Assembly (NCBI GenBank): GCA_019075925.1
Contig: JAGXAC010000016.1
Coordinates: 1 to 35,546, forward strand
Source of the DNA: Hyphomicrobiales bacterium
GTDB taxonomy: Bacteria > Pseudomonadota > Alphaproteobacteria > Rhizobiales > Xanthobacteraceae
Length of the DNA: 35,546 nt
Direction of reading: 5' to 3'
Of this stretch, positions 1 through 35,546 are shown piece by piece. Position numbers and translations under genes: made by a program. The notes below the pieces were generated by a model. It saw only the letters and a program-made list of their open reading frames with translations. It ran no database searches and was not told the DNA's origin. Each line of letters opens with the position of its first letter. Position 1 is the first letter of the stretch.

Positions 1-698
1 AACGCCCACTCCGCTGTCGGGCCTTCGGCGAACAGATCGACCGGCGTGTCCGCGGGTGCGGCAACCTCCACGACGACGCGCGCATGGCCACCTTCGGTTA
101 CGCGATGCACGGCGCGGATGGCGAGATCGCCGCCCGCGCCAAGAGGCACCCGCCGCGGCACGCGTGCCTCGGCCGCGGCGAGCGCGCCGTCCTCGGCGCC
201 GGCTTTGCCGGACAGCGCAAGATCGAGACTGGCCTGCACGGGGACACACAGGTTCCCGCACACCGCATAGTCAAGCGTGACGCGCAGTGCCGATGGTCTG
301 GCCGGATCCTGCGGCGCGATCCGTAGCGGCAACACGAAGTCGCCGACATAGCCGATCGAATGGCCGCCGGCGCCGTCGCTGAAGCGTTCCGGCGCCGGCC
401 ATAGTGCGGTAACCGATTTGACGTTTTCGGAGCCGGCGAAATTCAAAGTGGGTGGCACGCCCGAATCGCCGGGATAGCGCCAATACGTCTTCCAACCGGG
501 AGCGAGGCGGATTTCGACGCCGCCACGCAACCATGTCGCACCGGCAGATTGAACGGCGCCGCCGGCAATAAGTCGCGCCGCGGCATGCTGCTCGGTGTCC
601 CAGGCGGACGCGTCTTGCGCGCGCGCAACCGGCGCACCGACGGCGCAGAAAATCGCAGCAGCTACAATTACTAGTCGTCGGATAGGGACGTCGATCAT
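1..698 (-). CDS. DsbD N-terminal-domain-like periplasmic protein (C-terminus cut off by the window)
   Basis: The reading frame opens at an ATG at 698 on the minus strand and is still open at base 1, so only the first 232 residues are visible. An N-terminal signal peptide is seen (hydrophobic VIVAAAIFCAVGAPVARA, then AQDAS). Next comes a beta-rich domain with WKTYWRYPGDSGVPP and a cysteine pair in CGNLCVP, which resembles the DsbD alpha domain that carries reducing equivalents in the periplasm. No membrane DsbD core is visible, so this may be a stand-alone periplasmic domain protein rather than a full reductase. It is divergent from yqgE, with a 149-base gap that should hold both promoters. 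The domain assignment is fairly firm; the redox role is inferred from the family. Confidence 0.75.
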   Translation of the reverse strand, partial: MIDVPIRRLVIVAAAIFCAVGAPVARAQDASAWDTEQHAAARLIAGGAVQSAGATWLRGGVEIRLAPGWKTYWRYPGDSGVPPTLNFAGSENVKSVTALWPAPERFSDGAGGHSIGYVGDFVLPLRIAPQDPARPSALRVTLDYAVCGNLCVPVQASLDLALSGKAGAEDGALAAAEARVPRRVPLGAGGDLAIRAVHRVTEGGHARVVVEVAAPADTPVDLFAEGPTAEWA

Positions 699-847
699 GC
701 CGCCGCTGTTTAAGGGTAACCGGCCCACACGCGCCATTGAAATCATCGTGACTTTAATTACACGACCTCGATGCGGCGATTGGAGGCGGCGACAGTGAGC
801 CGCGGCCATTCGTTTGCAAAAACGGGTCGATCGGCTAACCTTTGATC

Positions 848-1471
848 ATGAAATTGCCGCGCGTGACGCCGGAAAAAGGCAAAGGTCGGGGCAGGGGCTA
901 TCTCGACGGCCAGATGCTCATTGCCATGCCGGCAATGCTGGACGACCGCTTTTCGCGTTCGCTCATTTATATTTGCGCGCACTCTTCCGAAGGCGCGATG
1001 GGAATCGTCGTCAATCACCCGGCGCCAAACGTCAATTTTTCCGATCTGCTGGTGAAGCTCGACGTCATCCCGGCTGCGGACGCGATCCGGCTGCCGACCC
1101 GCGCTGACGTCGTGAAAGTCATGCGCGGCGGTCCGGTGGAAACCGAGCGCGGGTTCGTCCTGCATTCGGCCGACTTCTTCATCGAGAATTCGACCCTGCC
1201 GATCGATGACGGCATTTGTCTCACCGCCACGCTCGAAATTCTCAAAGCGATTGCGCGCGGCGACGGTCCTGCCAGCGCGATTCTGGCGCTCGGTTACGCC
1301 GGCTGGGCGCCGGGCCAACTGGAGAACGAGATCCAGGGCAATGGCTGGCTGCATTGTGCACCTGATTCCGAGCTGATTTTCGGTCCCGATATCGGCGGCA
1401 AATACCAGCGCGCATTAAAAAAGATCGGCATCGATCTCGGCATGCTGTCAAGCGAGGCCGGACACGCCTAG
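848..1471 (+). CDS. yqgE: YqgE/AlgH family protein (DUF179)
   Basis: The 207-residue product matches the compact YqgE/AlgH fold. It has the early [19 protein letters not shown] segment, [19 protein letters not shown], the [14 protein letters not shown] turn, and [14 protein letters not shown] near the C-terminus. The length is normal for the family. The molecular function is not established; AlgH was first linked to alginate regulation in Pseudomonas, but that role is not general. A TTG lies 6 bases upstream in frame, and ATG at 848 is preferred. The gene ends 8 bases from the stop of the convergent phosphodiesterase gene, with no clear terminator between them. Confidence 0.93.
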
Positions 1472-1478
1472 GCGCCGG

Positions 1479-4358
1479 TCAGCGCGCCATTTCGACTTTG
1501 CCGTGCGGCTGGAGCAAGGCGCGGGCGCGCTCGGGCGTCATCGGTTCGCCGAACACGAAGCCTTGTGCGTATTCGCAGCCAAGCTGGTAAAGCTCCACCG
1601 CATCGGAGTCGGTCTCGGCGCCCTCGGCGACCACATCCATTCCGAGGTCGTGCGCCAATGCGATGATCGAGCGCAAAATCACCGGCCGGGTGCCTTTTGC
1701 CGTCGTATGCACGAACGATTGGTCGATCTTGATCGTATCGAACGGAAAGCGCTGTAAATAAGCGAGCGACGAATAACCGGTGCCGAAATCGTCGAGCGCC
1801 AATCCGGCGCCCAATTCGCGAATCCGATGCAGCATCTGGGCGGCGTGCTCGGGATTTTCCATCACGATGGACTCAGTCAGTTCAAGCTTGAGCGAACCGC
1901 GCGCGAGCGGCGAACGCGCCAGCACGGTACGCAAGTCCTGGATCAAATCGTGTCGCAGCAATTGCCGCGAAGAAACGTTGACGCTGGCAAACAGGGTTTC
2001 CCGCGGCCGCAGCGTACGTTGCCAGGCACTGAGCTGCCGCGCCGTGCGCTCAAGCACGAACAGGCCGAGTTCCACGATCAGACCGCTTTCCTCGGCGATG
2101 GCGATGAATTCGTTCGGCGCTACCCGGCCGAGCTTCGGGTGGTTCCAGCGCGCCAGCGCCTCAAAGCCGGCGATCGCGCGGTCGTCGAGCCGCACAATCG
2201 GCTGATAAAGGATGGTGATCTCTTCGCGTTCAAGCGCCCGGCGCAAATCGGATTCAATCGACAGACGGTCCGACTTGCGCGCCCGCATCGCGAGCTTGAA
2301 GACGTCGATGCGGTCGCCGCCATTGCGTTTGGCGTGGTACATCGCCAGTTCCGCGTCCTTGAGCCGCTCCTCCGCGCGCTGCGGCTCGGAATCGCCGAGC
2401 GCCATGCCGATCGAGCCGGTCAGGAAAATTTCGCGATCGTTGAAGGTGATCGGTGCGCGCAGCGTGCGGCGGATGGTTTCGGCAAGCGCGGTGATGCGGG
2501 CAGAGTCGCGCTCCGACAACAGGATCAGCCCGAACTGATCGCCCGACAAGCGAGCGAGCGTATCATGCGGCTTGATCAGGCGCCCCAGCCGGCGTGCCAG
2601 CGTCAGCAGAATCGAATCGGCCAGCGCCATACCCACGGAATCGTTGACCTGCTTGAAGCGGTCGATGTCGATCACTATGACCGTCGGACGGATGGTGGAA
2701 TCGGCGTTGCCAAGCCCGAGCACGGCTTCGAGCCGATCGAGGAACAATTCGCGATTGGGCAGGCCAGTCAGGTTGTCGTGCACCGCATCGTGCAACAACC
2801 GTTCTTCGGCGGTCTTGAACTCGGTGACGTCGCTCAGCGTGCCGACCAGACGAATGACCTCGCCGTCGGAGCCGACCACCGGCCGCGCGCGCAAAGCGAA
2901 CCAGAGATAGTGGCCGTCGGCGGTGCGCATGCGAAAATCCTGCGCCACGCGGCCACGTCGTTGCTCGACGACACCATCGAGCGTAGCGCGGAAACGGTCG
3001 TGGTCGAGCGGATGCAGCACTTCGAGCCAAGCCGCAGCGGCTCCGTCGAGCGCGCCGTGCTTTAAGCCCAGCATCGCTTCGGTTTCCGGGCTGGTGAATA
3101 CGCGGTCGGCGGAGACGTCCCAGTCCCAGATCATGTCGCCGGCGCCGGTGAGCGCCAGCGCACGACGTTCGACGTCGGACACGATGCCCTGCGCCATGCT
3201 GCCGGCGAACGCGTGCTGCATCACCGTGAAGCCGATCAGCATGACAATCAGCACGAGTCCGCCCAGAAGAGCCGGTGCGACGATGTCATTGGTGAGAAAG
3301 CCAAGCACGGTGAGAGCGGCGCCGCATACCCACACAAACAGAAGGAACCAGGTCGGAATGAGCATGACAGCGCGGTCGAAGCCGTGCGTCGAGAGATAGC
3401 TCACGAGCGCCAGCCCAAGCACGGCCACGAGGAATAGCGATATGCGGGCGATACCCGAGGCGACAGGCGGCGAATACAGCGCAACCGCGACCAGAGCGCC
3501 GAGAAACGCCAACCAGCCGACGGTAATGTGGGCATAACGCACATGCCAACGATTCAGATTAAGATAAGCAAACAGAAAAACCAGCAGCGTCGCCGCCAAG
3601 ATCGCTTCGCCCGATGCGCGCCATATCCGCTCGACGCCAGACGACACCTCGAACACCTTGCTCCAGAATCCGAAATCGATGCCGATGTAGATCAGCACCG
3701 CCCAGCCGAGCGCGGCGGCAGCCGGGAACATGACGCTGCCTTTGACCACGAACAGAATCGTGAGGAACAGAGCGAGCAATCCGGCGATGCCGATAACGAT
3801 GCCTTGATAAAGCGTCAGCGAGTTCACCTTGTCCTTGAACGCATCGGGCTCCCATAAATAAAGCTGCGGCAGGTTTGGCGCGCGCAGTTCGGCGACGAAT
3901 GTGATCACGGTGCCGGGATCGAGGGTGACGCGGAATACGTCAGCTGTGACATTATCGACGCGCTCGGGCGGGTCGCCGGATGACGGGGTGATGTTGACGA
4001 TGCGGGACAGTCCGAGATCGGGCCATATCAGCCCGGAACCGACCATCCGGTAATGCGGTGCGACGATAAGCCGGTCGATTTGCTCATCGCCGTTGTTGGC
4101 GAGCGCAAACACCGCCCAGTTGTTGCCGGCTTCGCGTGCGCGCACCTCGATGCGCCGCACGATACCGTCCGTGCCGGGCGCGGTCGAAACCTGCACGCGG
4201 TCGCCGTCGGTGTGCTGGAACTCGACCGCGTTGGTAAGGTCGATCGCCGCCGCGTCAAGGCGGATATTGACCGCTTCTACCGCCGAGGCGGCGGAAATAC
4301 CAAACCATGCCGCGAATGCGAAGGCCGCGAGCGCCGTGGCGGCGCGAAGACATGCCAA
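1479..4358 (-). CDS. Membrane-bound PAS-GGDEF-EAL protein, probable c-di-GMP phosphodiesterase
   Basis: With the TTG start at 4358 the product has 959 residues. Its order is signal peptide (about 1-27), periplasmic sensory region (28-180), about seven membrane helices (185-385), a PAS domain (about 400-515), GGDEF (about 525-690) and EAL (about 705-950). The layout recalls 7TMR-DISM receptors. The GGDEF signature reads SGDQF, so cyclase activity is unlikely. The EAL domain keeps its catalytic residues: FEALARW, NVSSRQL, ELTES, DDFGTGYSSL, IKIDQSF, EGAET and YAQGF. Net activity is therefore predicted to be hydrolysis of c-di-GMP, with the degenerate GGDEF perhaps binding GTP. An ATG at 4598 would add 80 residues before the signal peptide, which is unlikely because a GGAGG sits 7 bases before the TTG. 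Confidence 0.9.
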   Translation of the reverse strand: MACLRAATALAAFAFAAWFGISAASAVEAVNIRLDAAAIDLTNAVEFQHTDGDRVQVSTAPGTDGIVRRIEVRAREAGNNWAVFALANNGDEQIDRLIVAPHYRMVGSGLIWPDLGLSRIVNITPSSGDPPERVDNVTADVFRVTLDPGTVITFVAELRAPNLPQLYLWEPDAFKDKVNSLTLYQGIVIGIAGLLALFLTILFVVKGSVMFPAAAALGWAVLIYIGIDFGFWSKVFEVSSGVERIWRASGEAILAATLLVFLFAYLNLNRWHVRYAHITVGWLAFLGALVAVALYSPPVASGIARISLFLVAVLGLALVSYLSTHGFDRAVMLIPTWFLLFVWVCGAALTVLGFLTNDIVAPALLGGLVLIVMLIGFTVMQHAFAGSMAQGIVSDVERRALALTGAGDMIWDWDVSADRVFTSPETEAMLGLKHGALDGAAAAWLEVLHPLDHDRFRATLDGVVEQRRGRVAQDFRMRTADGHYLWFALRARPVVGSDGEVIRLVGTLSDVTEFKTAEERLLHDAVHDNLTGLPNRELFLDRLEAVLGLGNADSTIRPTVIVIDIDRFKQVNDSVGMALADSILLTLARRLGRLIKPHDTLARLSGDQFGLILLSERDSARITALAETIRRTLRAPITFNDREIFLTGSIGMALGDSEPQRAEERLKDAELAMYHAKRNGGDRIDVFKLAMRARKSDRLSIESDLRRALEREEITILYQPIVRLDDRAIAGFEALARWNHPKLGRVAPNEFIAIAEESGLIVELGLFVLERTARQLSAWQRTLRPRETLFASVNVSSRQLLRHDLIQDLRTVLARSPLARGSLKLELTESIVMENPEHAAQMLHRIRELGAGLALDDFGTGYSSLAYLQRFPFDTIKIDQSFVHTTAKGTRPVILRSIIALAHDLGMDVVAEGAETDSDAVELYQLGCEYAQGFVFGEPMTPERARALLQPHGKVEMAR

Positions 4359-4365
4359 GGAACGC

Positions 4366-4370
4366 CCTCC
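4366..4370 (-). promoter_or_regulatory. Ribosome binding site GGAGG that decides a TTG start
   Basis: On the minus strand GGAGG lies 7 bases before a TTG codon at 4358. That TTG is followed directly by a typical signal peptide, so it is a better start for the phosphodiesterase than the far upstream ATG at 4598. Confidence 0.7.
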
Positions 4371-4655
4371 GATTTTAACGGCAACCCGCGCAGAAATTTT
4401 CCGGAACTCGCCGTCCCGCAATCTAGCCGACTTTGCCGCGAATTCGCAGCCGGCGGCAGCCGGAGCCAAACTTATAGCGCCGGCCGATGAGTAGCTGCTG
4501 AAGGGCACGAGCGCAAGAATTTTCCCGTGATTTTTCAAAGGGTCAGGTGAGGGCGGCGCGTCACGGATGGAACGAGCATTCGACGCGGTCGCAGGCATCC
4601 TTGCCGTGTGACATCCGCCGTCCCCGCGGCTAATTTAGCGACGTAGGAGAGTGCA

Positions 4656-4850
4656 ATGGCTGCGATCGACCCGGACGATCTGCCAAAGAAGAAAATCACG
4701 CACGAGTTGGGACAGGACCTGGCACTTCTGTCGGTAGGCGAGCTTGCCGAGCGGATCGGGCTCCTGAGGCAGGAGATTGCCCGCTTGGAGGCGGAAATGG
4801 CGCGCAAGAGGGCCTCCCAAACGGCCGCGGCCACGTTTTTCAAAAAATAG
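4656..4850 (+). CDS. DUF1192 family small protein
   Basis: A 64-residue protein with a conserved central motif (SVGELAERIGLLRQEIARL) that should form a short coiled coil, followed by a basic tail. This fits DUF1192, a small family usual in Hyphomicrobiales and often found beside rcdA, as here. The function is unknown. An AGGAG lies a few bases before the ATG. No membrane segment or enzyme motif is visible. The helix, rich in Leu, Glu and Arg, suggests a protein-protein contact role (inference). The gene is divergent from the phosphodiesterase and is followed by a CtrA-like box and a probable small RNA. Confidence 0.85.
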   Translation: MAAIDPDDLPKKKITHELGQDLALLSVGELAERIGLLRQEIARLEAEMARKRASQTAAATFFKK

Positions 4851-4893
4851 GCGCATCGGCCCGCGAAAAGATTTGGCAACCTTCCCGAATTTA

Positions 4894-4908
4894 TTAACCA
4901 TTAGTTAA
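4894..4908 (+). promoter_or_regulatory. CtrA-type binding site (TTAA-N7-TTAA)
   Basis: The sequence TTAACCATTAGTTAA matches the full CtrA consensus of two TTAA half-sites separated by seven bases. It lies about 30 bases before the expected start of the small RNA described below and 237 bases before rcdA. A CtrA box that overlaps the -35 position usually activates. The match is seen directly; binding is inferred. Confidence 0.65.
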
Positions 4909-4934
4909 GCTTTCTCGTTCATTACGGTTATCGT

Positions 4935-5024
4935 CCATCTTCTGGACATCGAGTGGCTCCTGTCCACTCTGTTTGACGCCTCCCTGTTATCACCTTGAGC
5001 CGCCGGCAACGGCGGCTCTTTTTT
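4935..5024 (+). ncRNA. Candidate CtrA-controlled small RNA with a C-rich loop
   Basis: The stretch lies between the CtrA-like box and a strong intrinsic terminator and contains no credible reading frame. A hairpin at 4951-4969 has arms GAGTGG and CCACTC around a CTCCTGT loop. A linker with GCCTCCCTG follows, then the terminator hairpin. Loops and linkers carrying CUCC or CCUCC can pair with Shine-Dalgarno sequences and are typical of several alphaproteobacterial trans-acting small RNAs. The 5' end is set about 28 bases after the CtrA box and is only approximate. It could instead be an attenuated leader of rcdA, with the terminator cutting most transcripts short. Confidence 0.5.
4997..5024 (+). 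terminator. Rho-independent terminator upstream of rcdA
   Basis: A perfect 8-bp stem (GAGCCGCC and GGCGGCTC) encloses the loop GGCAAC and is followed at once by six T residues. It ends transcription arriving from the CtrA-box side 120 bases before rcdA, so it is best read as the end of a short RNA. Confidence 0.85.
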
Positions 5025-5144
5025 GTGCTTTTAGCGGCGTCGTGCTGCGCTTTCGCGTGGCAACTATGTTGAAAATTGACGCGGGCGGCCTGCTGGACTC
5101 ACACCCTCGATCGCGCGATGCTGCGGTTTGTGTGAGGCGTAGCA

Positions 5145-5669
5145 ATGTCCGAGAAGCGTGCGAGTGAAGCCGGCGCGGTATCGTTTAGCGAGCGGCTGGC
5201 CAGTTCCCAGGTTTTTGCGACGCTGTTCCGTGATGGAATGGCGCTTGTCGAGGAGACCGCAAGTTATCTCGACGGCGCGGGCCGGACTGAATCCAAAAAG
5301 CTCGAGCGCAGCGCTGCGCTGGTCTATGCCACCGAAAGCATGCGCCTGACCACGCGTTTGATGCAGCTTGCCTCGTGGCTGTTGTTGCATCGCGCGGTGA
5401 AGGAGGGCGAGATGACGCTCGCCCAAGCGCACAAGGAAAAGAGCAAAGTGCGGCTTGCCGCCTGCGACCCGGGCGACCCGAAATCGATCGCGCTGCTGCC
5501 GGAGAAGCTTCAAGAACTGATCGCGCGCTCGACCAAGCTGCAGGCCGAGGTGCGCCGGCTCGATGCGACCATGCACGCGCCGCCGCCGGTCCAGATTCCG
5601 ACCGGCAATCCGGTTGAACGCCAGTTGGGTCTACTGAAAGCTGCCTTCGAGCAGCCGAACCGCCTCTGA
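5145..5669 (+). CDS. rcdA: RcdA, adaptor for regulated CtrA degradation (DUF1465)
   Basis: The 174-residue helical protein has the DUF1465 pattern: FRDGMALVEETASYLDGAGR, then YATESMRLTTRLMQLASWLLL, then a short linker and a C-terminal helix. In Caulobacter RcdA is an adaptor that, with CpdR and PopA, delivers CtrA to the ClpXP protease at the start of S phase. The C-terminal part after about residue 145 looks disordered, as in known RcdA proteins. A GTGAGG precedes the ATG. A CtrA box and a candidate small RNA lie directly upstream, so CtrA may feed back on its own degradation pathway (inference). It is convergent with rpmE. Confidence 0.88.
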   Translation: MSEKRASEAGAVSFSERLASSQVFATLFRDGMALVEETASYLDGAGRTESKKLERSAALVYATESMRLTTRLMQLASWLLLHRAVKEGEMTLAQAHKEKSKVRLAACDPGDPKSIALLPEKLQELIARSTKLQAEVRRLDATMHAPPPVQIPTGNPVERQLGLLKAAFEQPNRL

Positions 5670-5703
5670 TCGGGCGGCAACCGGCGCGACAGTTTGCGTC
5701 CGG

Positions 5704-5928
5704 CTATTTCTTGAGGAAGCCCTCGAATTTCTTCTGAAAGCGCGAAACTCGTCCGCCACGGTCGACCAGATGCTGTTGGCCGCCGGTCCAGGCCGGATGC
5801 GACTTCGGATCGACGTCAAGATGCAGCGTGTCGCCCGATTTGCCCCAGGTCGAGCGGGTGGTGAACTCGGTGCCGTCGGTCATAATGATCTTGACCAGAT
5901 GGTAATCGGGATGCGTGTCGGGTTTCAT
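5704..5928 (-). CDS. rpmE: 50S ribosomal protein L31
   Basis: The 74-residue product opens [10 protein letters not shown] and contains FTTRSTWG and [10 protein letters not shown], all characteristic of bacterial L31. The cysteines that bind zinc in some L31 proteins are absent, so this is the zinc-independent form. L31 sits on the large subunit near the bridge to the small subunit. A good promoter lies 44-72 bases upstream, giving a short leader of about 37 bases. The gene is transcribed toward rcdA, from which it is separated by 34 bases. Confidence 0.96.
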
Positions 5929-5971
5929 GGCGGAGCTTTATGCCGTCGCTATTTGTTGCGAGATGGGCGGC

Positions 5972-6000
5972 TCTATAGCGCGCCGCCGCGTGTGCGGCAA
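5972..6000 (-). promoter_or_regulatory. Sigma-70-type promoter of rpmE
   Basis: On the minus strand TTGCCG and TATAGA are separated by exactly 17 bases. The predicted start near 5965 gives a leader of about 37 bases to the rpmE ATG. A GC-rich inverted repeat (GGCGGC and GCCGCC) flanks the -10 box. Confidence 0.6.
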
Positions 6001-6090
6001 GCGCTTCAATTGATCCGCTGTGGGGCCACAAGGCTTTAGCTTTCCCTGTCATATCCTATTGATGCAACCCCTTCGCCGGGACCAGATCGG

Positions 6091-7446
6091 ATGGAAAAGC
6101 AAGAATTGCGGGCAGCCGGATCACTCGCCGCCGTCTTCTCGGTCAGGCTTCTCGGTCTGTTCATGATCTACCCGGTGTTCGCCGCTTATGCCGGCGGGCT
6201 GTCGCACGCCAATTCCTACCTGATCGGCGAGGCGCTCGGCATCTATGGGCTTACCCAAGGGTTATTGCAGATTCCCTTCGGTCTATTGTCGGACAAGGTC
6301 GGCCGTAAGGTGATGATCGTTATTGGCCTGATCCTGTTCGCAACGGGCAGCGCAATCGCCGCGGTCTCGACCTCGATCGGCGGCGTCATTCTTGGGCGGG
6401 CGCTGCAAGGTTCGGGGGCGGTCGGTTCGGTGATCCTTGCGCTCGTTGCCGATCTCACTTCCGAGGAAAACCGGACCAAGGCGATGGCCATGGTCGGCAT
6501 CACCATCGGCGCTTCCTTCATGATCGCGCTCGGGATCGGTCCAATCGTGGCGAATTTCATCGGCGTGCGCGGCATATTCTGGCTGATGGTCGGCCTCGCA
6601 CTCATCGGTATCGTCATAACTCAATGGGTCGTGCCGAACCCGCCCCGCCTGCGCGTGCATCGCGATGCCGAAACAGTGCCGGGGCTGATTGGTGCGGCGC
6701 TTCGCAACGGCCAGTTGCTGCGGCTCGACCTCGGCATTTTCGTGCTGCACGCCATGTTGACTGCCAGTTTTCTGGTTGTGCCGGGCCTATTGCGCGCCAC
6801 GCTGGATATCCCGGCCCGCGGTCAATGGGTGGTCTATTTGCCGCTATTGGTCGTCTCCGTCATTGTGATGCTGCCCGCCATCATCGTGGCCGAGAAATAT
6901 CGGCGCATGAAAGGCGTGTTCGTCGCCTCTGTCGCCGTGCTCGTGTTCAGCCAGGTGACGCTCTATTTCGGGTCCGGAAATTTGTTTGTTCTCCTCGCCG
7001 CACTGACGGTTTTCTTTTCGGCGTTCAACGTGATGGAAGCGAGCCTGCCATCGCTTATCACCAAGGTCGCGCCGCCCGACGCCAAGGGCACGGCGATGGG
7101 GCTTTATTCGAGCCTGCAATTCCTCGGCGTTTTCGCCGGCGGGGTGGTTGGCGGGTTGGCGAATCAGCACGCAGGAAGTGCCGGTGTTTTTGCCCTGACG
7201 GCTATTGCCGCGCTGGTTTGGCTCGTGGCAGCAGCCACGATGGCGCAACCAAGTTATCTGACGACGCGGCTTCTTCCGCTCGCCGACGAGAGGACCAAGG
7301 ATTGCGAGAGTCTTGCCGCTAGGCTGCGCCAAGTGCCGGGCGTTGCCGAGGCGGTTGTCGTTCCTGGCGAGCGGCTCGCCTATCTGAAGGTCGACTCGGC
7401 GGTATACGACGCGGCGCTGGCGCAATCGCTGGCCGGCGCATCCTAG
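6091..7446 (+). CDS. MFS transporter, YajR-like
   Basis: The 451-residue protein has about 12 membrane helices typical of the major facilitator superfamily. The helix 2-3 loop signature is GLLSDKVGRK, and helix 4 contains GRALQGSGAVGSVILAL. After the last helix a soluble tail of about 60 residues includes RLRQVPGVAEAVVVPGERLA. It resembles the small ferredoxin-fold YAM domain of E. coli YajR, a proton-driven transporter with no agreed substrate. The substrate cannot be read from sequence. Transcription is monocistronic in appearance. Its TAG stop overlaps the stop of the convergent cyclase gene in a CTAG at 7443-7446. Confidence 0.88.
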   Translation: MEKQELRAAGSLAAVFSVRLLGLFMIYPVFAAYAGGLSHANSYLIGEALGIYGLTQGLLQIPFGLLSDKVGRKVMIVIGLILFATGSAIAAVSTSIGGVILGRALQGSGAVGSVILALVADLTSEENRTKAMAMVGITIGASFMIALGIGPIVANFIGVRGIFWLMVGLALIGIVITQWVVPNPPRLRVHRDAETVPGLIGAALRNGQLLRLDLGIFVLHAMLTASFLVVPGLLRATLDIPARGQWVVYLPLLVVSVIVMLPAIIVAEKYRRMKGVFVASVAVLVFSQVTLYFGSGNLFVLLAALTVFFSAFNVMEASLPSLITKVAPPDAKGTAMGLYSSLQFLGVFAGGVVGGLANQHAGSAGVFALTAIAALVWLVAAATMAQPSYLTTRLLPLADERTKDCESLAARLRQVPGVAEAVVVPGERLAYLKVDSAVYDAALAQSLAGAS

Positions 7447-8543
7447 CCGTCCGCCGGTCGCTCGTGGCGCGGTTCGAACCGGCAGACCCGGTTGCGGCCC
7501 GAATGCTTGGCTTGATAGAGCGCGACATCCGCTTGTTTTAGCAACGCCTCGACGCCGGCTGTGCCATCGTCGCTGGCACTCGCGCCGATGCTGACGGTCA
7601 CCGAGAGGATTATTTCGCCGGCCTTGACTGCGGCTTCCTCGACGAACCGGCGGAGCCGTTCGCCAACGGTGGCGGCGTTGTCGAGGGTCGCCTCGGGAAG
7701 CATCAGCGCAAATTCTTCACCGCCCAGGCGTCCGACGATATCGGACGCACGCCGATGGCATTGCAGCATTTGAGCCACGCTTTTGATGACCGTGTCGCCG
7801 ACATCGTGCCCGTATCTGTCGTTGACCGACTTGAAGTGATCGATGTCGACCATCAACAGCGCCAACGGTCGTCTGTAGCGCTGGAACCGCGACCATTCGA
7901 TTTCGGCGAGCGTCAGGAAATGCCGTCGGTTGTACACTCCGGTCAGGCCATCGACGCAAGCCAATTGCTCGAACGCGTCGGCTTGCCGGGCAAGTTCGCT
8001 GACGTTGCCGTAGGTCAAAAGCCGGCCGCCGTCGGGCAATGCCTTGCAGCGGAATTGGATGGCCGCCCCGTTCGGAAATCGTATCTGTAATGGTCGTTCT
8101 TCGCCGGCGCGGATCAAATCCATCTGCCGGGCGACATAATCGCCCAGCCGATCGTGGGAGATTGCGTAGGTTCTGCTGCCGCGGCTGTGATACATGAGCC
8201 GCACGAACGTCAACCCGTCGGTGATCATGTCGTCGGGTACCCGCCAAAAATGGCGGAAGGCGCGGTTGATGAACGTCACTCGGCGCTGTGCATCGAGGAC
8301 GACAATGCCGACGTTCAGATCGTCGACGATCGCACGCAGTATGGAAAGCTGAGCGGTCAAGTCCGCAATCCGCGCACCCGCGTGCGCTGACGCGTCGGCA
8401 ACGCGATCGTCCAACGGGAATCGGATTGCACCAAGCTGCATGACCCGCCTGTGCGTGCGCCCCGATTCGTAAACGCGGGGCGGCGGGAAATCAGGCAAGG
8501 TGACGTCGCGATTCCTGGCATGAGCCGCACCAAACGGTTTCAT
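7443..8543 (-). CDS. PAS-GGDEF diguanylate cyclase
   Basis: From the ATG at 8543 the protein has 366 residues. A PAS-type sensor (about 60-175, with DLNVGIVVLDAQRRVTFINR) precedes a GGDEF domain (about 190-355). The active-site motif GGEEF (274-278) is intact, and an RASD inhibitory site lies five residues before it. It should therefore make c-di-GMP from two GTP under product feedback. No membrane helix is seen, so it is cytosolic. An ATG at 8441 is an alternative start; neither has a strong ribosome site. It follows the GNAT gene by 26 bases and appears to be the last gene of a unit that begins with the MotA-like gene. Confidence 0.88.
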   Translation of the reverse strand: MKPFGAAHARNRDVTLPDFPPPRVYESGRTHRRVMQLGAIRFPLDDRVADASAHAGARIADLTAQLSILRAIVDDLNVGIVVLDAQRRVTFINRAFRHFWRVPDDMITDGLTFVRLMYHSRGSRTYAISHDRLGDYVARQMDLIRAGEERPLQIRFPNGAAIQFRCKALPDGGRLLTYGNVSELARQADAFEQLACVDGLTGVYNRRHFLTLAEIEWSRFQRYRRPLALLMVDIDHFKSVNDRYGHDVGDTVIKSVAQMLQCHRRASDIVGRLGGEEFALMLPEATLDNAATVGERLRRFVEEAAVKAGEIILSVTVSIGASASDDGTAGVEALLKQADVALYQAKHSGRNRVCRFEPRHERPADG

Positions 8544-8569
8544 CGATCGAAAAATTTCTAATGAAGATG

Positions 8570-9043
8570 CTAGCCTGGATTTACCGTGCCGTCTGACCGC
8601 GGCAACGGTCGCCAGCTCATGCGATACACCGGCTTGCCGGAGATCGAATTGGCGCCGGCGGCAGCAATGGAAAATCCCTGCTGCCGGTAAAACCCGATCG
8701 CGCGGTCGTTGTCGGTATTCACATCGAGGTCGAGGCCTAGCGGCGAAAGACGCTTGGCTTCCTCGATCAGTGCGGCACCGACGCCGGATCGCCATCGAGC
8801 CGGGGCAACGACAAGTTGATCAAGATAGCCGGTCTTCGGGTCGACGGTGGCGAAACCGATCATTTCGCGGTCGGCTTCGGCAACCGTAATCTCGCAGTTT
8901 GGCACCAGCTCGTCGCGCCATCGCCGGCGCCACCAGTCGAGCCGCTCGGCAAAGTTGATCTGCGGATAGGCCGCTTGCCAGGTCCGCAGCCAAAGGTCGT
9001 TCGCGGGGTCTTCGTCGCGCGCGTCGTAGCGGCGCAGCCGCAC
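8570..9043 (-). CDS. GNAT family N-acetyltransferase
   Basis: The 157-residue product shows the GNAT acetyl-CoA fold: LDQLVVAPARWRSGVGAALI is the beta4-alpha3 region with the pyrophosphate loop, and DVNTDNDRAIGFYRQQGF is the terminal conserved strand-helix. The substrate is unknown; it could be a small molecule, a peptide or a protein N-terminus. The GTG start is only one base from the stop of the MotB-like gene, and its GGAG ribosome site lies inside that gene. Translation is therefore probably coupled, and this context suggests a role linked to the envelope proteins or to the cyclase downstream (inference). Confidence 0.86.
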   Translation of the reverse strand: MRLRRYDARDEDPANDLWLRTWQAAYPQINFAERLDWWRRRWRDELVPNCEITVAEADREMIGFATVDPKTGYLDQLVVAPARWRSGVGAALIEEAKRLSPLGLDLDVNTDNDRAIGFYRQQGFSIAAAGANSISGKPVYRMSWRPLPRSDGTVNPG

Positions 9044-9044
9044 G

Positions 9045-10070
9045 CTACTTCTCCGTCAATTTCAGCTCGATGCGGCGATTGCGGCTGTAGGCTTCTTCGG
9101 TTGTGCCGGTATCGATCGGCTGGAATTCACCGAAACCGGCGGCGACCAGGCGTTGCGGCGAAACGCCCTTGCTGATCAGATATTGCACGACCGAAATCGC
9201 CCTTTCGGCCGACAGTTCCCAGTTCGATTTGAACGGCGAGTTCGCAGTCAGCGGGCGCACGTCGGTATGACCGTCGACTCGCAGGACCCAGTTGATTTCC
9301 GAAGGAATTTGCTTCTCGAGGTCGATCAGCGCGGAAGCGAGCTTGTCGAGTTCGGCACGGCCTTCCGGCCGCAGCACCGCTTGACCGGAATCGAAGAATA
9401 CCTCGGCTTGGAACACGAAACGGTCGCCGACCACGCGGATGTCGGGGCGGTTGCCTAGGATGTCGCGCAGTTTGCCGAAGAAGTCGGAGCGGTAGCGCGA
9501 CAGTTCCTGCACCCGCTGCGCCAAGGCCACATTGAGGCGTTGGCCGAGGTCGGCGATGTGCAGCTGCGATTCCTTTTCCTTCTGCTCGGATGCGCCCAGC
9601 GCCGCCTCGAGGGCGCCGATTTGCCGGCGCAATGCGCCGATCTGCTGATTGAGAATTTCGATCTGCGCCACGGCACGCGCGGTCGCTTCCTTCTCGAGGT
9701 CAAGTTGGGAGCCGAGCCGACCGACCTCGGCCTTGCCGGTGTCGGCGTTCTGCGCTCCTTCCGCTGCGCTGCGCAGCCGGTCGCGTTCGCCTTCGGCGGC
9801 GGACAGCGACGCGCGCAGATGTGCGACCTCGTCTTCGAGACTGGTTTTGCCGGTGCGCTCGAGCGAAAGCAGGTTGGACAGCCGGGTGATTTGCGCGTTG
9901 AGACGGGCCAGCGCGGTGTCTTTGCCGGCGACTTCCTGGGACAGGAAAAATTGCGCGACCATGAAGACAGTCAGCAGGAAGATGATGGACAGGATTAGCG
10001 TCGACAACGCGTCGACGAAACCCGGCCAGTAATTCATGCCGGTGTCGCGGCGGGTTCGGGAGAGCGCCAT
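9045..10070 (-). CDS. MotB/OmpA-like protein with long coiled coil
   Basis: The 341-residue protein has one N-terminal membrane helix with a MotB-like acidic residue at its start (FVDALSTLILSIIF, Asp about 20). A coiled coil of about 140 residues (45-190) follows, then a C-terminal OmpA-type peptidoglycan-binding domain (FFDSGQAVLRPEG, RVDGHTDVRPL, NRRIELKL). This is the design of a proton-channel stator subunit anchored to the cell wall. The extended coiled coil is unlike the short plug of flagellar MotB. No other flagellar gene is nearby. Its partner, the MotA-like protein, is encoded 24 bases upstream. An alternative ATG lies 11 codons in. Confidence 0.88.
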   Translation of the reverse strand: MALSRTRRDTGMNYWPGFVDALSTLILSIIFLLTVFMVAQFFLSQEVAGKDTALARLNAQITRLSNLLSLERTGKTSLEDEVAHLRASLSAAEGERDRLRSAAEGAQNADTGKAEVGRLGSQLDLEKEATARAVAQIEILNQQIGALRRQIGALEAALGASEQKEKESQLHIADLGQRLNVALAQRVQELSRYRSDFFGKLRDILGNRPDIRVVGDRFVFQAEVFFDSGQAVLRPEGRAELDKLASALIDLEKQIPSEINWVLRVDGHTDVRPLTANSPFKSNWELSAERAISVVQYLISKGVSPQRLVAAGFGEFQPIDTGTTEEAYSRNRRIELKLTEK

Positions 10071-10094
10071 GCGTTTTGCGCCTGTCTTTCAATC

Positions 10095-11075
10095 TCAGTC
10101 GGCGCGTTCGCGCGACAAAAGTTCCATGAAGCGCCTGATGTCGCCGTTGAGTTTCGATTGAGTGTCCGCCCAGTCGCGGATCATTTGCTGTTCGGCGCGC
10201 ATGTGCTGGACGAGACCCTGGATCGCCTCAGCAAGGTTGGCCATTGCCGCCGTTGTCGCCTTGCCGGAGCCGGCTTCGTTGATCGAGTTGCGTAACCGTT
10301 CGATGGCCTCGGTCATGCCGCCCGGCAGCGCGGCCACGGCGCTCGAGCCCGCCGCGTCGAGATCGTGCACAGTGGTGGCGAGCCAGTCTTCGAGGTTGTT
10401 GTAGAACCGGTTCTGCGCCTGGCTCGTCTGCAAATCGAGGAAGCCGAGGATGAGCGAACCGGCAAGCCCGAATAGCGACGACGAGAACGAAATGCCCATG
10501 CCGCCGAGCGGCGCCGCCAGTCCTTCCTTGAGGGCGTTGAACACCGTGTCGGCGTCGCCGCCGACGTTGAGATTGTTGATGATGCCGCCGACCGAGCCGA
10601 CCGTCTCGATCAGGCCCCAGAAGGTGCCAAGCAGGCCGAGAAAGACGAGCAGACCCGTCAGGTAGCGCGAAGTGTCGCGCGCTTCGTCAAGGCGGCTCGC
10701 CAGCGAGTCGAGGAAGGCGCGCATGATCTGTGCCGAAATCGTCATCCGGCCGGCGCGCTCGCCGCCGAGGATCATCGCCATCGGCGCCAGCAGGGTCGGC
10801 GGCCGCGCGGCGGGCACGGACGGATCGGCGCGCCGAAAGCTGTTGACCCAGGAAACTTCCGGAAACAAGCGGATCACCCGGACAAACGACAAGATAATGC
10901 CGATCAGCAAAACGCCGACGATTAATCCATTGAGCCAGGGATTGGCCATGAAGGCATTGAGGATCTGGTGCTGAAGGACAAAGGCGATCAACCCGCACAG
11001 AATCAGGAACACCAGCATCCGAACGAGGTAGATGCGAGGGGAGGCGAGTTTGACTTGATCGACGTTGTCCGCCAT
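10095..11075 (-). CDS. MotA/TolQ/ExbB-family proton-channel protein
   Basis: The 326-residue protein has about four membrane helices. The signature LGLLGTFWGLIETVGSV and the segment GMGISFSSSLFGLAGSLILG place it in the MotA/TolQ/ExbB superfamily. A helical cytoplasmic tail of about 90 residues follows (QGLVQHMRAEQQMIRDWAD). Paired with the MotB-like gene 24 bases downstream, it should form an ion-driven stator. The sequence is distinct from TolQ at 29 kb in the same window, so the organism carries at least two such machines. It is the first gene of the four-gene minus-strand unit, and a 12-bp inverted repeat lies about 40 bases before its ATG. Confidence 0.88.
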   Translation of the reverse strand: MADNVDQVKLASPRIYLVRMLVFLILCGLIAFVLQHQILNAFMANPWLNGLIVGVLLIGIILSFVRVIRLFPEVSWVNSFRRADPSVPAARPPTLLAPMAMILGGERAGRMTISAQIMRAFLDSLASRLDEARDTSRYLTGLLVFLGLLGTFWGLIETVGSVGGIINNLNVGGDADTVFNALKEGLAAPLGGMGISFSSSLFGLAGSLILGFLDLQTSQAQNRFYNNLEDWLATTVHDLDAAGSSAVAALPGGMTEAIERLRNSINEAGSGKATTAAMANLAEAIQGLVQHMRAEQQMIRDWADTQSKLNGDIRRFMELLSRERAD

Positions 11076-11115
11076 CGGCTTTCGCTTTGCGCCCGGTAGC
11101 CTAGTAGCCCAATTT

Positions 11116-11158
11116 TAACATTCGCATCCGCGGTCGGCGTAATCTCATGCGAATGTTA
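11116..11158. repeat. Inverted repeat, 12-bp arms
   Basis: TAACATTCGCAT at 11116-11127 is repeated as its exact reverse complement ATGCGAATGTTA at 11147-11158, with 19 bases between. It begins 41 bases before the ATG of the MotA-like gene, so it is either an operator for that gene or part of an interspersed extragenic element. Confidence 0.7.
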
Positions 11159-11209
11159 GAATGAAAAGGACCACTCGCAAAGATAAAGGCTTGGTGGAGC
11201 ATTACATTC

Positions 11210-11253
11210 GACATTCGCTTCATGAGTTTGCCGCCAGCCGGGGGGCGAATGTC
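11210..11253. repeat. Inverted repeat, 9-bp arms
   Basis: GACATTCGC (11210-11218) and GCGAATGTC (11245-11253) are exact reverse complements. They share the core CATTCGC with the inverted repeat 60 bases upstream, which suggests one degenerate palindromic element. Confidence 0.6.
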
Positions 11254-11262
11254 AAATCCGCT

Positions 11263-11284
11263 CCACGAGCTACCCACGAGCTAC
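11263..11284 (+). repeat. Tandem duplication, 2 x 11 bp
   Basis: CCACGAGCTAC occurs twice, back to back and without mismatch. It looks like a recent local duplication in non-coding DNA. Confidence 0.8.
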
Positions 11285-11390
11285 TATGGCACAGCCGCTA
11301 TTTTAAGAAAAACGCTGGAAAACGCGGCCTGCGCGCATCCGCCCGCAGTTTGAATGTGGCCGCCTTTGCGGCGCGGTGATGGCGCGCTGG

Positions 11391-12227
11391 TCAGGATCGT
11401 CCGGTGGATTTTGCCGGGGATGGCGACGCAGCTTCTTTGCCCGCGGCTTTCAGCAGCCGCAACAGTTCGCGGTGCATGGTTTCGTTGCCGGCGACGATGT
11501 TGCCTTGCGTCAGGATCGCCTCGCCGCCGTCGGCGTCGCTGACGAACCCGCCCGCTTCGCGCACCAGGAGGATGCCGGCGGCCATGTCCCACGGCGACAA
11601 ATCGCGTTCCCAGTAGGCGTCGAGGCGGCCGGCTGCGACCCAGGCGAGATCGAGCGTGGCGGCGCCGTACCGGCGCAGCCCGGCAAAGCTTTGCTGGGCG
11701 GCAAAGATCTCCCGGTGCGCGACAACAAGATCGCCACGGCCGAAGTGCGGCAGCCCGCAGGCGACCACCGCGTCGTCCAGACGCTGCCGTGCGGCGACGC
11801 GGATGCGACGGTCGTTGAGAAATGCTCCCTTGCCGCGCTCGGCGACGAACAATTCGTCGTTGGCCGGATTGTAGGTCAGCGCCGCGACGATCGCGCCGCT
11901 GCGTTCGAGCGCGATCGACACCGCGAAATGCGGTATCCCATGCAGGAAATTGGTGGTGCCGTCGAGCGGATCGACAATCCAGCGGTGCGTTTTGTCGGCA
12001 CCGGCATGGGTGCCGCCTTCCTCGCCGAGGAAGCCGTAATCCGGCCGCGCCTTGGCGAGTTCGGCGCGCACGAGTTCCTCGGCGCGGCGGTCTGCGGCGG
12101 TGACGAAGTTGCGCGGTCCCTTCAGCGAGACTTGCAGGTTCTCGACTTCGCCCAGGTCGCGCTTGAGGCTGCGGCCGGCGCGATAGGCGGCCTTGATCAT
12201 GACATTGAGGATTGCGGAGTGCGGCAT
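11391..12227 (-). CDS. suhB: Inositol monophosphatase family protein
   Basis: The 278-residue protein carries all motifs of the lithium-sensitive phosphatase family. These are LGEEGG, the metal site IVDPLDGTTNFLHGIP, and the C-terminal WERDLSPWDMAAG. It should remove phosphate from inositol monophosphate or related sugar phosphates with Mg2+. In other bacteria SuhB also acts in ribosomal RNA synthesis, which cannot be judged here. The gene name is given by similarity; other members of the family act on other phosphates. It is the last gene of a minus-strand group with the Sel1 and ThiE-like genes (62-base gap). Confidence 0.88.
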   Translation of the reverse strand: MPHSAILNVMIKAAYRAGRSLKRDLGEVENLQVSLKGPRNFVTAADRRAEELVRAELAKARPDYGFLGEEGGTHAGADKTHRWIVDPLDGTTNFLHGIPHFAVSIALERSGAIVAALTYNPANDELFVAERGKGAFLNDRRIRVAARQRLDDAVVACGLPHFGRGDLVVAHREIFAAQQSFAGLRRYGAATLDLAWVAAGRLDAYWERDLSPWDMAAGILLVREAGGFVSDADGGEAILTQGNIVAGNETMHRELLRLLKAAGKEAASPSPAKSTGRS

Positions 12228-12289
12228 GGCGCTTCGCTACCTGCGCCGCGGGCCGCGCGCAAGTCCGGCAGCAAACCGACGTGTCGCGC

Positions 12290-13228
12290 TCACGACGGCG
12301 GCGGTTTCTTCAGCCAGTCGAGCCAGACTTTGGCGGCATGCTCGCCCTCGGCGCGGGTGCCGGCGTCGAGGCTGTTGACGAAATCGTCGAGTTTCAGGTT
12401 GGTCTCGCCGCCCGCCTTGGAAATCAGGTGCCATTTCGTCGCCCCGGCCGGATCGCGCGGTGCGCCGCGGCCATCGGCGAGAATTCTGGCGTAGCGGTCC
12501 TGAGCAATCGGGTTACCGTGCAGCGCCGCCTTGTGAAACAGCGCCGCGGCGGCTTGCTCGTTTTTGGCGACGGTTTCGCCGTTGAATAGCGCGATCGCGT
12601 ATTCGACCTGCGCGTCGGCGTTGTCGGCGAGCGAGGCGAGCGACCACAATCGCACCGCCTCCTTCAGGTCTTTCGGCACGCCGCGGCCCTGCTTGTAAAG
12701 CGTGCCGAGCGCATATTGCGCTTCCGGATTGCCGGCATTCGACGCGATGCGAAGGAGTTCGGCGGCGTGCTTGAAGTCCTGCGGAAACAATTGGCCTTCC
12801 ATATAAAGGAGGGCGAGATTGTAGGCGGCGAGCGGATGGCCGAGCTTGGCCGCCGCGGCCAGCAATTTGGCGCCCGCTTCGCGGTCGCGCGGGCCGGCGC
12901 GGCCTTCCATCCGGAACATCGCCAGCGCGAACATCGCGTCGCGGTCGCCGCGGTCGGCGGCGAGCTTGTACCACTCCGCGGCCTTGGCGTCGTTGCGCGG
13001 GACGCAATAGCCGTCGGAATAAAGCTGGCCGAGAAGTGTCATCGACTTCGGGTCGCTCTCGGTCTCGACGTAATGCGTCGCCAGCGCGAAGGCGCGCAGG
13101 AAATTGCCGCGCTGGAATTCGCCATAGGCGTAGTCGGGTGTGGCGGTTGCGGCGGCGCATCGGGTCGCTGCGGCGATCGCCAATGCCGCCACGGGGACGA
13201 GGAGGGCTCTGCGGCGCGATGCCGTCAT
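12290..13228 (-). CDS. Exported Sel1-repeat (TPR-like) protein
   Basis: The 312-residue product has a signal peptide (RRRALLVPVAALAIAAATRC) and then about six Sel1-like repeats of 36 residues, for example LGQLYSDGYCVPRNDAKAAE and LGTLYKQGRGVPKDLKEAV. Such solenoids bind partner proteins, commonly in the periplasm. No enzyme motif is visible. The ATG at 13228 overlaps the TGA of the ThiE-like gene by four bases, which points to translational coupling. A cysteine close to the signal peptide end could make it a lipoprotein, but no clear lipobox is seen. Confidence 0.82.
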   Translation of the reverse strand: MTASRRRALLVPVAALAIAAATRCAAATATPDYAYGEFQRGNFLRAFALATHYVETESDPKSMTLLGQLYSDGYCVPRNDAKAAEWYKLAADRGDRDAMFALAMFRMEGRAGPRDREAGAKLLAAAAKLGHPLAAYNLALLYMEGQLFPQDFKHAAELLRIASNAGNPEAQYALGTLYKQGRGVPKDLKEAVRLWSLASLADNADAQVEYAIALFNGETVAKNEQAAAALFHKAALHGNPIAQDRYARILADGRGAPRDPAGATKWHLISKAGGETNLKLDDFVNSLDAGTRAEGEHAAKVWLDWLKKPPPS

Positions 13229-13866
13229 TGCGGAACGGTGGCCTCCGCGAGCCGGGCGGTTGCCGCCGCCACCGTTGCGGCCGCTGTTGCTTCGTTCGTC
13301 CATATCCAGTCACCGAGCGCGACAAAATCGGCTTTGGCCCGCGCCAGCGGGGCGACTTCGTCGAGGCCGGATGCGTAACCCACACAGGGCACTTCGAACA
13401 ATCCGGCCGACCAGGCAACGCGCTCTTCGACCGCATCGAAGGGCGGACGGTTGCCGTACGGGTTCGGTTCGCCGAACATGACGTAGTCGGCACCAGCCTG
13501 GCCGGCGAGCATGGCATCATGACGGCTGCGCAATCCGCCGCACCCGGCGATGCGGTCGGGTTTGAGCGAGCCGATGGCGGCGGTCAGCGCCTCGATGCCG
13601 GTGAGATGGGCGCCATCGGCGCCGGCCCGCGCCGCTAAATCGGGGTGTCCGTCGAGCACGACCGCGATGTCGCGGCGCTGCACGATTGCGGCGACGGACC
13701 TGGTTCGATTGATCAAGGAGCGCTCATCAGTCTCGGCAAGCCGCAACAAGAGTGCGGCGACGTCGCCGACTGCGAGTGCCGAGTCGAGGTGGCGCGCGAA
13801 GGCGGCGGTATCGGTCAATGGTGGCGTGATCAGATAGAGGCGGGGAGTTAAGGAGGGGGGTTGCAT
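13225..13866 (-). CDS. ThiE-like thiamine phosphate synthase family protein, active site altered
   Basis: The 213-residue sequence keeps the overall pattern of the ThiE TIM barrel: PRLYLITPP at the first strand, RAGADGAHLTG in the middle, and AGQAGADYVMFGEP near the phosphate site. Several usual residues differ. The VNDR motif reads LDGH, the HLGQxD segment reads HLTGIEA without its metal-binding Asp, and the GxSxH loop reads CGGLRSRHD. Activity as a thiamine phosphate synthase is therefore doubtful. No other thi gene is nearby. A GTG at 13878 is possible but lies inside a palindromic repeat arm, so ATG at 13866 is preferred. Confidence 0.75.
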   Translation of the reverse strand: MQPPSLTPRLYLITPPLTDTAAFARHLDSALAVGDVAALLLRLAETDERSLINRTRSVAAIVQRRDIAVVLDGHPDLAARAGADGAHLTGIEALTAAIGSLKPDRIAGCGGLRSRHDAMLAGQAGADYVMFGEPNPYGNRPPFDAVEERVAWSAGLFEVPCVGYASGLDEVAPLARAKADFVALGDWIWTNEATAAATVAAATARLAEATVPQ

Positions 13867-13873
13867 CGTATCC

Positions 13874-14010
13874 GTCACCCTGAGGTGCGAGCCACAATCG
13901 CGTTCATGCGCACCTTCGACGCGCTATGGCGAGCCGCGAAAGGCGACGGCCCCGGCGCTTGAGTGAGCATCCTTCGAGGCCCGCGCTGCGCGTGGGCACC
14001 TCGGGATGAC
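13874..14010. repeat. Extragenic palindromic element
   Basis: GTCACCCTGAGGTGC (13874-13888) and GCACCTCGGGATGAC (13996-14010) are inverted repeats with two mismatches in 15. The inner part has further GC-rich arms and the phrase CATCCTTCGAGG. Elements with this CCTGAGG...CCTTCGAGG wording are common between genes in Bradyrhizobium relatives. It fills the gap between fba and the ThiE-like gene and may act as a weak bidirectional terminator. Confidence 0.6.
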
Positions 14011-14076
14011 GGCTTGGCAATTCCGCCTCTTCGCTTTCCATCGACGGCCCCCGGTTTGTACCAGGGAAATACAGAT

Positions 14077-15102
14077 TCACGCCGCCTTTCGCTCGAGGTC
14101 GGCTTTCCATTTCCCAAGCGCGGCAAGTCCGTTCATCCGAGCGCGGTGGCCGAAGGCGCGTTGCGCCGCAGCCACATTCTCCGCCTTGCCCGACCAGGTC
14201 TTCTGCGGTGCGGCCTGCAAGGCGCGGCCGTAGGAGAAGGTCACGCGCCACGGCAGCGGTCCCATCTTGTTGATCGCGTCGAGGTGCGCGGTCGCTTCCT
14301 GGTCGGACTGTCCGCCGGACAAAAAGGCGATGCCCGGCACCGCGGCGGGGACACAGGCCTTGAGGATGCGCACGGTCTTCTCGGCCACCTCCTCGACCGA
14401 GGCGGTCTTGCTGGATTTCTTGCCGGGCACGATCATGTTCGGCTTGAGCACCATGCCTTCGAGCGGCACGCGCTGATAGAACAATTGCTCGAACACGGTC
14501 TTGAGCGCCAGTTCAGTCACCACGGCGCAGCGTTCGATGGTGTGATCGCCATCCATCAGCACCTCCGGCTCGACGATCGGCACGATGTCTTCGTCCTGGC
14601 AAAGCGCCGCGTAGCGCGCGAGCGCGTGCGCATTGGCATAAACACAGCCATAGCTCGGGATGCCCGGGCCGATATCGATCACCGCGCGCCACTTGGCGAA
14701 CTTGGCCCCGAGATTGCGATATTCCACCAGCCGCTCGCGCAAGCCGTCGAGGCCCTCGGTCACGACTTCGCCCGGAGCGAACGGCAGCGGGTAGGTTCCC
14801 TTGTCGACCTTGATGCCCGGCAGAGCGCCACATTGCGCGATCACTTTGACGAGCGGCGTGCCATCCTTGGCATTCTGGCGGATGGTCTCGTCATAGAGGA
14901 TGACGCCGGAAATGAACTTCGACATCGGTTCGGTGCTGCGGAACAGCATCTCGCGGTAATCGCGTCGAGCGATCGGTGTCGAGTCGACGCCGATGGCATC
15001 GAACCGCTTCTTCAGAGTGGCCGTCGATTCATCGGCGGCGAGAATGCCGCGGCCGGGAGCAACCATGGCTTCCGCCACCTTGTTCAGCTCGTTGAGATTC
15101 AT
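14077..15102 (-). CDS. fba: Class I fructose-bisphosphate aldolase
   Basis: The 341-residue enzyme has the class I signatures GRGILAADESTATLKKRF at the N-terminus, the Schiff-base lysine in GMVLKPNMIVPG, and FLSGGQSDQEATAHL near the C-terminus. It cleaves fructose 1,6-bisphosphate into the two triose phosphates and also works in reverse in gluconeogenesis. The start is set at 15102, where AGGA stands a few bases before the ATG; a 28-codon upstream extension contains a 15-bp tandem repeat and is probably leader. It follows pgk by 92 bases and closes the tkt-gap-pgk-fba block. Confidence 0.95.
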   Translation of the reverse strand: MNLNELNKVAEAMVAPGRGILAADESTATLKKRFDAIGVDSTPIARRDYREMLFRSTEPMSKFISGVILYDETIRQNAKDGTPLVKVIAQCGALPGIKVDKGTYPLPFAPGEVVTEGLDGLRERLVEYRNLGAKFAKWRAVIDIGPGIPSYGCVYANAHALARYAALCQDEDIVPIVEPEVLMDGDHTIERCAVVTELALKTVFEQLFYQRVPLEGMVLKPNMIVPGKKSSKTASVEEVAEKTVRILKACVPAAVPGIAFLSGGQSDQEATAHLDAINKMGPLPWRVTFSYGRALQAAPQKTWSGKAENVAAAQRAFGHRARMNGLAALGKWKADLERKAA

Positions 15103-15194
15103 CGCATCCTGCTCGATTTGATCATGCTTGATTTGGTCATGCCGGGCCGGCACGGCCGAGATTATTACCGCTGCCGTACGACTCAAACCCCGCC

Positions 15195-16397
15195 CTAGCG
15201 CGAGCCGGGGGATAATTTCAGCACCTCGACGCCCGGAAGCGCTTTACCTTCGAGCCATTCGAGGAAGGCGCCGCCTGCGGTGGAGGCATAGGTGAGGCGG
15301 TCCGTGACACCGGCGATATTGAGCGCCGCCAGCGTATCGCCGCCACCGGCGATACTGACAAGCTTGCCGGCCGCCGTGAGTTCCGCCGCCGCCTCGGCCA
15401 CTTCGACCGTGCCGTTGTCGAACGGCTCGAACTCGAAGGCGCCGAACGGACCGTTCCACAGCAGCGTCCTGGAACGGGCGAGAACCGAAACCACGTGCTC
15501 AATGCTGCGCGGCCCGATGTCGAGGATCATGTCGGCGGCGCCGACGCCGTCGACCGGGACGATACGCGAGGCGACATGTGCGGCGAGCTTCGGCGCCACC
15601 ACCGCATCGACCGGCAACACGATTTCGCGCCCGAGCAACTTCGCCTTGGCCAGAATGTCGCGCGCGGTCGGCATCAAGTCGCTTTCGCACAGCGACTTGC
15701 CGACGCTCTTGCCTTGCGCCGCCAGGAAGGTGTTGGCCATGCCGCCGCCGATGATCAATGTTTCGACCTTCGCCAGCAGATTGCCGAGCAGGTCGAGCTT
15801 GGTGGAAATCTTGGCGCCGCCGACGATGGCGGCCACCGGCCGCGTCGGCGTGTGCAGCGCCTTCGCCAGCGCCTCGAGCTCGGCCTGCATGGCACGCCCG
15901 GCATAGGCCGGCAGCTTATGGCCAAGGCCCTCGGTCGAGGCGTTGGCCCGGTGTGCGACCGAGAACGCGTCGTTGACGTAAATATCGCCGAGCCGGGCGA
16001 GGGCGGCGACGAAATCCGGATCGTTCTTGACCTCGCCGCTGTGGAAGCGGGTGTTTTCCAGGCACAGAATATCGCCCGGCTTCATGGCGCCAACCGCGCG
16101 TTCGGCAACTTCGCCGATACAATCCTCGGCGAAACCGACCGGCCGGCCGATCACGCGGGCAGCCGCGGCGACGATCCGCTTGAGCGAGGCTTGCGGGTCG
16201 CGCCCCTTGGGCCGGTCGAAATGCGACAGCAGGATAACCTTGCCGCCGCGGTCGGCGATTTCCCGGACGGTCGGCGCCGTGCGCTCGATCCGCGTCACGT
16301 CGGAGAGGCCGCCGTCATTCATCGGCACGTTGAGATCGACGCGCACCAGCACGCGCTTGCCCGTCACGTCGGCGTCGTCGAGGCTGCGAAAAGACAT
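15195..16397 (-). CDS. pgk: Phosphoglycerate kinase
   Basis: The 400-residue enzyme contains VRVDLNVPM, the substrate loop SHFDRPKG, GGAKISTKLDLL, the nucleotide site NGPFGAFEFEPF, and the glycine-rich SIAGGGDTLAAL. It transfers phosphate between 1,3-bisphosphoglycerate and ADP. The length is normal for bacteria. An upstream in-frame start at 16481 would run into the end of gap, so the ATG at 16397 is used, leaving 26 bases to gap. No clear ribosome site is seen, so translation may be coupled to gap. Confidence 0.96.
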   Translation of the reverse strand: MSFRSLDDADVTGKRVLVRVDLNVPMNDGGLSDVTRIERTAPTVREIADRGGKVILLSHFDRPKGRDPQASLKRIVAAAARVIGRPVGFAEDCIGEVAERAVGAMKPGDILCLENTRFHSGEVKNDPDFVAALARLGDIYVNDAFSVAHRANASTEGLGHKLPAYAGRAMQAELEALAKALHTPTRPVAAIVGGAKISTKLDLLGNLLAKVETLIIGGGMANTFLAAQGKSVGKSLCESDLMPTARDILAKAKLLGREIVLPVDAVVAPKLAAHVASRIVPVDGVGAADMILDIGPRSIEHVVSVLARSRTLLWNGPFGAFEFEPFDNGTVEVAEAAAELTAAGKLVSIAGGGDTLAALNIAGVTDRLTYASTAGGAFLEWLEGKALPGVEVLKLSPGSR

Positions 16398-16423
16398 GTT
16401 CGAGACGAACCGGCCCAGCGCGT

Positions 16424-17431
16424 TCAGATCAGCTTGCTCATCGCCACCGCGGTATCGACCATGCGGTTGGAGAAACCCCATTCGTTATCGTACCACGACA
16501 TCACCCGCACCAGCGTGCCGTCCATGACTTTGGTCTGGTCCATGTGGAAAATCGCCGAGTGCGAGTCATGGTTGAAGTCGCTGGAGACGTTGGGCGCGTC
16601 GGTAAAGCCGAGGACGCCCTTGAGTTGTTGCTCGGCGGCACGCCGCACCGCCGCGTTGATCTCTTCCTTCGTGGTCGCCCGCTTGGCCACGAACTTGAAA
16701 TCGACCACCGAGACATTCGCCGTTGGCACGCGGATAGCAACGCCGTCCAGCCGTCCGGCCAATTCCGGCAGCACCAGACCGACCGCTTTGGCCGCGCCGG
16801 TTGAGGTCGGGATCATGTTGAGCGCGGCCGCGCGCGCCCGGTACAGGTCCTTGTGCACCTGATCGAGAACCGGCTGGTCGTTGGTGTAAGAGTGAACCGT
16901 GGTCATAAAGCCCTTGTCGATGCCGACCGAGTCGTTGAGCACCTTGGCGACGGGCGTCATGCAATTGGTGGTGCAGGAAGCGTTGGAGACTACGGTATGC
17001 GCCTTGGTCAGCTTGTCGTGATTGACGCCGTAAACGACGGTCAAATCGACGCCCTCGGCGGGAGCTGAAATCAGCACGCGCTTGGCGCCGGCATTGAGAT
17101 GCACCGCCGCTTTTTCCTTCGAGGCGAAGATGCCCGTGCATTCGAGTGCGATGTCGATACCGATCTCCTTCCACGGCAACTGCGACGGGTCCTTGACCGC
17201 CGTCACCTTGATCGCGCCGTTGCCGCAATCGAGGGTGTCGCCATTGACTTTCACCTCGCCGGGAAAACGGCCGTGCACAGAGTCATAGCGTAGCAGGTGC
17301 GCATTGGTTTCCACCGGCGCCAGGTCGTTGATCGCGACGACTTCGAAATCGCGACGTCCCGCCTCGATCGCCGCCCGCAAGATGTTGCGGCCGATGCGGC
17401 CGAATCCGTTAATGGCTACGCGGACTGACAT
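16424..17431 (-). CDS. gap: Type I glyceraldehyde-3-phosphate dehydrogenase
   Basis: The 335-residue enzyme has the NAD-binding [14 protein letters not shown], the catalytic cysteine in [13 protein letters not shown], and the C-terminal [13 protein letters not shown]. It oxidises glyceraldehyde 3-phosphate to 1,3-bisphosphoglycerate. Residue choice at the cofactor site (VVAINDLAP) suits NAD, although NADP use cannot be excluded. A TATAAT box lies 81-86 bases upstream, and two direct repeats lie between it and the gene. The gene heads the gap-pgk-fba unit. Confidence 0.97.
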
Positions 17432-17463
17432 TTCTTTGCTCTCGCTTTCTTGGACGTTTGACC

Positions 17464-17493
17464 GGCATCAAATTTTCTTAACCTGGCATCAAA
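17464..17493. promoter_or_regulatory. Paired direct repeats in the gap leader
   Basis: GGCATCAAA occurs at 17464-17472 and 17485-17493, exactly 21 bp apart, or two helical turns. Similarity extends beyond the core. On the gap strand the motif reads TTTGATGCC and lies about 12 to 41 bases after the predicted transcription start, which suits a repressor that blocks elongation. Confidence 0.5.
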
Positions 17494-17511
17494 ATTCATT
17501 GAACCGATTGA

Positions 17512-17517
17512 ATTATA
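17512..17517 (-). promoter_or_regulatory. Consensus -10 box of gap
   Basis: TATAAT on the minus strand, with the start expected near 17505. No good -35 hexamer is found at 16-18 bases upstream, so an activator or an extended -10 contact may be needed. Confidence 0.5.
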
Positions 17518-17649
17518 CACAATAGATGTGGCGCCGGATCGCAATGATCAAACAAAATTCCAGTTTGTGCATATCGCCCGGGGAAGTCGTCCCGAAATAT
17601 TTTCGATCGTGCGCAAAATTCAACCGCAGCCGTTCGGATTTTCGTTCGG

Positions 17650-19725
17650 CTAGCCGCTCAAGCGCGCCCGCGCCGCCTCAACGACCTTTTCGGGCGTAAT
17701 GCCAAAGTGTTGATAAAGCTCCTTATATGGCGCGCTGGCGCCGAAACCGGTCATGCCGACGAAGACCCCGGCCGAGCCGATGATCGCGTCCCACCCTTGG
17801 CGGATGCCGGCTTCGACCGCGACGTTGACTTTCGCATTGCCGACGATCCTGCCGCGTTCCTTCTCCGGCGCGGCGAGGAAAAGCTCGAAGCAGGGCAGCG
17901 ACACGACCCGCGCGGCGATCTTGCCCGCGGCGAGGAGTTTCTGCGCGGCGACTGCAATCGCCACTTCCGATCCGGAGGCGAACAGCGACACGTCCGCCGT
18001 GCCGCCGTTGGCGGCCGCTACCAGCTCATAGGCGCCGTGCTTGCATTGGTTGTCCGTATCGAAGCCGAGCCGCAACTGCGGCAGGTTCTGCCGCGATAAT
18101 GCCAACACGCTCGGTCCGTGCTCGTTTTCCAGCGCGAGCTGCCAGCATTCGATTGTTTCAACCGTATCGCACGGGCGAAAGACTTTCAGGTTCGGGATTG
18201 CGCGCAGAGCGGCAAGCTGCTCGACCGGCTGATGGGTCGGTCCGTCTTCGCCGAGCCCGATCGAGTCGTGCGTCATCACGTGGATCACGCGCTTGCCCAT
18301 GAGGGCGGCGAGACGAATGGCGGGCCGGCAATAATCGGAGAACACCAGGAACGTACCCGAATAGGGAATGACGCCGCCATGCAGCGCCATGCCGTTCATG
18401 GCCGCGGCCATGGCGTGCTCGCGCACGCCGTAATGGATGAAGCGGCCGGAATAATCCGCCGCCTTCATCGCTTTCATCGCTTTGGTGCGCGTATTGTTGG
18501 AGCCGGTCAGATCGGCCGAGCCGCCGATCATCTCCGGCAGCGCCGCGGTCAGCGCTTCAAGCGCGAATTCCGACGCCGAGCGGGTGGCGATCTCCTTCGG
18601 CGTTTCGGCAAGTTTCTGCTTCACTGCGGCGACCGCGGCGGCGAGTTGTTCGGCCGGCAACGTGCCGCGGATACGGCGCGCGAATTCGGTGCGTCTGTGG
18701 GCATCGAGCGCGGCCAGGCGCGCTTCCCACGCGAGCCGCGCCGGGCGGCTGCGTTCGCCGGCCGTGCGCCATTGTGCGCGGATGGCGGCCGGGATTTCGA
18801 ACGCCGGCGCCGTCCAGCCGAGTTTCGTTCGCGCGCCGGCGATTTCCTCGGCGCCGAGCGCCGAGCCGTGGCACTTTTCGGTGCCGGCCTTGGTTGGCGC
18901 GCCGAAGCCAATGGTCGTGCGGCAGGCAATCAGCGACGGCCGGTCGGATTTCCTCGCGGCCTCGATCGCGGCGGCGATAGCCGCCGGATCGTGACCGTCG
19001 ATCCGCGTCGCCGCCCAGTTGGCGGACTCGAAACGCTTGACCTGATCGACGGAGTCGGCGAGCGCAAGCGGGCCGTCAATCGAGATGCCGTTATCGTCGA
19101 ACAGCACAACGAGTTTTCTCAGTTTAAGGTGCCCGGCGAGTGCGATCGCTTCCTGGCTGATGCCTTCCATCAGGTCGCCGTCGGAGGCGAGCACGTAGAT
19201 CGAGTGATCGACGACGTCGTCGCCGAACTCTGCGGCCAGATGACGTTCGGCGATCGCCATGCCGACGGCATTGGCAAGTCCCTGCCCAAGCGGGCCCGTT
19301 GTGGTCTCGATGCCCGGAGTGTGGCCGTATTCCGGATGGCCCGGCGTGAGCGAACCGAACTGCCGGAAATGCTTGATCTCGCCGATCGTCATCGTCTCGT
19401 AGCCGAGCAGATGCAGCAACGCATAGATCAACATCGAACCGTGGCCGGCCGAGAGTACAAAGCGGTCGCGGTCGGGCCACGCCGGATCGGCCGGGTCGAA
19501 TTTGAGAAAACGTGTAAACAAAACCGTGGCGACGTCGGCGGCGCCCATCGGCAAGCCGGGATGTCCGGATTTTGCCTGCTCGACGGCATCCATGGCGAGC
19601 GCACGGATGGCGTTGGCCATGCTGTCGTGGTTCGCGCGCGCGCTCGTGGGTGCGCCTGGAGAGGGAAAATGTTGCGCCTGGGCGAGATTTCCACTCGCCG
19701 CGGCAGGACGGTCCGACATTGCCAT
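17650..19725 (-). CDS. tkt: Transketolase
   Basis: The 691-residue enzyme has the thiamine diphosphate motif [19 protein letters not shown], the histidine-rich site [18 protein letters not shown], and the pyrimidine-domain sequence [18 protein letters not shown]. It moves two-carbon units between sugar phosphates in the pentose phosphate or Calvin cycle. About 25 residues before [20 protein letters not shown] are extra relative to usual transketolases. Four in-frame ATG codons lie upstream (19809 to 19719). A promoter ending near 19782 rules out the first; 19725 or 19719 is likeliest. It is separated from gap by 218 bases. Confidence 0.95.
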
Positions 19726-19781
19726 GATGGGCCAAGCGCGGCGCGCGTGCATCGCCGCTGCAATCACGAGAATAGTCGGCA

Positions 19782-19809
19782 CCATTAGCACGCGACGGTG
19801 TTGAGTCAA
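19782..19809 (-). promoter_or_regulatory. Predicted promoter of tkt
   Basis: On the minus strand TTGACT and TAATGG are 16 bases apart. A start near 19775 leaves a leader of about 50 bases to the ATG at 19725. Confidence 0.4.
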
Positions 19810-19870
19810 TTGCGCGGCCGACCGGCAAAGCGGTGTCGTGCACAGGCTTTCGCGCGTGTTGCTTTAGCCG

Positions 19871-19900
19871 TTGACGCTCTTGCTCGATGCGACGTAAGGT
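19871..19900 (+). promoter_or_regulatory. Predicted promoter of the DUF4164-zapA unit
   Basis: TTGACG and TAAGGT are separated by 18 bases, about 90 bases before the DUF4164 start. It faces away from the tkt promoter. Confidence 0.4.
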
Positions 19901-19989
19901 TCTCAACATAAATCATTGCCGTGGCACGCTTTTCGACCGGTGGGTTGCCGGCCGAATGGTTGCAACGGATGGCCGCAACGGATGGCCGA

Positions 19990-20268
19990 ATGAACGACGG
20001 CGATCCCATCGAGATTGCAGCGCGGCGTCTGACGCTCGCGCTCGACGCGCTGGAAGCATCAATGGAGCGGCGTGGCGAGACCGATCGCCATGAAGAAGCG
20101 CTGGCAACCCAGATCCACGCGCTCAGTTCGGATCGGGCGCGGCTGGCGAGTGAGCTCGATCAAGCGTCGGCGCGCGCCCGCGGATTGGAGGTTGCCAACC
20201 GAGAGGTGGCACAGCGGATCGCGCAGGCGATCGAAACGATCCGCAGCGTGCTTGAGCAGAGCAATTGA
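19990..20268 (+). CDS. DUF4164 family coiled-coil protein
   Basis: The 92-residue protein is almost all helix. It begins MNDGDPIEIAARRLTLALDA and continues with heptad-like Leu and Ala spacing to the end. It matches DUF4164, a small family that sits directly before zapA in many Hyphomicrobiales. Its role is unknown; the company of ZapA suggests a division-related coiled coil (inference). A GTG 69 bases upstream in frame would add repetitive residues (LQRMAATDGRM) and is not favoured. The gap to zapA is 22 bases, so they are probably co-transcribed. Confidence 0.8.
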   Translation: MNDGDPIEIAARRLTLALDALEASMERRGETDRHEEALATQIHALSSDRARLASELDQASARARGLEVANREVAQRIAQAIETIRSVLEQSN

Positions 20269-20290
20269 GCGGTAAACAGTCGAGAGTGAA

Positions 20291-20677
20291 ATGTCTCAGG
20301 TCAATGTCACCATCAACGGACGTCAATTCCGCATGGCCTGCGAGGACGGCCAGGAAGCGCACCTGACGGAATTGGCGCAACAGCTTGATCGGCGGATCGA
20401 GGGTTTGCGCGCGAAATTCGGCGAGATCGGCGATACGCGGCTGACTGTCATGGCAGCGATCACCATGGCCGACGAACTGACCGAGATGGCGCAACGTCTC
20501 AGGCATCTGGAGGAGGAGGTGACGGCGATCAAGGGGGCGCAGGAAGCCACCGCTGACCGCAGCAGGAGTACGCAAACCGCACTCGCAACGGCGCTCGCGT
20601 CGGCGGCGGAGCGGATCGAAATCGTCACCAAGAAGTTGAATAAGACGATTGGCGGCGGCAGTGTTGCGCTGGGGTGA
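20291..20677 (+). CDS. zapA: Cell division protein ZapA
   Basis: The 128-residue protein begins MSQVNVTINGRQFRMACEDG and continues with HLTELAQQLDRRIEGLR and the helix VMAAITMADELTEMAQRL, matching ZapA. ZapA binds and cross-links FtsZ filaments at mid-cell. A C-terminal extension of about 30 residues (from about residue 85) is rich in Ala and Thr. A GAGAGTG ribosome site precedes the ATG. The order zapA, 6S RNA, ygfA is a long-recognised arrangement in proteobacteria. Confidence 0.93.
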   Translation: MSQVNVTINGRQFRMACEDGQEAHLTELAQQLDRRIEGLRAKFGEIGDTRLTVMAAITMADELTEMAQRLRHLEEEVTAIKGAQEATADRSRSTQTALATALASAAERIEIVTKKLNKTIGGGSVALG

Positions 20678-20710
20678 TAGCATCGCTCATGCCGCAGGAC
20701 TACATTCTAA

Positions 20711-20870
20711 CAGCGGGGCTGCCTGGTGCGTCAGGAGCCATAATTCCCGGGGCCTTATCGATCCTTAAGGGAACTGTCCCTGTCCGGGCTCCTGGGCTCG
20801 GGCACACGGTGCCCACCTACTTTCGTAGGGAACCTGGGATCGAAGCTCCAACGGCCAGGCGGCTCCGCAC
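20711..20870 (+). ncRNA. ssrS: 6S RNA
   Basis: The stretch between zapA and ygfA has the expected 6S architecture. A 14-bp closing stem (20713-20726 with 20855-20868, including two wobble pairs) is seen, and inner GC-rich arms such as GGGCTCCTGGGCTC surround an unpaired-looking centre near ATCGATCCTTAAGG. 6S RNA mimics an open promoter and binds housekeeping RNA polymerase in stationary phase. Length of about 160 bases and the flanking genes match 6S in related bacteria. The exact ends are estimated. Confidence 0.85.
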
Positions 20871-20879
20871 CTATTGATC

Positions 20880-21470
20880 ATGAATATGACATCGCACGCT
20901 GAAGATCTGAAAACCACGCTGCGTCGCGAGGTCATCGCGCGCCGTGATGCATTGCCGGCGGTAACACGCAAGGCGACTGCCGAGACCCTTGCATCTCGGC
21001 CCTTTCCGCTTGCGGTCACGCCGGGAATGGTCGTTTCGGCATTCATGCCGCTGAAGAACGAGCTCGATCCGCAACAGCTGATGCGAAAACTCGCCGAAGA
21101 GGGCGTTCGATTTACGCTTCCTGTCGTCATCGGGCGCGGCAAGCCGCTGGCCATGCGCGAATGGGCATTCGGTGAACCTCTGGTGCAAGGGGTTTGGGGT
21201 ATTCGCGAGCCTGCCGCCACGGCCGCGACTGTGGATCCCGATATTCTGCTGGTGCCGATTGTTGCTTTCGATCGCACCGGCCACCGCATTGGCTATGGCG
21301 CGGGCTACTACGACATGACCATCACGCAACTGCGGGCACGCAAGCAGGTCGTCGCCGTAGGTCTTGCCTTTGCCACGCAGGAGGTTTCGGCGGTGCCGGC
21401 AACGCCGCGCGACGCGCGCCTCGATCTCGTGCTAACCGAGCGTGAGGTCATCGATTTGCGAGGCCGTTGA
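20880..21470 (+). CDS. ygfA: 5-formyltetrahydrofolate cyclo-ligase
   Basis: The 196-residue product contains the family motifs VVSAFMPLKNELDP, the ATP/folate site DILLVPIVAFDRTGHRIGYG and AGYYDMTI. It converts 5-formyltetrahydrofolate to 5,10-methenyltetrahydrofolate with ATP. It directly follows 6S RNA, and processing of the joint transcript is likely. The start could be ATG at 20880 or 20886. Its TGA is 2 bases before the ATG of the phosphoesterase gene. Confidence 0.93.
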   Translation: MNMTSHAEDLKTTLRREVIARRDALPAVTRKATAETLASRPFPLAVTPGMVVSAFMPLKNELDPQQLMRKLAEEGVRFTLPVVIGRGKPLAMREWAFGEPLVQGVWGIREPAATAATVDPDILLVPIVAFDRTGHRIGYGAGYYDMTITQLRARKQVVAVGLAFATQEVSAVPATPRDARLDLVLTEREVIDLRGR

Positions 21471-21472
21471 GT

Positions 21473-22294
21473 ATGCGCATCCTATTCGTCGGCGACGTGG
21501 TCGGCCGCAGCGGGCGGACCGTCGTCGTGGAGCGTTTGCCCGGTCTCATTCGGGATTGGAAGCTCGATTTCGTGGCGATTAACGGCGAGAACGCCGCCGG
21601 TGGTTTCGGTATCACCGAAGCGATCTACCGGGAATTGATCGATGCGGGTGCGGACGCCATCACCGGCGGCAATCATTCCTGGGACCAGAAGGAAGCGCTC
21701 GTCTTTATCGAACGGGCGCCGAAGCTGCTTCGGCCGATCAATTTTCCGGCCGGCACGCCAGGGCATGGCGCGGCCTTGTGCGAGAGCAAGAGCGGTGCGC
21801 GCGTGTTGCTGGTCAATGCCATGGGTCGCATTTTCATGGATCCCCTCGACGATCCTTTCGCTGCGGTCGAGCGAGAGCTTGCGGCGTGTGCGTTGCAGCG
21901 TGGCGCCGACGCCATCGTGATCGATTTTCACGGCGAGGCGACCAGCGAGAAGCAGGCCATGGGTCAATTCTGCGACGGTCGCGCAAGCCTTGTGGTCGGG
22001 ACGCACACTCACACGCCGACGGCGGATTTGCGTGTTCTGGCGGGCGGTACCGCCTTCATGAGCGACGTCGGCATGACCGGCGATTACGATTCGGTCATCG
22101 GTATGGTCAAGGACGAGCCGCTGCAGCGCTTTACCCGCCGCATTACTTCCGGGCGCTTTGAGGCTGCTTCCGGCGAGGCGACGTTGTGCGGCGTTGCAGT
22201 TGAAACCGATCCGAAAACCGGGCTAGCCGTGCGTGTCGCGCCAGTGCGGCTTGGCGGCGGCCTGGAACAGGCGGCGCCGACCTTCTGGGCTTAG
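21473..22294 (+). CDS. YmdB-like metallophosphoesterase (TIGR00282 type)
   Basis: The 273-residue protein has the binuclear metal signatures MRILFVGDVVGRSGR, INGENAAGGFGIT, GGNHSWDQKE, DFHGEATSEK and VVGTHTHTPTAD. It belongs to the family of B. subtilis YmdB, a 2',3'-cyclic nucleotide phosphodiesterase. The GNHTWD motif has Ser in place of Thr. The substrate in this organism is unknown. It is packed between ygfA and yebC, almost touching the former (2 bases). Confidence 0.9.
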   Translation: MRILFVGDVVGRSGRTVVVERLPGLIRDWKLDFVAINGENAAGGFGITEAIYRELIDAGADAITGGNHSWDQKEALVFIERAPKLLRPINFPAGTPGHGAALCESKSGARVLLVNAMGRIFMDPLDDPFAAVERELAACALQRGADAIVIDFHGEATSEKQAMGQFCDGRASLVVGTHTHTPTADLRVLAGGTAFMSDVGMTGDYDSVIGMVKDEPLQRFTRRITSGRFEAASGEATLCGVAVETDPKTGLAVRVAPVRLGGGLEQAAPTFWA

Positions 22295-22344
22295 GTTTTG
22301 CGCGCCAATATATTCCCCGCGAACGACCATGACGGAACCGAACG

Positions 22345-23091
22345 ATGGCCGGACATTCCCAATTCAAGAACATCATGCACCGCAAGGGCAGGCAGGACGC
22401 GGCCAAGTCCAAGCTGTTCGGTAAACTCGCGCGCGAAATCACCGTCTCCGCCAAAATAGGCGCACCCGATCCGGACATGAATCCTCGGTTGCGTGCGGCC
22501 ATCATCGCGGCGCGGGCGGAGAATATGCCAAAGGACAATATCGAACGCGCCATCAAAAAGGCGACCGGCGGCGAAAGCGAGACGTACGAGCAAATCCGGT
22601 ACGAGGGTTACGGGCCAGGCGGTGTCGCCGTCATTGTCGAGGTGCTGACCGACAACCGCAACCGCGCGGCAAGCGACGTGCGCGCGACGTTCACCAAGAG
22701 CGGCGGCAATCTCGCCGAAACCGGTGCGGTATCGTTCATGTTCGATCACGTTGGGGTCATCGAATATGAAGCCAAGGCAGCGAGCCCGGATGCCGTGTTC
22801 GAGGCGGCGCTGGAGGCCGGAGCTGACGACGTGTCGTCAAGCGAGAACGGTCACGAGATCTACGTTGCGCAGGAAAGGTTCGCTGCCGTCGCCAAGGCGC
22901 TGGAAGCGAAATTCGGCGAGCCGCGGAAGGCGGCGTTGGTCTGGCGGCCGCAAAACACCGTTGCCGTCGATGACGAGCAGGGCGAGAAGGTCATCAAGCT
23001 CATCGACAGCCTCAACGAGCACGATGACGTGCAAAACGTCTACGCCAACTTCGAGGTCTCCGACGCGCTGATCGACCGGTTGAGCGGTTAG
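22345..23091 (+). CDS. yebC: YebC/PmpR family protein
   Basis: The 248-residue protein begins [20 protein letters not shown] and contains [20 protein letters not shown] and [11 protein letters not shown], the classic YebC pattern. It was long described as a transcriptional regulator; more recent work on the family points to relief of ribosome stalling at proline runs. It stands before ruvC, the normal order in many proteobacteria. Confidence 0.96.
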
Positions 23092-23136
23092 CGGCCGACG
23101 CCGCGGCCCGTGCCGCCATGCTATGAAAGAGTTGGC

Positions 23137-23643
23137 ATGACGCGCCCGATTCGCATTCTCGGCATCGATCCGGGGCTCCGCCGCACCGGCTGGGGCGTGG
23201 TGGAGATTGCCGGCAACCGGCTGGGATTTATCGGCTGCGGTTCGGTGGCGACCAACAACGAAGCCTCACTGGCGGCGCGGCTCTTGGTCATTCACGACGG
23301 CCTGATGCGCATTCTCGACCAGTTCCGGCCCGATGAAGCCGCCGTCGAGGCGACTTTCGTGAACAAGGATGCCAAGGCAACCCTGAAGCTCGGACAGGCC
23401 CGCGGTATTGCCATCGTGGTACCAGCCAAAGCCGGCGTCCCGGTTTCCGAATACGCGCCAAATCTGGTGAAAAAGAGCATCGTCGGTGCCGGCCACGGCG
23501 ACAAGGCGCAAATCCGCATGATGATCGGCGTGCTGCTGCCCAAGGCCGACCCGTCCTCCGACGATGCAGCCGACGCGCTTGCGGTCGCGGTAACGCACGC
23601 GCATCACCGCCAGAGTGTGCTGCTCAAGGTGGCGACGCGATGA
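23137..23643 (+). CDS. ruvC: Holliday junction endonuclease RuvC
   Basis: The 168-residue nuclease has its four acidic active-site positions: [24 protein letters not shown], and the C-terminal [12 protein letters not shown]. It cuts four-way junctions symmetrically. The ATG at 23137 is chosen over an upstream TTG or CTG. Its TGA overlaps the ATG of ruvA by four bases. Confidence 0.96.
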
Positions 23644-24257
23644 TCGGCAAGCTCAAGGGCATCATCGATTCCTACGGCGAGGATTTCGTCATCGTCGACG
23701 TCAACGGCGTCGGCTATCAGGTGCATTGCTCCGCCCGCACCTTGCAAGATCTGCCGCGGGTCGGCGAGGCGTCGACACTGTCGATCGAAACCCATGTGCG
23801 CGAGGATCAGATCAAGCTGTTCGGGTTTTCGACCGACATCGAGCGCGAATGGTTCAGGCTCCTGCAAACCGTGCAAGGCGTCGGCGCCAAGGTTGCGCTG
23901 TCGGTGCTTGGCACGCTGCGGCCGTCCGAACTCGCTTCCGCCATAGCGATGCGCGACAAGGCCATGGTGGCGCGCACGCCCGGCGTCGGGCCGAAAGTGG
24001 CGGAACGAATCGTCACCGAGCTCAAGGACAAGGCGCCGGCCTACACCGACGTCGATCCGGCGCTGGTGCGGCTCTCCGGGGCGCTCGACGAGAAGCGTGC
24101 GCCGCAGCCGATCAGCGACGCCGTCTCCGCGCTGATCAATCTCGGCTATGCGCAGCCGCAAGCCGCCGCCGCCATTGCCGCTGCGGTGCGCGGCGCGGGC
24201 GAAGCCGCCGAGGTCAGGACGCTCATTCGGCTGGGCCTCAAGGAGCTGGCGAAGTGA
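23640..24257 (+). CDS. ruvA: Holliday junction helicase subunit RuvA
   Basis: The 205-residue protein opens [20 protein letters not shown] (domain I), has helix-hairpin-helix motifs in [13 protein letters not shown] and [12 protein letters not shown], and ends with the domain III sequence [17 protein letters not shown] that contacts RuvB. It binds the junction as a tetramer. It overlaps ruvC and the deaminase gene by four bases each. Confidence 0.96.
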
Positions 24258-24691
24258 AGCGGCCGGCCAAACTCAGCGCAGCGGATCGCGAATTGATCGC
24301 AGCCGCGAATGCCGCCATTGCCAAGCGCTATCGCGACGACTGGCAGGAAGTCGGCGCGGCGTTGCGCACCCGCTCCGGAAAAATCTTCACCGGCGTCAAT
24401 CTCGACGCCTATCTCGGGCGCATGGCGGTCTGCGCCGAGGCGGTTGCACTCGGCCGTGCGGTGGTCGATCTTGGCGAAGCCGGGATCGAAACGATCGTTG
24501 CGGTGCGCCATCCGTCGCCCACGGAGAGAGATCAGGCGATCGCCGTGGTTTCGCCGTGCGGCGCCTGCCGTGAATTGATTTTCGACTACGATCCACGGGC
24601 GCGGGTGATCGTGCCGAACGGCAAGTCGCCGGGTGTTGTTCCGATCGGGGATCTGTTGCCGAACAAATACAGGCGAGGGTCGGAAGGGTGA
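24254..24691 (+). CDS. Cytidine deaminase family protein within the ruv operon
   Basis: From a GTG at 24254 that overlaps the ruvA stop (GTGA), the 145-residue protein shows the zinc site of the cytidine deaminase fold, CAE (in [13 protein letters not shown]) and PCGAC (in [13 protein letters not shown]). The region [14 protein letters not shown] fits substrate binding. It may act on cytidine or deoxycytidine, but blasticidin-type or other base substrates are possible. Its TGA overlaps the GTG of ruvB in the same way, so it lies inside the ruvCAB cluster without any spacer. Confidence 0.86.
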
Positions 24692-25734
24692 GCGCAAATG
24701 GCCGCCACGATCTGGTGACGGCGGAGCGGCGCGACGAAGACGCTGCCGAAGCAAGTCTGCGCCCGCAGCGGCTTTCGGAATTCATCGGCCAGGAACAGGC
24801 GCGCAAAAACCTCGGCATCTTCATCGAAGCCGCGCGCGGCCGCCGGGAGGCGCTTGATCATGTGCTGTTCGTCGGGCCGCCCGGCCTCGGCAAGACGACG
24901 CTCGCTCAAATCGTTGCGCGCGAGCTTGGCGTCAATTTTCGCGCGACCGCCGGTCCGGTGATTGCGAAGGCCGGCGATCTCGCCGCGCTCCTGACCAACC
25001 TGGAGGAGCGTGACGTCCTGTTCATTGACGAAATCCACCGGCTCAATCCGGCCATCGAGGAAGTCCTCTATCCGGCGATGGAAGATTTCCAGCTCGATCT
25101 CATCATCGGCACCGGACCGGCGGCGCGCTCGGTTAAAATCGACGTCGCCAAGTTCACGCTGGTCGGCGCAACCACGCGCGCCGGGCTTTTGACCAATCCG
25201 CTACGCGACCGCTTCGGCATTCCGGTGCGGCTCAATTTTTATTCCGAAAGCGAACTCGAGCTGATCGTCAATCGCGGCGCGCGGGTGCTCGGCATCGGCG
25301 TCACGGCCGACGGCGCCAACGAGATCGCGCGGCGTGCACGCGGCACGCCGCGTATCGCCGGCCGTTTGCTGCGGCGGGTCCGCGATTTCGCGGCTGTCGC
25401 GGGTGCGGCGGCGATCGATCGCGCCGTCGCCGACAAGGCGCTAGCGGCGCTGGAGGTGGACAGTGCCGGCCTCGACGCCATGGACCGGCGCTATCTGACG
25501 ACGGTCGCGTTGAACTATGGCGGCGGCCCGGTCGGCGTCGAGACGCTTGCCGCCGCATTGTCGGAGCCGCGTGACGCCATCGAGGACATTATCGAGCCGT
25601 ATTTGATTCAGTGCGGGCTTCTGCAACGCACGCCGCGGGGCAGGCTGATCACCGGCCATGCGTTCCGGCATCTGGGCCTGCCTGAACCTGCGCGCGATCC
25701 GGCTCAGTTCGGCCTGTTTGCCTCCGAGGAGTGA
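24688..25734 (+). CDS. ruvB: Holliday junction helicase motor RuvB
   Basis: The 348-residue AAA+ ATPase has Walker A ([11 protein letters not shown]), Walker B ([10 protein letters not shown]), sensor 1 (GATTRAGLL), and the C-terminal winged helix ending FRHLGLPEP. It drives branch migration with RuvA. The start is a GTG in GTGA overlap with the deaminase gene. A GCGCAAATGG ATG downstream is out of frame. Confidence 0.97.
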
Positions 25735-25746
25735 CGGAAAGCCTCA

Positions 25747-26124
25747 ATGCAAACGTATGAAGGTGGTTGCCATTGCGGCCGGGTGCGGTTTCGCGTCACT
25801 GCCGATCTGACAAGGGTGACCGAATGCAACTGCTCGATTTGCAGCAAGAAGGGCTTTCTGCACCTGATCGTTGCGCCGCAGGCGTTCGAACTTCTCACTG
25901 GCGACGGCGCGTTGACGACCTACCGTTTCAATACCGGCACCGCTAAACACAGTTTCTGCGCGACCTGCGGCATCCACTCCTTCTACGTGCCGCGTTCCGA
26001 CCCGGACAAGATCGACGTCAACGTGCGTTGTCTCGACGGTGTCGATCCATCCGCGCTGAAACCGCATCCATTTGACGGGCGGAATTGGGAACGCGCGAAC
26101 GCTGGGCGTGTGCCGTGGAGGTAA
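25747..26124 (+). CDS. GFA/CENP-V family zinc protein
   Basis: The 125-residue protein has the cysteine pattern of the GFA family (glutathione-dependent formaldehyde-activating enzyme): GGCHCGRVRF, ECNCSICSKKGF and FCATCGIHSF. Six or more Cys should bind two zinc ions. The family name promises formaldehyde-glutathione chemistry, but many members have no shown activity. It lies 12 bases after ruvB and its last codons contain the ribosome site of ybgC, so it is part of the same transcript. Confidence 0.88.
   Translation: MQTYEGGCHCGRVRFRVTADLTRVTECNCSICSKKGFLHLIVAPQAFELLTGDGALTTYRFNTGTAKHSFCATCGIHSFYVPRSDPDKIDVNVRCLDGVDPSALKPHPFDGRNWERANAGRVPWR
26117..26121 (+). promoter_or_regulatory. Ribosome binding site GGAGG that decides the ybgC GTG start
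   Basis: GGAGG stands 7 bases before a GTG at 26129 and lies inside the last codons of the GFA gene, implying coupled translation. Confidence 0.7.
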
Positions 26125-26128
26125 GATC

Positions 26129-26587
26129 GTGACCGATATTCCGCTGGACGGCGAGATTCACGACGGCCGGCACACCCTGATTGTGCGCGTCTATTACGAA
26201 GATACCGACTTCACCGGCATCGTCTATCACGCCAACTACCTGCGTTACATGGAGCGCGGGAGAACCAATTACTTGCGGCTGATCGGCGCCGATCACCGGG
26301 CGCTGTTCGAGGCCGCACAAGCCGAAGCGCCGGGATTCGCCTTCGTCGTCCGCTCGATGAACATCGATTTTCTGCGGCCCGCGCGCATGGACGACATCCT
26401 CGATGTGATTACCGAGCCGGAGGAAGTGTTGGGGGCATCGGTCACGTTGCGGCAGAAGGTCATGCGCGGCGAAGAGCTTCTATGCACCGCGAGCGTGCGC
26501 GTGGCCTTCATCAGCGCCGGCCGGGCACGGCCGATCCCAAAACCGCTGCGTGTCGCCATGAAGGCCGATCTGGACCGCACGCAGTAA
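26129..26587 (+). CDS. ybgC: Acyl-CoA thioesterase YbgC
   Basis: The 152-residue hot-dog-fold protein has the active-site motif VYYEDTDFTGIVYHANYLRY, with the Asp and His usual for tol-pal-associated YbgC thioesterases, and SMNIDFLRPARMDD further on. It hydrolyses acyl-CoA or acyl-ACP and is thought to affect phospholipid turnover. It normally stands next to tolQ; here ogt, tetR and DUF2852 lie between, about 2.4 kb. Longer in-frame starts run back into the GFA gene and are rejected. Confidence 0.92.
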   Translation: MTDIPLDGEIHDGRHTLIVRVYYEDTDFTGIVYHANYLRYMERGRTNYLRLIGADHRALFEAAQAEAPGFAFVVRSMNIDFLRPARMDDILDVITEPEEVLGASVTLRQKVMRGEELLCTASVRVAFISAGRARPIPKPLRVAMKADLDRTQ

Positions 26588-26630
26588 TCGGGCTGCGGCG
26601 AGCGGCGCGCAGCCCCAGATTGGACCGATC

Positions 26631-27206
26631 ATGGACGCTCCGGCTTTTGCCCTGTTCGACACCGCGATCGGCCGCTGCGGCATCGTCTGGAACGAGCGCG
26701 GCATAGCCGGCGTGCAACTTCCCGAAGCCGGCGAGTCCGCGACCAGGAGCCGGCTCGCGCGCCGATACCCCGCGGCACGCGAGGCGGCGCCGGACGTGAG
26801 CGTGCGCCGCGTTATCGGCGCCATCGTCGGCTTGCTGGGCGGTCAGCAGAACGACCTGAGCGGCGTGACCCTGGATTACGCGGGCGTGCCGGACTTCGCC
26901 CGCCGCGTCTATGACGTCGCGCGGACCATTCCGCCCGGCGGCACCATATCCTACGGCGAGCTTGCCGAACGGCTGAACGATCGCACCCTCGCGCGCGAGG
27001 TGGCGCAAGCGCTTGGGCAGAATCCGTTCCCGATCATCGTGCCGTGCCATCGGGTGATGGCAGCCGGCGGCAAGATGGGCGGCTTCTCCGCTCCCGGCGG
27101 CGTGCGCACCAAACTTCGGCTGCTCACGATCGAAGGCGCGCAACCGACCGGGCCGACCTTATTTGCCGATCTGCCGTTGCAAGCCGCGCCGCGCCGGCGC
27201 GCTTGA
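26631..27206 (+). CDS. ogt: Methylated-DNA-protein-cysteine methyltransferase
   Basis: The 191-residue protein carries the acceptor cysteine in IIVPCHRVMAAGG, with the helix-turn-helix region GTISYGELAERL before it and GGFSAPGGVRTKLRLL after it. It transfers alkyl groups from O6-alkylguanine to its own cysteine, a one-use repair. There is no Ada activator domain, so it is of the Ogt type. It begins 43 bases after ybgC. Confidence 0.93.
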   Translation: MDAPAFALFDTAIGRCGIVWNERGIAGVQLPEAGESATRSRLARRYPAAREAAPDVSVRRVIGAIVGLLGGQQNDLSGVTLDYAGVPDFARRVYDVARTIPPGGTISYGELAERLNDRTLAREVAQALGQNPFPIIVPCHRVMAAGGKMGGFSAPGGVRTKLRLLTIEGAQPTGPTLFADLPLQAAPRRRA

Positions 27207-27245
27207 GGCGCGCGGCAATCCGCAATCGACGCGATGGCCGGACTC

Positions 27246-27264
27246 ATGTAAACACTATTAACAT
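27246..27264. promoter_or_regulatory. Probable TetR operator overlapping the tetR start
   Basis: ATGTAAACACTATTAACAT is an imperfect palindrome. Its reverse complement matches the site before DUF2852 at 16 of 19 positions. It covers the first two bases of the tetR ATG, so a bound repressor would block its own promoter. Confidence 0.65.
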
Positions 27265-27919
27265 GAACTGGTCCAAGGACGACAAGCGCGGGCCGCGCGG
27301 TTACCACCACGGCAATCTGAAAGAGGCTTTGGTCCGCGCCGCGCTTGAATTGATCGCCGAGAAGGGCCCGGCCGGATTCACGTTCGCCGAAGCGGCGCGC
27401 TGGGCGGGAGTAAGTCCGGCAGCACCTTATCGACACTTCCGCGACCGCGATGAGCTTCTCGCCAGCGTTGCGCTGCGCGGCTTCAGTGAATTTGAAACCG
27501 CGCTTTCGCATGCCTGGGACGACGGCCGCCCGGAGCTGTTCGCTGCGTTCGACCGGCTCGGCAAAGCCTATCTCGATTTTGCGCGCACCGAACCCGCCTA
27601 CTATTCGGCGATGTTCGAAGCCGGAATTTCGCTCACATCCAATCCGGAATTGCGCGAGGCGGGAGATCGCGCCTTTGCTGTATTGCGCGCGGCTGCGGAA
27701 AAGATTTGTGCGCGAGCGTCAGGACGAACCAAGCCACCGACGTTGATGGTCGCCTTGCATATTTGGGCCGTTTCGCACGGCATCGCTTCGCTGTTCGGCC
27801 GCGGCGACGCGGCGCGGCGCACCTTGCCAATGTCGCCGGAAGATCTACTTGAGGCAGAGATGCTGATTTATTTGCGGGGATTGGGCGTTGCGGACGTCCA
27901 GTCTCCCGCTTCGCCTTAG
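27263..27919 (+). CDS. TetR/AcrR family transcriptional regulator (WHG-type C-domain)
   Basis: The 218-residue protein begins with a basic tail (RGPRGYHHGNLKEALVRAA), then the helix-turn-helix FAEAARWAGVSPAAPYRHF. The C-terminal ligand domain has ALHIWAVSHGIASLFGRG, the pattern of the WHG subgroup. The ligand is unknown. No ribosome site precedes the ATG, and the operator overlaps it, so the message may be leaderless or the transcript may come from ogt. The shared palindrome before the DUF2852 gene suggests it represses itself and that gene. Confidence 0.88.
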   Translation: MNWSKDDKRGPRGYHHGNLKEALVRAALELIAEKGPAGFTFAEAARWAGVSPAAPYRHFRDRDELLASVALRGFSEFETALSHAWDDGRPELFAAFDRLGKAYLDFARTEPAYYSAMFEAGISLTSNPELREAGDRAFAVLRAAAEKICARASGRTKPPTLMVALHIWAVSHGIASLFGRGDAARRTLPMSPEDLLEAEMLIYLRGLGVADVQSPASP

Positions 27920-27937
27920 GGTCCCGTCCGATCCCGA

Positions 27938-27952
27938 CCTGATCGGATCAGG
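27938..27952. repeat. 15-bp palindrome after tetR
   Basis: CCTGATC-G-GATCAGG is a perfect palindrome 18 bases after the tetR stop. It has no T-tract, so its use as a terminator is uncertain. Confidence 0.5.
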
Positions 27953-28023
27953 CTCGAAGTCTCCGAGGTCGAACCAGTCTCTGACATCACGAAGCCGAGA
28001 GGCGCTTGACTTTCGAAGGTCTA

Positions 28024-28042
28024 ATGTTAATGTTATTTACAT
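28024..28042. promoter_or_regulatory. Probable TetR operator before the DUF2852 gene
   Basis: ATGTTAATGTTATTTACAT is a palindrome with one mismatch in the outer eight bases. It matches the inverted form of the site at 27246-27264 at 16 of 19 positions and lies 21 bases before the DUF2852 ATG. Confidence 0.65.
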
Positions 28043-28063
28043 TCACACTTGGGAGGTCCCGTC

Positions 28064-28534
28064 ATGGTCCTCGTCGACAAACTGGATGAGCTCGGCAAGC
28101 CGGCCTGGATTGCGCTCGTGATCCTCGGCTTCATTGCCTGGTGGCCGATCGGCCTCGGCGTGCTGCTCTTTTCGATTGGCACCGGCAGATTTAGGAGCGG
28201 AAGAATGGGATGCTGGCACGCCCGCCACGGCGAAGAGTGGCAGGAGCGTTGGCACGGCAAAATGGAACGCATGCAGGAAAAAATGGATCGCATGCGGGCC
28301 AGAATGGAAGGCAGGCGCGGCGATTGGTGGGGCACCCCGCCATCGAGCGGCAACAAGGCCTTCGACGACTACCGCACCGAGACGCTGCGCCGGCTCGAGG
28401 ACGAACAGCGTGAGTTCAAAGAGTTTCTCGAGCGGTTACGCTTTGCCAAGGACCGAGCCGAGTTCGATCAGTTCATGAACGAGCGGCGTAATCACCCGCA
28501 GGACGGTAGTCCGCAGTCGCAACCACAAGCCTGA
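28064..28534 (+). CDS. DUF2852 family membrane protein
   Basis: The 156-residue protein has one or two N-terminal membrane passes (KPAWIALVILGFIAWWPIG and LGVLLFSIGTG). A basic, tryptophan-rich helical stretch follows (HGEEWQERWHGKMERMQEKM), then a conserved soluble part with RTETLRRLEDEQREFKEFLE and FDQFMNERR. This is the DUF2852 pattern; the function is unknown. A GGGAGG lies 9 bases before the ATG. The adjoining TetR gene and its operator-like site suggest that it is induced by whatever the regulator senses. A role in envelope stress or lipid homeostasis is a guess. Confidence 0.85.
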   Translation: MVLVDKLDELGKPAWIALVILGFIAWWPIGLGVLLFSIGTGRFRSGRMGCWHARHGEEWQERWHGKMERMQEKMDRMRARMEGRRGDWWGTPPSSGNKAFDDYRTETLRRLEDEQREFKEFLERLRFAKDRAEFDQFMNERRNHPQDGSPQSQPQA

Positions 28535-28559
28535 ATCTTCCTGCGCGCGCAAAAATTTC

Positions 28560-28589
28560 CGGGCCGCCCATCGCAAGTTGGGCGGCCCG
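28560..28589 (+). terminator. GC-rich hairpin after the DUF2852 gene
   Basis: An 11-bp perfect stem (CGGGCCGCCCA and its complement) encloses an 8-base loop 25 bases past the stop. The T-tract is missing on the plus strand, while the minus strand has GGAAATTTTTG after the stem, so termination efficiency is unsure. Confidence 0.4.
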
Positions 28590-28717
28590 CCCGCATGTGT
28601 GGAACATGATCCGAAAAAAGCCTGCCCAGGGACTTGATCTGCGGACGGCTGGCGGCCCGATTCAATGCAAGCGGATCGGACCTGATGGGCGCCGCTGCCG
28701 GTAATGACGGGATCGTT

Positions 28718-28732
28718 GACGTTATTAACGTC
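28718..28732. repeat. 15-bp palindrome GACGTTA-T-TAACGTC
   Basis: Perfect inverted arms of 7 bases around one T. It overlaps the first half of the CtrA-like box, so a second regulator could compete with CtrA. Confidence 0.55.
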
Positions 28733-28739
28733 GCATTAA
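28725..28739 (+). promoter_or_regulatory. CtrA-type binding site upstream of tolQ
   Basis: TTAACGTCGCATTAA matches TTAA-N7-TTAA without mismatch. It lies 227 bases before the tolQ ATG, so if it controls the tol-pal genes the leader would be about 200 bases long. Confidence 0.55.
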
Positions 28740-28965
28740 GGACAACCGGGCTTCGTAGGCGTGAACGACCGGTGTTGCGCCCTAGTTTGGACACGTTTGG
28801 CGAAGATTTCGGGCTGGCCGGTGGACGGGTCCGGCTCGGGGTCCTCGCGAAATTCTCAGGTCTTGGTCGGCGCGCATAAAGCTGCCGTCAGGACTTCGGT
28901 CCCGGCGCCGGCGCGGCACTTTCGGTCATTGGTGGCCCGGTTGGATCGCCGGAAAGGACGCGCCC

Positions 28966-29679
28966 ATGAATGCAGCCGACATCACCACGTCGGCCCTGCC
29001 GTTGACCTCTTCCGATCTCTCGATGTTCCACCTGTTTTGGCAGGCCCATTGGCTGGTCAAAACAGTGATGACCGGTTTGATGGTGTGTTCGGTCTGGGTT
29101 TGGGCGATTGCGATAGACAAGACATTGCTGTTCCGGCGCATTCGTAAGAGCGGCCAAGGTTTCGAGCAGGCGTTTTGGTCGGGCCAGTCGCTGGAGGAGC
29201 TTTACGCTTCGCTCGCCGCCAAGCCCGGCCACTCGTCGGGTGCGCTGTTCGTCGCCGCGATGCGCGAGTGGAAGCGAAGCTTCGAGGGCCATGCCCGCTC
29301 CTTCGCCGGTCTGCAAATGCGCATCGAAAAAGTCATGAATGTTGCCATCGCCCGCGAGGTCGAACACATGGAGCGCTGGCTGTTGGTGCTGGCGACCGTC
29401 GGCTCAGCCGGTCCCTTTATCGGCCTGTTCGGCACGATCTGGGGCATCATGACCAGCTTTCAGTCGATCGCCGCCTCGAAGAATACCTCGCTGGCGGTGG
29501 TCGCCCCCGGCATCGCCGAAGCGTTGTTCGCGACTGCAATCGGCCTTATCGCCGCCATCCCGGCGACTATTTTCTACAATAAGTTCATCACCGAGGTGAA
29601 CCGGCAGGCACAACACTTGGAAGGCTTTGCCGACGAATTCACCGCGATTCTGTCGCGGCAGATCGACGAGCGCGGGTGA
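28966..29679 (+). CDS. tolQ: TolQ, proton-channel subunit of the Tol-Pal system
   Basis: The 237-residue inner-membrane protein has three membrane helices. The first follows FHLFWQAHWLVKTVMTGLMV, and the second and third contain GSAGPFIGLFGTIWGIMTSF and GIAEALFATAIGLIAAIPAT. Together with TolR it uses the proton gradient to energise TolA during constriction. GGAAAGGAC stands before the ATG. It starts the tolQRAB-pal unit; tolR follows after 9 bases. Confidence 0.95.
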   Translation: MNAADITTSALPLTSSDLSMFHLFWQAHWLVKTVMTGLMVCSVWVWAIAIDKTLLFRRIRKSGQGFEQAFWSGQSLEELYASLAAKPGHSSGALFVAAMREWKRSFEGHARSFAGLQMRIEKVMNVAIAREVEHMERWLLVLATVGSAGPFIGLFGTIWGIMTSFQSIAASKNTSLAVVAPGIAEALFATAIGLIAAIPATIFYNKFITEVNRQAQHLEGFADEFTAILSRQIDERG

Positions 29680-29688
29680 GGGATAGTT

Positions 29689-30141
29689 ATGGCGGCGAAT
29701 GTCGTGAGTGCGGCTTCCGGCGGCGGAAAAAGGCGCCGCCGGCGACCGGTCATGGCCGAAATCAATGTCACGCCGTTTGTCGACGTCATGCTGGTGCTAT
29801 TGATCGTGTTCATGGTGTCGGCACCTTTGCTCACGGTCGGCGTCCCGCTTGATCTGCCGCAAAGCCAGGCCAAGTCGCTGGATCAGGACAGCGAGCCGCT
29901 CACGATCTCGGTGAATGTGCAGGGCCAGGTCTTTTTGCAAAACAGCGAGATCAAGGTCGATGAATTGGTGGCCAAGCTCAAAGCCATCACTGACGCGCGC
30001 GGCGGGGCCGACGAGCGTATCTATGTGCGTGGCGACAAGAAGGTCGATTACGGTACGATGATGCGGGTCATGGGCCGGCTGTCGGCCGCGGGTTACCACC
30101 GCGTGGCGCTGGTCACTGAGGTCGAACAGGGCGGCGGATGA
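29689..30141 (+). CDS. tolR: TolR, proton-channel subunit of the Tol-Pal system
   Basis: The 150-residue ExbD-like protein has the single membrane helix with the proton-carrying Asp (MAEINVTPFVDVMLVLLIVF) and a periplasmic domain with RGDKKVDYGTMMRVMGRL. A basic stretch (GKRRRRRPV) precedes the helix, as in the family. It overlaps tolA by four bases (ATGA). Confidence 0.95.
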   Translation: MAANVVSAASGGGKRRRRRPVMAEINVTPFVDVMLVLLIVFMVSAPLLTVGVPLDLPQSQAKSLDQDSEPLTISVNVQGQVFLQNSEIKVDELVAKLKAITDARGGADERIYVRGDKKVDYGTMMRVMGRLSAAGYHRVALVTEVEQGGG

Positions 30142-31028
30142 GGCGGCCTCTGATCATATCGGCGATTGCGCATGCGGTCGTGCTCACCTGGGGGCTGGTT
30201 GCGTTTGCCGCGCGGCCGAATGACGCGACGCCGACCGAGCCGCTGCCGGTCGAGTTCGTTTCGGCGACCGAATTCTCCAAGCTGACGGCCGGCGTGAAGA
30301 ACGCGCCGAAAGCGATCGACAATGCCAAACCGCTGGCCGACAAGATTGGCGACCCCAAGCCGGTGAAAGAGCTTGCGCCCAAGGTTGCGGATAAGCCGGA
30401 GATCAAGACCACCTCGACACCCGCTGCGTCCAAGCCGGAGAAGGTCGAGAAGCCAAAGGACAAGCCGAAGCCGGATCAGATCGCCGAGGCACTGAAGAAA
30501 GATCAGACCAAAAAGCCGCCGAAGAAGCCGCCGGTATTCAAGCCGGATCAAATCGCTCGGGAACTCAAGAAGGACGAACCGAAAAAGCAGCCGCCCAAAT
30601 ATGACGCCAATCAAATCGCGGCATTGCTCGATCATCGCGAGCCGCAGCGGCAGTTCGCGGCCGCGGCGACGCTCAACGACACGGCCTCACTCGGCGCACC
30701 CGGCGGCAACGCCGGGCGTTTGTCCCAAAGCGAACTCGATGCGTTGCGCGCACGGCTTAGCCAGTGCTGGAGTCCGCCCGCCGGCATCGATGCCAACTCA
30801 AAGCTTTACGTGACGCTTCACGTGTCGTTTAAGGCGGATGCCTCGCTGGCACAGGAACCGGAAGTGATCGAGGATACGGCCTCCACCTCCGCGGTCGGTC
30901 CGGCGCTCGCGGAAAGCGCCAAGCGCGCTCTGATGTCGTGCCAGCCCTTCACGATGCTGCGGCCGGAGCACTATGATCTCTGGAAGGACATTGAAATCAA
31001 ATTCAACAATGAGCTGCTCGGTGGCTGA
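30138..31028 (+). CDS. tolA: TolA-like protein with Lys/Pro-rich linker
   Basis: The 296-residue protein has an N-terminal membrane anchor ([19 protein letters not shown]), a long Lys/Pro/Asp-rich linker (about 60-165) and a C-terminal domain (about 185-296) with [12 protein letters not shown]. The linker has three related segments, [26 protein letters not shown] and [11 protein letters not shown]. TolA bridges the inner membrane to TolB and Pal. The C-terminal domain is assigned mostly by position between tolR and tolB, since TolA sequences vary widely. Confidence 0.88.
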
Positions 31029-32394
31029 CCCCTTCAACTTGCGCAATTCGCTGTCTGTGCGTCAGGCTTCGCCCAATCTTACTCGCCGCCACGTGGTCGC
31101 GCTCGGCGCATTGGCCGCCGGTTTGACACTGTCGGCCCGACCTGCCGGCGCGGTCCTTCAGCTTGACGTTACGCCCGGCAATTTTCAGCCGATGCCGATT
31201 GCGATTCCGGACTTCCTTGGCGGTACGCCAGCCGATACCGAAACCGCGGTCGGCGTTTCGCAAATCATCACCGCCAATCTCAAACGAAGCGGCCTGTTCG
31301 CGCCGATCGATCCGAAGGCGTTCCTGGAAAAAATCGCCAGCGTCGACGCGGTGCCGCGCTTTGCCGACTGGCGAACCATCAATGCGCAAGCGCTGGCGAC
31401 CGGGCGAATAACGCGCCAGGACGACGGACGCCTCAAAGCCGAGTTCCGCCTCTGGGACGTGTTTGCCGGCCAGCAGCTCGCCGGCCAGCAATATTTCACG
31501 ACGCCGGACAATTGGCGCCGCATCGCGCACATCATTTCGGATGCGATCTATGAGCGTCTGACCGGCGAGAAGGGTTATTTCGACAGCCGCGTCGTATTCA
31601 TCGACGAGACCGGGCCTGCCGAGCGGCGCGTCAAACGGCTGGCGATCATGGATCAGGACGGAGCCAACGTCCGCTATTTGACGCGCGGCGATGAACTGGT
31701 CCTGACGCCGCGCTTTTCGCCGTCGACGCAGGAGATCACCTATATGGCCTACGGCCAGGGCGATCCGCGCGTCTTTCTTCTCAACATCGAGACCGGGCAA
31801 CGCGAGATTGTCGGCAACTTTCCCGGCATGAGTTTCGCGCCGCGCTTTTCGCCGGACGGACAGCGCGTGGTGATGAGCTTGCAGGAGGGTGGCAATTCCA
31901 ACATTTTCGTGATGGATTTGCGCTCCAAGGCGATGACGCGCCTGACCGATACGCAGGCGATCGATACCTCGCCGTCCTATTCGCCCGACGGCGCCAAGCT
32001 TTGCTTCGAATCCGACCGCGGTGGTCACCAGCAGATTTACATCATGGCGGCAACTGGCGGGCCGGCGCAGCGCATCAGCTTTGGCGACGGCATCTACTCG
32101 ACGCCGGTTTGGTCGCCGCGCGGCGACTACATCGCCTTCACCCGTCAGGCAGAGGGAAAATTCGCCATCGGTGTGATGAAGCCCGACGGCAGCGGCGAAC
32201 GTATTTTGACGGAGGGATTCCACAACGAGGGGCCCACCTTCGCGCCCAACGGCCGCGTCATCATGTTTTTCCGCGATCCGGGCGGCAACTCCGGGCCGTC
32301 GTTGTTCACGATCGACACCGCTGGCCGCAATGAGTTGCGCGTTCCGACGCCAAGTTTTGCCTCGGATCCCGCCTGGTCGCCGTTGCTGTCATAA
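31021..32394 (+). CDS. tolB: TolB, periplasmic beta-propeller of the Tol-Pal system
   Basis: The 457-residue product has a signal peptide with a twin arginine ([19 protein letters not shown]), so export through Tat is possible. The N-terminal domain carries IAIPDFLGG and a C-terminal six-bladed propeller has repeated SPDG blades ([32 protein letters not shown]). It binds Pal and TolA. The start is a GTG at 31021 overlapping the end of tolA; an ATG at 31009 is an alternative. Confidence 0.94.
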
Positions 32395-32513
32395 ACGCGA
32401 CGGCCGTCCCACATCCTCGCCGTATTCACGTCCTATTAACCACCGCAAAAGCTTTACGGGGGATCGGCAGGTTTGAGCCTTCTTTGCAAGGCTGCATCAA
32501 GGTTGACGGAACG

Positions 32514-32526
32514 TTCGTTTAACGAA
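32514..32526. promoter_or_regulatory. 13-bp palindrome in the tolB-pal gap
   Basis: TTCGTT-T-AACGAA lies 63 bases before the pal ATG and 8 bases after a TTGACG that could be a -35 box. It may be an operator for a promoter internal to the tol-pal unit. The gap of 194 bases between tolB and pal also supports a separate promoter. Confidence 0.4.
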
Positions 32527-32588
32527 GGCGCTGCTAGATCGCACCAGGGACCAGCCATGTCCGAAGACGGAACAATGGAGGCACCAGA

Positions 32589-33074
32589 ATGAATGCGATG
32601 AGTATTGTCCGCAGCGCGAAATTTGCAGCCATCGTCCTGGGCGTGCTGGCGGTTGCGGGCTGCGCGAAACACGAGCCCGATCAGGCCGCCATGGCAGGCG
32701 CTGCCGCGCCGGGCAGTCAGCAGGATTTCATCGTCAATGTCGGCGACCGCGTATTCTTCGACACCGACTCTTCGGAGCTTTCGGCGCAGGCGCGGGCGAC
32801 ACTCGATAAGCAATCGCAGTGGCTCAACCAATACAGCCGTTATTCGTTCACCATCGAGGGTCACGCCGACGAACGTGGCACACGCGAGTACAACATTGCG
32901 CTCGGTGCGCGCCGCGCCCAGACGGTGCGCGAGTATCTGATCTCGCGCGGAGTTGCGGCGCAGCGCATGCGCACGATCTCCTACGGCAAGGAACGACCGG
33001 TCGCGGTGTGCAACGACATATCCTGCTGGTCGCAAAATCGTCGCGCGGTGACCGTGCTCAACCAGAGCTCGTAA
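32589..33074 (+). CDS. pal: Pal, peptidoglycan-associated lipoprotein
   Basis: The 161-residue lipoprotein has the lipobox LAVAGC and an OmpA-type domain with VFFDTDSSELSAQARATL, IEGHADERGTREYNIALGAR and SYGKERPV. It anchors the outer membrane to the cell wall and follows the constriction site. A GGAGG stands shortly before the ATG. A strong terminator after it ends the tol-pal transcript. Confidence 0.96.
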   Translation: MNAMSIVRSAKFAAIVLGVLAVAGCAKHEPDQAAMAGAAAPGSQQDFIVNVGDRVFFDTDSSELSAQARATLDKQSQWLNQYSRYSFTIEGHADERGTREYNIALGARRAQTVREYLISRGVAAQRMRTISYGKERPVAVCNDISCWSQNRRAVTVLNQSS

Positions 33075-33105
33075 CAGGTTTTTCCGGAAGTGCCTGAATT
33101 GGTGC

Positions 33106-33145
33106 GGAGCAATCCGGTGCAAGCCGGATTGCTCCGTTGCTTTTT
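33106..33145 (+). terminator. Rho-independent terminator after pal
   Basis: A perfect 12-bp stem (GGAGCAATCCGG and its complement) with a 6-base loop, followed by GTTGCTTTTT. It lies 31 bases past the pal stop, so cpoB should have its own promoter in the next 115 bases. Confidence 0.85.
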
Positions 33146-33260
33146 GCTTGAATGGCCGTTTGCGATTGGCGCGGATTGGCGTAAAAGCTCGCCGGAATGT
33201 GGCGTCTAGTCACAATTTGGACGCAGCGTCAGCTATGGTAGGCAACTTCCTCGCACCGTT

Positions 33261-34253
33261 ATGTCGCCGGCGATGAACCGCACTCTTTTTCTGCTTTTTG
33301 CAGTTGTGTTGTGTGCGCCTGGCGCGAAGCCAGCGCGCGCGCAGACGTCCGATGCAGATCTCGTCACCCGTATCGGGCGGCTCGAAGCCACGATCCGCGA
33401 TCTCACCGGCAGCGTCGAGCAATTGCAATACCGCAACCAGCAACTCGAACAGCAAGTGCAGCGCCTGCAGCAGGAGGCGGCTCAGGAGGGCAGGGGATCG
33501 GCGCGTTCGCCGTCACCGCCGCAGCGCCCGAGCGGACAATATCCGGCGCCTGGCGCTGCGCCCGCGCCGGTGGCTGCGGCGATGCCGCCGCCGATGGGCG
33601 CGCCCATGGTTGAGCCGGCAAGCGGCCGGCGCGGGGACGCCTTCGATCCGGCGGCCAATCCGAATGCGCCCGGTGCACCGCGGCCGCTTGGCAGCAGCAC
33701 GACGGCGACCGAGCCGCCCCCTCCGGTCGCGGAGGCGTCCGTTCCTCGTCAAATCGGTGCGCCACTCGATCTGTCGACGTCCGGCACCGCGCCGCCCCAC
33801 CCATTGCCGCCGCCCCCGCCAGCCAATCCCAGCGCCACCGGTGCCATGCAAGCGACGTTGCCGCCGACAAATTCGCCGCGCGACGCCTATGATCTCGCTT
33901 ACGGTTATATTCTGCACAAGGACTATAGTCTCGCCGCCGATGGCTTCCGCACTTTCCTGCGGCAATATCCCAGCGACCGGTTGGCGCCCGAAGCTCAATA
34001 CTGGCTCGGTGAAAGCCTGTTTCAGCAGCAGCAATATCGCGACGCAGCCGAGGCATTCCTGGCCGTTTCCACCAAGTATGATACGACTTCGCGCGCGCCC
34101 GAAGCGCTGCTGCGGCTCGGTCAGTCGCTTGCGTCTTTGGGCGAGAAGGAGGCTGCTTGCGCCTCGCTTGGCGAAGTGCTGCGTAAATATCCGCGCGCTT
34201 CAGCAAGCATAAAACAGTCCGTGGAGCGAGAACAAAAGCGTGGGCATTGCTGA
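33261..34253 (+). CDS. cpoB: CpoB (YbgF), coordinator of peptidoglycan synthesis and constriction
   Basis: The 330-residue periplasmic protein has a signal peptide (LFLLFAVVLCAPGA...ARA), a short coiled coil (about 35-70, ATIRDLTGSVEQLQYRNQQL), a proline-rich linker of about 120 residues and a C-terminal TPR domain from about 205 (AYDLAYGYILHKDYSLAADG). CpoB links Tol-Pal to penicillin-binding protein 1B in E. coli. The linker is longer and more proline-rich than in E. coli. The last 14 bases overlap tilS. Confidence 0.9.
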   Translation: MSPAMNRTLFLLFAVVLCAPGAKPARAQTSDADLVTRIGRLEATIRDLTGSVEQLQYRNQQLEQQVQRLQQEAAQEGRGSARSPSPPQRPSGQYPAPGAAPAPVAAAMPPPMGAPMVEPASGRRGDAFDPAANPNAPGAPRPLGSSTTATEPPPPVAEASVPRQIGAPLDLSTSGTAPPHPLPPPPPANPSATGAMQATLPPTNSPRDAYDLAYGYILHKDYSLAADGFRTFLRQYPSDRLAPEAQYWLGESLFQQQQYRDAAEAFLAVSTKYDTTSRAPEALLRLGQSLASLGEKEAACASLGEVLRKYPRASASIKQSVEREQKRGHC

Positions 34254-35301
34254 CCAGGCGATTCGCGATGACGAAGCGAACGCGTTGTTCAGTGGTCTTG
34301 AGGAAGTCCCGGGGCTTTTGCTTGCGGTTTCCGGCGGTTCCGACTCTACGGCGCTTCTGCTGTTGGCGGCGCGCTGGGCCAGGCGCCTGAAAAAGCGCCG
34401 CAAACGTTCGCCAAAACTTCTCGCCGTTACCGTCGATCACGGACTGCGTTCGGAGTCCGCGCGCGAAGCGAAGGCGGTTGGACGGCTCGCGCGTCGGCTT
34501 GGCGTTCGGCATGCCGTCGTGCGCTGGCGCGACGCCAAGCCGAAGACCGGTTTGCAGGAGGCTGCGCGCCATGCCCGCTATCGGCTCTTGGCGCAAGCGG
34601 CGGTGCGCGCCGGCTGCGAACACGTTCTGACCGCGCATACGCTCGACGATCAAGCGGAAACCGTGCTGTTTCGATTGGCGCGCGGCAGCGGGCTCACCGG
34701 GCTGGCCGGCATGGCACACGCGTTGCCAATACCGATCGGCGAAGAGTCGGCGGTTTTTCTTGTCCGGCCGTTGCTCGGGGTGGCCAAGGTGCGGCTGGTC
34801 GCCACGTTGCGTGGCGCCCGCGTGACGCACAGCGAGGATCCGAGCAATCGCGATCCCCGCTTCGCGCGCACCCGGATCCGCTTGTTGCTGGCGCAACTCG
34901 CCCAAGAAGGTCTCGATGCGCGAGCCATTGCCCGTTTGGCGGCGCGCATGCGGCGTGCCGAGACCACCATCGAATTCGCGGTCGCGGCCGCGCGCGATGC
35001 GCTGGCGCCGCGGCCATGGCAGAGTCCGGTCGTCTTCGATGCGATGCGATTTAACGACCTGCCTGCGGAGGTGGGTTTGCGGCTGCTCGGCCGCGCGGTC
35101 GCCCATGTCGGCAACGAGGGGCCAGTCGAACTCGGCAAGCTCGAACTACTGTATGAGGCGCTTCGGAAGGCCCGGGTGCCGCTTCGCCGGACCTTGGCCG
35201 GCGCCCTTGTCGCGGCCGGCGGCGGCCGGATCGTGGTCGAGCGGGCGCCCTCCAGGCGCCAGGCTGGGGGCCGCTCCGGCAACCGCCGATTTACGAAATA
35301 G
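34240..35301 (+). CDS. tilS: tRNA(Ile)-lysidine synthase TilS
   Basis: The 353-residue enzyme has the PP-loop LLAVSGGSDSTALLLL and the conserved TAHTLDDQAETVLFRLARG. It adds lysine to C34 of the tRNA(Ile) that reads AUA. It is shorter than E. coli TilS and appears to lack the C-terminal domains, as usual in alphaproteobacteria. A GTG start overlaps the end of cpoB. Between it and ftsH lie 152 bases with no gene. Confidence 0.92.
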   Translation: MGIADQAIRDDEANALFSGLEEVPGLLLAVSGGSDSTALLLLAARWARRLKKRRKRSPKLLAVTVDHGLRSESAREAKAVGRLARRLGVRHAVVRWRDAKPKTGLQEAARHARYRLLAQAAVRAGCEHVLTAHTLDDQAETVLFRLARGSGLTGLAGMAHALPIPIGEESAVFLVRPLLGVAKVRLVATLRGARVTHSEDPSNRDPRFARTRIRLLLAQLAQEGLDARAIARLAARMRRAETTIEFAVAAARDALAPRPWQSPVVFDAMRFNDLPAEVGLRLLGRAVAHVGNEGPVELGKLELLYEALRKARVPLRRTLAGALVAAGGGRIVVERAPSRRQAGGRSGNRRFTK

Positions 35302-35453
35302 AGTGTAGAATAAACAGCTTGCCGGATGCCCGCGTTCTCTTGGCAGGCGGGGGTACGACGCCTACATTTGCCAAGGTATGACGCGATGCTGCCGCGATTC
35401 GCGAACAGTATGAAGCAGTTGGGTACCGGCAGATCGCCGGCGAAGGGCCTGCA

Positions 35454-35546
35454 ATGAACGCCAATCTCCGGAATTTCGCGCTGTGGGTCATTATCGTCCT
35501 GCTGCTGCTTGCGCTGTTCACGCTGTTTCAAAACCCCGGCCAGCAT
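35454..35546 (+). CDS. ftsH: FtsH, ATP-dependent membrane protease (first 31 codons)
   Basis: The window ends 31 codons into a frame reading MNANLRNFALWVIIVLLLLA and ending FQNPGQH. This is the N-terminal membrane helix typical of alphaproteobacterial FtsH, which stands after tilS in many of these genomes. FtsH degrades misfolded membrane proteins and selected regulators. The AAA+ and protease parts lie outside the window, so the call rests on this short sequence and on gene order. Confidence 0.8.
   Translation, partial: MNANLRNFALWVIIVLLLLALFTLFQNPGQH

Follow-up and report, generated by a model that had tools for sequence, protein, structure and literature searches.

Does the DNA in front of rcdA in this Hyphomicrobiales bacterium belong to the control region of that gene, or does it encode an RNA with a promoter and a terminator of its own? 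The question arises in a stretch of 35,546 nucleotides (the window), in which an earlier note had pointed out an exact TTAA-N7-TTAA site for CtrA, a hairpin with a CTCCTGT loop, a CCTCCC linker and a terminator hairpin with six T residues, and had read them as a CtrA-driven small RNA that feeds back on cell-cycle messages. Every one of these elements is present in the sequence (Table 1), and the start codon of rcdA is indeed 120 bases downstream of the terminator. The CTCCTGT hairpin, however, is 43 bases from the box rather than about 30, the terminator stem has nine pairs rather than eight, and hairpin 1, which lies between the box and hairpin 2, had been missed. The identification of the neighbor as RcdA also stands: its product matches the NCBIfam equivalog NF051867 with 205.7 bits (against 170), and RcdA 3ctw is its sole PDB match (E 5.2e-37). 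According to the open reading frames of the window, a gene for ribosomal protein L31 is found downstream of rcdA on the opposite strand. On the other side of the locus, a large gene for a GGDEF-EAL-PAS membrane protein (1479-4598, reverse strand) adjoins the DUF1192 gene.

Table 1. Features of the rcdA upstream region, in window positions
Feature	Position	Strand	Basis or comment
DUF1192 gene	4656-4850	+	Upstream neighbor
CtrA box TTAACCATTAGTTAA, TTAA-CCATTAG-TTAA (exact TTAA-N7-TTAA)	4894-4908	+	5' base ~38 nt before predicted RNA start
-10-like element, CATTAC	4920-4925	+	Family consensus around TTATNANT; putative, from position only
Small RNA, family BjrC1505/SmelC671, ~95 nt	4930-5024	+	Predicted 5' end
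Hairpin 1, GTCCA-TCTTC-TGGAC	4933-4947	+	Covariation (helix 1)
Hairpin 2, GAGTGG-CTCCTGT-CCACTC, CUCCUGU loop exposed	4951-4969	+	Covariation (helix 2)
Linker, unpaired in family consensus, core TTTGACGCCTCCCTGTT almost invariant	4970-4996	+	Conservation
CCTCCC within linker	4979-4984	+	Window sequence
Intrinsic terminator, GAGCCGCCG-GCAA-CGGCGGCTC (4997-5018), 9-pair stem, six T (5019-5024)	4997-5024	+	
GAGGCGT at rcdA Shine-Dalgarno region	5134-5140	+	Possible pairing site
rcdA, adaptor for ClpXP degradation of CtrA	5145-5669	+	Possible lineage-specific target

The RNA is not new, but is a member of a known alphaproteobacterial sRNA family, BjrC1505/SmelC671. Window positions 4887-5025 on the forward strand match the Rfam family RF02356 (BjrC1505) with 120.6 bits (E 3.4e-23, model positions 1-140), against a gathering cut-off of 50, and the family occurs in a single copy in this genome assembly. 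The claim of a small RNA is therefore borne out. BjrC sRNAs come from Bradyrhizobium japonicum (PMC7143759), and BjrC1505 is also named as a table entry for a betaproteobacterium (PMC6337395). None of 14 control genomes, Caulobacter vibrioides among them, matches RF02356. The RNA shares a CCUCCCU stretch and a terminator with suhB/MmgR (RF00519), but membership in that family was rejected at 22.4 bits versus a cut-off of 41; SorY and VqmR were rejected as well, with Rfam scores that are both sub-threshold.

The part of the Rfam match from 4887 to ~4929 looks like a promoter, not RNA. In the alignment, the paired structure that the model assigns to its positions 1 to ~46 is not found, and most of the marked non-standard pairs fall there. 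The mean fold z-score, with one locus taken from each of 33 families, is -0.75 for the upstream segment versus -2.99 for the RNA part without its terminator. Because the rest of the model matches well, we read the unmatched pairing as a flaw of the model, whose first ~45 positions are probably promoter. Neither a function nor a promoter is given in the Rfam output for this family.

Three hairpins and an almost invariant unpaired UUUGACGCCUCCCUGU are supported for the RNA. The window RNA has a fold z-score of -4.84, and none of 200 shuffles is as stable. Among 60 homologues, 96.9% of 1074 cells are paired in the three-helix model, and changes on both sides are seen in 9 of 18 pairs (shuffled mean 3.6; 0 of 500 shuffles as high), while sliding the partners by 1 to 3 columns lowers pairing to 33-53%. 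The signal is distributed over helix 1 (changes on both sides in 3 of 5 pairs, 92.3% of cells paired), helix 2 (2 of 6, 100%) and the terminator, helix 3 (4 of 7, 97.6%). RNAalifold alone gives only hairpin 2 and the terminator, so that hairpin 1 was added by hand, and a single-sequence fold of the window draws a weak hairpin in the linker. The most conserved part is the linker with GACGCCUCCCUGUU, where 71 of 110 loci share the same 20-mer and 15-17 nt are almost invariant across the loci read; 55 of the 110 share hairpin 2 and its loop without change. The hairpin loop, whose lack of conservation in relatives would have refuted the proposal of the earlier note, is thus conserved, and so is the C-rich linker.

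A homologue of this RNA has been observed as a transcript by others. In Sinorhizobium meliloti Ak57 (CP090106.1) it resides between DUF1192 and DUF1465 (RcdA) genes and matches our covariance model at 37.2 bits, and CUCCCUGU is single-stranded before the terminator both in the window (4980-4987) and in the Ak57 locus (at 2759). SmelC671 is 100 nt long by deep sequencing (PMC2873474), sm84 is ~80 nt long by northern blot and lies between SMc03988 and SMc03989 (PMC2573895), and the SmelC671 family has a conserved single-stranded CUCCCUGU (PMC3927594). Judging from synteny with Ak57, SMc03988 and SMc03989 of strain 1021 are presumably DUF1192 and rcdA. As the place, CUCCCUGU and the terminator in Ak57 fit SmelC671/sm84, the RNA is expressed, at least in S. 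meliloti. The window RNA and SmelC671/sm84 are alike in their location between DUF1192 and rcdA, the CUCCCUGU motif, the terminator and the CtrA box. In S. meliloti, however, neither the GAGTGG hairpin nor the linker's GACGC half is present, and the homologue scores below the RF02356 cut-off. Likeness of ReC71 from R. etli to the window RNA rests only on the statement of its authors. CP090106.1 itself is 3.7 Mb long, is labelled as the Ak57 plasmid pSymB and carries rcdA and rpmE; it looks like a chromosome or a mislabelled replicon.

We propose that the window encodes a CtrA-activated, separately terminated, trans-acting sRNA of ~95 nt that would pair with the Shine-Dalgarno sequences of mRNAs, and put the probability of this reading at roughly 0.66. 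CtrA would bind the TTAA-N7-TTAA box near -35 and activate the RNA's own promoter, transcription would end at the terminator before rcdA, and the RNA would be present at high levels of CtrA~P. Its CUCCUGU loop and UUUGACGCCUCCCUGU linker would then pair with mRNAs over their ribosome-binding sites and lower translation. Family, structure, box, spacing, terminator and conservation are drawn from sequence, and the transcript from the work of others on the S. meliloti homologue; from these we infer activation by CtrA, pairing to Shine-Dalgarno sequences and repression.

The proposed activation by CtrA, put forward in the earlier note, is strongly supported by conservation of the box and of its spacing. 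With at most one mismatch, the box is found 60-110 nt before the linker in 103 of 108 loci of the order, in 33 families, and is exact in 46. Seven control windows of the same width contain it in 1-11 of these loci (exact in 0-3), and the two highest controls are those between the terminator and rcdA. For 81 of the 103, the distance from the first base of the box to the anchor is 74-78 nt. These counts leave out one locus whose anchor has five mismatches (L093, the sole locus of family f43) and one at a contig end (L110). Because the Rfam model used to find the 108 loci includes the box, and so biases their selection, the box was recounted on loci anchored on rcdA. This reverse search kept 80 of 132 relatives, mostly near those of the window, and 72 remain after removal of 8 with no usable RNA anchor. 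The box (at most one mismatch) occurs in 70 of the 72, 48 of them exact, compared with 0, 0, 0 and 6 in four controls. Among the 79 rcdA-anchored loci with at least 300 bases upstream, 67 have the exact linker core and 61 have a TTWA-N7-TTAA box somewhere upstream; of the 67 core-bearing loci, 56 have a box that starts 79-83 bases ahead of the core. The 72 rcdA-anchored loci, like the class loci found with a model of the RNA alone, are free of the bias of the Rfam model. In the latter set, the box, with no more than one mismatch, precedes the core by 70-90 nt in 23 of 27 loci from outside the order, versus 0 of 26 for a control window; the 27 include near relatives (for example, L193/L194, L196-L198 and L203/L204) and leave out the window's own locus (L192) and two of the same order (L199, and L211 with no linker). 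Among five divergent homologues in the order, four carry an exact box that precedes the core by 87-104 nt, and L389 has no box even with one mismatch allowed.

By count, the exact box is not special, with 24 occurrences in the 3.55 Mb genome versus 26 of a reversed control pattern, and a simple scan of the window for terminators gave no excess (4 sites versus 3.3 expected). Box and terminator are significant because they are conserved; neither stands out alone. A sigma-70 scan of the window found no promoter at the -10-like CATTAC. A second exact TTAA-N7-TTAA is present at 28725-28739 of the window, ~230 bases before a gene at 28966 that, from reading its translation, we take to be tolQ-like; this box may be another CtrA site.

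The spacing resembles that of a promoter activated by CtrA. At ctrA of Caulobacter, a full CtrA motif activates P2, for which it lies at -39, and presumably represses P3, for which it lies at -14 (PMC4287350). In the window, the first base of the box is ~39 bases from hairpin 1 and ~38 nt before the predicted start of the RNA, as at the activated promoter. The box is exact in S. meliloti Ak57 (TTAACCGCAAATTAA) and in Shinella. If the 100 nt reported for SmelC671 are counted back from the last T of the run, the 5' base of the box would lie at about -38 in S. meliloti, with the spacing computed on Ak57 and the published SmelC671 coordinates referring to strain 1021. For several alphaproteobacteria, predictions place CtrA sites in front of rcdA (PMC2877005), and CtrA sites have been confirmed upstream of an S. 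meliloti rcdA start site (PMC3616915); both studies credit them to rcdA. We found no paper linking the BjrC1505/SmelC671 RNA to CtrA in the open-licence literature searched, and Valverde et al. report that conserved upstream regulatory sites were detected at none of their sRNA loci (PMC2573895).

Several observations count against a CtrA-activated sRNA of this kind. PMC7143759 lists SmelC671 with no sigma factor. In a set of 22 genomes, made up of RNA-bearing class genomes and four reduced genomes of the order, CtrA is over the cut-off in 18 and matches partially in one; the other three yield no CtrA match under the strict limit (E <= 1e-90). These three, and the lack of a box at L389, do not fit well. 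Many Shine-Dalgarno sequences are potential partners of a C-rich linker, and our searches for targets, described below, gave no recurrent one. Finally, Sinorhizobium (S. meliloti) and Shinella have a second exact box after the terminator, which makes a ChIP peak ambiguous. By ChIP-seq in S. meliloti, CtrA binds the rcdA promoter, and rcdA expression is unchanged on CtrA depletion (PMC4433202). Because the two exact boxes are 174 bases apart, that peak is not assignable to the RNA. An sRNA promoter would nevertheless offer an explanation for CtrA at the S. meliloti rcdA promoter without a response of rcdA.

The family is widespread in the order and nearly always has rcdA close by. RF02356 matches 245 of 297 genomes at E <= 0.001 and 212 at the cut-off, and 109 of 110 loci read, from 34 families, have an rcdA gene within the stretch. 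In 106 of the 108 anchored loci, rcdA is 3' of the terminator on the same strand, at a distance of 91-495 bases (median 172). Such an arrangement would be expected if the RNA were an rcdA mRNA leader, that is, a CtrA-driven transcript that mostly stops at the terminator, with some read-through into rcdA and the short RNA as a by-product. RNA and RcdA also tend to be absent together, since 8 of 20 Rfam-negative genomes examined (of 52 such in the order) lack RcdA; all 20 were chosen as Rfam-negative, and absence of the RNA from the 8 is by Rfam only. In the 12 with RcdA, 5 have a divergent homologue (27-45 bits with a second model, R2, and sequence read), and in 7 no homologue was detected in the stretch fetched around rcdA. 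The window itself has no CtrA half-site between the terminator and rcdA, which also agrees with a leader.

Other loci suggest, however, that rcdA has a promoter of its own. Between the terminator and rcdA, the half-site TTAAC[CG] is found in 57 of 106 loci (shuffles predict 11.2) and in 25 of 32 families, and a full-like box in 11 of 106, versus 0.45 expected. In agrobacteria, rcdA has multiple start sites in all three lineages (PMC10469942). Together with the second boxes in Sinorhizobium and Shinella, these sites favor two promoters with the terminator between them. Three divergent homologues of family f51 (L392, L394 and L395) have TACRYCTCCCT cores and several CtrA-like boxes, an exact one being 131-145 bases before the rcdA match.

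Loci outside the order are also difficult to reconcile with a leader. At E <= 0.001, R1, an RNA-only covariance model built from 60 loci of the order, finds a match in 56 of 337 class genomes: the window's own genome and three others of the order, and 52 outside it. Many of the weak outside matches may be due to chance, but 14 outside-order genomes in six families score above 55 bits, and the outside loci that were read often have the core TTTGACGCCTCCCTGTT intact, or else a close variant of it. A class search with R2 (190 of 337 at E <= 0.01) was too permissive, so this model was used only where sequence was read; it was built partly from class loci found with R1, which therefore match it by construction. 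Several of the RNA loci outside the order have no recognized rcdA next door, and two genomes (G297 and G381) contain the RNA and CtrA over the cut-off with no RcdA found in either. Given these loci and the half-sites of rcdA itself, we reject the leader as the main explanation and consider it unlikely.

Which messages a separately terminated sRNA might control was approached through its loop and linker, whose C-rich sequences resemble anti-Shine-Dalgarno elements. Duplex energies of both were calculated against translation start regions in 30 genomes (ctrA 30/30, rcdA 29/30 and gcrA 21/30, with 9 gcrA starts not located by motif) and compared with 451 background regions, which are mechanical open reading frames and partly false. 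Median percentiles were 42 for ctrA, 43 for gcrA and 28 for rcdA with the linker, and 41, 30 and 49, respectively, with the loop. The earlier interpretation is upheld in part: the sRNA, the CtrA box and the RcdA neighbor stand, whereas for feedback on ctrA and gcrA the energies show no clear preference, and both were rejected as preferred partners. Pairing with rcdA is possible in some lineages, including that of the window.

In the window, GAGGCGT before rcdA is a perfect 7-base complement of ACGCCUC in the linker. The same heptamer occurs in 47 of 180 rcdA start regions, compared with 0 of 137 for DUF1192 and 1 of 146 for L31. Against shuffled linkers that keep CTCCC, rcdA has a mean z of -0.79 (179 loci), with p <= 0.05 in 18% of loci, versus 2% for DUF1192 (136 loci) and 5.5% for L31 (145 loci); many of the loci, however, are closely related. 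When the longest match is averaged by family, rcdA (5.22; 32 families) does not differ from DUF1192 (5.21; 28 families), with L31 at 4.42 (27 families). Since the effect vanishes by family against DUF1192, rcdA pairing is retained as lineage-specific only. A loop from CtrA through the sRNA to rcdA is possible in the window's lineage, but would not be a general rule. More broadly, patterns complementary to the linker exceed a reversed control before ATG codons in the 30 genomes, as any Shine-Dalgarno-like pattern would. Among the matches listed, 40 of 60 linker-complementary loci gave open reading frames of at least 50 amino acids, and no gene recurred beyond two pairs, one of near-identical genes in two genomes of the same genus and the other read as substrate-binding proteins.

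An almost invariant linker of 15-17 nt and the lack of a recurrent target in this limited search would also be expected if the RNA worked chiefly by engaging a protein or the ribosome, its CCUCCC linker serving as a sponge, for instance, and not by pairing with mRNAs. However, conserved unpaired stretches are also a usual mark of multi-target sRNAs, and we know of no protein partner of the BjrC1505/SmelC671 RNA; we regard such a mode of action as quite improbable. Least plausible of all is that the conserved box is the -35 region of an ordinary promoter or a site for another factor, which would agree with the unremarkable frequency of exact boxes in the window's genome and with the sigma-70 promoter assigned to sm84 (PMC2573895), but hardly with retention of both half-sites and the 7-base gap (at most one mismatch) in all 33 families, each having at least one such member, with an order consensus of TTAACC-N5-TTAAG followed by a -10-like ATNANT, or with the presence of CtrA in 30 of 30 order genomes tested and most of the 22 described above.

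A CtrA-activated sRNA that pairs with ribosome-binding sites would have a counterpart in Caulobacter. By working principle the nearest known RNA is CcnA, and by descent the nearest are BjrC1505 and SmelC671. CcnA is a cell-cycle noncoding RNA with a C-rich loop, is presumably activated by CtrA and is proposed to free or block ribosome-binding sites (PMC8959179). It is 182 nt long, is located at the replication origin and has a CCCC loop A, whereas the window RNA is ~95 nt long, lies beside rcdA and has no CCCC within 4930-5024. A CcnA homologue was not clearly detected in S. meliloti by the authors of PMC8959179. Two S. meliloti sRNAs, EcpR1 and GspR, act on cell-cycle mRNAs (PMC4414408, PMC5928217). 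Both have loci that differ from that of the window RNA, and the EcpR1 loop motif UCCGCCGCAUCU (PMC4414408) is absent from 4930-5024; identity with either was therefore rejected. No known promoter signature precedes the start of GspR (PMC5928217).

A wider proposal, which we hold tentatively and at somewhat short of even odds, is that BjrC1505/SmelC671 is an ancient CtrA-activated alphaproteobacterial RNA and a standing arm of the CtrA circuit. It would silence messages through its almost invariant linker at high CtrA~P, would be the Hyphomicrobiales counterpart of CcnA, and would be a reason why CtrA is found at an S. meliloti rcdA whose expression is unchanged. Catalogues of sRNAs have contained this RNA since 2008 (as sm84), Rfam includes it as well, and no assigned function was found in the literature searched. 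The conserved CtrA box suggests a concrete one, in which the master regulator of the cell cycle would act through an RNA in symbionts and in many of their free-living relatives, and what has been assigned to rcdA as CtrA sites in these bacteria may in part be the promoter of an RNA. Shortening the RF02356 model and adding divergent Rhizobiaceae such as S. meliloti should find more members. The window also contains a 6S RNA (RF00013) at 20713-20869 on the forward strand, matched in Rfam with 89.8 bits.
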